A DNA stretch of 64,000 nucleotides from Anaerolineae bacterium (lineage in GTDB: Bacteria; Chloroflexota; Anaerolineae; Caldilineales; Caldilineaceae). Below the pieces are notes generated by a model. The model was not told the origin of the DNA and made no database searches. It saw nothing but the letters and a program-made list of their open reading frames with translations. This document shows positions 1-64,000 of the stretch, piece after piece. Position 1 is the stretch's first letter. Each line of letters opens with the position of its first letter. The stretch is from contig JAUIHI010000012.1 in the NCBI GenBank assembly GCA_030432295.1, positions 62,001 through 126,000 on the forward strand. Reading direction: 5' to 3'. The position numbers were made by a program, and so were the translations under genes.

Positions 1-363
1 CCGGATGTGGGAATAGACTTTGATGCGATCGCGCAGGGGACCACCGAAGAGTTTGTAGACAGGCACGCCCAGTGCCTTGCCCGCGATATCCCAAAGGGCG
101 TGTTCAATGCCGGAAAGGGCGCTGGTGAGGACGGGGCCGCCCCGATAGAAGGCGTGCTTGTAGATGGACTGCCAGTGGTGCATCACCCGGGTCGGGTCTT
201 TGCCCAGCAGATAGGGTTCCACTTCGGCGATAGCCTGGGCCACCGTATGCACGCGGTTTTCCAGCGTCGGCTCGCCCCACCCGACAATGCCTTCATCGGT
301 GTGGATTTTCAAGAAGAGCCAACGAGGAGCAACCTGGAAAGTTTCAACGCGGGAGATGCGCAT
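1..363 (-). CDS. Enolase-superfamily sugar-acid dehydratase (galactonate dehydratase-like), 5' part
   Basis: The first 121 codons of a minus-strand gene run off the left edge of the window. The translation starts MRISRVETFQVAPRWLFLKI and continues with TDEGIVGWGEPTLE and SGIEHALWDIAGKALGVPVY, the classic N-terminal (MR_MLE_N) domain of mandelate racemase/galactonate dehydratase proteins. The catalytic barrel lies outside the window, so the substrate cannot be read; D-galactonate or a related sugar acid is the usual one for proteins with this N-terminus. A promoter and a LacI-type palindrome lie immediately upstream. The family assignment is secure; the exact substrate is inference. Confidence 0.85.
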   Translation of the reverse strand, partial: MRISRVETFQVAPRWLFLKIHTDEGIVGWGEPTLENRVHTVAQAIAEVEPYLLGKDPTRVMHHWQSIYKHAFYRGGPVLTSALSGIEHALWDIAGKALGVPVYKLFGGPLRDRIKVYSHIR

Positions 364-396
364 AAACAACTCGTCAGATAGTTTAGATTTGCTGCA

Positions 397-425
397 ATAA
401 TAGATTGAGGTAGGGGTAGAATCAA
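397..425 (-). promoter_or_regulatory. Sigma70-type promoter for the dehydratase
   Basis: On the minus strand, TTGATT (420-425) and TATTAT (397-402) are separated by exactly 17 bases and sit about 35-60 bases upstream of the dehydratase ATG at 363. Both hexamers are close to the bacterial consensus. Confidence 0.6.
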
Positions 426-434
426 GTTACTTAG

Positions 435-446
435 GGTAACGTTACC
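435..446. promoter_or_regulatory. LacI-family-type operator palindrome
   Basis: GGTAACGTTACC is a perfect 12-bp palindrome with the central CG typical of LacI/GalR operators. It lies about 10 bp upstream of the -35 hexamer of the minus-strand dehydratase promoter. This suggests control by a sugar-responsive LacI-family protein; no such regulator is encoded in the window. Confidence 0.5.
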
Positions 447-463
447 ACGAGGTGGATATGATG

Positions 464-730
464 TCAAAAGTCGTCTCTTATTGTGGGCATCAAACTCCGC
501 TTTTCGTAATAGACGTTGCCGTCGGCCAAATGCAGTTTCGGATTCTTTCCGGGATACCAGTAGCGCTCCAGCCGTATCCCGGATGGGTCCAGCACAAGCC
601 GATAGGCCGGAGATAGGCGGTGGATGTGGGCGTAGCCGGTCTGGCTACCGTCGCCCATCATACCGATGAAATCTGGGCGATGCGGGCCAGAGGGCAAGGC
701 CAGTCGCCGTTCAGAAAGCCCAGAGTGCAT
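464..730 (-). CDS. Small hypothetical protein (88 aa, doubtful)
   Basis: The open frame encodes a product whose C-terminal half (HIHRLSPAYRLVLDPSGIRL and following, ending KRSLMPTIRDDF) looks more like real protein than chance. There is no convincing ribosome binding site, and I recognise no family. It could be the tail of a decayed gene. The rest of the 364-1014 interval holds the promoter and operator described separately and nothing else I can name. Confidence 0.3.
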   Translation of the reverse strand: MHSGLSERRLALPSGPHRPDFIGMMGDGSQTGYAHIHRLSPAYRLVLDPSGIRLERYWYPGKNPKLHLADGNVYYEKRSLMPTIRDDF

Positions 731-1014
731 TCAAGCCAGGACAGAGCGCAAAGGGATCACAACACCGATTTGTAACCGATGCTATTGCGCCGATTACCCG
801 ATCTGTTTTTTTATTCACAACAACGGATTTCCTGTCGCAGACTTGCCGCGCAGAGACCAATTCATTTGGTGGGCAGAATTCTTCCGACCGTCTATGATAG
901 AATAGACAGTACCCCCGCAAATAACGCTGGCAGTGTCCAGCGTGACGGTTGCGTCGTAACTCCGTTGCGGAACCATTTTTCAGGCTCACATCGCTCCTCT
1001 CTTTTGGTGGCTCT

Positions 1015-1923
1015 ATGCAACAGCACCTACCCCAGCGGTCTCCGGCAGATACCCCAGTTCTACAGCTTTTTCTGATGGGAACCCCCCATCTCCTCTTCAA
1101 CGGCCAGCCGATTCCCCAATTTCGGCAGGAAAAGGTGCAAGCCCTTTTCGCCTATCTGGCCATCGAGGCTCGCCAGCGCCCGGTCGCCAGGGCTTATCTT
1201 ATCGATCTGCTTTGGCCCGGCTATGCACCCAAGAGTGGTCAGGCCAATCTGCGCACCACACTCTATCGTCTGCGCCAACTCTGCCTGCCCTACGAAATAA
1301 TCAAGTCCAACCACAAAGAGATTCAACTCTGCCCCCAGCCCGGCGAATTCTGGTGCGATTGGGAGACGGTGACGAACGGTTCGCCGCCAATTGAGCCACA
1401 GGGCCGCCACCCGGAGCTGATGGAAGGCTTCCACCTGCCCGACTGCCCGGCCTTTATGGGCTGGCTGGACGAGCAGCGCGGCCTGCTTCGCCAGCGGCTA
1501 GCCCAGGCTGCCAGAGAAAGAGAGCCATCCCCACTCCACGCTGGGGTCGGCCCTATCCCCGAACACCGCCCACCGGTCGGGCGAGAGACCCAATTGGCCC
1601 AGCTTCATACCTGGCTGGTTGCCCAACCGGGACGGCTGGTCGGTATTTTTGGGATGGGCGGACAGGGCAAGACGACCCTGGCCGCCACCTTTGCCCGCAG
1701 CCTGGAAGAGGGCGACTTTGAGCTGATCCTCTGGTCTACACTTGTCAACGCCCAGCCCTGGACAGCCCTCTTTTCCGAGTGGGTACACACGCTGACCCAC
1801 GCCCCCCGCTGCGGTTGCCCGACCACCTGGAAGGCCAACTGGCCCTGCTCCTGGGCCTGGCCCGCCAACGCCGGGTGCTCTTTGTGCTGGACAATCTGGA
1901 GACGATTCTGGAAGCGGGCGTAG
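1015..1923 (+). CDS. SARP/NB-ARC regulator, N-terminal part (frameshifted)
   Basis: The N-terminal half of an AfsR/SARP-like transcriptional regulator. About residues 15-110 form the winged-helix and start of the BTAD-type region (QLFLMGTPHLLFNGQPIPQF, then LIDLLWPG and ANLRTTLYRLRQL). The NB-ARC P-loop GMGGQGKTTLA follows at about residues 213-224. Good similarity ends at about 1800 (SEWVHTLTHA), after which the frame encodes unrelated residues to the stop at 1923. The continuation is in another frame (Walker B VLFVLDNLE, next entry). The switch falls at a run of six C (1802-1807); one missing base there would restore a single protein of about 1280 residues. The start ATG 1015 is chosen because the upstream 22 codons do not look like the family. 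Confidence 0.7.
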   Translation: MQQHLPQRSPADTPVLQLFLMGTPHLLFNGQPIPQFRQEKVQALFAYLAIEARQRPVARAYLIDLLWPGYAPKSGQANLRTTLYRLRQLCLPYEIIKSNHKEIQLCPQPGEFWCDWETVTNGSPPIEPQGRHPELMEGFHLPDCPAFMGWLDEQRGLLRQRLAQAAREREPSPLHAGVGPIPEHRPPVGRETQLAQLHTWLVAQPGRLVGIFGMGGQGKTTLAATFARSLEEGDFELILWSTLVNAQPWTALFSEWVHTLTHAPRCGCPTTWKANWPCSWAWPANAGCSLCWTIWRRFWKRA

Positions 1924-4856
1924 TGGCCGGGCGCTTTCTGCCTAGCTACGAAGCCTATGGCCAATTCCTGGAACGTATGGCCCAGAGCGCCCAGAGCAGC
2001 GCAGTCCTCGTCACCAGCCGGGAGCAGCCGGCCGGATTTGCCCGCTGGCTGCAATCCTATCCCGGCGTCCATCGCCTGCGCCTGCACGGGCTGGACGATG
2101 CGGCTGGGGAGCAACTCCTGCGCCAATACATCTCCGTCCCTGGCGAAAAACTCTCCACCCTCACCCGCCACTTTTCGGGCAATCCCCTGGCCCTGCTCTT
2201 GGCCGCGCGCACGGTCAGCGAACTCTTTGCCGACGATATTTCCGCCTTTCTGGCCCTGGACACACTGGTCTTTGGCGATGTGCGGGAGGTGTTGACCGGG
2301 CAGTTTGAACGGCTTACCCGGATGGAGCAGCAGATTCTGTACCAGTTGGCCCTGGCCCGGGAGCCGCTGGCCTGGCCGGAACTGCGCCAGAATCTGCCGG
2401 CCGCGGATTCGCCGGTGGCCTTGCTGGAAAGTGTGCATTCCCTCAGCCATCGCTCTCTGATCAACAGCCAATACAGCGACACCCCGGCTTTGGCCGACGG
2501 GCACAGTGCCCCGGGGCGCTTTGGCCTGCAAAATGTGGTGATGGAATTTGTCACCGATCGTCTGGTGGAGCAGATGGCGGCAGAGGTTGAGGCGGGGATT
2601 GAGGCGGGGGCGTTGCAGTGGATGCGTCGGCTGGCCCTGACTCGGGCCGACGCGGTTCAATACATTCGAGAGATGCAGGCGCGGCTGATTTTGCAGCCCA
2701 TCCTGCAACGGCTGCTGGCAGGCAAAGGAGAAGGCGGCTGGATCAGCCAGGCCCGTGCCCTGTTGGATGGATTGCGCGACGAATCTCCCCAGGGGGTTGG
2801 CTATGCCGCGGTCAATCTGCTGCACCTGCTGCTGCTCTCCGACACAGCCGTTGCAGGCAGCGACTTTTCCCGGCTCCCCCTGCCCAATGCCTTTCTGGTC
2901 GGCGCGCATCTGCCCGCAGTCAATTTAACGGGCGCAGACCTGACCGGCGCGACTTTTGCCCAACAATTGGGGGGTTTGCAAAGCCTGACCGTCCACCCGG
3001 ATGGACGCCGCATTGTGGCGGGGGACTTGAACGGGTTGCTCTGGCTCTGGCAGATGCCCGAACAGAGCGTCACCCTCATTCCCACCCAACAGCAGAACCT
3101 GATTCGGGCCGCCCAATTCAGCCCGGATGGGAAGTGGCTGGCCTATGCCACCCGGTACAAAGGGACGAATCTATGGGACGTGGAGCAGGAAAAGCCCCAC
3201 GGGGAGATTCCCAAACTCGACAGCATTGCCCTCGCTTTTAGTCCTGACAGCCGGCTATTGGTCGGCACTATCAATGACGAGATTTGGCTGTGGGATGTGG
3301 CGGCCCAACGGCTGTTGCCCTCGCTGATGGCAAACGGACACAAAGTCCTCGACCTGGCCTTCACGCCCGATGGCACGTGGCTGATAAGCACAGATTCTTC
3401 CGGTTTTGTCTATGTATGGGATTGGCGTCAGGCCCGCCTCCATCACGGGTGGCAGGTGGCCGAAACCGATGTGCGCCACCTGGCTGTTCACCCCCAGGGA
3501 ACGCACATCGCGGGCCATATTCTCAACCGGGGCATCAAACTGTGGACATTGGCTGGGGAAGAGATAGCCAGTGGGCTGCCTGACACAGGCTACTTCAACG
3601 GGCTTGCCTTTAGCTCGGACGGAGAGTGGCTGGCGGGGGCAGGCCACCAGGGACTGATACATCTCTGGCAGGCCCAGACCGGCAAACTGGTGCAGCTTCT
3701 GCGCGGGCACACACACTTTGTGGAAGGTGTGGCCTTTTTTCCCCACGACCAATGGGTGGTCAGTGCCAGTTCGGATCGCACAATACGCATCTGGGAGGTG
3801 GAAAGCGGTCGCCAATTGTACGAGCTCTCCGGCTACCGTCGCTCGATTGCCGCGTTGGCCCTGGCGCCCGATGGCCGCCGACTGATCTGCGGGGGCCACG
3901 GCGCGGTTGTGAATCTATGGGATACACCGGCGTTGACCCCGCATGGCACGTGGGCGGGCCACCAGCGGCGCATCTCCGGTCTCGCCTTTCATCCGGACGG
4001 GCAACGGGTCGCCAGCGCATCGGCGGATACCAGCGTGCGGCTGTGGGATGCCAGGAGCGGTCTTCTGCTGCGGACGCTCTGGGGCCACGAAAGGCCCGTC
4101 CAGCGTGCCATTTTCCATCCCCACCGGCCCCTGCTGGTCAGCGCCTCTTCGGATGGCATACTCTGTGTCTGGCAGGTGGAAAGCGGCGCACTGCTGGGCA
4201 AAGTCCAAGCCCACAGCGCCTGGATCAGCGACCTGATCGCGACGGAGGATGGGACACACTTTATCTCCGCCGGAGGCGATACACGTATCTGCCTCTGGTC
4301 CATTGATGAAGAGGCCCATCTGGTCCTTCAGAAAGAGTTTGCGGTCCCGGTGCGCAAAGATTATGGCCCTGTACTAGCTCTATTGCCAGACGGCCAGCGG
4401 CTATCCGGTAACAAGCAGCTACCCGCTGACGGGCAGTTGGCCTTTGGCACAGAGGAGGGTCTCTACCTGTGCGATCTGGTAAGCGGCGAGATGCGCCTTG
4501 CCTTCCCCACCGAGCGGGCGTGGACAATGGCCCTGGCCGCCAGCCCGGATGGGTGCTGGCTGGTCAGCACCAACGATACGAAGCAGATTTTTCTATGGGA
4601 GGTCGCCAGCGGGCGGCTGCTCTGGCAGCAGAAGATCGAATATGCCAGCGAAGCCCTGCGCTTTAGCCCGGATGGCAGGCTGATCTACACGGGCAACGCC
4701 GAAGGTTATGTGGAAATCTGGGACACGGCCAGCGGGGAGCGGCTGGACAAACAGCGCATTCCTGGCCCGTATGAGGGGATGAACATCCGCGGTGTCACGG
4801 GGATCAGTCGGGCGCAGTATACCAGTTTGCTGGCCCTGGGCGCGGTGGAGGGGTAG
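1779..4856 (+). CDS. NB-ARC/WD40 regulator, C-terminal part (frameshifted)
   Basis: The continuation of the regulator begun at 1015. After the frame change it supplies the Walker B strand (RRVLFVLDNLE), the rest of the NB-ARC ATPase, a helical segment, a short pentapeptide-like stretch (NLTGADLTGATF), and then about a dozen WD40-type blades (FSPDGKWLA, LWDVAAQRLL, ASADTSVRLWD and so on) forming one or two beta-propellers. Such proteins sense an input through the WD40 part and control transcription through the SARP domain. The GTG at 1779 is only the first possible start in this frame; it is probably not a real start, because the protein lacks its P-loop without the upstream half. This is either a pseudogene or a one-base sequence error. 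Confidence 0.75.
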   Translation: MGTHADPRPPLRLPDHLEGQLALLLGLARQRRVLFVLDNLETILEAGVVAGRFLPSYEAYGQFLERMAQSAQSSAVLVTSREQPAGFARWLQSYPGVHRLRLHGLDDAAGEQLLRQYISVPGEKLSTLTRHFSGNPLALLLAARTVSELFADDISAFLALDTLVFGDVREVLTGQFERLTRMEQQILYQLALAREPLAWPELRQNLPAADSPVALLESVHSLSHRSLINSQYSDTPALADGHSAPGRFGLQNVVMEFVTDRLVEQMAAEVEAGIEAGALQWMRRLALTRADAVQYIREMQARLILQPILQRLLAGKGEGGWISQARALLDGLRDESPQGVGYAAVNLLHLLLLSDTAVAGSDFSRLPLPNAFLVGAHLPAVNLTGADLTGATFAQQLGGLQSLTVHPDGRRIVAGDLNGLLWLWQMPEQSVTLIPTQQQNLIRAAQFSPDGKWLAYATRYKGTNLWDVEQEKPHGEIPKLDSIALAFSPDSRLLVGTINDEIWLWDVAAQRLLPSLMANGHKVLDLAFTPDGTWLISTDSSGFVYVWDWRQARLHHGWQVAETDVRHLAVHPQGTHIAGHILNRGIKLWTLAGEEIASGLPDTGYFNGLAFSSDGEWLAGAGHQGLIHLWQAQTGKLVQLLRGHTHFVEGVAFFPHDQWVVSASSDRTIRIWEVESGRQLYELSGYRRSIAALALAPDGRRLICGGHGAVVNLWDTPALTPHGTWAGHQRRISGLAFHPDGQRVASASADTSVRLWDARSGLLLRTLWGHERPVQRAIFHPHRPLLVSASSDGILCVWQVESGALLGKVQAHSAWISDLIATEDGTHFISAGGDTRICLWSIDEEAHLVLQKEFAVPVRKDYGPVLALLPDGQRLSGNKQLPADGQLAFGTEEGLYLCDLVSGEMRLAFPTERAWTMALAASPDGCWLVSTNDTKQIFLWEVASGRLLWQQKIEYASEALRFSPDGRLIYTGNAEGYVEIWDTASGERLDKQRIPGPYEGMNIRGVTGISRAQYTSLLALGAVEG

Positions 4857-5420
4857 GGGGATTGGGAATTAGGGATTGGGGATTATAGAAACCAGGAGTT
4901 TTCGTTGGGCGGATTTCCATATCCGCCACCGATAGCAGGTGAGAAACCTGCCCTACAAAACGCCGTCTTTCAAAGTGGCTTTGCTATAAAACCTATAGTA
5001 GTCAAGAAGATGGTGAAATTTTCAACGCAATGTGTACTGATCAGGAGGATGATGAAACAGAAAATGGGACGCTGATTCACGCAGATAAACGCTGATCCAG
5101 AGGCAAAAATCTGCGTTTTTCAGCGTTTATCTGCGTCCAACTTTTTTCACCATCAGTCTGATCACTACAAATTTTCAACGCAATGGCGCAAAGGAGCAGA
5201 GACGCAAAGAAATCGCTTTTCTCTCTGTGCCTTTGCCTCTTTGCAGCTTTGCGTTAAGAAATAGCCGTTCCACCATCCCATTGACCAGTACACTTTGCTA
5301 TAGAACCGGGCATAGGGGCGGCACAAAGTGACGGCGCATAATGGCGGGTTGCCGATGGAAAGCGGAATCAGGCAATCCGCTTTCCGCATTCCGCTTTCCG
5401 CATTCCCCGTTCCCAGCCCC
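4857..5420. repeat. Intergenic region with imperfect hairpin repeats
   Basis: No gene is visible. The interval separates two convergent genes. It contains an exact 16-bp inverted repeat (CGCAGATAAACGCTGA at 5080-5095 and its complement at 5120-5135), a second imperfect inverted pair built from CGCAAAG-type words (about 5180-5260), a direct repeat AATTTTCAACGCAATG (about 5017 and 5167), and GATTGGGAATTAGGGATTGG-like short repeats at 4858. Similar words recur in other gaps of this window. The hairpins may act as terminators for the flanking genes. Confidence 0.55.
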
Positions 5421-8327
5421 CTACCCGCTATAGCCCATCCGCAATGCCACAAAAATACGTCGATAGAGCGCAGACGAGAGAACCACCAACTCCAGCAGCA
5501 CCATCAACCCGGAAAAGGCCAGGACCAGCGGCAGAATCTCCTCCCCGGCAATGACGGGAATGAGGGGCGGCAGGGGTGCGTTGGCGCCGGCCCCCACCCG
5601 GAAAAGGGGCACGAACAATTCCGCGGCATAGGAGCCAACCAGCACACCCACCACCGCGCCATAGGCGGTCAGAATCGCGTATTCCAGCATCACCTGCACA
5701 GCCACCGCGGCCCGGCGCATCCCAATCGCGCGCAGTACAGAGAAGTGGAAGAGCCGTTCGTTGAGCGAAGCGTAGCTGTAGGTGAGCAACCCCAGCGCGG
5801 CCATCAGCGCCGACATCACAAAGCTGACGGTCAACGTACCAAAGACGCCTACCCGCTCCATCTGCGCCCGCTGCGCGGTCAACGCCACATCCGCGCGGAC
5901 AGTGCGGATGGCGTCCACACCGGTCACTTCGGGAATGTCGGCGAGCACATCTGCGCTGTTGGCCCCCGGCTGCAAACGCAGCCAAATGTTGTGGGGCATA
6001 ACCACAGGAAAATAGGAGAAGAGATAGTCCATATTGCCAACTACCACCACTTCGTCCTCGTATACAGTGGGGAAGTGTTCGTAGATTCCGGCAATCACAA
6101 AATCATCCCGCACAGTGGACCCCGCATCCGCAAAGACAAGCAGGCCGATGCGATCCCCAATCGAGAGCAGATTATCGGTAAAAAACTTCTCCGACACCAG
6201 CACATTTGGCCCGCCCAGAGCCATTCGGTTCATCAGCCCGCCCAGGGACTCTCGGGCCAGGTCGCTGCGGAACCAGGCCACCTGGGGGAAGTCGCTGCGA
6301 TCCACCGCCAGAAAACGTGCCCGGGTCTGTCCGCCGGGCAAAATCACCTCGGCCCGGTAGTCGCCCACTCGGGTCGCCGCGGCCACGCCGGGCACAGCCG
6401 CGTAGTCACCAGTGGGGGGAATCCAATCCGCGCCAGGCACGCTGGACAAGGCCGCGGTCTCCGAATACGGCTCCAAAGTCACATCCGCGCCGGTGCTGTA
6501 GAAGATGCGGTCCTGCAACCACTTGTCCAGACTGGCGGCCATAGAAAATGTGTAGACACCCAGAGCCAGCGAGACGATCACCAGCAGCAACGGGTTAATA
6601 TAAGTGTGGCTTTGGCGGCTGAGCTGGCGCAAGGCCATATGCAGAGAAAGCGAGGGGAGCCGGGAGGCTAGACTGTCGATCAGGCGCATGAGCAACGGAA
6701 AGGGGCGCATGGCCAGCAGGCTGAAACTTACGATAAAGAGCGCGGGAACCAGCACCAGCAGTGGGTCCTGGAAGATGTCTTCGGGCCGGTTCTCGATCAA
6801 TTGGCCCAGTGAGCCGGTTTTGGACAACTGATCGTAGGCGTAGAAAGTTGGGATGATGAGTAGAAGGTCCAGATAGTAGCGATACCAGAAAGGCCCCTGC
6901 TGGGGCCGCACATTCTCCCGCTCCTGGGAGACCACACTCTCCCGGCTGGCCCCAAAGGATGCCCACAGCCGGGCCAACAGCACAATACCCAGCGTCAACA
7001 GAATCAGCCGCCAGTTGATCCCCAGCCAGGAGACAGGCAAGGGAGCCCGATCTGTAAAGGAGAGAAAGCTGGAGACATAGCCCATCAGCCGGGCCAGCCC
7101 GATGCCAAAAGCCAGCCCCAAAGGCAGGCCAAAGAGGAAGAGCAGAATCGCCTCGGTCATTGTGAAATTGAGTACAGTCAGACGGCCCATCCCCCGGCTG
7201 ACCAGAACTGCGATCTCCCGCCGCTGCCAGTAGGCGATGACAGCCGAAGTGAGAACGAGAAAGTAGAGGAGGAAGCCCAGCCCCGGCACATTGAAGCCCA
7301 AGAGCAGCGTCGTCAGGCTGGTCTGACGGTTGACAAATTTTTCCAGGGGTAGAGAGGGCGAAGTCACCCGTGCGCCAGGCAGAAAGCGGTCGATAATAAT
7401 GGGCGCACGTTCCAGCCCTGTGACGTAGAGACGGCCATCCGCGGGATTGGCCTGGCTCTCGTCCAGCGTCACCCGCCAGGTGGCGGCCCGCACTTTGATA
7501 GCCAGCAGCGGTTCGATACGCCCGATATAGTCGGCCCGACGCACCACCAACGCGTCCTGAAATGCCTGGTCCGGGTCGGTCAGCCAATAGGCATCTTTGG
7601 GATCAGCGGCCTGCCAGACACCGGCCACCCGGCCCGCCGCCGACTGTTCGCTGCCGCTGAGGGAGAGGGAGATCAGATCGCCCACATCTATGCCGATCTT
7701 CCCGGCCAGGCGCGCATGTATCCACACATCCACCTGCTCGCCGGAAGCCCCGCTTTCGTCCAGTGCTGTGCCCTGGGCGATGGACATATACCCGGCAATG
7801 CCGTCCTGATAGAGCACATTGACATTGGTGCTGGCCGTGGCCCCGCCCCGCTCCGTGCTCATAGAGACAATACCGCTGTTGGCCTGGAGGAGCAGATCGC
7901 TCACAGGCAGGTTCATCTCTTGGGAGAGGGTGGTGGCAATGCCTTTGCCCAGTTCCGTGGCCCATTCCAGCGAGAGGGGGACTGCTGCGGTGGAGGAGTT
8001 GAAGACGCGTATGGAGAAGGGAGGCTTGCCGGTGATACGGCTATATTCGGCCAACTCCTGGCGCATGACGACTGTGTCCACGGCCTGGGAGAAGAAGCCA
8101 GCGCTGGTCACAAGACCCACCGCCAGAATTACGCCGATCAGGGCCAGAAAATTCAACCCCACATAGTGGCGCAGGCGGCGCAGGGAGAGCAGAACCAGCC
8201 CAGCCCCCCGGTTCAGGTTGCGCCACAGCACGAATGGGGGGGCTTGGACGGCAGGCGATGGAATGGCTGTTGAATACACCGGATCGGAAGAGTCCGTCTT
8301 TATACCTGTCTTCGGAGAAGTGGTCAT
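5421..8327 (-). CDS. FtsX-like ABC transporter permease
   Basis: A 968-residue membrane protein of the MacB/FtsX permease superfamily. A first membrane helix lies at about residues 48-70 (LALIGVILAVGLVTSAGFF), followed by a large extracytoplasmic region, an FtsX-type block of helices (LLLGFNVPGLGFLLYFLVL; AVIAYWQRREIAVLVSRGMG), a second large extracytoplasmic domain, and a second FtsX domain (LLTYSYASLNERLFHFSVLR-AIGMRR) ending in LYRRIFVALRMGYSG. The duplicated FtsX arrangement is typical of large Gram-positive and Chloroflexota permeases that move lipids or lipoproteins or act on cell-wall enzymes. No ATP-binding partner is adjacent, so the substrate is unknown. The ATG at 8327 precedes a short cytoplasmic tail. 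Confidence 0.85.
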   Translation of the reverse strand: MTTSPKTGIKTDSSDPVYSTAIPSPAVQAPPFVLWRNLNRGAGLVLLSLRRLRHYVGLNFLALIGVILAVGLVTSAGFFSQAVDTVVMRQELAEYSRITGKPPFSIRVFNSSTAAVPLSLEWATELGKGIATTLSQEMNLPVSDLLLQANSGIVSMSTERGGATASTNVNVLYQDGIAGYMSIAQGTALDESGASGEQVDVWIHARLAGKIGIDVGDLISLSLSGSEQSAAGRVAGVWQAADPKDAYWLTDPDQAFQDALVVRRADYIGRIEPLLAIKVRAATWRVTLDESQANPADGRLYVTGLERAPIIIDRFLPGARVTSPSLPLEKFVNRQTSLTTLLLGFNVPGLGFLLYFLVLTSAVIAYWQRREIAVLVSRGMGRLTVLNFTMTEAILLFLFGLPLGLAFGIGLARLMGYVSSFLSFTDRAPLPVSWLGINWRLILLTLGIVLLARLWASFGASRESVVSQERENVRPQQGPFWYRYYLDLLLIIPTFYAYDQLSKTGSLGQLIENRPEDIFQDPLLVLVPALFIVSFSLLAMRPFPLLMRLIDSLASRLPSLSLHMALRQLSRQSHTYINPLLLVIVSLALGVYTFSMAASLDKWLQDRIFYSTGADVTLEPYSETAALSSVPGADWIPPTGDYAAVPGVAAATRVGDYRAEVILPGGQTRARFLAVDRSDFPQVAWFRSDLARESLGGLMNRMALGGPNVLVSEKFFTDNLLSIGDRIGLLVFADAGSTVRDDFVIAGIYEHFPTVYEDEVVVVGNMDYLFSYFPVVMPHNIWLRLQPGANSADVLADIPEVTGVDAIRTVRADVALTAQRAQMERVGVFGTLTVSFVMSALMAALGLLTYSYASLNERLFHFSVLRAIGMRRAAVAVQVMLEYAILTAYGAVVGVLVGSYAAELFVPLFRVGAGANAPLPPLIPVIAGEEILPLVLAFSGLMVLLELVVLSSALYRRIFVALRMGYSG

Positions 8328-8371
8328 CGGGGCACAGTTCGATTGGTTCGTCGTTTATTTTTTCGCTCAGT

Positions 8372-8400
8372 TTGACACTCTATAGATTCTATCATATACT
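8372..8400 (+). promoter_or_regulatory. Strong sigma70-type promoter of the ABC importer operon
   Basis: TTGACA (8372-8377) and TATACT (8395-8400) are spaced by exactly 17 bases, a near-consensus housekeeping promoter. Transcription would begin near 8407 and leave a leader of about 410 bases before the first gene at 8818. Confidence 0.6.
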
Positions 8401-8427
8401 CAAATGACTGGGTTCGACAATTACCGA

Positions 8428-8456
8428 CGGCGCTATCGGAGACATCCGATGCGCCG
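8428..8456 (+). promoter_or_regulatory. Leader hairpin in the long 5' UTR of the importer operon
   Basis: CGGCGC-T-ATCGGA-GACA-TCCGAT-GCGCCG forms a 12-bp stem with a one-base bulge and a GACA tetraloop, starting about 20 bases after the predicted transcription start. The octamer CGACAATT flanks it on both sides (8415-8422 and about 8468-8475). No known riboswitch was recognised. It could stabilise the leader or be part of an attenuator. I see no gene in the rest of the 8328-8817 gap. Confidence 0.4.
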
Positions 8457-8817
8457 AGAGTCTCCGACAATTTTATGGTCGCAACTCCCCACTTCCCCAC
8501 AGAAGTCATGATTGCAGACAGCCTGCAACCGACATTTAAACATCGTTTTGATATTGATGGACGTAACACGCTGTAGCGTAAGGAGGGAATTCCGCGCAAC
8601 CAATAACCCACCGTTCGCTCCAAACCTGTGTAAACGCGTGAGTACAAATACCCTCCCCCCTGGATATGTACTCCAGAGTCCCGGCTAACCACCCGCTACA
8701 GACTTGGCTTGCCCCAAATCCTACAAAACTGCATCTGGTTGGCCTCACCTAACGTTTTGACCCTATCCCAATAGTTGTTTTGTTTAACTCCCAATTCCAG
8801 TACAAAGGGGAACACCC

Positions 8818-10665
8818 ATGCAAGAACAGAAAAAACTCAACCGTCGCGACTTTCTGCGCCTGAGCGGTATTGCCTCCGCCGGTGTGTTGGCCGCGGCCTG
8901 TGGTGCAACAGCACCTGCCGAAGCACCTGCAGCCGGTGGGGCAGCAGCGCCCGCAGCAGCACCTGCCGCAGCAGTGGAAGCGCCTGCCGCAAGCGGTGCG
9001 CTCAAGGAAGTAGCCCGAGAAAAATCACTGATCTTGATGTTTGGCGGTCAGCCGGGCCAGTTTGAGGACACGGGTCTGGGCAATCCCTACGCTACGGGTG
9101 CTACTCATCAAATCGGCAGTGCCGCCTTATGGGAGCCCCTCTTTTTCTACTCCGCCTATGGCGAAGGCGAAATTCCCTGGCTGGCTACGGGCTATGAGTA
9201 CAACGAAGACTTCACCGAATTGACCATCAGCATTCGGGATGGCGTGGAGTGGAGCGACGGCACACCCTTCACGGCCAAGGATGTAGTCTTTACCCTGAAT
9301 ATGCTCAAGGACGGTGCCCCGCTTTTGAGTCGGTCTCAGGCCACGGCAGCAGCTGTGGCGTCTGCCACAGCGGTGGATGACCTGACCGTACAGATCGTGA
9401 TGAACGGTCCCCGGCCACGTTACATGTTCAACCAGTTGATGTCCAAATTCGACACGGGCATCTATTTGGTACCGGAACACATCTATGCCGGCAAGACCCC
9501 GGACGAGATAGTATCGTTTGAATACTACGATCCCGAAAAGAACTGGCCACTGTCCACCGGACCCTACAAGATCGTCGCTTGGAATACCACCCAGAAATTC
9601 ATCGATCGCCGAGATGACTGGTGGGCCGTCAAGACCGGATTTATGGGTGAATTGCCAGCGATTGAGCGCATCGTCATCGCTCCCCGGGCTGATGACAGCA
9701 TCATGACACAGCGTATCATCAACAACGAGGTGGACTCCATTCTCGACCTGCGGGCCACAACCATTGCCGCTACAGTGTCTCAGAACCCTGCCATCATCAC
9801 CCATACGGGCAGAGAGTTGCCCTATGGCTATATGGACTGGTGGCCGAGTTCCATGTGGTTCAATCACGATGCTGAGCATTTTAGTGACAAGAACGTGCGC
9901 TGGGCCATCAGCTATGCCATTGACCGCCAGCAGTTGATTGATGTAGCGCTGGAAGGATCCGGCATGGTCGCATCCTTACCTTTCCCCGAATACCCGCCCC
10001 TGCTGCCCTACTACGAAGCGGCCAAACCTCTCCTGGAGAAATACAACACCAACGAGTACAACCTGGACAAAGTGGCAGAGCGCATGACCGCCTCCGGGTA
10101 TGAGAAGGATGCGGATGGTTTCTGGGCTAAGGATGGATCTCGGGTGCTGGCACCCTTTGGCGGTTGGTCAGTCTTCAATGACATTGGCCCCATCGTCGCC
10201 GAGCAGTTGCGCAAGGCTGGCTTTGAGGCCGACTATACGACACCTGCTGATCATGGCACCCGTATGAGTGACGGCAGTTATGGACTGTGGCTAAACGGCC
10301 ACGGTGGTACCATCCGGGATCCCTTCACCACCTTGGACTTCTACACCGGCAAGTACTATGCGCCCATTGGCGAACCGACAGCTCAGAGCTCCCGCTATAA
10401 CAACCCAGAGTACGATGCAATCCTTGAGGAGATGGCGACCACGCCTTCAGACCAACCAAAGTATATGGATCTCTTCTTGTCCGCACTTGAAATCTGGCTG
10501 GATGACTTGGTTGATGCGCCAATCCAACAGTGGATGCATCGCATTCCCATGAACACCACTTACTGGTCGGACTGGCCCACTGCCGACAACAGCTACGTGA
10601 ACGGTTCCTTCTGGCACCTGACCTTCCCCTTGATGCTGCATCGCATGAAGCCAACACAGGGGTAG
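8818..10665 (+). CDS. Peptide-type ABC importer solute-binding lipoprotein
   Basis: A 615-residue solute-binding protein of family 5 (SBP_bac_5; Dpp/Opp type). The N-terminus has a twin-arginine signal (NRRDFLRLSG, residues 8-17) and a lipobox with Cys28 (VLAAAC), followed by an Ala/Pro-rich linker (residues 30-60). This points to Tat export and lipid anchoring outside the membrane. Family landmarks include SIRDGVEWSDGTPFTAKDVVF, NVRWAISYAIDRQQLIDVAL and LSTGPYKIVAWN. It is the first gene of the operon with two permeases and two ATPases, so it captures the substrate, probably peptides or oligosaccharides. The 3' end (about WPTADNSYVNGSFW) matches the stump found after the last gene of the operon. 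Confidence 0.92.
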   Translation: MQEQKKLNRRDFLRLSGIASAGVLAAACGATAPAEAPAAGGAAAPAAAPAAAVEAPAASGALKEVAREKSLILMFGGQPGQFEDTGLGNPYATGATHQIGSAALWEPLFFYSAYGEGEIPWLATGYEYNEDFTELTISIRDGVEWSDGTPFTAKDVVFTLNMLKDGAPLLSRSQATAAAVASATAVDDLTVQIVMNGPRPRYMFNQLMSKFDTGIYLVPEHIYAGKTPDEIVSFEYYDPEKNWPLSTGPYKIVAWNTTQKFIDRRDDWWAVKTGFMGELPAIERIVIAPRADDSIMTQRIINNEVDSILDLRATTIAATVSQNPAIITHTGRELPYGYMDWWPSSMWFNHDAEHFSDKNVRWAISYAIDRQQLIDVALEGSGMVASLPFPEYPPLLPYYEAAKPLLEKYNTNEYNLDKVAERMTASGYEKDADGFWAKDGSRVLAPFGGWSVFNDIGPIVAEQLRKAGFEADYTTPADHGTRMSDGSYGLWLNGHGGTIRDPFTTLDFYTGKYYAPIGEPTAQSSRYNNPEYDAILEEMATTPSDQPKYMDLFLSALEIWLDDLVDAPIQQWMHRIPMNTTYWSDWPTADNSYVNGSFWHLTFPLMLHRMKPTQG

Positions 10666-10789
10666 TTCAGGGGGGAAATTCGCCTAGAAACAAAGTCTTC
10701 ACTGACGCCTTGCGAGAATCGTGAAGTTTATCGCAAGGCCAGGAAGTAATGCCTAGACGATACTTCCATTGGGCTTGCGTGCAATAGCA

Positions 10790-10829
10790 AATTGACAGAG
10801 GGGTTGGTTCGCCTGCCCCTCTGTCAATT
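10790..10829 (+). terminator. Intercistronic hairpin after the binding-protein gene
   Basis: A perfect 14-bp stem (AATTGACAGAGGGG and its complement) with a 12-base loop lies between the solute-binding gene and the first permease. The following bases (GTCTTACTTGG) are only weakly T-rich. This fits a partial terminator or mRNA-stabilising hairpin that raises binding-protein output relative to the permeases. Confidence 0.6.
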
Positions 10830-10922
10830 GTCTTACTTGGATTATTTCAATGAGTTAGCTATTGACCTAGCCTACACCGCAGAATGTGGTTTCTCCTCAC
10901 TGGACCTAATAGAAGGATAGAC

Positions 10923-11933
10923 ATGAGGTACTCCAAACAATATTTATTGCGCCGGGTTGGATTGCTATTGCTCATTATCTGGTCGGCCGCGACCTTCAAC
11001 TTCATAATTCCGCGTATCACGCCACGCAACCCGCTGCGCGAGAAGTTGCTACAGGAAGCTTCGCGCAGCGGCTATATCCCGATTGGGTTTGACGAGATGG
11101 TCGCAGCGTACGAGACGAAGTTTGGTCTGGATCTGCCTATTTGGCGGCAGTACATCAATTACTTGGGTGATATGGCTCGACTTGACCTGGGTTTTTCTAT
11201 CGCCAGCTACCCCAAGACTGTCTGGCAGGTGATCCTGGAGGGTTTGCCCTGGACTATCGGGCTCTTGGCAGTAACGACGATAATTGCCTTTGCGCTGGGT
11301 ACCCTGCTGGGCGCGCTGATGGCATGGCAAAACTCCGGACCTTTCGTGCGCTATGTGATGCCGTCCATCCTAATCTTTGGCGCCATCCCTGCCTATGTGA
11401 TTGCTCTTTCGCTGGTCTACTTCTTTGCCTTTCGACTGAAAATCCTGCCTACGGGGGGAGGGTATGGCATTAGCACCATCCCCGCGCTCAGCATCCCCTT
11501 TATCTTGGAGATATTAAAACACTCCATCTTGCCGGCCCTGGCCCTGGTACTGGCCCGTACCGGCGGTTGGGCATTGGGTATGCGTGGCATGATGGTAACG
11601 GTAGAGGGCGAGGACTATATGACCTTTGCCGAGGCAAAAGGGGTCAAAGATTGGCGTCTTTTCTACAAGTACGGTGTACGCAACGCTCTTTTGCCCCAAG
11701 TGACAGGCTTGGCTCTAGCCTTAAGTTTTGTGGTTTCGGGCGCGGTTCTGGTGGAACTGGTCATGGGTTATCCAGGGCTGGGCACAAAACTGGCTCAGGC
11801 TGTTACACAACTGGACTACTTTGTGATTCAAGGGATTGTATTTGTCATCATTCTAACCCTTGCTATCGCCATGTTGGTCATCGACCTGCTCTACCCATTG
11901 CTGGATCCTCGAATCAGCTACGAAGGAGGATAG
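10923..11933 (+). CDS. ABC importer permease, DppB/OppB type
   Basis: A 336-residue inner-membrane permease. MRYSKQYLLRRVGLLLLIIW begins the first helix, and the family block EDYMTFAEAKGVKDWRLFYK-YGVRNALLP is the EAA loop that contacts the ATPase. The C-terminus ends with the typical LLYPLLDPRISYEGG. The ATG at 10923 is chosen because AGAAGG lies just upstream; the earlier in-frame ATG at 10884 has no such site. It ends one base before the next permease. The long periplasmic segment after helix 1 and the EAA sequence are those of OppB/DppB. Confidence 0.92.
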   Translation: MRYSKQYLLRRVGLLLLIIWSAATFNFIIPRITPRNPLREKLLQEASRSGYIPIGFDEMVAAYETKFGLDLPIWRQYINYLGDMARLDLGFSIASYPKTVWQVILEGLPWTIGLLAVTTIIAFALGTLLGALMAWQNSGPFVRYVMPSILIFGAIPAYVIALSLVYFFAFRLKILPTGGGYGISTIPALSIPFILEILKHSILPALALVLARTGGWALGMRGMMVTVEGEDYMTFAEAKGVKDWRLFYKYGVRNALLPQVTGLALALSFVVSGAVLVELVMGYPGLGTKLAQAVTQLDYFVIQGIVFVIILTLAIAMLVIDLLYPLLDPRISYEGG

Positions 11934-11934
11934 C

Positions 11935-12858
11935 ATGCAGCGTATTATAATTGCCCTGCGCTACATACGACGCAACGTATCACTGGCCATCGGTTTGGGG
12001 ATTTTGATCTTTCTGATCCTCTTTGCCGTCATCGGTTCCTTTCTCGTAGACACAAAGGTTGACCCCTATCCACTGGCTGGACCGGCCAGTGTTGCACCCA
12101 CACTCAGTTATTGTCCACGCACGGATCCGGAGTGCGCCCAGGTGGAACCCGTGGCCTATCCCTTTGGCACTGACGGTCAGGGAAGAGACCTCTTTGCTGT
12201 CGCCGTTGTAGGTACGTGGATGACAATTCGTATTGGTCTCCTGGCTGGTATGATTGGACTGGCGATCGGTACTGTCCTAGGCTTCACCTCTGCGTACTAT
12301 GGAGGAGTCTACGACGCCTTTATCCAATGGACTGTCGACGTATTACTCACGGTACCTGGTCTGTTGATCTTGATCATCATAGCGTCCACCATCGCCGGAT
12401 TGGAAAACGGCAAGACGTTGACGATCAACCAGATGGGTCTCGTCATTGCCCTCCTGGCCTGGATGGGTCCCACCCGGACTATTCGATCCCAGGTGCTCAG
12501 CATGCGTGAACGCCCTTATGTGATGATGGCCCGGCTCAACGGCATGTCCAGCCTGGGCATCATCTTTCGCGAAATGATCCCTAACTTGCTGCCCTATCTG
12601 GGCGCGGGTCTGGTAGGCTCGGTCACGGGGGCCATCTTCGCTTCCATGGGTCTGGCCGCGCTCGGTTTAGGACCTCTGCGTGAACCTACTCTGGGGGTGA
12701 CCATCTATTGGGTGATCAACCAAAATGCCTTCTTGCGCGGACTCTGGTGGTGGGCGGCTGTGCCAATTGTCATTGTTGCGCTGATCTTCATTATGCTGTT
12801 CTTGATTTCCATGGGCCTGGACGAAGTGGCCAATCCTAGAGTGAGGAGGGCCCGATGA
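11935..12858 (+). CDS. ABC importer permease, DppC/OppC type
   Basis: A 307-residue second permease. The N-terminal helix (LAIGLGILIFLILFAVIGSF) is followed by the OppC landmark FGTDGQGRDLFAVAVVGTWM and an EAA loop (VMMARLNGMSSLGIIFREMI-PNLLPYL). A GAAGGAGG site lies directly before ATG 11935. The gene overlaps the next ATPase gene by 4 bases, so the genes are translationally coupled. It forms the channel with the DppB-type protein. A short insert with two cysteines (YCPRTDPECAQ) in the first external loop is slightly unusual. Confidence 0.92.
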   Translation: MQRIIIALRYIRRNVSLAIGLGILIFLILFAVIGSFLVDTKVDPYPLAGPASVAPTLSYCPRTDPECAQVEPVAYPFGTDGQGRDLFAVAVVGTWMTIRIGLLAGMIGLAIGTVLGFTSAYYGGVYDAFIQWTVDVLLTVPGLLILIIIASTIAGLENGKTLTINQMGLVIALLAWMGPTRTIRSQVLSMRERPYVMMARLNGMSSLGIIFREMIPNLLPYLGAGLVGSVTGAIFASMGLAALGLGPLREPTLGVTIYWVINQNAFLRGLWWWAAVPIVIVALIFIMLFLISMGLDEVANPRVRRAR

Positions 12859-13841
12859 GCAGAGAACACATACTACAGATCAAAAACTTGGATGTTCAAT
12901 ATTACACGGATGCAGGAATCGTCTACGCCAACAACAAAATCAATCTAGAACTGAAAGCGGGCGAACGTCTTGGCTTGGTGGGTGAATCCGGCTCAGGCAA
13001 GTCCACTCTAGCCTTGGCGATTTTGGGTATGATCAAGCCGCCGGGTGGCATTGCTGGAGGAGAAATTCTTCTTGACGGACGCGATATCACCAAACTAGAC
13101 GAAGAAGAGACGCGCCAGATGCGGGGACGAGAGATCAGTATGATCCCCCAGGGAGCCATGAACTCGCTCAACCCGGTCATGCGCGTCAAAGATCAGATTA
13201 TCGATTCGGTGATCGATCATGAACTTGGTCTGGGCAAGGAGGAGATGGAAGAGATGGTTAGGTATGCCCTGGAAGCGGTGGAGTTAGATCGCACGGTGGG
13301 CAATATGTATCCCCACGAGCTTAGCGGCGGCATGAAACAGCGCGCCTGTATCGCCATCGCCATCGCCATGAAACCCAAAGTGATCATCGCCGACGAGCCA
13401 ACCAGTGCATTGGATGTGGTAACCCAACGTCAGGTAATGCAGACTATTCGCCGCATTCAGGAAGAGATGGGCGCGGCGGTGATTATGATCGGCCACGATA
13501 TGGGCTTGATGGCCCAGTTTGTAGACCGCCTGGCTGTGATGTATGCGGGCCAGATGGCGGAGGTTGCGCCCAAAGAAGGAGCTTTCCGTGCGCCTATGCA
13601 CCCCTACACCCAGATGCTAATTGAGAGCCTGCCCAAACTTGGTGCCAAAGGCGAATTTCATGGCATCCCCGGCATCACACCGTTGCTGCGCGATCTGCCG
13701 CCGGGCTGTGTTTTCAATCCTCGCTGCCCCCAATCTTTTGGTCCATGCAAGGAAGTCATGCCCAAATTTCTAGAACATCGGCCCAACCAATGGGTCGCCT
13801 GCCACCTGTATGAGAACGAAAGCGAGCCAGCCCGCTCATGA
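12855..13841 (+). CDS. ABC importer ATPase, DppD/OppD type
   Basis: A 328-residue ATP-binding subunit. Walker A is GESGSGKST, the signature is LSGGMKQRA, Walker B is VIIADEPTSALD, and the H-loop is GHDMG. The C-terminal oligopeptide-transporter extension includes PPGCVFNPRCPQSFGPC, the Cys cluster that in some Dpp/Opp ATPases binds an Fe-S cluster. It overlaps both neighbours by 4 bases (ATGA), so the stoichiometry is coupled. It energises import with the next gene product. Confidence 0.93.
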   Translation: MSREHILQIKNLDVQYYTDAGIVYANNKINLELKAGERLGLVGESGSGKSTLALAILGMIKPPGGIAGGEILLDGRDITKLDEEETRQMRGREISMIPQGAMNSLNPVMRVKDQIIDSVIDHELGLGKEEMEEMVRYALEAVELDRTVGNMYPHELSGGMKQRACIAIAIAMKPKVIIADEPTSALDVVTQRQVMQTIRRIQEEMGAAVIMIGHDMGLMAQFVDRLAVMYAGQMAEVAPKEGAFRAPMHPYTQMLIESLPKLGAKGEFHGIPGITPLLRDLPPGCVFNPRCPQSFGPCKEVMPKFLEHRPNQWVACHLYENESEPARS

Positions 13842-14866
13842 GCGAACTACTACTGGAACTCAAAAATGTAACGAAACAGTTCAAAGGTGGCACGGTTGCC
13901 CTTGACAACATTTCCTTCTCGATAGATGCGGATGAGCCTAGTATTATTGCCATAGCCGGTGAGAGTGGTAGCGGCAAGACGACCCTCGGTTTGATGGCAA
14001 TGGGCTTCCTCACGGCGAGCACCGGCAGCGTGCTGTATAGAGGCAATGACCTGGCCGAGATGAGCGGAAGTGATCACAAGGAATTTCGCAAAGAAGTGCA
14101 GGCAGTCTTTCAAGATCCCTTTGCGGTCTACAACCCCTTCTACAAAGTAGACCACATTATGGAAGTGCCGATTGCCAACTTCAAGATGGCAAGCAGCAAG
14201 AAAGAAGCCAGAGAGATGATGGAACAGGCGCTGATCAGTGTGGGTCTGCGCCCAGAAGAAACGCTGGGGCGCTTTCCCCATCAGTTAAGCGGTGGCCAAC
14301 GCCAGCGTATAGCCCTGGGCCGTGCCCTGCTCCTGCGCCCCAAGCTCCTGATTGCGGATGAGCCGGTTTCCATGGTAGACGCATCTCTGCGTGCCACGAT
14401 TCTGGAGGCTATGGACAAGCTGAACAAAGAGTTCGGCATCACCGTCCTCTACATCACTCACGATCTGACCACTGCTTATCACGTCAGCGATTATATACTG
14501 ATCCTTTACAAGGGGTCGATTATGGAGGCCGGGGATATTGAGTCTATCATCCGCAACCCCCAGCACCCCTACACCCAACTGCTCATCGGTTCTATTCCTT
14601 GGCCTGATCTGGACCGGGTGTGGGGCGAGGATATCGCAATAATCGATATCGAAGAGGATACTTCCGAGGAATCTCGCGTCGGTTGCAAGTTCGCCGGTCG
14701 CTGCCCCCATGTGATGGACAAGTGCAAAGTCGCGCCTCCCCCCCTCTACTGGCCGGATGACAACAATCGGGTGGCCTCCTGCTATCTTTTCGACGACAAG
14801 CCAGTGTTGCCTGGTGACGATGTGGGTACGCTTTTCCGTTCCAAGAAAGTCGCCGTATCTCGCTAA
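13838..14866 (+). CDS. ABC importer ATPase, DppF/OppF type
   Basis: A 342-residue second ATP-binding subunit. Walker A is GESGSGKTT, the signature is LSGGQRQRI, Walker B is LLIADEPVSMVD, and the H-loop is ITHDLTT. The C-terminal extension carries the cysteine cluster CKFAGRCPHVMDKC. It is the last intact gene of the importer operon. Its stop codon abuts a fragment of a second solute-binding protein, and a strong terminator follows at 15031. Confidence 0.93.
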   Translation: MSELLLELKNVTKQFKGGTVALDNISFSIDADEPSIIAIAGESGSGKTTLGLMAMGFLTASTGSVLYRGNDLAEMSGSDHKEFRKEVQAVFQDPFAVYNPFYKVDHIMEVPIANFKMASSKKEAREMMEQALISVGLRPEETLGRFPHQLSGGQRQRIALGRALLLRPKLLIADEPVSMVDASLRATILEAMDKLNKEFGITVLYITHDLTTAYHVSDYILILYKGSIMEAGDIESIIRNPQHPYTQLLIGSIPWPDLDRVWGEDIAIIDIEEDTSEESRVGCKFAGRCPHVMDKCKVAPPPLYWPDDNNRVASCYLFDDKPVLPGDDVGTLFRSKKVAVSR

Positions 14867-14982
14867 CCATCGGTTTGACTAACTGGCCTGATCGGGACAA
14901 CCCTTATGTCAACGGCGCGTTCTGGACGATGACGATGACGATTGGGATGATTCTGCACAACATGAAGGCGACAAACGCATAA
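14866..14982 (+). pseudogene. 3' stump of a second solute-binding protein
   Basis: Directly after the OppF-type stop, in another frame, 39 codons read TIG-LTNWPDRDNPYVNGAFW-TMTMTIGMILHNMKATNA-stop. This matches the end of the solute-binding protein at 8818 (SDWPTADNSYVNGSFW, then LMLHRMKPTQG-stop). There is no start codon and no upstream part. The stump implies that a second binding-protein gene once followed the ATPases and that all but its last codons was lost, probably by a deletion ending at the OppF stop. Confidence 0.75.
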
Positions 14983-15030
14983 AAAAGGACTGTCCGTCCC
15001 AGTATTGATGCTCTGGACAATCTGAATGAG

Positions 15031-15065
15031 AAAGGCCGATGCCGTGTGGCATCGGCCTTTCGTTT
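15031..15065 (+). terminator. Rho-independent terminator of the importer operon
   Basis: A perfect 13-bp stem (AAAGGCCGATGCC and its complement, 15031-15060) with a GTGT loop, followed by CGTTT. It ends the 8818-14982 transcription unit. Confidence 0.85.
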
Positions 15066-15154
15066 AGATGCCCTTTTGGTGCTGTTGCTGGTATACTATA
15101 GGCAGATTTTCGCCAAAAACCTGTGCCGCTTGCCCGAAGACGAGGGAGGTCCGT

Positions 15155-15703
15155 ATGCTACTTTTACGTCCTATTCTTCGATCTGTCAGCCTGCCACTCT
15201 TTCTCGCCCTTCTGGTGTCGGCCTGTAATCCAATCGCGGCGACGATTCCACCACCCCAGGCAGGCTAGTCTTCGGACTGCCCAGTCACCCAACCGATGGA
15301 ATCGCCCTACACGCCGCCCGCTCCCTACCCTGCACCGCCAGATAATTACTTCTGGTATGGCTCCGACACCCTGTGGACCGGCCTGCCCGACGACGGTATT
15401 TGGCGGGGGCTGCCCCACAACGACGACGGCTACGGCCAGAAGCTCTTTGTCTGGCGGGTGGGCTATGACCCAACGGCTGAACCTCAACCGCGGCTGGCAG
15501 TCAGTGGACGACGGCTGGATAGCGATGCGTCGCCCCTGATCGGCCATGTCCCAACCACCCACGCCTTCGGGCCGAACATTCACTCGGCGATGGTCACAGG
15601 AATCACCTTTCCCACTGCCGGCTGCTGGGAAGTTACCGCCACCTACACACCTGCCGAAGGTGGCAGCGCGGCACTGACATTTGTAGTTGAGGTCGAAGAA
15701 TAA
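15155..15703 (+). pseudogene. Secreted lipoprotein gene interrupted by an in-frame TAG
   Basis: GAGGGAGGT precedes ATG 15155, which begins a lipoprotein signal peptide (lipobox LLVSAC). After 37 codons (PPPQAG) a TAG stop lies at 15266-15268, and the same frame then continues open to 15703 with SSDCPVTQPMESPYTPPAPY, FWYGSDTLWTGLP, YGQKLFVWRVGYD, VSGRRLDSDASPLIGHVP and FPTAGCWEVTATY. From memory, the CPVT-P start, the LW-WR strand and the FPTxGCWEVT ending recur in one family of secreted proteins in Chloroflexota and Acidobacteria. Because the frame does not change, the gene was probably inactivated by one base change, or the base is an error. Without readthrough, only the piece from ATG 15296 could be made, lacking the export signal. 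Confidence 0.65.
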
Positions 15704-15713
15704 CGTTCCCGAA

Positions 15714-15765
15714 CCAGTCAACTAATGAACCAATCAACCGGTTGATTGGTTCATTAGTTGACTGG
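15714..15765. repeat. Perfect 52-bp palindrome
   Basis: The 52 bases centred on AACCGGTT (15736-15743) read the same on both strands without mismatch; the left arm contains AACTAATGAACCAATCAACC. It sits between the broken lipoprotein gene and the next gene and may act as a transcription terminator or cruciform. The word AACCAATCAAC reappears in arrays near 30700-30825. Confidence 0.85.
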
Positions 15766-15789
15766 CGTCCCCCCATCCAAAGGATTCTT

Positions 15790-16347
15790 ATGGCAACTTT
15801 CTACGACTCTATCTCCCCCGATCTGCAAGAATGGATCGAGGCTCAGCACATCTTCTTCGTTGCCTCTGCACCTCTCAGCGCCGAGGGCCACGTCAACCTC
15901 TCGCCCAAAGGACTCGACTGCTTCCGGGTCCTCGGACCCAACCGGGTGGCCTATCTGGACCTGACCGGCAGCGGCAACGAAACATCCGCCCATTTGGCCG
16001 AAAACGGGCGGATCACTTTTATGTTCTGTTCCTTCGACAAAGCGCCCCGCATTACCCGCCTCTTTGGCCGGGGAGAGACGACTCTACCCGGCGACGCGGC
16101 GTGGGCTGAACTGGCCGGTCACTTCCCCGCTGGCTATGCGGGCGTGCGTCAAATTATCAGCGCAGACATTTATCAAGCCCAGACCTCCTGCGGCTTTGCC
16201 GTGCCATTTATGCAATTCGCCGGAGAACGGGACACCCTCCTGCGCGCTTCTGCCGCCAAGGGAGAGGAAGGGATGGCCCAATACCAACGGGAGAAAAACT
16301 CCGTCAGCGTGGACGGGCTGCCCACACCCCTGGCTTCCCACTTATGA
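15790..16347 (+). CDS. Pyridoxamine 5'-phosphate oxidase-like FMN-binding protein
   Basis: A 185-residue protein of the PNPOx-like split-barrel family. MATFYDSISPDLQEWIEAQH, NLSPKGLDCFRVLGPNRVAY and AHLAENGRITFMFCSF are typical of the general-stress/PNPOx subgroup that binds FMN or F420. The substrate is unknown. ATG 15790 is chosen with AAAGGA upstream; an earlier in-frame ATG lies inside the palindrome and is unlikely. It overlaps the next gene by 4 bases, so the three following genes probably form one unit. Confidence 0.85.
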   Translation: MATFYDSISPDLQEWIEAQHIFFVASAPLSAEGHVNLSPKGLDCFRVLGPNRVAYLDLTGSGNETSAHLAENGRITFMFCSFDKAPRITRLFGRGETTLPGDAAWAELAGHFPAGYAGVRQIISADIYQAQTSCGFAVPFMQFAGERDTLLRASAAKGEEGMAQYQREKNSVSVDGLPTPLASHL

Positions 16348-16718
16348 CGATGCAATCACCAATTATCAATCGGGTGGGAATGGTTTTTGTCCCGGTGGCA
16401 GAAATGGCGCGATCCATTGCCTGGTACAGCCATCTGCTCGGACTACCTATCGGCGCACCCGCGCACAACGGCACAATCTACGATCTGCCTATGCAGGGCG
16501 AGACCGGCGTGATTCTGGACAGCACGAATCCCGTCGTTCACAACTCATCCCAGCCGCTCTTTTTCTTCTGGACAGACGACATTTCCACCACCCATACATT
16601 TCTGCAAGAGTCCGGCGTGGAGATTCTCAGCCAGGCCGAAGACATCGGCAGTGTCACCACCCTGCGCTTTCGCGATCCAGACGGCAATCTGCTGATGGTC
16701 TGTCAACGAAACAGGTGA
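16344..16718 (+). CDS. VOC-family (glyoxalase/bleomycin-resistance-like) protein
   Basis: A 124-residue single-module protein of the vicinal oxygen chelate fold. MVFVPVAEMARSIAWYSHLL is the first beta-alpha unit and LRFRDPDGNLLMVCQ is the typical end. Such proteins bind a metal and act as dioxygenases, glyoxalases or resistance binders; which applies here cannot be told. The start overlaps the PNPOx-like gene by 4 bases. Confidence 0.8.
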   Translation: MTMQSPIINRVGMVFVPVAEMARSIAWYSHLLGLPIGAPAHNGTIYDLPMQGETGVILDSTNPVVHNSSQPLFFFWTDDISTTHTFLQESGVEILSQAEDIGSVTTLRFRDPDGNLLMVCQRNR

Positions 16719-16723
16719 AACAA

Positions 16724-17149
16724 ATGTTGGAGATTACATACACCACGGACATCAACCGCATAGACTGGGATGCACTGAAGGCAGCGGTCGCCGACGACGA
16801 CTTCGACAACGGGCGCACGGCAGAGCAGATGCGTCTGTCGTGCGAGAACAGCGCGGTCAACATCTTCGCCTATGCGGGCGATGAAATCGTCGGCAATGCC
16901 CGTGCCCTCTCCGACGGCGTCTGCAACGCATATGTGGTCGATGTGTGGACGAAAACGCCCTACCGCAAGCGGGGAATCGCGCGCCGAATGATGGAAATGA
17001 TCGCCGAGCGGGTTCCCGGTCAGCACATCTACCTGGCCGCAGACGACGACGTATACGACCTCTACACGAAGCTTGGATATGCGAAGGACGGCCACGGCAT
17101 GTCCCGCGTCGTCGGCAAGTGGCTGCAAAACGAAAGCCGTAACGAATAG
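16724..17149 (+). CDS. GNAT-family N-acetyltransferase
   Basis: A 141-residue acetyltransferase. The acetyl-CoA loop is seen in VVDVWTKTPYRKRGIARRMM (the R-x-x-G-x-A motif A), and IYLAADDDVYDLYTKLGYAK is the usual C-terminal strand and helix. It starts 5 bases after the VOC gene, suggesting co-transcription. The acceptor substrate is unknown. Confidence 0.85.
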   Translation: MLEITYTTDINRIDWDALKAAVADDDFDNGRTAEQMRLSCENSAVNIFAYAGDEIVGNARALSDGVCNAYVVDVWTKTPYRKRGIARRMMEMIAERVPGQHIYLAADDDVYDLYTKLGYAKDGHGMSRVVGKWLQNESRNE

Positions 17150-17162
17150 CCCCGGTCTGACG

Positions 17163-17215
17163 GCGTTGTCATTCGCTATTCACCATTCACTATTCGCTAT
17201 TCACTATTACTTCCT
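17163..17215. repeat. Short tandem words in the gap before the M16 gene
   Basis: The gap carries degenerate copies of ATTCACTATTCGCTATTCAC, period about 7-15 bases. It is one of several such low-complexity words between genes in this window. Confidence 0.5.
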
Positions 17216-17234
17216 TCCGTTCCCGGAGTCACCC

Positions 17235-20123
17235 ATGACCAATCGCATTCTCACCCTCCTGCTGTCGATTCTACTCCTGGCCGCCTGCCAGTTCCCGCCG
17301 CCCGCGGTCATCAACGACCCGGACCTGGCCGCGGCCGCCGCAGTCACAGCCGACGCGCCCGGCCCCCTGGAAGTCGGATTGGACCAGATCATTCCCATCG
17401 ATCCGGCCATCCGCACGGGCCAACTCGACAACGGGCTGACCTATTACGTGCGGGCCAACAGCGAACCGGCCAACCGGGCCGAACTCTGGCTGGCCATCAA
17501 CGCGGGTTCTCTGCAAGAGGACGACGACCAGCAGGGGCTGGCCCATTTCCTGGAGCATATGCTCTTCAACGGCACAGAGAATTTTCCCAAGCAGGCCCTC
17601 ATCGACTTCTTCGAGGGCGTGGGCATGACCTTTGGGCCGGACATCAATGCCTACACATCCTTCGACGAGACGGTCTATATGCTACGCTTCCCGATGGATG
17701 ATTCGGCGGCCGTCGACGCCGCCTTTGCCGTGTTGGTCGATTGGGCCGCCAACGCCTCCATCGAACCGGAGGAAGTGGACGCGGAGCGGGGCGTTGTGCT
17801 GGAGGAGGAGCGGCTGCGGGACCAGAATGCCAATGGGCGCATCAACGAACAGGTGCTTCCTTTCCTGCTGGGCGACTCCCGCTACGCGGTGCGCCAGCCC
17901 ATTGGCCAGGTGGAGATCATTCGCAACGCACCCACCGAGGCCGTGCGCCGCTACTACGAAGAGTGGTATCGGCCCGACCTGATGGCGGTGATCGCCGTGG
18001 GTGACTTCGATGCAGACCAGTTTGAGGCACGCATTCGCGAGCACTTCTCCGGCCTGACCAACCCGGATCAGCCCAGAGAACGGGTTGTCTATACAGTCCC
18101 CGACAACGCGAACCCCAACTACCTGATCATCACCGACCCGGAATTCCCGGTGACATTTGTCGAGATTGACTACCAGCAACCAGCCCGCGCCCTGGACACA
18201 GCCGGGGCCTATCGGGAGATGCTGGTGGGCGGGCTTTTTGAACGGATGCTCAATCTGCGTCTGGACGAGATCAGCCGGGAGGCCGATTCGCCCTTTGTGG
18301 GCGCGGGGGTGAGCAGCGGCAATCTGGTGCGCACGCTGGAAGCACTCAGTGTCAGCGCACAGGTGCAGGACGAGGAGGTGCTGCTGGGGTTGGAGGCCAT
18401 CCTCACCGAAGTGGAACGGGTGCGCCGCCACGGCTTCACTGAGACAGAGTTGGAACGGGCCAAAGAGGAAATCCTCAACCGCTACCAGCGCATTTACAAC
18501 GAGCGCAACAACAGCGACAGCGGCAGCTTTGCCGACGAGTACAAGCGCAATTTCCTGCAGGACGAAGCCATCCCCGGCATTGCCTACGAATATCTGCTGG
18601 CCAGCCGCTTTGTCCCAGAAATTACGATTGAAGAAGTGAATCGCCAGGCCGACCGCTATGTGGGCGAGAAGGGCCGGGCTGTGCTCGTCGTCGCCCCCCA
18701 GAGCGCGGCGGACCTGCTCCCCGACGAAGCAGCCCTGGCCGAAGTCATCGCCGGGATTGACAACAAAGAGATCGCCGCCTACGAGGATACTGTCACAGCC
18801 GACGCACTGATGACTGAAGAACCTGCACCCGCGGAAATCATCAGCCGAGAAACCCTCGACCCGGTCGATGCAGTCGATCTGAAGCTGGCAAACGGTGTGC
18901 GGGTCTTGCTGAAGGCCACCGATTTCAAAGCGAACGAAGTACTCTTCACCGCGTTCAGCCCTGGTGGATCGTCTCTGGTCAGCGACGCCGACTATGCCGA
19001 GGCCACGCTCATTCCCAATATCATTTCCCAGAGCGGCCTGAATGGCTTTACCTACAACGAAGTCCTGCGTATTCTCTCCGGCCAGTCGGTCAATGTTTCG
19101 CCCTATATTGACGAGACAGAAGAGGGCTTTGTGGGCGGTGCGGGGGATGACTTCCTGCCAGCCCTTTTCCAGATGATCTACCTCTATGGGACAGCCCCCC
19201 AGGCCGACGAAGCCGCCTTCGCCACCCTGCAAGACCAGGCCCGTGCCTTTCTGCGCAACCGGGCCACCCAGCCCGACGCAGCCTGGCAGGATGCCTTCAG
19301 CGCGGCCCGCTACGGCGACAGCATCCGCCACAGCGTATTCTCCCTGGACGATATCGAGCAGTTGGATCAGCAGCGGGCCTTTGCCATCTTCCAGGAGCGT
19401 TTCGCCGATTTCAGCGACTTCACCTTCGTCTTTGTAGGCCATTTTGACATCGAGCAGATGGTCGAGTGGTCCCAAATCTATCTCGGCAATCTGCCCTCCA
19501 CAGGCCGGGTAGAGACGTGGGTGGATGTCTCGCCGGACCCGCCCGCGGGTGTGGTGGACGAGGCTGTCTTCGCAGGCCAGGAAGCCCAGAGCCTGACCCG
19601 CATTCTCTTCACCGGGCCAGCGGAGCCGACAGCGGAAAACCGGCTGCGTCTACGCCTGCTGGAAGGTGTTATCGACATTCTGGCTCGTGAGGAGCTACGG
19701 GAGAAGCGTTCGGGGGTCTACGCATCTTCAGTTTCCTCGGGTCTACTGGTGGAACCGGACGAACTCTACGAAGTCAGTGTTGTCTTTGGCAGCGACCCGG
19801 AACGGGTGGACGAATTGGTCGATGCCCTCTTCGCCCTGATTGAGGACGTACAGGTCAACGGTCCGCGAGCCGATCTGATGGAGAAGGCCAGAGCACAGGT
19901 CCTGCGTCAGCGGGAAGAGGATTTGGAGCAGAACGGCTTCTGGCTCGATCTGCTGACGTCCTATGCCTCTGCCCAAAGCCAAGACCCGGCAGAAGCACTG
20001 GACCTGGCGGCGCGGCTCGACGCCATCGACGCCGCTGACATTCAGGCCGCAGCAGTGGAGTTTCTGCCCGCAGATCGCTATATCGAAGTGGCGCTCTATC
20101 CCGAAGGGTTTGCGAAGCCGTAG
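17235..20123 (+). CDS. M16-family zinc metallopeptidase lipoprotein (pitrilysin/insulinase type)
   Basis: A 962-residue secreted peptidase. The start is a lipoprotein signal with Cys18 (LLLAAC). The inverted zinc motif HxxEH is H104-F-L-E107-H108 (LAHFLEHMLFNGTENFPKQA), with a downstream glutamate in the RGVVLEEERLRD block. Two M16 halves follow, the second (from about residue 540, VDAVDLKLANGVRVLLKATD) lacking the zinc motif, as is usual in the clamshell enzymes. ATG 17235 is preferred; earlier in-frame codons cross the repeat and the preceding gene. It likely degrades peptides at the cell surface. A terminator follows at 20179. Confidence 0.93.
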   Translation: MTNRILTLLLSILLLAACQFPPPAVINDPDLAAAAAVTADAPGPLEVGLDQIIPIDPAIRTGQLDNGLTYYVRANSEPANRAELWLAINAGSLQEDDDQQGLAHFLEHMLFNGTENFPKQALIDFFEGVGMTFGPDINAYTSFDETVYMLRFPMDDSAAVDAAFAVLVDWAANASIEPEEVDAERGVVLEEERLRDQNANGRINEQVLPFLLGDSRYAVRQPIGQVEIIRNAPTEAVRRYYEEWYRPDLMAVIAVGDFDADQFEARIREHFSGLTNPDQPRERVVYTVPDNANPNYLIITDPEFPVTFVEIDYQQPARALDTAGAYREMLVGGLFERMLNLRLDEISREADSPFVGAGVSSGNLVRTLEALSVSAQVQDEEVLLGLEAILTEVERVRRHGFTETELERAKEEILNRYQRIYNERNNSDSGSFADEYKRNFLQDEAIPGIAYEYLLASRFVPEITIEEVNRQADRYVGEKGRAVLVVAPQSAADLLPDEAALAEVIAGIDNKEIAAYEDTVTADALMTEEPAPAEIISRETLDPVDAVDLKLANGVRVLLKATDFKANEVLFTAFSPGGSSLVSDADYAEATLIPNIISQSGLNGFTYNEVLRILSGQSVNVSPYIDETEEGFVGGAGDDFLPALFQMIYLYGTAPQADEAAFATLQDQARAFLRNRATQPDAAWQDAFSAARYGDSIRHSVFSLDDIEQLDQQRAFAIFQERFADFSDFTFVFVGHFDIEQMVEWSQIYLGNLPSTGRVETWVDVSPDPPAGVVDEAVFAGQEAQSLTRILFTGPAEPTAENRLRLRLLEGVIDILAREELREKRSGVYASSVSSGLLVEPDELYEVSVVFGSDPERVDELVDALFALIEDVQVNGPRADLMEKARAQVLRQREEDLEQNGFWLDLLTSYASAQSQDPAEALDLAARLDAIDAADIQAAAVEFLPADRYIEVALYPEGFAKP

Positions 20124-20178
20124 GGCAGTGCTGCGTGCTGCGTTGAGACTCAACGCAGCGGATTGTGTCGTAATGAAG

Positions 20179-20227
20179 AAAGGTGAAACGTGAGATCAGC
20201 CCCCCTTCTCACGTTTCACCTTTTGCT
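20179..20227 (+). terminator. Rho-independent terminator of the M16 gene
   Basis: A perfect 17-bp stem (AAAGGTGAAACGTGAGA at 20179-20195 and its complement at 20207-20223) with an 11-base loop, running into TTTTGCTTTTT. Confidence 0.85.
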
Positions 20228-20264
20228 TTTTATTGGGCAAAGATTTGTGTAGATTCCACTTGTA

Positions 20265-20285
20265 TTGTACGTTTAACATGTACAA
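20265..20285. promoter_or_regulatory. Candidate operator of the toxin-antitoxin pair
   Basis: TTGTAC-nine bases-GTACAA is an inverted repeat about 40 bases before the antitoxin start. Phd/YefM antitoxins usually repress their own promoter through such palindromes, so this is a natural candidate. Confidence 0.45.
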
Positions 20286-20322
20286 GAAGACATAAAATCT
20301 GTCTGCACAAGGAGATAACCTA

Positions 20323-20553
20323 ATGTTATATATTGGAATCAGCGAATTTCGCTCGAATATGAGCGCTATACTGCAAAAGGTTCAGGATGGGGAGATCGTA
20401 TCATTGCAGATACGCGGGACAGAAGTGGCAAAACTTGTTCCACCGGACATTGCCAGTGACCTTGCCTTGGCAAAACTTGAGAAGCTACGTGAGACAGCTT
20501 ATGTGGGTGATGTTCTATCCCCTCTTGACGAAAAATGGGAAGTCCTGCAATGA
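20323..20553 (+). CDS. Type II antitoxin, Phd/YefM family
   Basis: A 76-residue protein with the Phd/YefM N-terminal DNA-binding fold: MLYIGISEFRSNMSAILQKV, then GEIVSLQIRGTEVAKLVP. The C-terminal tail (DVLSPLDEKWEVLQ) would bind and block the toxin. GGAGATAA lies upstream. Its stop overlaps the toxin start (ATGA), the standard arrangement for toxin-antitoxin pairs. Confidence 0.9.
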   Translation: MLYIGISEFRSNMSAILQKVQDGEIVSLQIRGTEVAKLVPPDIASDLALAKLEKLRETAYVGDVLSPLDEKWEVLQ

Positions 20554-20945
20554 TTTTATTGGATACCCACATCGCTATTTGGCTTGCCCTCGCTCCACAT
20601 CGGTTGTCAGATCGGGCGATCCAAGCAATCGATGTCGGACGACAGCAGAGGCGACTTGCGATCAGTGGTATTTCCTTGTGGGAAACGGCTATGCTGATCG
20701 ATAAGAAGAGAATCAATGTCGCAGACGATTGCGTTTCGTTTCTTAATCTTATGATCGAAAGCTACAGGTTTCACGTATACCCAATTTCGCCAGAGATTGC
20801 AGCGATGACAAGCAAACTTCCCATTGGTTTGAATAACGACCCAGCCGACCGAATTATCGCTGCCACATCCATTGTCGAAAATATCACACTGATTACAGCA
20901 GATCGGAATCTGCGCCAAATCAGTGAACTTCGAACACTCTGGTGA
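20550..20945 (+). CDS. PIN-domain toxin (VapC-like ribonuclease)
   Basis: A 131-residue PIN-domain protein. The acidic metal-binding residues are in place: D5 (MILLDTHIAIWLAL), E45 (ISLWETAML), D97/D100 (NDPADRIIAATS) and D118 (TADRNL). These proteins cut RNA, often tRNA, when not held by the antitoxin. The start overlaps the antitoxin stop by 4 bases. The pair is less GC-rich than its neighbours, in keeping with mobility. Confidence 0.9.
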   Translation: MILLDTHIAIWLALAPHRLSDRAIQAIDVGRQQRRLAISGISLWETAMLIDKKRINVADDCVSFLNLMIESYRFHVYPISPEIAAMTSKLPIGLNNDPADRIIAATSIVENITLITADRNLRQISELRTLW

Positions 20946-20970
20946 TTCACTGAGATGGAGTTTTTAGTCC

Positions 20971-21780
20971 GTGCCCTCTATTTCCATCCACAACAGCCAA
21001 CTCCACTTCACCCATAGCCCGGTGGCCACGAACCGACCAACGATTGTCTTTGTCCACGGCGCGGGCGGCTGCGCGGCGGACTGGCCCTACCAGTGGCAGC
21101 AGACGGGCATCCCGCCCAGCCGGGGCGAACCCCGCTGGATCAGCGACTACCCCCGCTATTTCCTCGACCTCCCCGGCCACGGACACTCCCAGCCGCCGGC
21201 GCGGACGAGCATCGACGACTACGCAGCCGATGTCGCTGGATTCCTCCAGACCGCGGACATTCGGAAAGCGGTGATTGTTGGTCATTCGATGGGTGGGGCA
21301 ATCGCCCTGACTGTTGGGCTGATGCAGCCGGAAGCGCTGGCCGGGCTGGTCATCCTGGGTAGTGGGCCGACAATGCCGGTCAGTGACGCCATTCTGGACG
21401 GTCTGCGCACCAACTTTGCCCTGACCGTCGGGCTGATACTAAAGTTCAGTTGGCGCAAAGAGGCGAGGCCCCTCTATCGGGAAATGGCGACCCAGCATCT
21501 GCTGGCCGCCGGGTCGGAGATAGTCCACGGGGATTTTGCCGCCTGCAACAACTTCGACATCCGGGCGCGGCTGGGGGAAATCAGCGTGCCAACCCTCGTC
21601 ATCGGCAGCACCAGCGACCGGATGATGCCTCTGGCCCAGAGCCAGGCATTGGCCGAGGCTATCCCCGGCAGCCAACTGGCAGTCATCGAAGACGGGGGAC
21701 ATTTTATGATGACGGAGAGGACCAACGAAGTGGGTGCTGCGCTGTTGGGGTTTCTGCGAGGAATTGATTCGTATCAGTGA
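20971..21780 (+). CDS. Alpha/beta hydrolase
   Basis: A 269-residue alpha/beta-fold hydrolase. The oxyanion loop is VFVHGAGGCAADW, the nucleophile elbow is VGHSMGG with Ser106, the acid is in GSTSDRMMPL, and the histidine is in EDGGHFMMTE. The substrate is unknown; esterase or lactonase activity is common. The start is a GTG with GGAG about 10 bases upstream. Its end overlaps the end of the convergent small gene by 7 bases. Confidence 0.88.
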   Translation: MPSISIHNSQLHFTHSPVATNRPTIVFVHGAGGCAADWPYQWQQTGIPPSRGEPRWISDYPRYFLDLPGHGHSQPPARTSIDDYAADVAGFLQTADIRKAVIVGHSMGGAIALTVGLMQPEALAGLVILGSGPTMPVSDAILDGLRTNFALTVGLILKFSWRKEARPLYREMATQHLLAAGSEIVHGDFAACNNFDIRARLGEISVPTLVIGSTSDRMMPLAQSQALAEAIPGSQLAVIEDGGHFMMTERTNEVGAALLGFLRGIDSYQ

Positions 21781-21971
21781 CCATACATATGCTCGATGGA
21801 ATCGAGCGCTTCCCCCTGCCAGTCCAGAAAATCCGCCGCTGTTTTCAGGTTGGCAACTTTGCCCTCGTCCACCAACTCCTCTAAGACGGCCATCTGTTGG
21901 GGTGTCAGCGCATCGGCGGCTAACGCCAGCGCCCAGCTATTGAATTCGTGCCGTTCGTGGACCTGGGCCAT
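21774..21971 (-). CDS. Small hypothetical protein (65 aa)
   Basis: MAQVHERHEFNSWALALAAD, then ALTPQQMAVLEELVDEGKVA, ending in DSIEHMYGH. It looks helical and acidic. GAGGAGAG lies a few bases before the ATG, which supports a real gene. I do not recognise the family. Confidence 0.6.
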   Translation of the reverse strand: MAQVHERHEFNSWALALAADALTPQQMAVLEELVDEGKVANLKTAADFLDWQGEALDSIEHMYGH

Positions 21972-21999
21972 CGATCTCTCCTCGATACTGCATAAGCCA

Positions 22000-22075
22000 C
22001 AAAGTCACGAAGACACAAAGGAAAAGCAAGAATCAGTTCTTCTCTTCTTCGTGGCTTTGTGCCTCTGTGGTGATA
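22000..22075. repeat. Imperfect hairpin repeat
   Basis: CACAAAGTCACGAAGACACA on the left and CTTCGTGGCTTTGTGCC on the right form an imperfect inverted repeat. The same type of internally repetitive hairpin is found in many gaps here. It overlaps the last codons (TEAQSHEEEKN) of the next minus-strand gene, so the tail of that protein is repeat-encoded. Confidence 0.6.
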
Positions 22076-22326
22076 AAGAATTCAGCGTCGCTACCGTCGG
22101 TGAAGTAGAGTTGCAGGTGCTTGGCATTGAGCCGAAAGAGGCGCATTGCCTGACAAACGCTGTCGGCCATACTCGGCTCGGCGCTGGCTTTGGCCCAGCG
22201 GGTGTCGATCCCCGTGTGCTGCAATTGCAGATAGCTGCCATCGGCAAAAAATAGTACAGCCTGATCGAATGCAGCATTCGCCACATAGCGGGTGGTCTGG
22301 GCGTGGGCAGTTTCCGCACTCGTCAC
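22033..22326 (-). CDS. Hypothetical protein (97 aa) with repeat-derived tail
   Basis: A 97-residue protein: TTRYVANAAFDQAVLFFADG, then SYLQLQHTGIDTRWA and AKHLQLYFTDGSDAEFF. It appears beta-rich and its function is not recognised. The start overlaps the stop of the DUF6295-like gene by 4 bases, so the two are probably co-translated. The last dozen residues come from the hairpin repeat. Confidence 0.6.
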   Translation of the reverse strand: MTSAETAHAQTTRYVANAAFDQAVLFFADGSYLQLQHTGIDTRWAKASAEPSMADSVCQAMRLFRLNAKHLQLYFTDGSDAEFFITTEAQSHEEEKN

Positions 22327-22604
22327 CGATGACCGCCCGGTTCCAGGTGACCACCCGCCTCAGCTTCTGCCAACACCGCCTGAATCGTCGCCACCAGCGA
22401 GCGGGCCGCTTCCACGCTCAATTCCACGGCCACCCGCGCCCCCGGTCCTTTGGCTTCATTCACAAAGTCAATGTTCAGCGCGTGCTCATCGGGCAGGCTG
22501 AAGGGGTGATCGTAGGAGACATTGGCCTGCTGGAGTGGAAACCAGCCCTCCCGCCCCTTGCCGCTGCCGCTGATGAATGCTTTGTGACAGATCATTGTAC
22601 ACAT
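22323..22604 (-). CDS. DUF6295-like protein
   Basis: A 93-residue protein beginning MCTMICHKAFISGSGKGREG, then WFPLQQANVSYDHPFSLPDE and HALNIDFVNEAKGPGARVAV. From memory this is the DUF6295 family, whose function is unknown. The internal ATG at 22604 is preferred over upstream in-frame codons because the family starts MCTM. It is followed by the 97-aa gene with a 4-base overlap. Confidence 0.7.
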   Translation of the reverse strand: MCTMICHKAFISGSGKGREGWFPLQQANVSYDHPFSLPDEHALNIDFVNEAKGPGARVAVELSVEAARSLVATIQAVLAEAEAGGHLEPGGHR

Positions 22605-22658
22605 AACGAAGACTCCGCTGGGTAAGTATCGGTAAAAATGCAGAACTGCGGCGAAGAA

Positions 22659-22713
22659 GCGTGATGCGTGATGCGTGAGAGCGCCGTTAGTTCTCACGCA
22701 TCACGCATCACGC
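22659..22713. repeat. Perfect 22-bp inverted repeat
   Basis: GCGTGATGCGTGATGCGTGA plus two bases on the left pairs perfectly with 22692-22713, with an 11-base loop. The arms are themselves built of GTGATGC units. It overlaps the last codons of the downstream hydrolase gene (stop at 22708) and may terminate it. Confidence 0.75.
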
Positions 22714-23463
22714 CAGATGTTTGCCCAAAAAGGCCCAAATCTTCCCCCACCCATCCACCGCCTGCTCCTGACGATAGGCCGCCCGGTCGTAGTAGAAGAA
22801 GCCGTGGCCCGCGCCTTCGTACATGTGAAACTCGTACTCTTTGCCGTGCTCTTTCAGCGCGGCTTCGTGGATGGCGACCTGCTCGGGCGTGGGGCTGCGG
22901 TCATCCGCGCCGAAGAGGCCGAGGATCGGACAGGGCAGGTCTGCGGTATAGTCGATGGGGGCCACCGGCCAATTGTCCGTGAGTTGCTCCGGCGGCATAA
23001 CCACCCGTCCCCCCCAGCACTCCACCACAGCGTCAAAACCCGGCGCACGGCAGGCGGCCAGAAAGGCGTGGCGTCCCCCGGAACAGGTGCCAAAGACGCC
23101 GACTTTGCCGCTGCTCTGGGCTTGGCTGCGCAGAAAGCGCATAGAAGCAGCGATGTCGCCCACGGCCTGGTCGTCGGGAACGCCACCCGCGGCCCGCGCG
23201 GCCGCGCCCATATCCTCTGGCGTGGCGTGGCCCATTCGTTCGTAGAGATTGGGCGAAATCGTCAGATAGCCGTGATGGGCAAACTTGCGGGTCGCCTCCC
23301 GATACCACTCGTCCCAGCCGGGGAAGTGATGGATCAGCACCGTTGCGGGAAAGGGGCCAGGCCCCAACGGACGGGCGTAGTAGGCGCGGATGGGATCGCC
23401 GTTGTGGCCGGATATGACGACGGTTTCGGCCAGCATCCCTTCGTATTGATCGGTCGTGTACAC
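22708..23463 (-). CDS. Dienelactone hydrolase family protein
   Basis: A 251-residue alpha/beta hydrolase of the dienelactone hydrolase type. The nucleophile is cysteine (VGVFGTCSGGRHAFLA), as in true dienelactone hydrolases, with the acid in LFGADDRSPTP and the histidine in YEGAGHGFFYYDRA. It would open lactones or esters in the cytoplasm, but the natural substrate is not clear. It stands alone on the minus strand, upstream of the hairpin at 22659. Confidence 0.85.
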   Translation of the reverse strand: MYTTDQYEGMLAETVVISGHNGDPIRAYYARPLGPGPFPATVLIHHFPGWDEWYREATRKFAHHGYLTISPNLYERMGHATPEDMGAAARAAGGVPDDQAVGDIAASMRFLRSQAQSSGKVGVFGTCSGGRHAFLAACRAPGFDAVVECWGGRVVMPPEQLTDNWPVAPIDYTADLPCPILGLFGADDRSPTPEQVAIHEAALKEHGKEYEFHMYEGAGHGFFYYDRAAYRQEQAVDGWGKIWAFLGKHLA

Positions 23464-23489
23464 GAGAGTCTCCTTTCGATAGGTGATCG

Positions 23490-23915
23490 CTATTTCGTCG
23501 ACTCCGCCCGCTTCTTCAGTCCTGCGGCAAAATTATTGAAACTCTCGCTCAGGTCCGGGATAGTCCTGCCGATGAGAAAGAGCAACGGGCCGCTGAACTC
23601 TTCCTTCGTCACAACCTCCACTTTGCCTTTGCCGACGGGGGTGAGGGTAAAAGTGCGCTCGCCTTTGAATAGACCCAGGGGCATACTGCTGCTCCAGACC
23701 ATCTTTTTGCCGGGTTCAAAGACGCTGACTGTCACCGGGAAGGCCCGGTCCGGGCTGAGTTTGGTGTAGACCGTAATTTTCTCGCCCAACGCGATCTTGC
23801 CTTCAATGCGGATGACGCCCGGTTCCCACTGGGGATATTTGGAGCCATCGGTCAGAATCTTCCAAATTCTGTCGGAGGAAGCGGTGATAGTTGTGGTGGC
23901 GCTGAACGATTTCAT
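23490..23915 (-). CDS. SRPBCC/polyketide-cyclase-like protein
   Basis: A 141-residue START-like fold protein. MKSFSATTTITASSDRIWKI, then LTDGSKYPQWEPGV, is the standard SRPBCC start, and GERTFTLTPVGKGKVEVVTK is a typical strand pair. Such proteins bind hydrophobic ligands in a deep cavity. ATG 23915 has AAAGGA upstream; the longer in-frame extension does not fit the family. Confidence 0.8.
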   Translation of the reverse strand: MKSFSATTTITASSDRIWKILTDGSKYPQWEPGVIRIEGKIALGEKITVYTKLSPDRAFPVTVSVFEPGKKMVWSSSMPLGLFKGERTFTLTPVGKGKVEVVTKEEFSGPLLFLIGRTIPDLSESFNNFAAGLKKRAESTK

Positions 23916-24016
23916 GGGTGTTCCTTTGGGCAGGGAAATGAGGGCAAATGAGAAGGTAGAGATGAGTCTCTCTGGAACAGAGTGTAACACGAAACAGGAC
24001 CGGAGAGAAAGCGGAA

Positions 24017-24550
24017 TTAACCTTTGGCCAGCTTGTGTAGCGAGTTGACGCTGTTCCAGTTGCGGGCAGACCCGGCCAGGCCCAGCCCCCGCTCAAAGAA
24101 GGCCCCGGTCATTTTGGAGCGCCCGGAGCCGTTGGGGTAGTGGAGGTAGATTTCCCGGCCCGCCAGCAGCCAATCTTCCCCATTCGCCGCGGGCACATTC
24201 AACGCCGCCACGGCCCCAGGCTCTGGCGCAGCCGACAGAAAAAGAACGTGCAGATACTTTGCCTCTGCGCCGGGGAAAGGGTTGTTGTCCAGAATCTGCC
24301 GCAGATCGTCCGCCGTGCGCAGCAGGACGGTCACGTCGAAGCCGAAGTGCTCGTCGATGGCAGCCTCGATGCGGGCGATCAGTGCCACCGCATCCGCGGA
24401 ATCTGCGTCAAAGACCACATTCCCGCTCTGCACGTAGGTGGTCACACTCGAAAAACCGAGGGATTCGTAGAGCGCCTTCAGCTCGGCCATGCGGATTTTT
24501 TTGTTCCCGCCGACATTGATGCCGCGCAGGAGGGAAATGTAAGTAGCCAT
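24017..24550 (-). CDS. DUF1697 family protein
   Basis: A 177-residue protein. MATYISLLRGINVGGNKKIR, MAELKALYESLGFSSVTTYV and QSGNVVFDA are the hallmark start of DUF1697, a common family of unknown function. The ATG at 24550 is chosen by family alignment; upstream in-frame codons are not conserved. Confidence 0.88.
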   Translation of the reverse strand: MATYISLLRGINVGGNKKIRMAELKALYESLGFSSVTTYVQSGNVVFDADSADAVALIARIEAAIDEHFGFDVTVLLRTADDLRQILDNNPFPGAEAKYLHVLFLSAAPEPGAVAALNVPAANGEDWLLAGREIYLHYPNGSGRSKMTGAFFERGLGLAGSARNWNSVNSLHKLAKG

Positions 24551-24735
24551 AGAAATCTCTTTTCGTTTGTAGCCGTGCGGAAGAATTTTCACCCATTATA
24601 AGCGATCCCCATTCCGTCCACAAAGGCTGAATTTTTTGTAACCTTGCGCCCTTCTCCCCTTTGGTGATAGGATGGAATCCTCACGCGGGATACGGCCCAC
24701 TGTCTGGCACAGACAACCACCTGGGAGGGTAAACC

Positions 24736-25581
24736 ATGCGCGCTGGCGATTGGATCAATCAGTTCAACATCACCGTCAAAACCTGTGAAGAGCGACCGGA
24801 CAAGCCCCAGGGCGATATCGTCTACCGGGTGAAGGACATCTTCACCACCCGAGACGGCTCCTGGGAGCCATCCGCCACCCCCGGCGCGGTCAACAGTTGG
24901 GCGCGGGACGAATACCTGAAGCCCTGGGGCGCGGCCGACTACTTTGACGACGCCGGTGCCGATCACCACCTCTTTGCCCGGGTGCTCGATCTCGACGGCA
25001 ACCCGATCAAAGAGCGGGATTCGATCCTCTACTGGTCGGACGGATTCGACAAACTGGGCGATCCCAACTACAACGGGTATGTCAAGCAGACGCCCAAACA
25101 GAAATCGGGCTGGTCGAATATCGTCATCTTCAGCGGCTATGTGCCGGAACGCAAGGAGATCGGCCCCTGGAGTTGGTGTCCGGTGGGCGCGGCCGATGTG
25201 GTGGTGGGGGGTGGGCTGCCAACCAACTGGCACGTCTCAATCTTTGTGGTCTGGCAGGCCGAAAAGCGCTCGGCCACGCCCACATCAGAGCAGCCGGAGC
25301 AACCAGAAAAACCAGGGAAACCACAGAAACCGATCGAGAAGGTGGACCCCAGCCCAGGCGCGGACGTTGCGTTCTTGACCGGTGTGCGCCAGGCAGCGTG
25401 GCGGCTGGCCGGTGTGGAGTCCAGCCCGGATTCCGCCTTTGCCAACTACGCCCGTGCCCACGGGCTGGGCATGCCTGTGACCAACGAATATACAGTCGGC
25501 GGCGTGCGTGCCCAGGGCTTTAGCCGGGGTATCGTCTACAAAGCTGGCGGCAAGGAAGGCATCACCCACACGGCCTGGTAG
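24736..25581 (+). CDS. Hypothetical protein with Pro/Glu linker (281 aa)
   Basis: GGGAGGG precedes the ATG. The N-terminal part (to about residue 178) appears beta-rich and aromatic (DDAGADHHLFARVLDLDG, SNIVIFSGYVPERKE, NWHVSIFVVWQ). A low-complexity linker (TSEQPEQPEKPGKPQKPIEK, residues 183-202) leads to a helical C-terminal module with ANYARAHGLGMPVTNEY and GFSRGIVYKAGG. The last module resembles the end of many Chloroflexota proteins linked to cell-surface or peptidase domains, but I cannot name it. There is no signal peptide. A hairpin follows at 25604. Confidence 0.65.
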   Translation: MRAGDWINQFNITVKTCEERPDKPQGDIVYRVKDIFTTRDGSWEPSATPGAVNSWARDEYLKPWGAADYFDDAGADHHLFARVLDLDGNPIKERDSILYWSDGFDKLGDPNYNGYVKQTPKQKSGWSNIVIFSGYVPERKEIGPWSWCPVGAADVVVGGGLPTNWHVSIFVVWQAEKRSATPTSEQPEQPEKPGKPQKPIEKVDPSPGADVAFLTGVRQAAWRLAGVESSPDSAFANYARAHGLGMPVTNEYTVGGVRAQGFSRGIVYKAGGKEGITHTAW

Positions 25582-25603
25582 GTGTGGAGGAGGGAATACG
25601 AAA

Positions 25604-25648
25604 AGAAAAGGAGTTCGGCTTTTTCGGAAAAAGTCGAACTCCTTTTCT
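25604..25648. terminator. Near-perfect hairpin after the 281-aa gene
   Basis: Arms AGAAAAGGAGTTCGGCTTTT and GAAAAAGTCGAACTCCTTTT pair over 22 positions with one G-T pair and almost no loop. It lies between convergent genes and may terminate both. A related hairpin with the same GAAAAAGTC core is at 62259. Confidence 0.65.
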
Positions 25649-25776
25649 CTGGCCACTAAAATCAACATCCAGCAGTACGCCACGATCTCCTATTGTTGGA
25701 GAAGCTATTATTGTAGGTCTTCGCCAGCCATTCGCGCGTTTTTTGTGCAGCCCCGATGGTTCAGCCTCTACGGCCC

Positions 25777-26910
25777 CTATTCGCTTTCGTCCGTCTCCCA
25801 AAACCCATAGATTGGGCCACGACGGGTGCTATGCATCGCAAAATACTCTTTGCGATATTCCCCCCAATAACGTTTCCCGACAAGACTGCGCAGCATATAA
25901 CCGGCCAGATCTTCGCTGACCCCACAAAGACGAGCTGCGATTTTGGCATTGATAGGGCCATAGCGCAGCACATACTTAGCAATCAGAAAGCTGTGAAATC
26001 TGTTCACTTCCAAATCTCTGGGGTCCATCCCCGGCCAATCGCGCGGCGGATCCAGAGTCAAGAGGCTCGCCACGTCAGGATGTTCGGCTACCCGCCAGCG
26101 CATCTCGTGGCGCAATTGGGTGTATATCCAATCCGACATCTTCAGCCACTCCTCCGCTGGCAAAAATTCCGATAGTGCCTGCACATCCGGATCATCCGGC
26201 TGAAGGGGACGCCACGAGGGCAGACGGGGATCAATGTCCTCTGTGCCCGGCGCAATCGCATAGGCGTGATGGGTCCAGGTATCCCAGCGCCGTTCTTCTT
26301 CCATCTTTGCCAGCAGGTCGAGCATTTCGACAAATAGCTCCGGGTGGTGCTCCTCCAGCCAGTGTTTGCTCAACACATCCCGCCAGTTGAAATAGGGACC
26401 ATCCACAAAGCGCACCTCTGCGCCCGGATACAAAATGTCTATCAGCCCGACCGCCAGCAGCCAAGTATTGCCTTCGGCAATCATCTCATCAATAATGAGA
26501 AGACGATTGGGCGGATAACCACTGCCCAGAGTTTCTGCGATCTGTTGCGCCAACTGTTCCTGCAACTCCGTCTGCCCATCCAGCCAATTGAGAAAGTCGG
26601 CCACATCTCTCAACGACGACGTCCTGCCATAAAAGTCACCCTGCCGGGCTTCCCGCCGCTGGTCCCGATAAGGTTTCAACTTCTCGCGCCCCAAATTCGT
26701 GCGCAGGGCCGGCGGAAAAGGACGCTGAGAGAGAACCTCCCACACAGACTGTGTGGCCACTACCGGTGCCCAGCCCGCATGGGCCAGCCCTAGCACAATA
26801 TCAGGCTTGAAGTGTTCTACTTCCTTGCAAGCCTGCACGGCATAATAGAAGAAGGACTCAAAATATTGTTCTGGCGAATGATTGTGTGCGTCATACGCTT
26901 TGTCGGCCAT
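25777..26910 (-). CDS. Phosphoribosyltransferase-like domain plus winged-helix protein
   Basis: A 377-residue protein. The segment NRLLIIDEMIAEGNTWLLAV (about residues 140-160) matches the PRPP-binding loop of type I phosphoribosyltransferases (hydrophobic run, D-E, G-x-T), and PDIVLGLAHAGWAPVVATQS (about residues 40-60) fits the first strand and helix of that fold. The C-terminus (KYVLRYGPINAKIAARLCGV, then SEDLAGYMLRSLV) looks like a winged helix. The combination suggests a nucleotide-sensing regulator or an accessory enzyme, but the role is unknown. ATG 26910 is used, with GGAAAGAG upstream; a TTG at 26928 is the alternative. Confidence 0.6.
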   Translation of the reverse strand: MADKAYDAHNHSPEQYFESFFYYAVQACKEVEHFKPDIVLGLAHAGWAPVVATQSVWEVLSQRPFPPALRTNLGREKLKPYRDQRREARQGDFYGRTSSLRDVADFLNWLDGQTELQEQLAQQIAETLGSGYPPNRLLIIDEMIAEGNTWLLAVGLIDILYPGAEVRFVDGPYFNWRDVLSKHWLEEHHPELFVEMLDLLAKMEEERRWDTWTHHAYAIAPGTEDIDPRLPSWRPLQPDDPDVQALSEFLPAEEWLKMSDWIYTQLRHEMRWRVAEHPDVASLLTLDPPRDWPGMDPRDLEVNRFHSFLIAKYVLRYGPINAKIAARLCGVSEDLAGYMLRSLVGKRYWGEYRKEYFAMHSTRRGPIYGFWETDESE

Positions 26911-27160
26911 CTGTAGGTCTCTTTCCAAAATTTTTTGACAGCAACCAAAAATTATAGATCACCTGCCAATTGATTGACGAATTCTTGAACACGTCATTGC
27001 AGCCCAAACAATTGCCGCTTGCCAAGCCGCCGAGACCCAGCGACGCCGAAACAAAACCCCACGACTTTTGCCTTCCCCTTTTGCCTTTTGCCTTCATTCC
27101 GTCGATAATTCCCCCAATCGACTGCTCACCCAATCACCCACCCAAAGGAGACCCCATCCA

Positions 27161-29158
27161 ATGACTGTTCCCTCATCCGCCAACGGCCACATTCCCGTGG
27201 ACACCGGCGATCTCGCCCTTTTCGACGTCATCACCCACGCCGACGGACCCGAAGGCAGCCTACCCCTGGACGACGACTTCCTGCGCCACGCACCCAGCGG
27301 CGACATCTTCGGGATGAGCCAGAACGCGGGGATGGGCTGGGACCCCCGCTGGCTGCGCCGCCCCGAATTTCTGATTCTGAGTACACAGGGCGGCATCCGC
27401 GCCGAGGACGGCACGCCCATCGCCCTGGGCTACCACAGCGGCCACTGGGAGGTCGGGCTGCTGATGCAGGCCGCGGCCCGCACAATCGCCGAAATGGAGA
27501 TGGTTCCCTACGCCGGTTTCGTCACTGACCCCTGCGACGGGCGCAGCCAGGGCACAACCGGAATGATGGATTCCCTGCCCTATCGCAACGACGCGGCCAT
27601 CGTCCTGCGCCGCCTCATCCGCTCTATGCCTACACGAAAAGGGGTGATGGGCGTCGCCACCTGCGACAAAGGACTCCCGGCGATGATGCTGGCCCTGGCC
27701 GCGCAGAAGGAGCTGCCGGTCATCCTCGTCCCCGGCGGGGTGATGCTGCCCCCTACCGAAGGCGAAGATTCGGGCAAGGCCCAGACGATTGGGGTGCGCT
27801 ACGCCCACGGCGAACTCACAATGGAAGAGGCCGCGGAAATCGGCTGCAAGACCTGCGCCTCCCCCGGCGGCGGCTGCCAGTTCCTGGGCACGGCGGCCAC
27901 CAGTCAAGTCGTGGCCGAAGCACTGGGGCTGACGCTGATGCACGCGGCTCTGGCCCCCTCCGGCCAACCCATCTGGAAAGAGATGGCCGAGCGCTCTGCC
28001 CGCGCGCTTGTTTCCCTGTACGAAAACAAAATGACTGGCGCAGACATTCTCACCGCCGACAGCCTGCACAACGCGATGGTTGTCCACGCCGCCTTTGGGG
28101 GCAGCACCAATCTGCTCATCCACATCCCCGCTATCGCCCACGCCGCAGGGCTGCCCCGGCCCACAGTCGCCGACTGGCGGCGCATCAACGCACAGGTTCC
28201 CCGGCTGGTGGATGTGCTGCCCAACGGCCCGGTCGGCCATCCGACTGTGCAGGGCTGGCTGGCCGGTGGCGTGCCGGAAGTGATGCTCCACCTGCGCGAA
28301 CTGGACCTGCTCAAACTGGACGTACTGACCGTCCACGGCGCGCGGCTGGGCGATCTGCTGGACGAGTGGCAGGGCAGCGAACGGCGCAAACGGCTGCGAG
28401 AGCGTCTCTTCGAGGCCGACGGCATCGACCCGGACAATGTGATTATGTCCCCCACCAAAGCCAAAGAGCGGGGATTGACCAGTACCGTCACCTTCCCCAT
28501 TGGCAATCTGGCCCCGGAAGGTTCGGTCATCAAATCCACGGCCATCGACCCGTCTGTGGTGGACACGGACGGCGTCTACCGCAAAGTTGGCCCGGCGAGG
28601 GTCTTCACCAGCGAGCGGGAAGCCATCGCGGCCATCAAAGGCGAGGGCGGGCGCAGCCTGAAAGCCGGGGATGTGCTGGTGCTGATGGGCCGGGGTCCCC
28701 AGGGCAGCGGGATGGAAGAGACCTACCAGCTCACCGCGGCCCTGCGCTATCTGGACTTTGGCAAGCAGGTGGCGCTCATCACCGACGCCCGCTTCTCCGG
28801 CGTCAGCACAGGCGCCTGCATCGGCCACATCGGGCCGGAAGCCCTGGCCGGTGGGCCAATCGGCCGGGTACAGGAAGGCGATACCATCCGCATCGAAATT
28901 GACACCCGCAATCTGACCGGCAGCCTGGACCTGATCGGCCACGGCGGGCGCACGTATAGCCCGGAGGAGGGCGCGCAAGTCCTGGCGGGCCGGGGCGTCG
29001 ATCCCAACATCGCCGGGGACCCCCGCCTGCCCGACGACACGAAGCTGTGGGCCGCGCTGCAAGCGGTCAGCGGCGGAACCTGGGGCGGCTGCGTCTACGA
29101 TGTGGAGCGAATTCTGGAAGTGCTGGACGCGGGGCAGAAGGCGCTGGGGGAAAAATGA
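27161..29158 (+). CDS. D-xylonate dehydratase, YjhG/YagF type (IlvD/Edd family)
   Basis: A 665-residue dehydratase of the IlvD/Edd family. The Fe-S cysteines are visible in [32 protein letters not shown] and [20 protein letters not shown]. The N-terminal leader ([20 protein letters not shown]) and overall length fit the YjhG/YagF subgroup, which dehydrates D-xylonate to 2-keto-3-deoxy-xylonate. AAAGGAGA lies just before ATG 27161; the upstream in-frame extension lacks similarity. The window also begins with a galactonate-type dehydratase, so sugar-acid use is a theme. Confidence 0.88.
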
Positions 29159-29160
29159 GC

Positions 29161-29280
29161 CGCTGATACACACTGATGAACGCTGATAATAGCGGACAGC
29201 ATGCCTGCATTTCTCTGCGCCCCAGCGCGAAAATTCCTTCTGCAGTACAACTATCCGCGTTTATCAGCGTTCATCAGTGG
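29161..29280. repeat. Imperfect hairpin repeat after the xylonate dehydratase
   Basis: CTGATGAACGCTGATAA on the left and TTATCAGCGTTCATCAG on the right form a clear inverted repeat about 75 bases apart. The words match those in the 5080 and 45200 gaps. The rest of this gap to 29411 holds no gene. Confidence 0.65.
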
Positions 29281-29411
29281 CCCAAAAAGAGGCGAAATAT
29301 TAGGAAGTGGACAGCCGCGACCAAAGTCCAGGAACTCGGCAGAAACGCTGCCGGGGTAGTCTGGATTGAGTTTTATACACGAGATTTCACCATCAACAAA
29401 GGAAAACTACT

Positions 29412-29852
29412 ATGCACCCCTTCCCCCATCTCTACCAGGCCAGCGCCAGCGCCCAGCCGACTAGCACCGTCGCGATTGCTTCTCCCGGCCTGCCCGGTCT
29501 GACCACCGACGCCCCGGCTGAATTCGACGGCCCCGGCGGTCTCTGGTCGCCAGAGACCCTGCTGACCGCAGCGGTCGCCGACTGTTTCACGCTCACCTTT
29601 CGGGGGATTGCCAAAGCCTCCCGATTCGAGTGGACATCTCTCAACTGCCACGCCGAAGGCAGCCTAGACCGGGTGGATCGTGTCACCCGCTTCAACGCTT
29701 TTCGGATTGTCGCTGAACTGCACATCCCCGCTGGCGGCGACCCGGAACAGGCCGAACGGCTGCTCCACAAAGCCGAAAAGGGCTGTCTGATCACAAACTC
29801 CTTTGTGGCCGAGACGGCCCTGGAGACTCAGATAATTGTAGACGCAGGATAA
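29412..29852 (+). CDS. OsmC family peroxiredoxin-like protein
   Basis: A 146-residue OsmC-like protein. The two reactive cysteines are in LLTAAVADCFTLTFRGIAKA and AEKGCLITNSFVAETA, and GPGGLWSPETLL is the family's conserved entry. Such proteins reduce organic hydroperoxides. AAAGGA precedes the ATG. A 26-bp perfect hairpin follows its stop. Confidence 0.88.
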   Translation: MHPFPHLYQASASAQPTSTVAIASPGLPGLTTDAPAEFDGPGGLWSPETLLTAAVADCFTLTFRGIAKASRFEWTSLNCHAEGSLDRVDRVTRFNAFRIVAELHIPAGGDPEQAERLLHKAEKGCLITNSFVAETALETQIIVDAG

Positions 29853-29863
29853 ATCTGCTTGAC

Positions 29864-29926
29864 CACGGAAAACAGAGAACACACGGAAACCATTTCTACT
29901 TTTCCGTGTGTTCTCTGTTTTCCGTG
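29864..29926. terminator. Perfect 26-bp inverted repeat
   Basis: CACGGAAAACAGAGAACACA and the rest of the left arm (29864-29889) pair perfectly with 29901-29926 around an 11-base loop. The arms are built of related words (ACGGAAAAC, ACACGGAAA). It lies between the convergent OsmC and amidotransferase genes. Confidence 0.75.
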
Positions 29927-29968
29927 TTTATATTTCTTCTGTAGGCCCCAGCTACGGACCGACTGTCA

Positions 29969-30739
29969 CTATCCGGTCGGTTGTTTCGCATTTGCCCGCG
30001 CCGCTTCTACAAACGCATCAAAAATCCGCTGCTGGCTGGGATCATCGGCGGCGGTGATCTCCGGATGCCACTGCACCGCCACCAGCCAGGGGTGATCCGC
30101 CAGTTCCGCGGCCTCAATTGTCCCGTCCTCAGCACGAGCAACTATACGAAGCCCGTCGGCCAGACGACGCACGGCCTGATGATGCCAGGAGGCTGGCTCA
30201 ATTTCTCTCGCGCCCAGAATGTCGGCCAGACGACTCTTCTCATCCACACTCAGTGGGTGCAGGGCGTAGCTGCTGATCTGGGCGTGGCCCGGCGGCGGGT
30301 TGCGATGGGTGATAGCCTCGCCCACTTCGTCGGGCAGATGCTCCACCAACGAACCGCCCAAGGCTACATTCAACACCTGCAACCCCCGACAGATGCCCAG
30401 CGTCGGCATACCGTTGGACGCCACTGTGCGGGCCAGGATCAGTTCGCTGCTGTCCCGCTCCGGGTCAATCATATAAATTTCGATGTGCTGATTTCCCGCG
30501 TAGAGTTCCGGGTCCACATCGCCCCCGCCAGCCAGAACCAGCCCATCCAGTCGTTCCAGCAGCGCGTCGATCTGCGTCTCCCCCGCGGGGATCAGCACAG
30601 GAATACCCCCTGCCCGACGCACCGCGTCCACATATTCGCCGGGCAGAGTGAAATGATTTTCGGCGTTGCGACCGTAGGTGGTGATGCCGATGAGAGGAGA
30701 AGTTGATTGGTTCATTGATTCATTGGTTGATTGGTTCAT
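29969..30739 (-). CDS. Class I glutamine amidotransferase, gamma-glutamyl-GABA hydrolase (PuuD) type
   Basis: A 256-residue class I GATase-like hydrolase. The nucleophile Cys is in PTLGICRGLQVLNVALGG, the His-Glu pair is in VAVQWHPEIT, and PLIGITTYGRN is the typical start. PuuD-type enzymes split gamma-glutamyl-GABA to glutamate and GABA. Both candidate ATGs (30739 and 30715) fall inside a tandem repeat, so the first residues (MNQSTNESMNQST) are repeat-encoded, and neither has a clear ribosome binding site. Confidence 0.85.
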   Translation of the reverse strand: MNQSTNESMNQSTSPLIGITTYGRNAENHFTLPGEYVDAVRRAGGIPVLIPAGETQIDALLERLDGLVLAGGGDVDPELYAGNQHIEIYMIDPERDSSELILARTVASNGMPTLGICRGLQVLNVALGGSLVEHLPDEVGEAITHRNPPPGHAQISSYALHPLSVDEKSRLADILGAREIEPASWHHQAVRRLADGLRIVARAEDGTIEAAELADHPWLVAVQWHPEITAADDPSQQRIFDAFVEAARANAKQPTG

Positions 30740-30825
30740 TGGTTAAAGGGGTATTGGGTGATTATTGTACACACATTTCCCTCCCGACGCACAATCAACC
30801 AATCAACAAGTCAACCGATCAACTT
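30700..30825. repeat. Array of TTGATTGGTTCATT-type words
   Basis: TTGATTGGTTCATTG and variants are repeated at 30704-30742, and the inverse words AATCAACCAATCAAC appear at 30790-30825. The same word makes up the 52-bp palindrome at 15714. The array covers the start codon of the amidotransferase gene. Confidence 0.7.
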
Positions 30826-30896
30826 CCCCCATTCTTTGAGCATTTCGCCGAAATCTGGCATACTCCTTTGAACGCGTCTATTGACAGGAGCCAACA

Positions 30897-31202
30897 ATGC
30901 CCATCTACGAATACGCCTGCCAGAACTGCGGGGAAATCTTCGACCACCTGTGGCTGACCCTGCGATCTGCCGAAGAAGCCACGGCATCGGGCAAGCAGCC
31001 CGTCTGTCCCGCCTGTGGAGAAGCTGAGACCCAGCGGGTCGTCTCCCAAGTCTCTGTGCTGGGCGGATTGGGCGGGCTGACACCGGGCGAGCAGCGGGCC
31101 TCCGACGCCAAAGAGACAGCCCACGCAGAAAAGATGGCCTCCTTTCTGCCCAAAGAGCAGATCGACCAATACCGGGCCAACAAAAAGAAGAAAGAGGGCT
31201 GA
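30897..31202 (+). CDS. FmdB-family zinc ribbon protein
   Basis: A 101-residue protein with two CxxC pairs: MPIYEYACQNCGEIFDHLW and QPVCPACGEAETQRVVSQ. This is the FmdB/CxxC_CxxC_SSSS putative regulatory domain. A charged tail ends in NKKKKEG. Its role is not established in the family. It lies 2 bases before the acylphosphatase gene, so they are probably co-transcribed. Confidence 0.87.
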   Translation: MPIYEYACQNCGEIFDHLWLTLRSAEEATASGKQPVCPACGEAETQRVVSQVSVLGGLGGLTPGEQRASDAKETAHAEKMASFLPKEQIDQYRANKKKKEG

Positions 31203-31204
31203 GC

Positions 31205-31486
31205 GTGACCGGCCAGGTCGCTCGCCATCTGCTCATCAGCGGCCACGTCCAGGGCGTCTTCTTTCGCCAGAGCACACAGCAGCAGGCCCGACGACTGGGC
31301 CTTTCCGGGTGGGTGCGCAACCTGCCCGATGGCCGGGTGGAGGCGAAGGTGTGGGGCGACACCGAAGCTGTCAATGCACTGGTGCGCTGGTGTAACAGAG
31401 GCCCGGCCAATGCCTTTGTCACCGATGTGACGATTGCCGAAACAGAACCTGACGCCAGCAGCAGAGGGTTTCGCATTCTGGTATAA
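31205..31486 (+). CDS. Acylphosphatase
   Basis: A 93-residue acylphosphatase. The phosphate loop is LISGHVQGVFFRQSTQQQAR, containing the catalytic Arg, and the catalytic Asn is in LSGWVRNLPDGRVEAKVWGD. It hydrolyses acyl phosphates such as acetyl or carbamoyl phosphate. The start is a GTG directly after the FmdB-like gene. Confidence 0.9.
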   Translation: MTGQVARHLLISGHVQGVFFRQSTQQQARRLGLSGWVRNLPDGRVEAKVWGDTEAVNALVRWCNRGPANAFVTDVTIAETEPDASSRGFRILV

Positions 31487-31574
31487 ATAAAAGACACGGA
31501 CGTCGCCGATTCACCAGAGAAATCTGCGCAAATCTCTGCTTTCTGCGCCATCTGCGTCCCATTCCGGGAAAATT

Positions 31575-32831
31575 ATGCAAGGCCAAATCCCTTTCGGTGT
31601 CGCCGACTATTTTTGGGAAGAAGCGCTCCAGCGCCAGGAGCTAATCACCAGTCTGCTGGCGACTTTTCGCGCCTGGGGCTACGGCGATGTGATGCCCCCC
31701 GCCTTTGAGTATGCGGCTTCTCTCACGGCCCAGGCCAGCGCCAGCTTGCAAGCGGAGATGTACCGCTTTCTGGACCGGGACGGCAGCACACTGGCCCTGC
31801 GCCCGGAATTCACCACACCTATCGCCCGGCTGGCAGGGACCCGTCTCCACGACTGGCCTATGCCCCAACGCTTCTGCTATGGGGGCAGCGTCTTCCGCTA
31901 TGTGGACCCACAAGCGGGCCGCCAGCGGGAGTTCTGGCAGGCGGGCGTGGAACTGATCGGCGCCCCTTCCCCCGACGCTGACGCCGAAGTGCTGGCCCTG
32001 ACCGCCGAAGCGATGAAGGTGGCCGGTCTGACCGACTACCGGATTGTGCTGGGGCAGATCCGCTATTTTGGCGGGCTGCTGGCCGCGCTGGAACTGACAC
32101 CGGATCAGGCTGACAGCCTACGCTGGGCCATCGAACGCAAGAGCGAGCCTGCCTTGGCTGACTTTCTGCGCGACACGCCTCTGCGCACGGGCCAGCGTCA
32201 GGCAGTCGAGGCTCTGCCCGGCCTCAGCGGTGGCGACATTCAGCGGGTGATCGACCAGGCCGAGCGTCACTGTCTGAATACGGAGATGCACCGGGCGCTG
32301 GTCAATTTGCGCGGAGTAGTCGACGCGCTGGCTGGCTACGGCGTCTTGGAAAGTGTGGTGCTGGACCTGACCGAAATCCGCAGTCTCGGCTACTACACAG
32401 GCATCAGCTTCGAGGCCCTGGCCCCGGAGTCGGGCTTTTCCATCGGCAGCGGTGGCCGCTACGACGATCTGGTGGGACACTTTGGCCCGGCCCAGCCCGC
32501 GGTGGGCGTGGCCCTAGGTGTGGAGCGTCTGCTCCTGGCTCGCCAGAGACAATCAGGCCAAATTGCCTCCCTGCAACCGACTCCACCCCATGCGCTGGTA
32601 ATCAGCCATCAGAACCCGGCAGCTTTGGCCCAAGTGCAGCGCTGGCGGGCCGCGGGCTACCGGCTGCAAATGGAGGTCAACGGGCGGGGGCTGGCCGATG
32701 TGCTGGCCTCTGCAGAGCGCACGGGTATAGCGCAGGTATTGATTTGGGAAGACGAGGGGTTTTCTGCCTTTCGTCGTCAGAGCGATGGCAGTTTCGAGTC
32801 GACTTCAGGGGAGATTTTCTTCGATGAGTAG
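31575..32831 (+). CDS. hisZ: HisZ, regulatory subunit of ATP phosphoribosyltransferase
   Basis: A 418-residue paralogue of histidyl-tRNA synthetase without tRNA-binding function. IPFGVADYFWEEALQRQELI is the HisZ-type start, LALRPEFTTPIARLAGTRLH is motif 2, and SLGYYTGISFEALAPESGFS with IGSGGRYDDLVG are the late landmarks. It activates the short HisG encoded next and gives histidine feedback control. The stop overlaps the hisG start by 8 bases, so the subunits are coupled. Confidence 0.88.
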   Translation: MQGQIPFGVADYFWEEALQRQELITSLLATFRAWGYGDVMPPAFEYAASLTAQASASLQAEMYRFLDRDGSTLALRPEFTTPIARLAGTRLHDWPMPQRFCYGGSVFRYVDPQAGRQREFWQAGVELIGAPSPDADAEVLALTAEAMKVAGLTDYRIVLGQIRYFGGLLAALELTPDQADSLRWAIERKSEPALADFLRDTPLRTGQRQAVEALPGLSGGDIQRVIDQAERHCLNTEMHRALVNLRGVVDALAGYGVLESVVLDLTEIRSLGYYTGISFEALAPESGFSIGSGGRYDDLVGHFGPAQPAVGVALGVERLLLARQRQSGQIASLQPTPPHALVISHQNPAALAQVQRWRAAGYRLQMEVNGRGLADVLASAERTGIAQVLIWEDEGFSAFRRQSDGSFESTSGEIFFDE

Positions 32832-33504
32832 CACTCCGGTTTTCGCTGCCCCATCCGAATCGAGTGTAGAGAGCCGTCCCCCGATTCTCTTTGCCCTGCC
32901 CAAAGGCCGCACAGCCGAAGAAAGTCTTGCCCTGCTGGAAAAGGCGGGTCTGACTGGCCCGCTGGATACCAACAGCCGCAAACTGGTATTGCCCAACGCA
33001 GATAACAGCATCGGTTTTGTGATGGCGAAGCCCTGGGACGTGCCCACCTACGTGGAATACGGCGCGGCGGATGTGGGCATCTGTGGGCTGGATGTGCTGC
33101 GGGAGAGCGGGCGGCGGGTCCACGAACCCCTGCGCCTGCCCTTCGGCCACTGCCGCTTGAGCGTAGCTGGTCCCAAAGATCGCCCGGACACACCCCTGCG
33201 CTACGCCAGCCAGCCCCGCATCGCCACCAAATATCCCCGGCTGGCCCAGGAATTTTTCCGCAAACGGGGGGTCAACGCCGAAGTCATCGGCCTTTCCGGC
33301 TCGGTGGAATTGGGGCCAGTGCTGGGGCTGGCCGATCTGATAGTGGATATTGTGGAGACCGGCTCCACCCTGCGGGCCAACGGGCTGGTGGAAATCCGCA
33401 CAATTCTGGACGTGCAGGCGGTGCTGATCATCAACCGGGCCGCGTATCAGTTGAAGAGTAAACAGATTCAGGGAATTATTGAACGAATACGGGCAGTGAT
33501 ATGA
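32824..33504 (+). CDS. hisG: HisG, ATP phosphoribosyltransferase catalytic subunit (short form)
   Basis: A 226-residue short-form HisG, the first enzyme of histidine synthesis (ATP + PRPP). ILFALPKGRTAEESLALLEK is the N-terminus, YGAADVGICGLDVLRESGRR and LADLIVDIVETGSTLRANGL (the PRPP loop) are diagnostic. It lacks the C-terminal ACT-like regulatory domain of long HisG, which explains the neighbouring hisZ. The other histidine genes are not in the window. A terminator follows at once. Confidence 0.93.
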   Translation: MSSTPVFAAPSESSVESRPPILFALPKGRTAEESLALLEKAGLTGPLDTNSRKLVLPNADNSIGFVMAKPWDVPTYVEYGAADVGICGLDVLRESGRRVHEPLRLPFGHCRLSVAGPKDRPDTPLRYASQPRIATKYPRLAQEFFRKRGVNAEVIGLSGSVELGPVLGLADLIVDIVETGSTLRANGLVEIRTILDVQAVLIINRAAYQLKSKQIQGIIERIRAVI

Positions 33505-33547
33505 GATGATGGGATGATGCACGTACTTCATCATCCCATCATTTTTT
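33505..33547 (+). terminator. Rho-independent terminator of hisZ-hisG
   Basis: GATGATGGGATGATG and its complement CATCATCCCATCATT form a 14- to 15-bp stem with a 9-base loop, followed by TTTTTT (33542-33547). Confidence 0.85.
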
Positions 33548-33560
33548 CTTGAGGAAAACA

Positions 33561-34082
33561 ATGGCTGAAATCATCGAATCAAAAATCATCCCCGGCGTAA
33601 AATTTGCGGTCCTGCGAGCCTTTGCCGACGAGCGGGGACGTTTTGTGGAGACCTTCCGCAAGGAGTGGTTCCCCGAACGAAGTTGGGAGCGGGTGCAGAC
33701 CAACCGCAGTGATTCCCAGGCCGGTGTGTTGCGAGGGCTGCACCACCACTGCCATCAGGTGGACTATTGGTACTGCCCCTTTGGCACAATCCGCGTGGCC
33801 CTGGCCGATGTGCGCCCCGATTCGCCCAGCTATCTGAAGACCGAAATCGTCGAGATCGGCGACGCCAACCAGATGGGCGTCTTTATCCCCGTTGGTGTGG
33901 CCCACGGCTTTGTGGCCCTGACCGACGCCACCCTCACGTATATCGTAGACAACTACTACGACGGCGCGGACGAACTGGGCGTGGCCTGGGACGACCCCAC
34001 CCTCGCCATCGACTGGGGTGTGACCCAGCCGGTCCTGTCCCCCCGGGACAAACAGAACCAGCGATTGGCAATCTCCGCTTAA
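33561..34082 (+). CDS. rfbC: dTDP-4-dehydrorhamnose 3,5-epimerase-like protein
   Basis: A 173-residue cupin-fold RmlC/RfbC-type epimerase. ADERGRFVETFRKEWFPERS, SQAGVLRGLHHHCHQVDYWY (the catalytic His region) and VFIPVGVAHGFVALTDATLT are family marks. It converts dTDP-4-keto-6-deoxyglucose on the way to dTDP-rhamnose or another deoxysugar. No other rml gene is adjacent. GAGGAAAAC precedes ATG 33561. Confidence 0.87.
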   Translation: MAEIIESKIIPGVKFAVLRAFADERGRFVETFRKEWFPERSWERVQTNRSDSQAGVLRGLHHHCHQVDYWYCPFGTIRVALADVRPDSPSYLKTEIVEIGDANQMGVFIPVGVAHGFVALTDATLTYIVDNYYDGADELGVAWDDPTLAIDWGVTQPVLSPRDKQNQRLAISA

Positions 34083-34106
34083 TCGATCCTGCGCGAAGAT
34101 TTTTCT

Positions 34107-34171
34107 GTAAACACGGATAGAAAGAAACACAGATAAAAGAGCTATCTGTGTTTCTTTCTATCCGTGTTTAC
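34107..34171. repeat. Perfect 29-bp inverted repeat
   Basis: GTAAACACGGATAGAAAGAA and nine more bases on the left (34107-34135) pair without mismatch with 34143-34171 around a 7-base loop. It is among the longest stems in the window, lying after the epimerase gene. Confidence 0.8.
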
Positions 34172-34215
34172 CATTTCTTCTTTGCACCCGCTACGCCACA
34201 GTAGGAAATTTCGCA

Positions 34216-34404
34216 TTGCCTAGCGCTTGGAAAGTCCAAGTCCGCCAACTCAAAATCGAGAGCTACGCCCTCTACCTGGCCTACTGTGACCCGCGCACGC
34301 CCTGGTATGCACGTCTGTTGGCCGGTGCGGTGATCGTCGTCTGGCTGGCCGTGGCCGTCTGGCTGGGGCGGCTGGCCTTGAACGCAGACACTTTACTTTC
34401 TTAG
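34216..34404 (+). pseudogene. Internally deleted DUF1232 (YkvA-like) membrane protein remnant
   Basis: The 62-residue frame reads QLKIESYALYLAYCDPRTPW, then YARLLAGAVIVVWLAVAVWL. The first half is the hallmark entry of DUF1232 proteins, which normally continue with a conserved SPIDLIPDFIPVLGYLDD block; here that block is missing and the chain jumps to a C-terminal membrane helix. The family comparison is from memory. The start is a TTG without a good ribosome binding site. Most likely a decayed gene with an in-frame internal deletion. Confidence 0.5.
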
Positions 34405-34416
34405 CAGCCTGATCCC

Positions 34417-35595
34417 CTACTCCAATCCGTACATCCTCTTTACCGTCGCATAGACCCAGCCCATCTGGTTTTTGGGATAGTGGGCAGAGAGGGTGCGCAT
34501 CAGATTGGGCAGATCGTTCAGAGCCAGGCCAGACTCGTCCACCAACTGACGCAGGCGGGCACGACGTACCATTTCCTCCACAAAACCCCGATACACTTCT
34601 TCAACCATCTCTGCCGCATATTCGATCTGCGTCGGCTCGAAGTCGCTCTCCAATTCCGTCTTCAAATCGGCCACAGAGCCGGTGAGGAAGTCGTAGCCGT
34701 TTTCCAGCATTTTGTAGAGAGCCTGCTCGATGTTGGCTTTGCTCAGCCCCGCGCCCGCGGCCCAGTGAATCTCCTCCACCGAAGGCGGCTTGCATTTCCA
34801 GAGGGTGGCGCTCTCTGCTGTGGAAAGCATCAGAATCGCGCCCTCCTCGGCAAAAGTTTCCTCCCCTGCGGCCTGATTGGTAGCTTCCATCTCGGCTTGC
34901 AGCCGCCGATAGGCATCGGCCAGCCCGGTGCTGCCGGGGGAAAGCACAGCCACCGAATCGACCAGTGGCAGGCCGTAGCGTTCAGCAATCTCCGACAAAC
35001 GGCTGTAGCTGATGACCTGTCCGTTCTGTACGCCCGTATGCAGAGTCATCGCCAGGGGCGTGCTGTATGTGACCAGATGGGCGTTGCGATAGCCCCACAG
35101 TTCAAAGATGAGGACCACCCGTTCCTGGGTGACAGCCCGCTCCAGCGCAGAGCGGTCGGGCATGGCCTCGGCGATCAGTTCGTTCCAGTTGCCCCAGCGG
35201 CTGGGACTGACCACCGCTTGCAGCCTCGTGCGGGGGACCACCTCCAACACTTTTCCATCCGCCGCAGTAAGCGGGTAGAAGATAATCGCGGTCCCGTCCA
35301 GCTTGTGGGTGAAGCGGGCATCCACTACGTCCGGCGACACGGGAATCTCTACCCGCAGAATCTCCTCCCCTGCCGCGTCGGTCTCTTTGGCATAGGGGTA
35401 GTGGATTTTGGGCATGGCGTAGACAAATTCCAGACGCTCTTCGCCATCCAGTTCGGTGATAGCGAGCATCCCAAACTTCTCGCTCTCCTGGCGGCAGAGA
35501 TAGCCGGAGAAGGTGTGGCCGCCAGGGGAAACGGTTGCAAAGTCTTGCCAATAACGAGCAGAGACGCCGGTGATGGCGGTGATTTGGTCTAACAT
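34417..35595 (-). CDS. RNA ligase-like covalent nucleotidyltransferase
   Basis: A 392-residue protein with the ordered motifs of the ligase/capping-enzyme superfamily. Motif I is THKLDGTAIIF with the AMP-acceptor Lys98. A motif IIIa-like segment is VVLIFELWGYRN (Glu165), motif IV is AEEGAIL (residues 249-255), and motif V is WKCK (Lys267/Lys269). The C-terminal 120 residues appear helical. This fits an ATP-dependent RNA ligase that seals RNA through an adenylated lysine. GGAGG lies upstream of ATG 35595, and the longer frame is not conserved. It stands alone, with no kinase/phosphatase partner beside it. Confidence 0.75.
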   Translation of the reverse strand: MLDQITAITGVSARYWQDFATVSPGGHTFSGYLCRQESEKFGMLAITELDGEERLEFVYAMPKIHYPYAKETDAAGEEILRVEIPVSPDVVDARFTHKLDGTAIIFYPLTAADGKVLEVVPRTRLQAVVSPSRWGNWNELIAEAMPDRSALERAVTQERVVLIFELWGYRNAHLVTYSTPLAMTLHTGVQNGQVISYSRLSEIAERYGLPLVDSVAVLSPGSTGLADAYRRLQAEMEATNQAAGEETFAEEGAILMLSTAESATLWKCKPPSVEEIHWAAGAGLSKANIEQALYKMLENGYDFLTGSVADLKTELESDFEPTQIEYAAEMVEEVYRGFVEEMVRRARLRQLVDESGLALNDLPNLMRTLSAHYPKNQMGWVYATVKRMYGLE

Positions 35596-35821
35596 TGAGG
35601 AAACCTCCAGGCTATGTGGCAAGTGTACACAGAAGAATTCTACCGACGAAGCCAGAAAGAGGCAAAGCAAAGTTCGATCCATCCCAAAACAGGGTTGCAT
35701 TGCATCCCCATATCAGGTAGGATCAACAGGCAAATTGTGAATTGCGAATTGCGAATTGTGAACGGGCAATCTACCGCCTGCCACTTTTGACCTTCCACTT
35801 TCCATACACGGAGATAAATTC

Positions 35822-36595
35822 ATGACCGTCCTTTTTGGTGAAATGAGCCGCGAACAAATCCGTTCGCTCGCGCCCACAGGCCTCGCCATCCTGCCCACCG
35901 CCTCCACCGAGCAACACGGCCCCCATCTGGCTGTCAGCACAGACACAGTGCTCTGCTCCACGGTGGCCCAACTATCGGCTGAATTGGCCTCGGCCCAAAT
36001 CCCTGTCGTCGTCGCGCCGACGCTGGCCTTTGGCAACTCGCATCACCACTTTCCCTTCCCCGGTGTACTCTCTCTGACCAGCGAGAACTATTACCTGGCG
36101 GTGACGGATGCAGTGGAAGGGCTGATCAAAAGCGGCTTTCACAAGATTCTCATCCTCAACGGTCACGGGGGCAATACCGATTCCAACCGGGTCGTGGCCC
36201 TGGACATCGCCAACCTGCGCAACCACCCGGTGACGATTGCCGCCGCGGCCTATTGGGATGTGGCCCGGCCCGCGATTGTGTCCAAGGGGCTGATGGCGGG
36301 TGAGCGCATCCCCGGCCACGCCGGCCGCTTCGAGACCTCGCTGATGATGGCGATTCGGCCCGATCTGGTCTTTGCCGACGGCCTGGCCCAGACGGAGGAT
36401 GTGTCGAAGAAGGAGTTGGGGCTGATGGTTCCCCTGACCGGGGCCACTGTGCAGATCAATGGCGCGTGGGACGCTGGCCCTGGCTACACAGACCAGCCAG
36501 CCGCGGCCACTGCCGAAGAGGGCAAGGCGATGCTGGATGTGATTGTGCAGGAAGTGGCGGGTCTGCTGGTCAACTTCCACAAAATGGGCGCATAG
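35822..36595 (+). CDS. Creatininase family amidohydrolase
   Basis: A 257-residue metal-dependent amidohydrolase. The metal ligands are in ILPTASTEQHGPHLAVSTDT, ILNGHGGNTDSNRVVALDIA and GHAGRFETSLMMA. The family includes creatininase, and the mycofactocin and formamidopyrimidine (ArfB/FAPy) hydrolases, so the substrate is open. A shared terminator separates it from the convergent RidA gene. Confidence 0.88.
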   Translation: MTVLFGEMSREQIRSLAPTGLAILPTASTEQHGPHLAVSTDTVLCSTVAQLSAELASAQIPVVVAPTLAFGNSHHHFPFPGVLSLTSENYYLAVTDAVEGLIKSGFHKILILNGHGGNTDSNRVVALDIANLRNHPVTIAAAAYWDVARPAIVSKGLMAGERIPGHAGRFETSLMMAIRPDLVFADGLAQTEDVSKKELGLMVPLTGATVQINGAWDAGPGYTDQPAAATAEEGKAMLDVIVQEVAGLLVNFHKMGA

Positions 36596-36618
36596 CGAGC
36601 TTCGATTCTCCCAATAAG

Positions 36619-36662
36619 CAAAGCCCCCAATCACCGCATAGAACCGGTGATTGGGGGCTTTG
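36619..36662. terminator. Bidirectional terminator
   Basis: A perfect 18-bp stem (CAAAGCCCCCAATCACCG and its complement) with an 8-base loop lies between two convergent genes. GTTT follows on the plus strand. Confidence 0.85.
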
Positions 36663-36683
36663 TTTATTGGCCTGGTTTTCGGT

Positions 36684-37136
36684 CTACTTCACTTCGAAAA
36701 TAATCTCGATCTCACAGGCCCAATTGTCGGGCACTGTCAGGCCGATGGCGCTGCGGGCGTGGCGACCGGCTTCGCCAAAGACATTGATGAGCAGATCGCT
36801 GCACCCGTGGATCACAGCCGGGGTATTGTCAAAGTCCGAGGCCACATTCACCATCCCAAAGACCTTCACCACCTGCACCACATTGTCCAAGCCCCCCGCC
36901 AGGCTATGCACAGCCTGCAGACAGTTGAGCGTACACAGTTTGGCGGCTTCGTAGCCATCCTCCACCGATACGTCTTGTCCCACTTTGCCTTTGATCTGCT
37001 GATCGCCCCAGCGGGAGACCTGGCCGGATGTATAGACGAGATTGCCCGTGCGTTTGGCGTGCATCAGCCGCCCCCCGTTCAGTTCAATCGTCTCCAGGCT
37101 ATAGCCCAATTCCTGCAATTTTGCTGCGTATGACAT
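36684..37136 (-). CDS. RidA family protein (long variant)
   Basis: A 150-residue YjgF/YER057c/UK114-family protein. LVYTSGQVSRWGDQQIKGKV and CTLNCLQAVHSLAGGLDNVV are typical, and ending in WACEIEIIFEVK fits the group with the insert around VNVASDFDNTP. RidA proteins deaminate reactive enamines and imines. It lies next to a second, shorter RidA gene and a dipeptidase on the same strand. Confidence 0.88.
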   Translation of the reverse strand: MSYAAKLQELGYSLETIELNGGRLMHAKRTGNLVYTSGQVSRWGDQQIKGKVGQDVSVEDGYEAAKLCTLNCLQAVHSLAGGLDNVVQVVKVFGMVNVASDFDNTPAVIHGCSDLLINVFGEAGRHARSAIGLTVPDNWACEIEIIFEVK

Positions 37137-37266
37137 TCTTCTTTTCCTTTCTTGCTTTGTGACTTCGTGGCTTGTATACACGCATAGAAAGAAATACGGA
37201 TCAGTCTAAAAAACCTCTGTTCCTTGCTATCCGTGCATACAGAAAATTCCTTACACTGTATGATTA

Positions 37267-37644
37267 CTACTCTGGTAAGAGAGCGATAACATCTACTTCG
37301 ATCAAAATGTTGGGCAAATGTACACCCACAGTCGTACGCGCCGGATAGGGTTTGGTCAGGTAAGTCTGATAAACTTCGTTCATCTCGGCAAAGTCGCTCA
37401 GGTTCGCCAGATAGACGCCGGTTTTGGTTACGTGCGCCCAGTCTGTGCCCGCGGCTTCCAACAGCACTTTCAGATTCTCAAAGACTTGCACCGCCTGGCT
37501 GCGAAAATCCGGTGCAACCTCACCCGTAGCCGGATTGCGTGGCCCTTGCCCAGAAATGTAGACTGTCGGCCCACTCGCCACAATCCCCTGGGAATAGATC
37601 CCCGCGGGCGGCGCGCCCTTTTCACTGAAGACTTCTTTGCGCAT
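37267..37644 (-). CDS. RidA family protein (archetypal)
   Basis: A 125-residue RidA. PPAGIYSQGIVASGPTVYIS, GQGPRNPATGEVAPDFRSQA and PYPARTTVGVHLPNILIEVD include the conserved Arg of the enamine site. It probably removes reactive intermediates of amino-acid breakdown. ATG 37644 gives the standard length. Confidence 0.9.
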   Translation of the reverse strand: MRKEVFSEKGAPPAGIYSQGIVASGPTVYISGQGPRNPATGEVAPDFRSQAVQVFENLKVLLEAAGTDWAHVTKTGVYLANLSDFAEMNEVYQTYLTKPYPARTTVGVHLPNILIEVDVIALLPE

Positions 37645-37727
37645 TCGGATAATCCTCCTATATCCGGTAGATTTGGGGGGCTGGGATGATGGCACTTTTC
37701 GTCACCCCAGCATTACACAATCTTCTT

Positions 37728-38801
37728 CTACAACACATCGTGCAGCAAACGCAGCCAGTTGCCGGAACAGATGGCCTGGATGTCGCTCTCTTTGTAGCCC
37801 CGCTCGGACAAAATCAGCGGAACCTGCTGTAAATCGGTAATCGTGTCCAAGTCACAGGGGGACTGTTCCCGGCCAAAGCCGCCGTCCAGGTCGGTGCCCA
37901 GGGCCACGTGACGCGCATTACCTGCCAACTGGCAGATGTGGTCGATGTGATCCACCACATCGCCGATATAGACGCCCTCGCTGCTCTGTTGCCCGGCTCG
38001 CCAGTTGGGTGTCACCATCCAAATGTCGAAAGCCGCGCCGATTACCCCGTCCCGCTCGAAGATGGCCCGTAGCTGCTCGTCGCTGAACTGGCGCTGATGG
38101 GGCACGAGCGCCCGGCAGTTGTTGTGGCTGGCCAGGACAGAACCGTCGAAGATTTCCAGCGCTTCCCAGAATGCCTGGTCCGAAAGATGGGTCAGGTCCA
38201 GCAGCATCCCCAGCCGGTCCATCTCCTCCAATAGGGGACGGCCCAGATCAGTCAAACCGATCTCCGTGCCTGTGCCACCTGCATAGCGGCAAGGGCCGTA
38301 GTGAGCCGGACCGATGGCGCGCAGCCCCGCCGCGTACCAGGCCTCCACCTGCTCCGGGTAAAGGATGGGGTCGGCCCCTTCCATCGAAATCAGAAAGCCC
38401 AGGGGCGGTTCCTCACCTTCCACACCGCCGTCGGCCTCCCATTCGATCCAATCGCTCCAATGGCCGTCCAACTGATCCACATTCGTCAGGATGCGGACGA
38501 CGTCCATCTCCTCCAGCGCCCGATAGTAGGCCAACTGGCCGTGGGCCATCCCATAAGCCTGGGCAGGCGAGTCGTAGTCGATGTGGAGGGCGGGCCGCCC
38601 TGTAGAACGGGCGATGAGGGTGGCGAAAGAGAGGGCAATCCGTCCCCGGCGCATCTCCGGGAAGGCGACAGTGCCTTGCCCCCGGCCTTTGCCTGGGGTC
38701 TGCTGCTCCCGGCTGCGGATGGTATAGGCCGAGGCCAGCAAGTCCCGGTTGCCCTGCAGGGCGTTCATCGAAAGGTCGAGGTGGGCGTCGATGAGAAGCA
38801 T
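37728..38801 (-). CDS. Membrane dipeptidase (renal dipeptidase, M19)
   Basis: A 357-residue M19-family metallohydrolase. The zinc ligands are in MLLIDAHLDLSMNALQ (H-x-D), FLISMEGADPI (Glu), LLDLTHLSDQAFWEALEIF (His) and VLASHNNCRAL (His). It cleaves dipeptides, including D-residues. No signal peptide is visible despite the family name. ATG 38801 is chosen by the family start. Confidence 0.9.
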   Translation of the reverse strand: MLLIDAHLDLSMNALQGNRDLLASAYTIRSREQQTPGKGRGQGTVAFPEMRRGRIALSFATLIARSTGRPALHIDYDSPAQAYGMAHGQLAYYRALEEMDVVRILTNVDQLDGHWSDWIEWEADGGVEGEEPPLGFLISMEGADPILYPEQVEAWYAAGLRAIGPAHYGPCRYAGGTGTEIGLTDLGRPLLEEMDRLGMLLDLTHLSDQAFWEALEIFDGSVLASHNNCRALVPHQRQFSDEQLRAIFERDGVIGAAFDIWMVTPNWRAGQQSSEGVYIGDVVDHIDHICQLAGNARHVALGTDLDGGFGREQSPCDLDTITDLQQVPLILSERGYKESDIQAICSGNWLRLLHDVL

Positions 38802-39018
38802 AGATGTCTCCGTGGAAGGCAAAAGGCAAAAGGAGAAGGCAAAAATGGCTGGCGGCAAGTCGCCGAGAAAGAGTCGAAAGTAACAAATGTGCGAATCCCA
38901 GCGTCAGTTTGAAACCGACGCCTGTTACAGGAAACCCGTTGAAACGAGTTGGGTTTTAGTGCGTTTCAACGCACTTCCCATAGCAGACGCCGAATTGATT
39001 CGGCGGGGCTATCGCTCC

Positions 39019-39717
39019 CTACCCAAACGCGTCCCGAAACTCTGTGACCGCTTTCGGTCCGTTGCGCTCCAGCCCGGTGTAAAACTGGGCCTGGTCCTGG
39101 ATGCGGTAGTCGAGACGCTCTACCCGGAAGGGAGCCATCCGTTCCCGATTGCGCCGCCGATCCAACACCTGCAAAAAGTATTGGACGGCATTTTCCACGC
39201 TGTGGGAATCGGACCAGTCGGATTTGTAGATGGGCGTACCCGCCTGGTTGAAAATCCAGGTCATATTGGGCATTGAGCCGTAGGCCCGATGGCACGCTCC
39301 GTCCAGGCTATCTACCAGAATCCGGCGGCTGACGCCCAACACATCGCGCAGGGCAGTCGCATGGCGTAATTTCTGCTCCATCGACGTCAGGTGAGGATAG
39401 ATTTCCCCCGGGTGGGCTTCGTTGGTGTAGAGAAAGATCGAGCCGACGCCTGCATCGGCGTAGCGCTCGGCAATGGCATTCATAGATGGCGACGCCATCC
39501 CGCAGTAGGGTCAGGTGAAGCTGCCAAACTCCACGACTGTATAGCTGTTGGCCGACCAGATCGCAGAGAGGCTCGTCTCCGTGCCGTCCAACGTCCACAA
39601 CGGAAAATCCGGCCCTTTGCTGCCCAGAGGTGGACTCTGGTCAAAGCGCATCCACGGCTCGAATTTGGCCGGGACGAATTCGTCGTAGTTGTAGCGGGTG
39701 AGCAGGTCGTCGGTCAT
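39019..39717 (-). CDS. Iodothyronine-deiodinase-like redoxin, probable selenoprotein (in-frame TGA)
   Basis: The minus-strand frame from ATG 39717 is open to 39019 except for one TGA at 39511-39513 (codon 69). Around it the protein reads YTVVEFGSFT-(TGA)-PYCGMASPSM, closely matching the deiodinase active site (animal type FGSCTUPxF), where U is selenocysteine. Further matches are LYTNEAHPGE (deiodinase IEEAHxSDG with the catalytic His), RRILVDSLDGACHRAYGSMP and GTPIYKSD. The fold is thioredoxin-like; here the motif is UxxC, suggesting a thiol/selenol redox enzyme. A small hairpin with a G-first loop follows the TGA (see next entry). The alternative is a nonsense mutation. Selenium genes are not in the window. 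Confidence 0.75.
39485..39499 (-). promoter_or_regulatory. Candidate bacterial SECIS element
   Basis: In the mRNA, 11 bases after the UGA, GAUGGC-GUC-GCCAUC forms a perfect 6-bp stem with loop GUC. The loop starts 17 bases after the UGA, and its first base is G. Known rules for bacterial SECIS (apical loop 16-37 bases after UGA, 3-14 bases, G within the first two) are met, though the loop is minimal. Confidence 0.5.
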
Positions 39718-39766
39718 TGTGGAAGACTCCTTTGCCAAACATTCGAGAACCAGCAAATGACCAGCG

Positions 39767-39897
39767 CCGGTTGAGTAGGCGGGTGCTTTTTCCCGCCGTA
39801 TCGAAACCAAGCGGGTCGACAGGAAATTGCGTGTAGACCCGTTCGCTGGTTTCGATACGCCTCGAAGACTCGGCTACTCAACCGGCGCTCACTGGTC
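39767..39897. repeat. REP-like long inverted repeat
   Basis: GCCGGTTGAGTAG on the left pairs with CTACTCAACCGGC on the right, and inside, CGTATCGAAACCA pairs with GGTTTCGATACG, with AGCGGGTC/GACCCG arms further in. The words GGTTTCGATACGCCTCG and GGCTACTCAACC resemble repeats seen widely in Actinobacteria. It separates the deiodinase-like gene from the propeller gene. Confidence 0.7.
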
Positions 39898-39921
39898 CGA
39901 CGCCACATAAGCAACACTTCC

Positions 39922-40803
39922 CTACGCAGTCTCTGCCACCCCGTAGCTCGCGACTACAACCAAACTCTGTGCATCCAACAACTGCACGCCCTCTTCTGTG
40001 CCAGCGAGAATGCCCTCGGCGGTGGGTGTCAGCACGAGCGCAGGCTCGCTGCCGGCCACCGGCTGCCAGGAGAGACCGTCTGTGGATCGCCACAGTTTCT
40101 CTTCATCGCTCAACAGCCAGCCGCCGTCCAGCGCGGCCAAGGAGTTGATGCGTTCCGGTGCGTTTTCCACCAGAGAAAAGGTCAGCCCGCTGTCTCCCGA
40201 GCGCCACAGGCCCTGCTCTTCGGTCCCGGCTAGCACCAGCCCGTCGCTGTGGAAGGCGGGGGAGATGGCGATGCTCTGGTAGGCGGCATCCGGCGAGTTG
40301 GAGCGCTTCCAGCCCCGGCCACCGCTGGGTGAACGGTAGATGCCCTCTTCGGTTCCGGCAAAGACGTGCTCCCGACCCGGCCAACGGGCTGCCGGGTCCA
40401 GGGGTGCCCAGGCCAGGCTAAGCACAGTGTAGTTGCGCAGGCCGTAGTTGCAGGGCGTCCAACGGTGGCCCCGATCGGTGGAGCGCAGAATGCCGCCGCC
40501 TTCGGTCCCGGCCAGCAGCACAGCCGTACGAAAAACATCCGGGTGGGGAGCCAGGCAGAGCGCGGCTTCCGTAGCCCCGCCCATCCAGGAGGCCTGCCAC
40601 TCCTCGCCGTCTCGGTAGAGATAGGCGATGCCGTGGGGTTCACCGCCGACCAGCAGCCGGTCGCTGATGGCCGAGCAGACAATCAGCCGTTCCATCGGCT
40701 GGGAGGTGGGGACCAGTCCGCCTTCTTCCAGGGCGAAAAGTCCGTAGGGTCCCGCCGCCCAGCGCTGCTCGCCCTGGGCGGAAATCGAAAGAATAATCGT
40801 CAT
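39922..40803 (-). CDS. BNR/Asp-box beta-propeller protein
   Basis: A 293-residue propeller. Repeated Asp-box-like motifs are GGGILRSTDRGHRWTPC, EGIYRSPSGGRGWKRSN, QGLWRSGDSGLTFSLVE and KLWRSTDGLSWQPV, with GTEEGI/GTEEQG strands between. There is no signal peptide, so it is probably cytoplasmic. It starts 3 bases after the chaperonin-like gene ends, suggesting a common transcript and perhaps a client or partner relation. The exact role is unknown. Confidence 0.75.
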   Translation of the reverse strand: MTIILSISAQGEQRWAAGPYGLFALEEGGLVPTSQPMERLIVCSAISDRLLVGGEPHGIAYLYRDGEEWQASWMGGATEAALCLAPHPDVFRTAVLLAGTEGGGILRSTDRGHRWTPCNYGLRNYTVLSLAWAPLDPAARWPGREHVFAGTEEGIYRSPSGGRGWKRSNSPDAAYQSIAISPAFHSDGLVLAGTEEQGLWRSGDSGLTFSLVENAPERINSLAALDGGWLLSDEEKLWRSTDGLSWQPVAGSEPALVLTPTAEGILAGTEEGVQLLDAQSLVVVASYGVAETA

Positions 40804-40806
40804 TGC

Positions 40807-42432
40807 TTATGGCTCCAATGCCTGCTTGGGATTCTTGTGGTAGACAATCGTATCGGTGCTCAGGGCCATCAGCGCGGTGCTGACCGCAGTGCGCAGAACG
40901 ATCTCCAACACGCCGGCCACGTCGAGCACGCCGGATTCCATCGCGTTGCCCACCTTTTCCTGCAAAACGTCGTAGGCCGCGCCCGGCCCCGCGTCCAACA
41001 CCCGGTCGATAATCACCGCGGGTGCGGATACGTGGGCATTGACCAGAATCTGGCGCATGGGGGCGGCCAGCGCGTCGTGGATCAGCTTCACGCCGTATTG
41101 GGCGTCGCTGTCAAAGTGGACATCTTTGAGCGCGCACCGGGCGTGGAGCAGGGCCGCACCGCCCCCGGGGACCACACCGGTCAATTGGGCGGTGGAGAGC
41201 ACTTTGAAGGCCCGTTCCGCATTCTCCGAGAGAACTTCCCGCTCCAATTTGCCAATCGCGCCCACCTTCAGCGTACCCATCCCGCCGCTGAGTGAGGCCA
41301 GACGGCTCATCAGCAGAGGACGGCCTTCGTCGTTCTGGGGCATCGCAGCCAACCGCTGGCGGATGATATCCACTTCCGGTTGGGCGTCGATCAGCCGCTG
41401 CCGTTCGGGGAGCAGCCGGAACTGGCCGTTGTCCACTTCCACACGCAGGGCCTTGCCCAGATGCTCCGGCACAGCCCGGCTGGGGGGCGGTGTAAAGCCC
41501 TGGCCCAGCACAGTCGCGCCAGTGAGCAGGCCCATATCTTCCAGGGCATAGCGCCGCTCTTCGCCCACAGGTTTGATTTTGGCGGCCAGCACGCTGAGTT
41601 TCTTCTTTTCGGCCTTTTCATTGGTCACAATGACGTGGAGCGCGGCGTCTTTGAAGTTATTGGCAACGATCACCAGCGATTTGTGCCCGCCAGCCAGGGC
41701 CGCTTCCATCAGGGGAATCACATCCTCGGCCTCGGCCAGATTGGAGGCAACCAGCGCCACCGCGCAGTCGGTCTGCACAGCCTGCTTGCGGGCCGCGTCG
41801 GTGTAGAGCAGATAGCTGGCGATCTCTGCGCCGAAGTTGGCTCCCGCGTGGTACTCCCGTTCCAGATAGGGGGCCACATATTTCTGCACATTGACTTTGG
41901 CCTCGGCCCCCAGCAGATGGCTCATTTCACCCAGCATTCCGGCCAGGGAACGGTTGCGCACAACCGTATAGGCCACTTCGGAGAGTTCATCTTCCGAGAC
42001 GACGGGCAGGGCATTTTCGGTCAGGCTGGTGCAGATGGCTTCCAGAGCCGCTTTGATTCCCTGCTCCAAATCCCGGAAGTTGATACCCCCGGCGATCATC
42101 CGCAGCGCGTCCATATAGACGGCCCGTGCCAGGATAGCGCAGGTTGCGCCGCCGTCTCCCACCCGCTCGGCCGTGTGCCAGACCAGGCTGCGCATGAGCA
42201 TTGCGCCGATGTCGATGCGGGGATCGCCAAAGCTGAGGATACGGCGCACAACTGTGCCCGAATCGTCCAACAGTTCGGGGCCGCGGGTGTCCCGCTGGCT
42301 GGCGATATGACCGGAGACTGGGCCGAGGGTCGGTGCGAGCAGATCTGCGATGAGATTGATACCCACCGTCAGATTTTCATGTGTTTCTACCGGCCCCGCT
42401 ACCGCGGCCCGGTTTCGGGTAGTTTTCGCCAA
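40807..42432 (-). CDS. Divergent Cpn60/GroEL paralogue
   Basis: A 541-residue chaperonin-family protein. Equatorial landmarks are preserved but altered: LLDDSGTVVRRIL (GroEL KDGVSVA), RVGDGGATCAILA (GDGTTTA), LASLSGGMGTLKVGA and GVVPGGGAALLHA; the end has GVLDVAGVLEIVLRTAVSTA. The catalytic Asp of GDG is kept. There is no GGM tail and no groES beside it. It is not the housekeeping GroEL; it is a specialised or ATPase-weakened relative, co-oriented with the BNR propeller gene. Confidence 0.82.
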   Translation of the reverse strand: MAKTTRNRAAVAGPVETHENLTVGINLIADLLAPTLGPVSGHIASQRDTRGPELLDDSGTVVRRILSFGDPRIDIGAMLMRSLVWHTAERVGDGGATCAILARAVYMDALRMIAGGINFRDLEQGIKAALEAICTSLTENALPVVSEDELSEVAYTVVRNRSLAGMLGEMSHLLGAEAKVNVQKYVAPYLEREYHAGANFGAEIASYLLYTDAARKQAVQTDCAVALVASNLAEAEDVIPLMEAALAGGHKSLVIVANNFKDAALHVIVTNEKAEKKKLSVLAAKIKPVGEERRYALEDMGLLTGATVLGQGFTPPPSRAVPEHLGKALRVEVDNGQFRLLPERQRLIDAQPEVDIIRQRLAAMPQNDEGRPLLMSRLASLSGGMGTLKVGAIGKLEREVLSENAERAFKVLSTAQLTGVVPGGGAALLHARCALKDVHFDSDAQYGVKLIHDALAAPMRQILVNAHVSAPAVIIDRVLDAGPGAAYDVLQEKVGNAMESGVLDVAGVLEIVLRTAVSTALMALSTDTIVYHKNPKQALEP

Positions 42433-42482
42433 TGGACTGTCTTTCTAGCTAAAGGAAATGATGATAAGAACAGATTAAAAGC

Positions 42483-42550
42483 GGACGCAGATTAAAAGAA
42501 TGAAACAAAAGATCAGCGCAGGTCAATCCAAATCATGAAAATCTGCGTCC
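42483..42550. repeat. Imperfect hairpin before the chaperonin-like gene
   Basis: GGACGCAGATT (42483-42493) and AATCTGCGTCC (42540-42550) form an 11-bp inverted repeat between the threonine synthase and chaperonin-like genes. The words match those at 5080 and 45200. Confidence 0.5.
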
Positions 42551-42562
42551 TAATCTTCTCTT

Positions 42563-43735
<1,173 letters not shown>

Positions 43736-43997
43736 TGGGTTTATCTGTCCAGGTGTTAGGTCAAAAGATGGGGCACTGCCAAATCGATACTACTGGGGTT
43801 CGACAAACAGGCAGTACAATTTTACTCTGGGAAGCCGTCTTTGCAAAATTGCAGGAAGGTAAGGGGCGAGTTATTCTCCTCTCCGGCGGCGGGATGGGGG
43901 AGGAGGGGGATGGCCCGTTTCTGTGCCGCGGCGATGTCGATAGACTGGGGATTGGAGTTCGGGTTTTCCCAGCCGCCCATCCCCACTCTTCCCAGCC

Positions 43998-45164
43998 TCA
44001 GACATTCTGTCGGTATTCCTGCACAAATTCGGGCCGAGGCGTCACCCCCAGGCCGGGACGGCTGGGCGCAGCAATCTGGCCCTCCTCCGCGCTGATGCTT
44101 TCCGCCACCAGATCGTAGAGCATCGGGTTGCTGCCTACGCTGAATTCGATGACAATGCCTGCAGGGCTGGCAAAGGCCAGGCTGACCCCGGCCATAAAGG
44201 AGAAGGCCGATCCCCAGCAGTGGGGGGCCAATTCGATCTGGTGGGTCTCGGCCAGAGCCGCGATGCGTCGCCCTTCGCTGACGCCGCCGCAGATGGCCAG
44301 GTCCGGCTGAAAGATGTCCGCGGCCCGGTGTGCGATGATATCCCGAAAGTCGAAACGGGTGAATTCGCTCTCGCCCACCGAAATGGGGATGTCTGTGCTG
44401 GCCCGCACTTCGGCGCAGCCCGCGTAGTTGTCGCTGTTGACCGGCTCCTCGAACCAGCGCAGATTGCACGCCTCCACCTCCCGGCAGAAGCGCTTGGCTT
44501 CGGGCACGCTGAAGGTTCCGTGGGCGTCCACCATCAGGTCGATATCCGGCCCCAGCGCGTCCCTGGCCGCTTTGACTCGGGCCACACTGTTGGCAACAGT
44601 GCCATCCATCACCCCCACACGCATCTTCACCCCGCCAAAGCCCCGGCTGGTGTAGCCCGTCACCTGTGTACCGATTGCGGCCACGTCGGCCCAGCCGCCG
44701 CTGGCATAGGCGGGCATCCGCTCCCTACAGGCCCCGCCCAGAAGTTGGACAACCGGTGTGTTCAGGTGTTTGCCCAGCAGGTCCCACAGGGCCATATCCA
44801 CCCCGCTGATGGCGGAGATGGTCAGCCCTCGGCGGCCCAGGACAGGAAAGCTCCGGCCCCGGCTCAGGGCGTAGTGATCCCGCACGCCGTTGTACATCAT
44901 CTCCCACAGTTTGTGGATGTGGCGGGCGTCCTGGCCGATGAGCAGGGGGCGCAGTTCGTGGCGGATGCAGGCGACGAGGGAAGCGCAGACCCCCGCGCTG
45001 CCCACCGCGGCCTTGGCTTCGCCGAAGCCCTGCAGGCCGTCTTCGGTGGTAATGGTGACGAGGGTCATATCAAAGCTGGCCAGACGGCCAAAGTCGGAGA
45101 TGTGCTGCTTTTCGGGTGGGATGGGGCACTGAAGCCATACGGCGTCGATGTCGCGAATGATCAT
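43998..45164 (-). CDS. Mandelate racemase/muconate lactonizing enzyme family protein
   Basis: A 388-residue enolase-superfamily enzyme. The metal ligands are Asp in LMVDAHGTFSVPEAKRF, Glu in LRWFEEPVNSDNYAG and Glu in PISVGESEFTRFD. The acid/base candidates are Lys in GGVKMRVGV and His in LAPHCWGSAFS. The pattern fits acid-sugar dehydratases, but the specific substrate cannot be assigned. It lies in a minus-strand run with a cupin, the PEP-hydrolase-like and the UPF0261 genes, which suggests one catabolic set. ATG 45164 is chosen by alignment. Confidence 0.88.
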   Translation of the reverse strand: MIIRDIDAVWLQCPIPPEKQHISDFGRLASFDMTLVTITTEDGLQGFGEAKAAVGSAGVCASLVACIRHELRPLLIGQDARHIHKLWEMMYNGVRDHYALSRGRSFPVLGRRGLTISAISGVDMALWDLLGKHLNTPVVQLLGGACRERMPAYASGGWADVAAIGTQVTGYTSRGFGGVKMRVGVMDGTVANSVARVKAARDALGPDIDLMVDAHGTFSVPEAKRFCREVEACNLRWFEEPVNSDNYAGCAEVRASTDIPISVGESEFTRFDFRDIIAHRAADIFQPDLAICGGVSEGRRIAALAETHQIELAPHCWGSAFSFMAGVSLAFASPAGIVIEFSVGSNPMLYDLVAESISAEEGQIAAPSRPGLGVTPRPEFVQEYRQNV

Positions 45165-45303
45165 AATTTCGACTTTCTGAAGTGGAGAGGCTGACGATGA
45201 AAAAGAGCTGGACGCAGATAAACGCTGAAAACGCAGATTTTCGCCACTGAATCGGCGCCTATCCACACGAATCCGCGTCCCGTTTTCTGTGCCATCATCT
45301 CGC

Positions 45304-45705
45304 CTATTTTCTCAAACTGGCCCACGGTTCTTGCTCGTGAACTTCGACCAACTGGTAGCCTTCGTCGCCCACGCAAGGGCCGAGAATGGCGATCAGCTTG
45401 GCCGTCTGGCTGCCGGTGTTGAAGGAAGCGTGGACCACATCCCCGGCAATGAAGACGCCATCGCCCGCGGAGAGGGTCGTGGATTCCTGGCCCACCCACT
45501 GCTCCACCGCGCCAGAGACGACGTAGATCACCTCTTCCTGGCCGGGGTGCATATGAAAGTTGTGGCCGCAGCCCGGTTCCAGGCTCACTTCGATGACGAC
45601 CAAATCCTTGGCCCCGGTGGTGGACGGGCGGCTCAGCCAGCCCATCACCCCCCAGTCCAGTTGGTCCCGTTCCATTGTGTTGCTTTTGATGAATTTGCCG
45701 TCCAT
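45304..45705 (-). CDS. Cupin-domain protein
   Basis: A 133-residue single-cupin protein. The metal motif is GCGHNFHMHPGQEEVIYVVS (G-x5-HxH-x3-4-E) and the second is GDVVHASFNTGSQTA. It may be an isomerase, a lyase or a small-molecule sensor. ATG 45705 lies just before the duplicated fragment at 45737. Confidence 0.82.
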   Translation of the reverse strand: MDGKFIKSNTMERDQLDWGVMGWLSRPSTTGAKDLVVIEVSLEPGCGHNFHMHPGQEEVIYVVSGAVEQWVGQESTTLSAGDGVFIAGDVVHASFNTGSQTAKLIAILGPCVGDEGYQLVEVHEQEPWASLRK

Positions 45706-45736
45706 TGGGTTCTCCGTTAAGTACTGCAAGCGAGCC

Positions 45737-45815
45737 GCTTGCGTTACAAATGCAACTCCGTAAACGCCCGAGCCTGCCCTTCGATCGCTGGTTCCACGGC
45801 CAGCCGCTTGATGCT
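45737..45815 (-). pseudogene. Duplicated 3' end of the PEP-hydrolase-like gene
   Basis: On the minus strand this 79-base piece encodes [23 protein letters not shown]-stop. The intact gene ends [23 protein letters not shown]-stop, at 45862-45940. Both copies are followed by GTAACGCAAGC. It is a diverged tandem copy of the gene's last codons plus the following hairpin sequence, without any start. Confidence 0.75.
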
Positions 45816-45868
45816 ACTTTTGTAACACGGGCTGTTAGCCCGTCTGCGGCGCAAGCTGACAGCTTGCG

Positions 45869-46699
45869 TTACAAATGCAACTCCGTAAATGCCTGGGCCT
45901 GCCCCTCAATCGCCGGTTCTACCGCCAGCCGCTCGATGCTGGATGCGCCGAAGAAACCCGCGATGCCTTCGGTGTGTTCGAAAATATATTGGGCGTCGGC
46001 GGGTTCGGCTATCGGCCCCCCGTGGCAGAGGACGAGAATCTCCGGGTTGACCGCCACCGCGGCGTCGCGCATGGCCTGCACTCGCTTGGCAGACTCGGCC
46101 AGGGTCAGCGCGGTATCCGCGCCGATGGAACCCTTCGTCGTCAGCCCCATATGGGGGACCAGCACATCCGCGCCAGCCTCGGCCATGGCCCGGGCTTCGT
46201 CGGGATTGAAAACATACGGGCAGGTGAGCATATCCAGCCGGTGGGCCTGGGCGATCATTTCCACCTCCAGCTCGTAGCCCATCCCTGTCTCCTCCAGATT
46301 GGCCCGCATCACCCCGTCGATCAGCCCGACCGTCGGGAAGTTCTGCACCCCATCGAAGCCCATCTCTTTGAGTTGGCGCAGAAAATGGGGCATCAGCCGG
46401 AAGGGGTCAGTGCCGCAGACGCCGGCCAGCACCGGCGTGTCCACCACCACCGGCAGCACTTCACTGGCCATCTCCACAACGATTGCGTTGGCGTCGCCGT
46501 AGGGCATCATCCCGGCCAGACTGCCCCGCCCGGCCATGCGATAGCGGCCAGAATTGTAGATGATAATCAGGTCCACCCCGCCCCGTTCGCTGAACTTGGC
46601 AGAGATGCCTGTGCCTGCGCCCGCACCGATAATCGGGCGGCCCGCAGAGACTTTGGCGCGCAGACGGCGCAGGGATTCGGATCGGGAAATGTAGGGCAT
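45869..46699 (-). CDS. Phosphoenolpyruvate hydrolase family protein (TIM-barrel)
   Basis: A 276-residue barrel of the PEP hydrolase family (formerly TIM-br_sig_trns), related to PEP mutase/isocitrate lyase. Landmarks are [40 protein letters not shown] and [20 protein letters not shown]. Family members act on C-C or C-O bonds of small acids. It starts 3 bases after the UPF0261 gene, its usual partner. Its 3' end is partly duplicated downstream. Confidence 0.87.
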
Positions 46700-46702
46700 T
46701 GA

Positions 46703-47929
46703 TCAGCGTTCTCCTGTCAGGAAGTTCAATAGTTTTGTTGTTACTGCGTCTGCAAATGCGTCGTCGTTGATATTTGCTTCGACGACATCCACAGAAATAT
46801 CGGCCCTGGCGTTGAGTTGGATGGCGTCGAAAAGCGCGGCGTCGGCTTCCGGCCACCAGAAAAGGCCGTCAGGTGAATCGAGAACCGAGACGCCGTTGGC
46901 GGGCAGGAAGAAGGCGACTGGCCCGCTCGATGCGTTGGCCTTCTCGGCCAGGATGCGGCCCAGGCTGGCGTTCTCCTCCGGCGTCGTGCGCATCAGTGTA
47001 ACCGTCGGGTTCCAGACATAAAAGAGCCGGTCGTCGAATTTGGACGGCACATTTTCCCGCGGCCCAAAGTTCACCATATCCAGACAGCCCGGCGCGATGA
47101 CCTGGGGGATGCCTGCCTGGGCTGCCGCGTCCAGCCGGGTGGGGCCAGCCGTGAGCATCCCGCCCACCAGTTCGTCGGCCCATTCGGTAGTGGTCACGTC
47201 CAGCACACCCACAAAATAGCCCTCGCCGATAAGCTTTTCCATCATCCGCCCGCCCGCGCCGGTGGCGTGAAAGACCAGCACTTCGTAGCCAGCGGCCTCC
47301 AGCTTGGCCTTGCACTTGCCCACCAATTCGGTGGTGTTGCCAAACATCGACGCTGCGATGAGGGGTTTCGTCGCCAACGCCGGCGGTGTGGCTGTCGCCA
47401 TCCCGCAGACAGCCGCCACTGCGTTCGTGTAAATGCGGGCGCTGATGGAATTGACGCCGGCCACATCCACAATCGAGGGCAGCATCGCAATGTCACTGTC
47501 CCCCACATAGGCGGCCACATTCCCGCCCGCCAGGGTGCTGACCATCACCTTCGGCACGCTCAGAGGCAGGCCACGCATGGCCGTCGTGACTATCGTCGTC
47601 CCCGCGGAGCCGCCCATTCCCAGCACGCCCTGCACCCGGCCTGCGTCGTGCAACCGTTTGAGAATGGCAGCAGCGCCCTTCGCCATCACCCCAATCGCAG
47701 CGCCCCGATCCCCCGCCTTGCGCAGAGCCGCCAGGGACGATCCGCCGGCTTCGGCCACCGCCGCAGCGGAGATATCCGGTGCGAAGGAGGGTTCGCCGAT
47801 GACGCCGGTGTCGATGACCAAAGCGGTCAGCCCGCGCCGCTCGATCTCCACTTTGACGAAAGCGAAGTCCTCTCCTTTGGTGTCCAGCGCGCCGATGAGA
47901 GCGATAGTAGCGGATGGCATTTGGCTCAT
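46703..47929 (-). CDS. UPF0261/Tm-1-like ATP-binding protein
   Basis: A 408-residue protein. MPSATIALIGALDTKGEDFA, GVLGMGGSAGTTIVTTAMRG and VFHATGAGGRMMEKLIGEGY are hallmarks of UPF0261, the family of the tomato Tm-1 N-terminal domain. It is nearly always found next to a PEP-hydrolase-type barrel, as here; in plants the two are fused. The biochemical role is unsettled. It overlaps the YdeI-like gene by 4 bases. Confidence 0.9.
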   Translation of the reverse strand: MSQMPSATIALIGALDTKGEDFAFVKVEIERRGLTALVIDTGVIGEPSFAPDISAAAVAEAGGSSLAALRKAGDRGAAIGVMAKGAAAILKRLHDAGRVQGVLGMGGSAGTTIVTTAMRGLPLSVPKVMVSTLAGGNVAAYVGDSDIAMLPSIVDVAGVNSISARIYTNAVAAVCGMATATPPALATKPLIAASMFGNTTELVGKCKAKLEAAGYEVLVFHATGAGGRMMEKLIGEGYFVGVLDVTTTEWADELVGGMLTAGPTRLDAAAQAGIPQVIAPGCLDMVNFGPRENVPSKFDDRLFYVWNPTVTLMRTTPEENASLGRILAEKANASSGPVAFFLPANGVSVLDSPDGLFWWPEADAALFDAIQLNARADISVDVVEANINDDAFADAVTTKLLNFLTGER

Positions 47930-48408
47930 TTTCGTTGCTTCTCCCCAGCCTTGAGCAGCCGAATCATCTCGGCAATGCGTTCGGCACGGACTTCCGGGCG
48001 ACGTTTGGTGGCATCGATCCAGCGCAGATAGCCTTTGCGATAGAAGGTCGCCAGCCTCTGAAAGAAGGCCAGCGCTTCCGGTTCCGCGGCCAGCGCTTCG
48101 TTGATGTCATCTGCCAATTGCTCGACCTGTGGACCTTCGGCTCGGAGTTCTACCGTCACCGCCGCACCCACATCCAGCCTGCTGTCCCGCCGCCAGGCAG
48201 CGCCCAACGACAGAAAGTAGCCCTGCTCGTCTGCGCCCAGCGGACCGCGGACGGTACAGCCGTTGACTGTACCGGTGATGTGATGGCGATCTTTTTCGCC
48301 CCACACCGCGTTGGGATCGAAGGGCAGGCGAATCAGCGCGTGCCTGTCCTTTTGTTCAATCAGACCACTGAAACGCTGCACTGTCAAATCACTTTTTCCC
48401 TTCGGCAA
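47926..48408 (-). CDS. DUF1905/YdeI-like protein
   Basis: A 160-residue protein. The N-terminal barrel (FSGLIEQKDRHALIRLPFDP, then HITGTVNGCTVRGPL) is DUF1905, and the C-terminal helix YRKGYLRWIDATKRRPEVRA-ERIAEMI is the YdeI/OmpD-associated tail. The function is not settled. Its ATG lies 20 bases inside the M20 peptidase gene and its stop overlaps the UPF0261 start. Confidence 0.8.
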   Translation of the reverse strand: MPKGKSDLTVQRFSGLIEQKDRHALIRLPFDPNAVWGEKDRHHITGTVNGCTVRGPLGADEQGYFLSLGAAWRRDSRLDVGAAVTVELRAEGPQVEQLADDINEALAAEPEALAFFQRLATFYRKGYLRWIDATKRRPEVRAERIAEMIRLLKAGEKQRK

Positions 48409-49777
48409 AGCGCTTTAACAACTGGCAATAGGCCGCCTGGCCTTTGACAAAACTGCTCAGGCGGAAGAACTCATCCGGCGCGTGCGCGCCCTCGTCCCGC
48501 AGGCCAAAGCCAAAGCTGACGGTGTATGCGCCCAGCTCGTCCAGAAAGACGCCGGTGATGGGAATGCTGCCACCGCTGCGCACGTGATAGGGTTCGCTGC
48601 CGTAGAGTTCGCGCAGGACATCGGCCACCACTACATTGCCCCAGTGGTCCGCGGTGGTGACGTAGGGTTTGCCGCCGGTCTCTTCCGGGGTGACAGTGGC
48701 GGTGACGCCGGGGGGCGTGTGCTTCGCCACGTGGGCCTTCACCAGTTCCACAATCTTTTCCGGGCGCTGGTTGCTGACCAGCCGGCAGGTAATTTTGGCG
48801 TGGGCCTCGTTGGGCAGGACAGTTTTGATACCCTCGCCCTGAAAGCCGCTCCACATCCCGTTGACTTCCAGCGTGGGCCGCGCCCAGACCCGCTCCCGGG
48901 TGGTGTAGCCCGCTTCGCCGTAGGTGGCCTCCAGGCCCAGATTGTCCAGATACTCTTCTTCGTCGAAGGGGACACGGGCGATGGCAGCCCGCTCGTCGTC
49001 GGTCAGGTCGGCCACATCGTCGTAGAAGCCATCCACGGCAATGCGTCCGTCGGCGTCGTGCATAGATGCCAGCAGTTCGGCCAGGACGTGGGCAGGGTTG
49101 CGGATTGTGCCCCCGTAGCCGCCGGAGTGGAGGTCGGTCTTGGCCCCTTTGACGTCGATTTGCAGGCCGCAGATGCCCCGCAGTGCGATGAGCAGAATGC
49201 CTTCGCTGTCGCTCCACTGGCCGCCGTCCGCGCTGACGGCCAGGTCACAGGCGAAGAGCTTCTTGTGCTTGGCCAGAAAGCCAGGAATCTGAGGAGAGCC
49301 GATCTCCTCCTGGCCCTCAAAACAGAATTTGAGGTTGACGGGCAGGCTGCCTTCGCCCTTCAGCAGGGCCTCGACCGCCAGAATGGGGACGAGCATATTG
49401 CCTTTGTCGTCGGACGCACCCCGGGCGAAGATTTTGTCGCCGTCGATGCGCGGCTCAAAGGGTGGACTGGTCCAGAGATGGAGGGGGTCTGCGGGCTGGA
49501 CGTCGAAGTGGCCGTAAATGAGGATCGTCGGCTGGCCCTCCGCGTGCAGCCAATCGCCGTAGACGACCGGGTGGCCCGCGGTGGGCAGCAACTGGACATT
49601 CTCCGCGCCCGCGGCCTGCAGACGGGCCACCACCCACTCGCCGGCCCGTTGCACATCGCCCTTGTGGGCGGGCAGGGCCGAGATGCTGGGGATGCGCAGG
49701 AAGTCGAGGAGTTCGTCCTGAAAGCGAGGCTGGTGGGCGTCGAGATAGGTTTGGTAGGTGGGCGTACGGTTGGGCAT
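48389..49777 (-). CDS. M20-family dipeptidase
   Basis: A 462-residue zinc peptidase of the M20 (carnosinase-like) group. The ligands are in LIYGHFDVQPADPLHLWTSP (His, Asp), FARGASDDKGNMLVPILAVE (bridging Asp), CFEGQEEIGSP (catalytic and binding Glu) and the SADGGQWSD region. It probably completes peptide breakdown in the cytoplasm and heads the minus-strand set that runs down to the cupin gene. Confidence 0.92.
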   Translation of the reverse strand: MPNRTPTYQTYLDAHQPRFQDELLDFLRIPSISALPAHKGDVQRAGEWVVARLQAAGAENVQLLPTAGHPVVYGDWLHAEGQPTILIYGHFDVQPADPLHLWTSPPFEPRIDGDKIFARGASDDKGNMLVPILAVEALLKGEGSLPVNLKFCFEGQEEIGSPQIPGFLAKHKKLFACDLAVSADGGQWSDSEGILLIALRGICGLQIDVKGAKTDLHSGGYGGTIRNPAHVLAELLASMHDADGRIAVDGFYDDVADLTDDERAAIARVPFDEEEYLDNLGLEATYGEAGYTTRERVWARPTLEVNGMWSGFQGEGIKTVLPNEAHAKITCRLVSNQRPEKIVELVKAHVAKHTPPGVTATVTPEETGGKPYVTTADHWGNVVVADVLRELYGSEPYHVRSGGSIPITGVFLDELGAYTVSFGFGLRDEGAHAPDEFFRLSSFVKGQAAYCQLLKRFAEGKK

Positions 49778-50479
49778 TGGGGTGGGGTCTCCTCTCGTGG
49801 CTGATCGGATGCGATAGGTGCATTATCGGTCAGACACGGGAGGAGCCCACATTCCGCATTAGACAATTTCCGGATTTTGGTATTGTTCGGCACTGGTAAA
49901 TCCGTGCAAAACATGAATTCCGATCATTCTGGATCCAACAATGGTTCATCAAAAGCCTTCGATTCTTTGAAGTGCGGCTGATCAGCCAATTCTGGCTACT
50001 AATTTCAAAGCTTTCAGCCAGAAGTTGTCGTTTTCGTAGGGAAACCCGGTTGTTCATGACCATTTTGGAGCTACGATTCCGTTTATTCCTCAATTCCACT
50101 CAAAACAGGTGCGGAATGTGGGGAGGAGAGTCAAGGGCAACGAATTATGTTTTATTTTTTGCTAATACGTTCAGGTGGTTCCGTCATTGACGGACGCGGA
50201 GGTAGAGGGGCACGTGCGGTCGGTGGTGGAGATGGTGGTGAGGAAGGTATGAGGATGCGTGTCCAATGGGAGTTTGTCAATCTTCCGCATCGGTGATACT
50301 CTGCGATGGAATTTACATTCGTTGGCCCCCATCACATCCATTCAACACTCCCCGGCCGGGTTTGTATTGTCAACATTTTTCCCGCGCGTTCATTTCAGAT
50401 GCTTTGCGGCATTAATTTTGTGGTCAATTTTTACCCGAACTATTGCAAGGCAATAAATTTTCATTAGCGGAGTGCAGCT
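49778..50479. other. Intergenic border of the AT-rich block
   Basis: No convincing gene. Base composition drops from GC-rich to AT-rich here. A GC-rich stretch at about 50187-50252 encodes, on the plus strand, LTDAEVEGHVRSVVEMVVRK-V-stop with no start, perhaps a gene remnant. A minus-strand open frame at 49830-50099 has no recognisable features and I do not call it. The end of the gap has an AT-rich stretch before the first protease gene, likely with its promoter. Confidence 0.5.
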
Positions 50480-52585
50480 ATGGGTAAGTACGTTCAGAAC
50501 ATTTTCTCTATTGAAATAAGACGAAAGCACAAATATTTTGCATTGATACTCTGCTGCTTATTATTCTCTGTCTCCCGTCCCGTGACAGCCTTTAATATCT
50601 TGGGCAGGACGCCAGATGGGGTGCCTTATCGACATGACAACAGCCAACCTATTAAATACTATATCAATCTGGGTAGTTTTGAAAATGCAGCAAATCGAGA
50701 TGATATCATTCAAGAAATTCGTAATGCCTTTCAGGAAATAGAGGAACAACCTCAAATCAACGTGCAATTTGAATATGCTGGTGAGACTACTCGTCTTCCA
50801 GCGCGGGATGAAATAAATGTAGTCTATCTTGATCATACTAGTAGTTATGGGATTGTAACTAATTACAATTTATCAGATGGACTTATTCATTCGGCAGACA
50901 TTGGCATTAATGGTACAACACATGGTTCTGGTCCTTTTGGCCTAGCATTGCACGAGATATGTCATTTTCTTGGGCTCGATCATTCTTCTACGGGAGCAGA
51001 TTCTGCCGTTTATGAAGCTACTGTAAATGGAAAATTATCTGCAGATGATATCGCAGGGCTTGCAACCCTTTATCCTAATCCTGACTTTCTATTGTCAAGC
51101 ACCACAGGCTCCATCAGCGGACAAGTCTTGCTGGATCAAGGCAGCCCAGCCGATGCTAGACTGGTAGCCTACGACATAGCCCAAACCGATCAACCACGTA
51201 TTGTAACTCGTAACACCAATGCTGATGGCACTTTTGAACTGGTAGGCATTCCGCCCGGGGAATATCGGATTGTCGCAGAATCTCTTAGTGGTGATGGTGG
51301 CTGGTTTATTCACCAACATTTGAAGGCAGGACAAACATATACTGTCACCGCCGGTAATATCATCACAAATGAGATAGTAAATATCCAGAGACAAGAAGCG
51401 TTGAAACCATATACATTATTTCAAAATTCTGGAATAGGTGAAGCGATTTATAGCAGTTTATCAGACAAGATTTATCTGTTGCCTATGTCCTATAGAATAG
51501 CCAACGGCAATGTACACGTTATTGATCGAGGTGGAGTGCTACACGCTGTAATAGCCGTTAAGGCAACGACACTCAAATTTTCACCCGACGGAACCCGGCT
51601 TTACGCACTGGGGTTGGAGGAACCTTCCATATCTGTCATTGACATCTCACCGGATAGTTCAACGCAATATCAGATTCTTTCAAAGATCGAATTGCCCGAA
51701 TGGCCCCATGATATCGCAGTTACATCATCAAATGTCGCCTATATAGCAACTGGTCATAATAGTGAAAATGCTGCTAATAATGAAAACAAAATTTTGGTGA
51801 TCGACATGAACAACAATACCATTGTTGATATTATTCCAACCACCAGAAGAAACCTTTACATTTCACTCTCGGCAGATGAGAAAAGGGCCTATGTTGGAAC
51901 ATACGATCCCTATCCAATCCAAATAGTTGAAATCGATATTGACCCAGAAAGCTCAACATATCACTCTATTCTACAACAAGAGTCTGTTGGCCATAATGCA
52001 TATTGGCATATTATACCGAGCGCAGATGGACGGTTCCTGTTCCAAGGCACTACTGACGGCCTGAGTGTTTGGAATGCGACGGATTATACTCTCATCAAAC
52101 AGATTCATACTGGCTTTTACAACAGGCGATTCGTTCAGGCAGGAAATGGTAAATATATCGTGCTTCTTGGAAAGGACGATTCCGAGATAAACACAGAGTT
52201 AAACAATTACAAACTGAGTTTACTAGACACCCAATCGCTTGAAATCGCTTATGAGTTAATAATTGGTGGTAGTGACGTGAAATACATTGACACTGGCACA
52301 GATGATAGCACTGTGTTTCTAACAGGTTATGGTGGACTTGCTGAGGTCGTACTTCCATTTGCGACACCAACTGCCACACCTACGCCAACCAACACACCAA
52401 CTGCCACACCTACGCCAACCAACACACCAACTGCTACACCTACGCCAACCAACACACCAACTGCTACACCTACGCCAACCAACACACCAACTGCTACACC
52501 TACGCCAACCAACACACCAACTGCTACGTCAGTGGCGACGCCGGAATATCATATCTTTCTACCTGCAATTCAGACAGGTATCTGA
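50480..52585 (+). CDS. Secreted matrixin-like metalloprotease with propeller and Thr-Pro stalk
   Basis: A 701-residue secreted protein. A signal anchor is at residues 18-38 ([20 protein letters not shown]). A zincin domain has [11 protein letters not shown] at about 158-168 (HExxHxxGxxH). A carboxypeptidase-regulatory-like beta-sandwich ([20 protein letters not shown]) spans about 210-270. A YVTN-type beta-propeller follows ([20 protein letters not shown] and similar). Then comes a Thr/Pro stalk of five decapeptides ([10 protein letters not shown]) and a C-terminus [12 protein letters not shown]. It likely cleaves extracellular protein or peptide. It is AT-rich compared with its neighbours. 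Confidence 0.82.
52364..52528 (+). repeat. 30-bp tandem repeat coding the Thr-Pro stalk
   Basis: Five near-identical 30-base units (ACACCAACTGCTACACCTAC-type) and part of a sixth. Differences are limited to a C/T change in the third base of Ala codons, so the array expanded recently. Confidence 0.9.
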
Positions 52586-52698
52586 AGGCCCTCAATGGTT
52601 TCTTGATGGGATAGTTTTTCATGATCGACAAAGCACGGAAAACCCAAAACAGTCCGAATGTGTGGGATGATTCCGCCTCACGAGAAGGATACATTGGC

Positions 52699-55600
52699 AT
52701 GAGCTACCGCATCTCAAATTCAGTTATTCTATCAATTGCCTTATCTGTACTTTTGATTACGGTTGCATCAGTAAGTATTACTTGGGCTGATAATATCTAT
52801 ATGCAACCCAATAGCATATCTGATGTCTTGGACCAAGCGGTTGCAGTGACCGTAGGCAATAATCATGCCTGTGCCTTGACAAAGAGCGGTGGCGTGAAAT
52901 GTTGGGGACGAAATTCTTACGGTGAACTGGGAGATGGTACCTCAATTGACCGCGCAACACCAGTGGACGTTTTCGGGATGAGTCGTGGCATAATTGCGAT
53001 CGACGCAGGTGCTAGCCACACTTGTGCATTGATCGAGAATGGCGGTGTCAAATGTTGGGGAAGAAACCGGAGTGGAGAACTAGGTAATGGATCTACAGGG
53101 TATGCTACTCTCCCAGTAGCCGTTACCGGATTACAGAGTGAAATTGTTGCGGTCAGTGCTGGTCTCAACTATACGTGCGTGGTAACAAGTTCTGGGAATG
53201 TCAAATGCTGGGGGGGGAATAGTGTGGGTCAGTTGGGTGATGGCACAGTAATTAATCGTCTGACACCTGTCAATGTGGTTGAACTAGATCAAAAAATCAC
53301 ATCAATCAGTGCAGGTGGTTATTATTTTTCTGGCGAACATACGTGTGCCCTAACTGCGTCGGGGGGAATTAAATGTTGGGGGGCTAACAATTTTGGTCAG
53401 TTAGGTGATGGTACAAGAACGCAACGTCTGACACCTGTGGATGTAATTCAGCTTAGCAGCAATATGAGTGCCGTCACTGCAGGCGATCTTCATACCTGCG
53501 CATTGAACGACCATGGCGAAGCCAAGTGCTGGGGAGCCAATAATTTGGGTCAGCTAGGTGACGGAACATTAAAGAATAGAACAACCCCTGTGGATGTAAT
53601 GGGATTGAACAGTGGCCTTATGTCGATAGACGCTGGTGCATTAAGTACATGTGGATTATTGGATACTGGTACGATTAAGTGTTGGGGACTAAACAATTAT
53701 GGCCAACTTGGCGATGGAACTACTACAAATCGGAGCCTCCCGACTGACGTGATGGGGTTGAACAGTACCGTGACAAACCTTGAATCTGGCGGAAATTTTG
53801 CGTGTGGGCGAATGCTAAACAGGTCACTTGTGTGTTGGGGGAAAAACACATATGGCAACCTTGGCAACGGTACTATGACAGACAGCAGCGCACCAGTGGC
53901 TGTTGTAGAGTTTGAAAGCGATCCCCAAGCATACCAAGCGTTAGTCAATCCGTCCTTCGATGCAGCGATCGATCCTCGTTCTGAAGGACACTGGCAATGG
54001 CTGACACCCAATGGTCCTACCGACGACAACAATACCTGTTTTGGGTGGACCTATCCAGCTAGTGATGCAGCCGGCCCGCCCCAGGACGGTGACCATTTCC
54101 TGGTCACTCATCGCAATGGAAATGCCGATTGTACTTCCTTCTTCCAGAATGTGCAGCGTTTCCCCCAATCCGGAGACACCTACACGTTCACGATAGCTGC
54201 CAGAGCGCCAGTGGACGGCGTCAGCCGCACTTTTGACTTGCAATTGCATACCTACGATGGAAATGGGCAGAATCAACAGTCGAGTCGGAGACAGCAATTC
54301 ACTGTGAGCAGCAACGAGTGGGATGAGTTCACCATAACCTTTCAGACTTTACAGGATGCCATGTATATTCGGGCCGAAGTCTATCTGATAGACCTGGACG
54401 CAGTGAATTATAACTTTGATAATGCCCGGCTATTGGGATCTGAACGACACAGTATCTCTGGCCAGATTCGCACTGGCAGAGGCGTGCTTGCTGAAGGGGT
54501 AGTTGTTGCGTTGAACAATGGCCGTCGTACAACTACAAACAGTGATGGTAGATACATTTTTGAAAATTTACCCAATGGAAGCTATACGATTATACCATTT
54601 CAGTCAGGGAAGTTTTTTGAGCCAGCATCGCGGTCAGAGCTCGTTGCATATTCGGCAACACCTGGGGTTGATTTTACGGTAAGAAGCGCAGTCGGTACAA
54701 CGAATTCATTGCTCCGGAACCAATCCTTCGAAAATGGTTCTGATCCTTTTCCATGGGAATGGATCGGCCCTTGCAATCGATTTGCGGATACCGCTAACAT
54801 TGCGCAGCACGGTACCCGATATTTAGCAACTAATCGAGCAGGCAACCTGAATTGTAGTTCCTTTTACCAGGATATAGACCGCCGTCCAGTAACAGGTGAA
54901 GAGTATAAATTTGGTATCTGGGTGCGGTCATCGGATGGCTCAGTACGCAAAGGCGCGGTTGCTCTATGGGCTCGGGGCGGTCAGGATGAGAATGCAACCA
55001 TAGCATTCACGACGAACGGTACAGCATGGCAATATGTCGAGGCACACTTGCTGATCGAAAGAAGTAATCATTCCAATTTGCGGGCCGAGGTTTACCTGGA
55101 GTCACCCGATAGTGTCGATTATTACTTCGACAATGCCGCATTGCATGGTCCAAACCACTACGCAATCTCTGGGCGTGTATTGGATGGACTCACGGTTGTC
55201 CCTGATGTCACTGTTACAAATGGGGCCGAGCATACTGCCCGATCCGATGCTAGTGGCGAATTCATATTGCGAGATCTGCCTCCCGGCACATACACACTTA
55301 CACCGTCCAAGACCGGCTATTTGTTTGCCCCAACATCGCGAACTATTGTCATTCGTGAAAGTGATATAGTAGGGTTTAACTTTGCAGCCACATCTACAGC
55401 GCCTTTGCGACATAGCATCGTGGGGACTATCACCGATAAACAGAGCGGTGAGCCTTTAGCAAACACAAGAATTTCTTATGGTGGTGCCAGCGTTATTACT
55501 GATAGCAATGGCAACTATAGAGTAGATAACTTGCCTCCAGGAACATATGCACTCCAAGCATTTAAAGCAGGATATACATTTATACCCGCAAATACGCAAG

Positions 55601-58257
55601 TCACGATCCCCCAGGCAGGCCCTCTGGACTTTAGCGGTACAAAGGTTACAGATGAACCGCGAGTCTCGATCACTCATATAGAGGTGGCACAAGTTCTACT
55701 TGCAGAGGTGGATCCCTTGACCGCTAAAAGAATACCGTTGATTGCAAACAAACCCACAATTGTACGCGTATATGTTAGCTGTGCAATCGATTGCTTTTCC
55801 ACCACTTCTGTCAGAGGAATTTTGACAGTGCGTGGCTCCACGAGCGTCTACGAAACTTCAGCAGACAATAACCAAGTAATACCGGAGTTTGAGAATGACT
55901 GGCATAAACAGCAGCCAGATTTATCTAAGACTCTCAATTTCATACTGCCAGCTCGAATTGCCAGTGGCGATGTTGTATTCGAGGCCGCCTTAGACAATGG
56001 TTCAACATTGAGCAAGCCAACTGTATTTACTGAAATGCCTGTCCTACGTATCGGGTGGAACAGAATTCCGTATGCGACCGAAAGTGGTTCACCTCTTTCA
56101 CTTACAACGTCTGATATTGCCAACTCAGGTGCTGACTTTCTTAAGGCAATATACCCTATTGGAAACTTAGAATACTTCTATCAACCAGGCATCATAGAAG
56201 TTATGAACAAAAAACTTGGCCCGTGTCTGATAGGCAATAGTCTCAATCCATTCTGTTCGCAGATCCAATATCTAAAGGTTCTCGATGCTTTTTGGACAAA
56301 AGTTGAACGAGAAGGCACGTGGAAAAATGGTGCAGCACCAGATCGTCTTTATGGTTGGGTTTCTGAAGACGCTATTGACGGTCCATATGGTATCGCTCTA
56401 GCGACGTATCCGAGCATCGCGCTAGGAACTGATGATGATGATTCAGAAAGTGGTGTAACAACAATCGCCCAATGGACATTTTCCCATGAAATTGGACATA
56501 CTTACGGTCGGAAACACGCACCGTGCGGGCTACCTCCCTCCTCACAAATCGATGAAGATTTTCCTACATACGGTACAGGTGCCGGCACTATCGGTACATA
56601 CGGTATTAGCTTATCTGCCAACAAGATACTTGAGCCAAATCACAATGATATCATGGGTGGTTGTGGAAAGAACTGGGTTTCACCATATACATATGGAAAT
56701 CTCGCCAATAACATTAAGACTGAGCGATCAACGATAGAGACTCGTCGAACGTTTCTGGCCGAACCACAAAAGCAGATACTGATTTCAGGTGATATCTTTA
56801 GTCCAACTTTATCTGTGAGATTCGATCCAATTTATCAGCTTGTCTCGCAAGTACCTATCGAGACAGCGGAAGAAGGGGCATTCTGTATCGCTCAATTTGA
56901 TACAGGTGGAGCAGAGCTAGATCATCGCTGCTTTGATGCAAGTTTCGACTTTATAGATAATTCAAGTTCTGAACTCAAAGCAGCCACTTTCTTTAGTCTC
57001 GTATTACCGCATTTTGACGCAACAGTTCGATTCGACCTTATAAAAGATACTGAAATACTCGGAAGTATCTCAATGAGCGCAAATGAACCGACAATTCAGC
57101 TAGTTTCGCCTATGGGGGGAGAGATTTGGAGTAGCATAGGCACATACCAGATCTCTTGGAGCTCTAACGATGCCGACGATGATGTCTTATACCATTCCGT
57201 GTCATATAGTGAGGATAATGGAGGTAGTTGGATTCCTGTCGCCAGCAATATCACAGAAACGCACGCCATTTTTGACGTTTCGAACTTTCCAGGAAGTGAT
57301 AGTGTACGTATACGAGTAACAGCAAGCGATGGTTTCCATATTAGTTCAGACATTTCAGGCATTATTAGCGCGGGAACTAATAACCCAACCGTATCCATTA
57401 TCGAACCCAACTCCGTTACAACCGTTACCTTGGGATATCCAGTTCTACTTCAGGGAAGAGCCTATGACCTTGAAGACGGTCCTCTTTCAGGAGATATGAT
57501 ACAATGGATATCCAGTATTGACGGGAGCCTGGGCAGTGGAGAAGATATATACACTTTTCTCTCCCTCGGTCAACATCTGATAACCCTAGTAGCCACTGAC
57601 AATGACAAAAACACATCAGCGCGGACCACTACGGTTACTATCGCAGCACCTCCCATTTCACCAGCGACGCCGACCGCGACCCCAACACCAACTCAAACAC
57701 CGACAGCTACACAGCCGCCAACTCTCACGGCGACAGCAACCAGCACTCATACACCTACGCCGATGCCCACTCAAACACCGACGACTACTCCCACCGCGAC
57801 GCCAGGAGCGCCGACCCAGACACCGACAGCAACGCATACATTAACACCGACATCCACATCGACACAGACACCGACAGCAACGCCCGCCGCAACCGCAACA
57901 CAGCCAACCTCTGGCGGCAGTAGTGTTAGCGGCTTTGTCTACGAAGATCGCAACGGCAACGATACAAAGGAATCGGACGAGCCAGGTGTCGAAGATGCCG
58001 TCGTAAAACTACGCGATCCGCAAGCCCGTAGCGTACAGCAAGAACGGGAGACCCACACCGGCGCGGACGGAAGCTATCGCTTTACGAATATTCCCATCGG
58101 GGTCTATGAACTGGCCGTGCAGTTGCCACCCCAATACAATACGGATGGCTTCCAGTGGCAGAATGTGGATGTGTCAGGCACAGGTGAGACATCAATGAAC
58201 CCGGTGCCCGCGCCCAAAGCCGAATGGCGTCTCTATCTGCCATCATTGGATAGGTAA
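52699..58257 (+). CDS. Giant secreted RCC1-propeller metalloprotease-like surface protein
   Basis: A 1852-residue secreted protein. The signal peptide is at 1-32 ([20 protein letters not shown]); AGAAGG precedes this ATG, while an earlier ATG at 52621 would put 26 polar residues before it. Seven RCC1 blades follow ([20 protein letters not shown], then GELGDGT), then two carbohydrate-binding-like sandwiches alternating with carboxypeptidase-regulatory-like domains. A zincin motif [11 protein letters not shown] sits near residue 1262. Ig-like domains, a Thr/Pro stalk and an SdrD B-like domain ([20 protein letters not shown]) precede the end [11 protein letters not shown]. It is AT-rich except for the last 350 bases. 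Confidence 0.82.
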
Positions 58258-58362
58258 GGAGGTTCTTGTCAATCAGCACGGACACCCTAGACGCGACTAA
58301 CGCTGGTGGTTATACCTCCGGCCACCAGTCGCTAATCTGCCTCGTTTGCCGCATACCGTTCA

Positions 58363-58408
58363 CGAGAGAAGAGAGCCAGAACCGAACGGTTCTGGCTCTC
58401 TTCTCTCG
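58363..58408. terminator. Bidirectional terminator, perfect 22-bp stem
   Basis: CGAGAGAAGAGAGCCAGAAC and two more bases pair perfectly with 58387-58408 around AA. It separates the giant protease gene from the convergent nnr gene. Confidence 0.8.
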
Positions 58409-58467
58409 TCTACCTGGACGCGTCCAATCCAAGTCCTTGCGCAGGATTAGCGGTGCAAGTCTTGCCC

Positions 58468-60246
58468 CTACCCCCGCAACTCATTCATCACCGCGGGCAA
58501 ATAGCCCAACAGATCGCTGGCGATCACCCCGCCGGGACCGATCTCCGCCTCGCATTCTTCCCCGGCTCGGCCATGCAGCCACGCGCCCAGACAGGCCGCG
58601 TCGAAAGGCTCCACCCCTTGCGCCAGCAGACCCGTAATCGTCCCGGCCAGCACATCGCCTGTGCCTGCGGTCGCCAGCGCGGGCGTCGCCACGGGCAGCA
58701 CCGCCAGCCGTCCATCCGGCGCGGCGATGACTGTATATGGCCCCTTCAGCAGAACCACCGCATTCCAGACCGCGGCCTTTTCCTGGGCCAACTGCCAGCC
58801 CCCGTCCAGCACAGCGTCGATCTCCACCCCGCACAGCCGGACCATCTCCCCTGCGTGGGGGGTCAGAATCACCGGATCGGGCAGGAGTTCCGGCCAGTTG
58901 TCGATCAGCGCCAGACAGTTCAGCCCATCGGCATCGATGACAGTGGGGGGCAGGCTGGGCGTGGCCGCGGGTAGTTGGCTACGGCGGCGGATGGCGCCAA
59001 AGGGCGATGTGGAGAGCGCGTGGGCATCCGCCTCCCCTTCCTCGGCCGTACCTGCTTCGGCCTGAAAATTGGTGGGCAGAACCGACGAGCGCCCGGATTT
59101 TGTGCGGGTGAGGAAAGAACGCACAAAGTCAATTGTGGCATTCTCGTGGCTCAGCCCGCAGCCCAGGAGCAGAGCCTGATAGCCGCCGAGCTTCTCGTTG
59201 ATGGTCGCCACCGCGTTTTCGTTGATTACACCCATCTCGTGGGAGAGCAGCAGCCAGGTCGGTTCGGCCAGAGCCGTGGCGACGGGAACCCAGACCGGCT
59301 GGGGCACCGCGCCTGTCACCAGCCCCGCACCGGCCCGACCCATGGCCGCGCAACTCAGAAAGGCCGCGCCTGGATAGTTGACGCTGCCGACGACTGCCAT
59401 TCCTTTGCCAAAGCTGCCCTTGTGGCTGACTCGGCTGCGGGCAGGTAGCAGTGCGGCCACATATTCCGGTGCCAGGGTGAAAGTGTGGATATCGTCGGCA
59501 AGGGCTGGAGCGATGCCGATGTCGGCCACCACCAGTTGACCCAGGGCATTGGCCGCGGGGAAGAGAAAGTGGCCCCACTTGGCATAGGCAAAGGTGACCG
59601 TCACATCCGCCGGAACAGCGTGGGCGTAGAGGTCGCCCGTGTCGCAATTTGTACCGCTGGGACAGTCCACCGCCACAACCATCAGCGGACCGGCCTCCTC
59701 TGCGCCACTCTGCCGCTGTGTGCGTACATCATTCACCTGGTCCAACAGGGCGGCCAGATCGCCCTCCACAGGCCGGTTGTTGCCCGTGCCCAGCAGACTA
59801 TCCACGACGACCGTGGCCGGGTGCAGCCATTCGGCCAAGGCGGTGAAATCGCTGTCCTCGTCGGCGCGCACGCTTTCCAGTCCGCGAGCCGCCACTTGGC
59901 CGAAATGTTCCTGATAGTCGTGTTCGGCGTCGGTCTTGCGCCGCCAAATGTAGAGGCGCACGGGATAGCCCGCGTCGTGCAGGTAACGGGCACAGACCAG
60001 TCCATCGCCGCCGTTGTTGCCCGGCCCCACCAGCACCAGCACAGGCGTTTCTTCGGCGGCGGGAAAAGCTTCGACGATCACATCCGCCACGGCTTTGCCC
60101 GCCTGCTCCATCATCTGGGCGTAGGAGTGGCCGCCCTCATTTGCCACGCGCTCCAATTCCTGCATCTGGGCCACAGAGACAATTTTCAGGTGATTGGGGA
60201 TGGGGCGAATATCCTGTACAGACAGGGTTGGATTATTCTCACTCAT
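58468..60246 (-). CDS. nnr: Bifunctional NAD(P)H-hydrate epimerase/dehydratase
   Basis: A 592-residue fusion repairing hydrated NAD(P)H. The N-terminal epimerase has VLVLVGPGNNGGDGLVCARY and VDCPSGTNCDTGDLYA. The C-terminal ADP/ATP-dependent dehydratase has SHKGSFGKGMAVVGSVNYPG, VILTPHAGEMVRLCG and ATAGTGDVLAGTITGLLAQG. An insert of about 40 residues (TRTKSGRSSVLPTNFQAEAG region) between dehydratase strands is unusual. It overlaps the upstream saccharopine-dehydrogenase-like gene by 8 bases. The ATG at 60246 is preferred over an earlier one inside that gene. Confidence 0.92.
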   Translation of the reverse strand: MSENNPTLSVQDIRPIPNHLKIVSVAQMQELERVANEGGHSYAQMMEQAGKAVADVIVEAFPAAEETPVLVLVGPGNNGGDGLVCARYLHDAGYPVRLYIWRRKTDAEHDYQEHFGQVAARGLESVRADEDSDFTALAEWLHPATVVVDSLLGTGNNRPVEGDLAALLDQVNDVRTQRQSGAEEAGPLMVVAVDCPSGTNCDTGDLYAHAVPADVTVTFAYAKWGHFLFPAANALGQLVVADIGIAPALADDIHTFTLAPEYVAALLPARSRVSHKGSFGKGMAVVGSVNYPGAAFLSCAAMGRAGAGLVTGAVPQPVWVPVATALAEPTWLLLSHEMGVINENAVATINEKLGGYQALLLGCGLSHENATIDFVRSFLTRTKSGRSSVLPTNFQAEAGTAEEGEADAHALSTSPFGAIRRRSQLPAATPSLPPTVIDADGLNCLALIDNWPELLPDPVILTPHAGEMVRLCGVEIDAVLDGGWQLAQEKAAVWNAVVLLKGPYTVIAAPDGRLAVLPVATPALATAGTGDVLAGTITGLLAQGVEPFDAACLGAWLHGRAGEECEAEIGPGGVIASDLLGYLPAVMNELRG

Positions 60247-61414
60247 TCGATACTTCCTCTCTTGTGCGCCGAAAAACGACGCCGATGTCGGCCAGTTCCT
60301 GCAATAATCGGTCAAAGTGGGGGCCGGTCACCACCTGTTCCGGTGTTAGCAGTCCACTCCCCCTGATCTCGCCCCGGCCCACCATCCGGGCAATAATCGC
60401 GCCGGTCATGGCCGTTGTGCGGGCCATTGATGTAAAGCCCAAGGCCTCGTCGAAGCGGTCGATCATCTCGACGGAGAGCCGGGTCAGACTGCCGTTCTGC
60501 CTACCTTCCGCGTCCAGGCGCACGAGGGTAATGTCCCGATCTGTCTCGTCGAAACGCACTTTGGGGTAGAGCAGCACATCCAAAAAGTGCTTGGGTGCGA
60601 TCGATGCGCCGTCGATGTCGATAGGCTCGCTGCTGAGCAGGCCCATCTCTTTGAGCAGCGTCACTTTGGCCGCATAGCCCGGCCAGCGGATGGTCTTCTG
60701 GCTGCCGCTGCCCAGTCCCTTCAGGCAGTCCAGTTCGAGCAGCCAGGGCATAAAGTTTTCGTGCCAGGCCTCCACCTCGCCCACGCCCTCGAATGTGATC
60801 GGCTCGGCTTCGCTGTAGCGGGCCACCTGCACCAGTTCTCCCTCTTTGACCGCGTGACCGTCGATGTCGCGCAGGGGCAGCCGCCGCCCGCCGAAGACGA
60901 TTTTATAGCCCAACGGCGGCGTAGGCGCGGCAGGAATCCCCCCACATTTGATGTGCAGGCTGTCGATACTGTCCAGTTCCTCGGCCAGCCGCCGCGCCCA
61001 GATTTCAGTCAATCCCGGCTCCACACCGCAACCCCGCAGCAGGAACGCACCAGCCTCGGCGGCTTCAGATTCCAGCGCGTCCAACTCTGTCAGCGGCGGT
61101 GTGCTCAAATCGACCAGTGGGCGTCGGGCCGCGATGGCCGTGCGCATCCCCAGCGGGATAATCTCCGGGGGCAGCGCGGCCAGCACCACATCGTGCTGAG
61201 CCATCAGCGCCACCGCTTCCAGCCGATCGGCCAGATCAATTTCAGTAAAAGTCACCTTGTCCAGACCGGGCAGACCGGCCAGCCGTTTCTCTGCGACCGC
61301 CAACTGCTCCGGGCTACGGTCGGCCAGGGTGACAGCCGTCACGTCGTCGGCCTGCATCCCGATGTAGGCGGCAGCCGGTCCCATCAGACCGCTGCCGAGA
61401 ACGAGAAATTTCAT
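60239..61414 (-). CDS. Saccharopine dehydrogenase-like protein
   Basis: A 391-residue Rossmann-fold oxidoreductase. MKFLVLGSGLMGPAAAYIGM is the NAD(P)-binding loop, and VVLAALPPEIIPLGMRTAIA with LVDLSTPP and LLRGCGVEPGLTEIWARRLA are family marks of the lysine/saccharopine dehydrogenase group. The substrate is not known. It overlaps nnr by 8 bases. Confidence 0.87.
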   Translation of the reverse strand: MKFLVLGSGLMGPAAAYIGMQADDVTAVTLADRSPEQLAVAEKRLAGLPGLDKVTFTEIDLADRLEAVALMAQHDVVLAALPPEIIPLGMRTAIAARRPLVDLSTPPLTELDALESEAAEAGAFLLRGCGVEPGLTEIWARRLAEELDSIDSLHIKCGGIPAAPTPPLGYKIVFGGRRLPLRDIDGHAVKEGELVQVARYSEAEPITFEGVGEVEAWHENFMPWLLELDCLKGLGSGSQKTIRWPGYAAKVTLLKEMGLLSSEPIDIDGASIAPKHFLDVLLYPKVRFDETDRDITLVRLDAEGRQNGSLTRLSVEMIDRFDEALGFTSMARTTAMTGAIIARMVGRGEIRGSGLLTPEQVVTGPHFDRLLQELADIGVVFRRTREEVSNE

Positions 61415-61575
61415 TGACAGTCTCCTGTAAAAAATGGACACGGACTGAAACGGATTTTAAGGATTTCCACGGATGGGCGGACGGGTTCTGTCAGCAAAGG
61501 GAGAGTGTCTACAGTTCATCGCGTGCCAGAAAACCCATTCAGACCATTCGAATGATCCGTGAAAATCCGTGTACT

Positions 61576-62223
61576 TCAGTTTTCCACAGCAATCACCCGC
61601 AGCGGGAAGGCGTCCAAGCCGCTGACGGGCACGGGCAGGGCGTAGACATGCACCCAGCTCTGGTTGAGCGCGTCCAGATTGGTCAGATTTTCGATGAGAG
61701 GAATGCCCGCCCGGAAGAGCAGCAGGTGGTTGACGTTGGCGTGGGTGGTGTCGTGGGTCAACTCCACCCCGCCGGAGTCCACGCCCATCAGTTTGATGCC
61801 CTGCTCCACCAGCCAGGCCAGCCCTTCGGTGGAAAAGTATTTCGTCGGTCCCATCCGGCCAAAGGCGATGTCGCCAGGATGGATACCGCCTGCTTTCGCC
61901 GCGGCGGTCTGCACCTGGGCCAGCGTCACGCCAAACTCGGCTTCGGCTTCGCTCAGGTCGAGAATAACCGCCTCGCCGCAAAGCTGCTCCACAGGAATCT
62001 GGGCCAGGTCTGCCCCCTCTTTCAGGCAGTGGAAGGGCATTTCGATGTGGGTTCCCACGTGGTTCATCAGGGCTACATCGGACATCACATACCACTCCCC
62101 CGCGGGCCGCTGCTTGCCGGGGATTTCGGCCAGCGCATTGTGGATATTGACGACGAATTTGCGTTCGTCGTCGGGGCCGGTGGGCTGGATGACGCGGGTC
62201 AGGTCAACGATATGGGGGGCCAT
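61576..62223 (-). CDS. Cyclase-family (kynurenine formamidase-like) hydrolase
   Basis: A 215-residue metal hydrolase. The signature HxGTHxxxPxH is present as NHVGTHIEMPFHCLKEGADL, and VDSGGVELTHDTTHANVNHL supplies further ligands. The family includes kynurenine formamidase and isatin hydrolase; the Glu in THIE instead of the usual Asp is a small variation. It stands between hairpin-rich gaps. Confidence 0.85.
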   Translation of the reverse strand: MAPHIVDLTRVIQPTGPDDERKFVVNIHNALAEIPGKQRPAGEWYVMSDVALMNHVGTHIEMPFHCLKEGADLAQIPVEQLCGEAVILDLSEAEAEFGVTLAQVQTAAAKAGGIHPGDIAFGRMGPTKYFSTEGLAWLVEQGIKLMGVDSGGVELTHDTTHANVNHLLLFRAGIPLIENLTNLDALNQSWVHVYALPVPVSGLDAFPLRVIAVEN

Positions 62224-62258
62224 TGGGCTGTCCTTTCGGGAGTAGTGAGTGGTATCTC

Positions 62259-62292
62259 AGAAGTCCGACTTTTCAGAAAAAGTCGGACTTCT
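62259..62292. terminator. Hairpin at the end of the DUF4037 gene
   Basis: AGAAGTCCGACTTTT pairs with AAAAGTCGGACTTCT (62278-62292). It overlaps the stop of the upstream gene and shares the GAAAAAGTC core with the hairpin at 25604. Confidence 0.65.
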
Positions 62293-63394
62293 ATTGCCAA
62301 AGTTTCAGCAGTGCGGGTCGCCAGTTTGTGCCTTCCAGCAGGTCGGTGTTGTCGCTGAAAAGATCAATGCTGCCGATGGGCTGGCGGGATGCGAAGCGCC
62401 GGACTTCCGGGTCTGTGATCCGGGCCAGCAGAGCGTCGCAAAAGCCGTTCAGGGCGATGACCCGAAAGGGACGCCCAAAGAAATCCCGCACCCTCTCCGA
62501 CATCGACTCAATCAACCCCAACCGGTTATGCATCTGCGCCAGAGACTCATAGGCGGGGACCAGATGGCTCTCCCGTTCCTGCCAGGTCGGCGCGGTCTGC
62601 GCGGCCAGCAGGTGGGGCGTCAATTCCGCCGCACAGTCCAGCTTCGAGAAGGCCGTGCCGAACCATTTGGGATAGGGCGCGTATTGGCGCTCCATCAGGA
62701 AGGCCAGCCGCATCACATCCCGCACCAGCCGGGACCCCATCAGCGCCGAGCCGAGTTCGTCCCCCACCAGCCCGGCCCGGCCCATCAGATGCTCCTCCTG
62801 GCCGATGCGCGCCCAGCCCGCGGCCAGGAGATAGAGCCAGACATCCTGGGGATACCAGGCGAAGCGGGCACGCATATCTTCCAGTCCAACGCCGTCGTGA
62901 TAGACAGCACCTGCGGTCAGCGTGCGCAGCTTCTGCTGGGGAAAAGTGAGCCAGTCCGCGGCGGTCAGCGGCGTGCAAATGTCGTAGCCCAGATAGTCCT
63001 GGACAAAGCCCCGAATGGTGGAGACGCTCACCCGATGGTTGACCGGGCCGCTTTGCAGAACGGTGAGATGCTGCACGCCGTTGTCATTCAGGTCCGGCTC
63101 GCTGAAGTTGGTGGAATAGCCCCGGAAGGTGTAGGGCAAGCGCTCCGCCAGCGTTGTGTGGATGGCGTCGGCCACCTGCGGATGGTCCGCTTCGCTGACA
63201 AACAATTGGACGCGGGGTCCCCAGTGGTGGTCCGTGGACATTTCGTCGTCGAAGCCCAGCACTTCCGAGCCGCTGCCGATCAGCCCGGCGCTGTGGGCCA
63301 GACAGGGGAAGGCGTCGTCCAAAATTGGGCGCACGGCTTCCCGGTAGAAGTCACCGCAAAGGGTGAGGCCGGGGATGAATTCTGTCGTTGTCAT
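62291..63394 (-). CDS. DUF4037 protein (nucleotidyltransferase-like)
   Basis: A 367-residue DUF4037-type protein. The N-terminal SAGLIGSGSEVLGFDDEMST, then DHHWGPRVQLF, has the GS-x-D-x-D pattern of nucleotidyltransferase folds, and the C-terminal helical region (VRDVMRLAFLMERQYAPYPK, then WFGTAFSKL) is DUF4037. Related proteins are thought to modify small molecules or proteins, but the function is not known. Confidence 0.85.
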   Translation of the reverse strand: MTTTEFIPGLTLCGDFYREAVRPILDDAFPCLAHSAGLIGSGSEVLGFDDEMSTDHHWGPRVQLFVSEADHPQVADAIHTTLAERLPYTFRGYSTNFSEPDLNDNGVQHLTVLQSGPVNHRVSVSTIRGFVQDYLGYDICTPLTAADWLTFPQQKLRTLTAGAVYHDGVGLEDMRARFAWYPQDVWLYLLAAGWARIGQEEHLMGRAGLVGDELGSALMGSRLVRDVMRLAFLMERQYAPYPKWFGTAFSKLDCAAELTPHLLAAQTAPTWQERESHLVPAYESLAQMHNRLGLIESMSERVRDFFGRPFRVIALNGFCDALLARITDPEVRRFASRQPIGSIDLFSDNTDLLEGTNWRPALLKLWQ

Positions 63395-63416
63395 TGGTTC
63401 AACCTCAACCGCATAG

Positions 63417-64000
63417 TCACTTTTCCGGGATCACTCTTTCTCTTAGGTCTCTTAGATTCTCATCAGCGATACGCGCACGCTCGCGACTGACGTATATTCT
63501 CTCAAGTAAATACTGCACGAGCTCTATTAATTTCTCAGCATCTGAGTTTTGTATGCGTTGTTGTAAATTGCTGTGTTCACCGTGGGTGCCTTCATTGCCA
63601 AGTAGCCGTACTCCGTCGAAGATACCCATAATGCTTGGGCTTATTTTCTCTTGCTCCATCAATATATCTAGCCGATCTGCAAGAATGATGAATCGCATTT
63701 CCCCCTTACGATTAGGCCTCTCTTTGGGGATTTTGAAGTCCGCACATATTTCTTCGAGTACTGCTCGGCACAGTATAAAACTAGCGCGTGGAGAGTTGGC
63801 CAAGACTGCTTCTGCCTGATTCATTACGTCATCAATCGACCACGGAATTGCAGTATTATAACGTCTTTTTGGTGCGAATAATTCGCTCCGGGTATATTTA
63901 TGACTAGGAGGGTAGTCCTTGCTTGCTGTTTCGTCAGTGAAAAAGATTCCGGAAGCTCTGTATAACACAACACTAATCTTTTCACAGGTCAGGCATTTGA
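63417..64000 (-). CDS. DUF4145-domain protein, 3' part
   Basis: The frame is open to the right edge, so the 5' end is missing. The visible part begins KCLTCEKISVVLYRASGIFF, probably half of a zinc ribbon, and continues with VMNQAEAVLANSPRASFILC, RAVLEEICADFKIPKER and FDGVRLLGNEGTHGE, the DUF4145 helical pattern. DUF4145 occurs alone and attached to restriction or defence enzymes. The region is less GC-rich than the preceding genes. Confidence 0.75.
   Translation of the reverse strand, partial: KCLTCEKISVVLYRASGIFFTDETASKDYPPSHKYTRSELFAPKRRYNTAIPWSIDDVMNQAEAVLANSPRASFILCRAVLEEICADFKIPKERPNRKGEMRFIILADRLDILMEQEKISPSIMGIFDGVRLLGNEGTHGEHSNLQQRIQNSDAEKLIELVQYLLERIYVSRERARIADENLRDLRERVIPEK

Follow-up and report, generated by a model that had tools for sequence, protein, structure and literature searches.

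A gene for a deiodinase-like protein that is interrupted by a single in-frame TGA raises two questions: Does this TGA encode selenocysteine (Sec), and what kind of enzyme would result? To our knowledge, no substrate has been identified for the bacterial relatives of the thyroid deiodinases. The locus lies in a 64,000-nucleotide stretch of DNA from an Anaerolineae bacterium, which we refer to as the window. It deserves attention for several reasons: ordinary gene calling would split or lose the gene, which we found in 56 genomes, the genes adjoining it offer testable partners for the enzyme, and its clade bears on the origin of animal deiodinases.

Reading Frame of the Gene

The gene occupies positions 39019..39717 of the minus strand. 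Read from the ATG at 39717 to a terminal TAG, with TGA translated as Sec, it encodes 232 residues, and its sole internal stop is the TGA of codon 69 (39511..39513, minus strand), the predicted Sec of a UPYC motif (U69/C72) in the context FGSFT-U-PYCGM. A Shine–Dalgarno-like AAAGGAG, read from the sequence, is located at 39727..39733 on the same strand, 9 nt 5′ of the ATG. An earlier note on this DNA had placed the TGA exactly at the deiodinase Sec position and had described similarity on both sides of it; our re-reading of the frame agrees, with LYTNEAHPGE and GTPIYKSD both present in the translation. The anticipated failure of standard gene calling is likewise apparent in the open reading frame listing, which yields two pieces of 99 (39511–39810) and 159 (39019–39498) amino acids.

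The gene is flanked by two repeat-like features. Just 5′ of it, a 127-bp imperfect palindrome (39758–39895) belongs to a dispersed element of the genome, apparently of the MITE or REP type: 40 places scored out of 140 candidates, itself included, are 83–92% identical and distributed over many contigs. Past the 3′ end, the segment 38916–38992 contains 31-nt arms that are 74% complementary and 15 nt apart, a candidate repeat or terminator.

Conservation of the TGA

We scanned 84,980 species genomes with peptide patterns, five of six placed away from the Sec codon, and obtained 63 loci. The intact clade genes among them, 56 with the window gene included (42 clusters at 90% identity), are 41–94% identical, and an alignment at codon 69, as the earlier note had proposed, reveals TGA in 56/56 and Cys in 0/56; Cys occupies the Sec site only in the more distant L108 and L109. 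A search of relatives gave nine near-full-length homologues of 70–93% identity with exactly one TGA apiece. Because the TGA recurs in 56 separate assemblies, it is not a sequencing error, and the possibility that 39511–39513 truly reads TGT or TGC falls away. That the clade never swaps Sec for Cys suggests a chemistry beyond that of Cys. Its hosts are mainly Chloroflexota, joined by metagenome-assembled genomes labelled Planctomycetota, Latescibacterota, Acidobacteria, and Neomarinimicrobiota, some of which labels may be binning errors, and two homologues from Actinomycetota are 41–43% identical. Within the genus, dN/dS amounts to 0.03–0.11 5′ of the TGA and to 0.02–0.09 3′ of it, values that point to strong purifying selection on both halves of the gene.

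Four further loci (L098, L099, L101, and L104) are frameshifted or 5′-truncated gene copies; L099 shares its contig with L053, to which it adds a second but broken copy, and the TGA is retained in L098 and L099. Within the gene's own genome, we found no paralogue beyond two weak thioredoxin-like matches. We also considered a phage origin, which looks unlikely since viral contigs gave only one distant Cys relative (L139, 35% identity).

SECIS-Like Hairpin and Selenocysteine Machinery

Downstream of the UGA, the mRNA can form a bacterial SECIS-like hairpin (39484..39500, minus strand) with a 7-bp stem, GGAUGGC/GCCAUCU, and a GUC loop. In keeping with the earlier note, GAUGGC begins 11 nt and the G-first loop 17 nt past the UGA. 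Published rules for bacterial SECIS elements call for a loop of 3–9 nt with G in one of the first two places, a stem of 4–16 bp, a distance of 16–37 nt from the UGA, and a minimum free energy of at most −7.5 (PMC13188914); the hairpin has a 3-nt loop, 7 bp, a distance of 17 nt, and −9.6 kcal/mol. On its own, the hairpin is unexceptional, with z = −0.99 in a synonymous-codon control, and a 57-nt stretch of the window sequence folds otherwise (z = −0.15). The SECIS reading is carried by comparative evidence and not by single-sequence stability: The mean hairpin z over 57 sequences is −2.2, and in a covariation alignment of 55 sequences (51 distinct), 95.2% of the cells in the 7-bp helix are paired and five of its seven pairs have changed on both sides. 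The covariation score of the helix is 0.190 versus 0.106, none of 500 shuffles reaches any of five measures, and sliding the partner strand by 1–3 columns lowers pairing to 30–59%. Unrelated stems occur in L105 and L106 (GCAGAG...CUCUGC with a GGUC loop) and in L107 (GGCGAG...CUCGCC with a GGU loop). Folding did not recover the 7-bp helix in three homologues (L094–L096), and no SECIS family of Rfam matched the gene stretch.

The earlier note had named selA, selB, selD, and tRNA-Sec as the genes to look for, and the genome (6.7 Mb in 61 contigs, estimated to be 100% complete) contains all of them, so that the absence of selB and tRNA-Sec no longer comes into question as an objection. Contig C47 carries a tRNA-Sec (66.9 bits, above cut-off; identified by ARAGORN as tRNA-Sec with anticodon tca) as well as SelD (335 bits), and contig C16 carries SelB (a 643-aa frame, above cut-off) and SelA (578 bits). 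The SelD frame itself crosses one TGA in CAG-U-ASK, which we take to be the usual Sec/Cys site of SelD, making it a second likely selenoprotein of the same genome. Among 150 relatives, 135 have a tRNA-Sec match above cut-off, including all nine with a near-full-length homologue; because tRNA-Sec is so widespread, this co-occurrence has little power. TGA ends 12 of the 35 window frames of at least 350 codons and has thus not been reassigned.

These observations bear on two further ways in which the codon might be read. Were the TGA a true stop, the downstream frame would be a separate or decaying gene, which accords with the ATG at 39498 that opens the 159-aa frame and with the ordinary use of TGA as a stop in the window; yet both halves align as one protein with TGA at the same codon in 56/56 homologues, and both are under strong purifying selection, for which reason we assign this explanation a very small probability. 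Decoding of the UGA by near-cognate suppression or as Trp is hardly credible, for nothing beyond the open frame itself speaks in its favor, whereas the complete Sec machinery, the SECIS-like covariation, a position corresponding to the Sec of DIO and other deiodinase-like proteins, and the role of TGA as a normal stop elsewhere all argue against it. Stop-codon, pseudogene, and Trp-recoding readings were accordingly rejected in view of the TGA of the homologues, the selection, the machinery, and the covariation. The selenoprotein call passed every test that was run, and comparative sequence evidence strongly supports the internal TGA as a predicted Sec codon.

Family, Fold, and Phylogeny

The kinship with deiodinases that had been suggested is corroborated by profile, fold, and tree. 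Three Pfam families score above cut-off, namely PF08534 (33.8 bits), PF00578 (28.6 bits), and PF00837 (28.1 bits, at a gathering score of 27), and the best NCBIfam match by far is NF038285 deiodinase_rel with 53.5 bits, far below its cut-off of 250. A family-profile search of the PDB ranked DIO3 and DIO2 first (1.8e-14 and 8.9e-12), the next entry following at 1.7e-7. An AlphaFold2 model (pLDDT 95.7, pTM 0.92) has its closest matches among all solved structures in mouse DIO2, with Z = 19.0 (rmsd 1.9, 157 residues), and mouse DIO3, with Z = 18.3; the next thioredoxin-fold structures range from Z = 15.6 downward. In the tree, the UPYC proteins form one clade (100/98), apart from TlpA (100/99) and TlpA/ResA proteins and nested in a group supported at 99/99 that also holds deiodinase-like proteins of the UPPF, UPIT, and Cys types; the branching inside this group is uncertain, and the mouse sequences in the tree are fragmentary. 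S66, E100, A101, and H102 are invariant in 58 sequences, and U69/C72 is invariant within the UPYC clade. We take S66, E100, and H102 to correspond to residues of the DIO3 structure that deiodination requires.

With mouse DIO2 and DIO3 (9h48, 4tr3) the window protein shares the fold, FGSxTUP, EAHP, and AYG. It differs from them in having UPYC rather than the UPPF of animal deiodinases, in an identity of only about 20%, and in lacking an insertion of roughly nine residues after EAHP; the distinction between UPYC and UPPF and the redox enzyme deduced from it in the earlier note hold. Redoxin and Prx-like UxxC selenoproteins (PF08534, PF00578) have the above-cut-off Pfam matches and UxxC in common with it, but the window protein has no peroxiredoxin PxxxT/S-x-x-C/U site, as T68 immediately precedes U69 (FGSFTUPYC), and the tree separates it from TlpA/ResA.

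Two Chloroflexota proteins of the FGSYT-TGA-PPF type (L118 and L119) share 36–39% identity with mouse DIO3 within the matched part and stand nearer to the animal deiodinases than the gene in the window does. In the deiodinase-like proteins L123 and L125, the active site contains no Sec and no Cys (ITSP and ITGP, respectively), which possibly reflects loss of the redox residue.

Gene Neighborhoods

At four loci (L053, L062, L064, and L067), a DUF3179 gene with an in-frame TGA lies directly 5′ of the deiodinase-like gene on the same strand and ends within ~60 bases of it (L067:3867–4976; L053:3980–4993; L062:3803–4945; two copies in L064). These genes encode a lipoprotein-like signal and have their TGA in VTW-U-P-[LI]-C (VTWUPLCYTG), so that the two would constitute tandem selenoprotein genes in the four loci. 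The DUF3179 gene of the genome under study has Cys and not Sec. A complete or partial glutaredoxin-thioredoxin reductase fusion lies near eight homologues, a pyridine-nucleotide disulfide oxidoreductase near eight, a gene for a VTT-domain membrane protein at ten loci, and an ECF-sigma-like gene, named by eye, at eleven; these are raw counts, and they are not independent because related loci share their context. None of these five gene types neighbors the gene in the window. Its neighbors within its own genus, assigned by eye as a dipeptidase, a BNR-type protein, and a chaperonin-like protein, are uninformative with regard to redox function.

Proposed Enzymatic Mechanism

By computation, the conserved Sec-TGA, the covarying hairpin, the full Sec machinery, the kinship, the fold, and the invariant U69/C72 are well shown; from them we infer Sec incorporation and the catalytic cycle, and from the gene neighborhood only, the reductant. 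The protein is most likely a cytosolic deiodinase-like selenoprotein that acts as a Sec69/Cys72 oxidoreductase or peroxidase and is recycled by a thioredoxin/glutaredoxin-type reductase. SelB, guided by the hairpin right after the UGA, would decode codon 69 as selenocysteine. The selenolate of this residue could then attack an oxidized substrate, that is, a peroxide, a disulfide, or a like electrophile, Cys72 of UPYC would resolve the intermediate as a selenenyl-sulfide, and the reductase would regenerate the enzyme.

The closeness of the fold to DIO2 and DIO3, the retention of FGS-x-T-U-P, E100-A101-H102-P103, and AYG, and the invariance of S66, E100, and H102 would also suit a Sec-dependent enzyme of the reductive dehalogenase type, in which a halogenated aromatic replaces iodothyronine. 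UPYC with its clade-invariant Cys72, unlike animal UPPF, suggests a dithiol-type cycle instead, and we saw no halogen-related neighbors; we thus regard a dehalogenase as improbable. Beyond the Sec69/Cys72 oxidoreductase or peroxidase that we favor, one may speculate, with considerable reserve, that the UPYC clade is a Sec-obligate family of its own, distinct in function from the UPPF proteins, and that Chloroflexota have a dedicated pathway of selenium redox chemistry in which it acts together with the DUF3179 selenoprotein and the glutaredoxin-thioredoxin reductase.

Relation to Known Selenoproteins

Deiodinase-like Sec proteins were first reported in bacteria in 2005, from the Sargasso Sea metagenome (PMC1088965), and reviews of 2022 and 2026 include in their tables of bacterial selenoproteins a deiodinase-like family with the domain PF00837 and the motif UxxC (PMC9312934, PMC13188914). 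The novelty of the find should therefore not be overstated and is modest: The gene is a well-supported addition to a known family. Compared by description, the tabulated family, with its representatives MFL2763324.1 and MBO99264.1, has the same domain, Sec position, UxxC motif, and bacterial SECIS; the present clade, compared in the same manner, differs from it in being Sec-only and mainly from Chloroflexota and in extending ~45 C-terminal residues past the deiodinase match. Our literature search returned nothing specific on selenoproteins of Chloroflexota or on a linkage to DUF3179, and as far as we found, the Sec-only UPYC clade centered on Chloroflexota and its tandem arrangement with DUF3179 in four loci are new.
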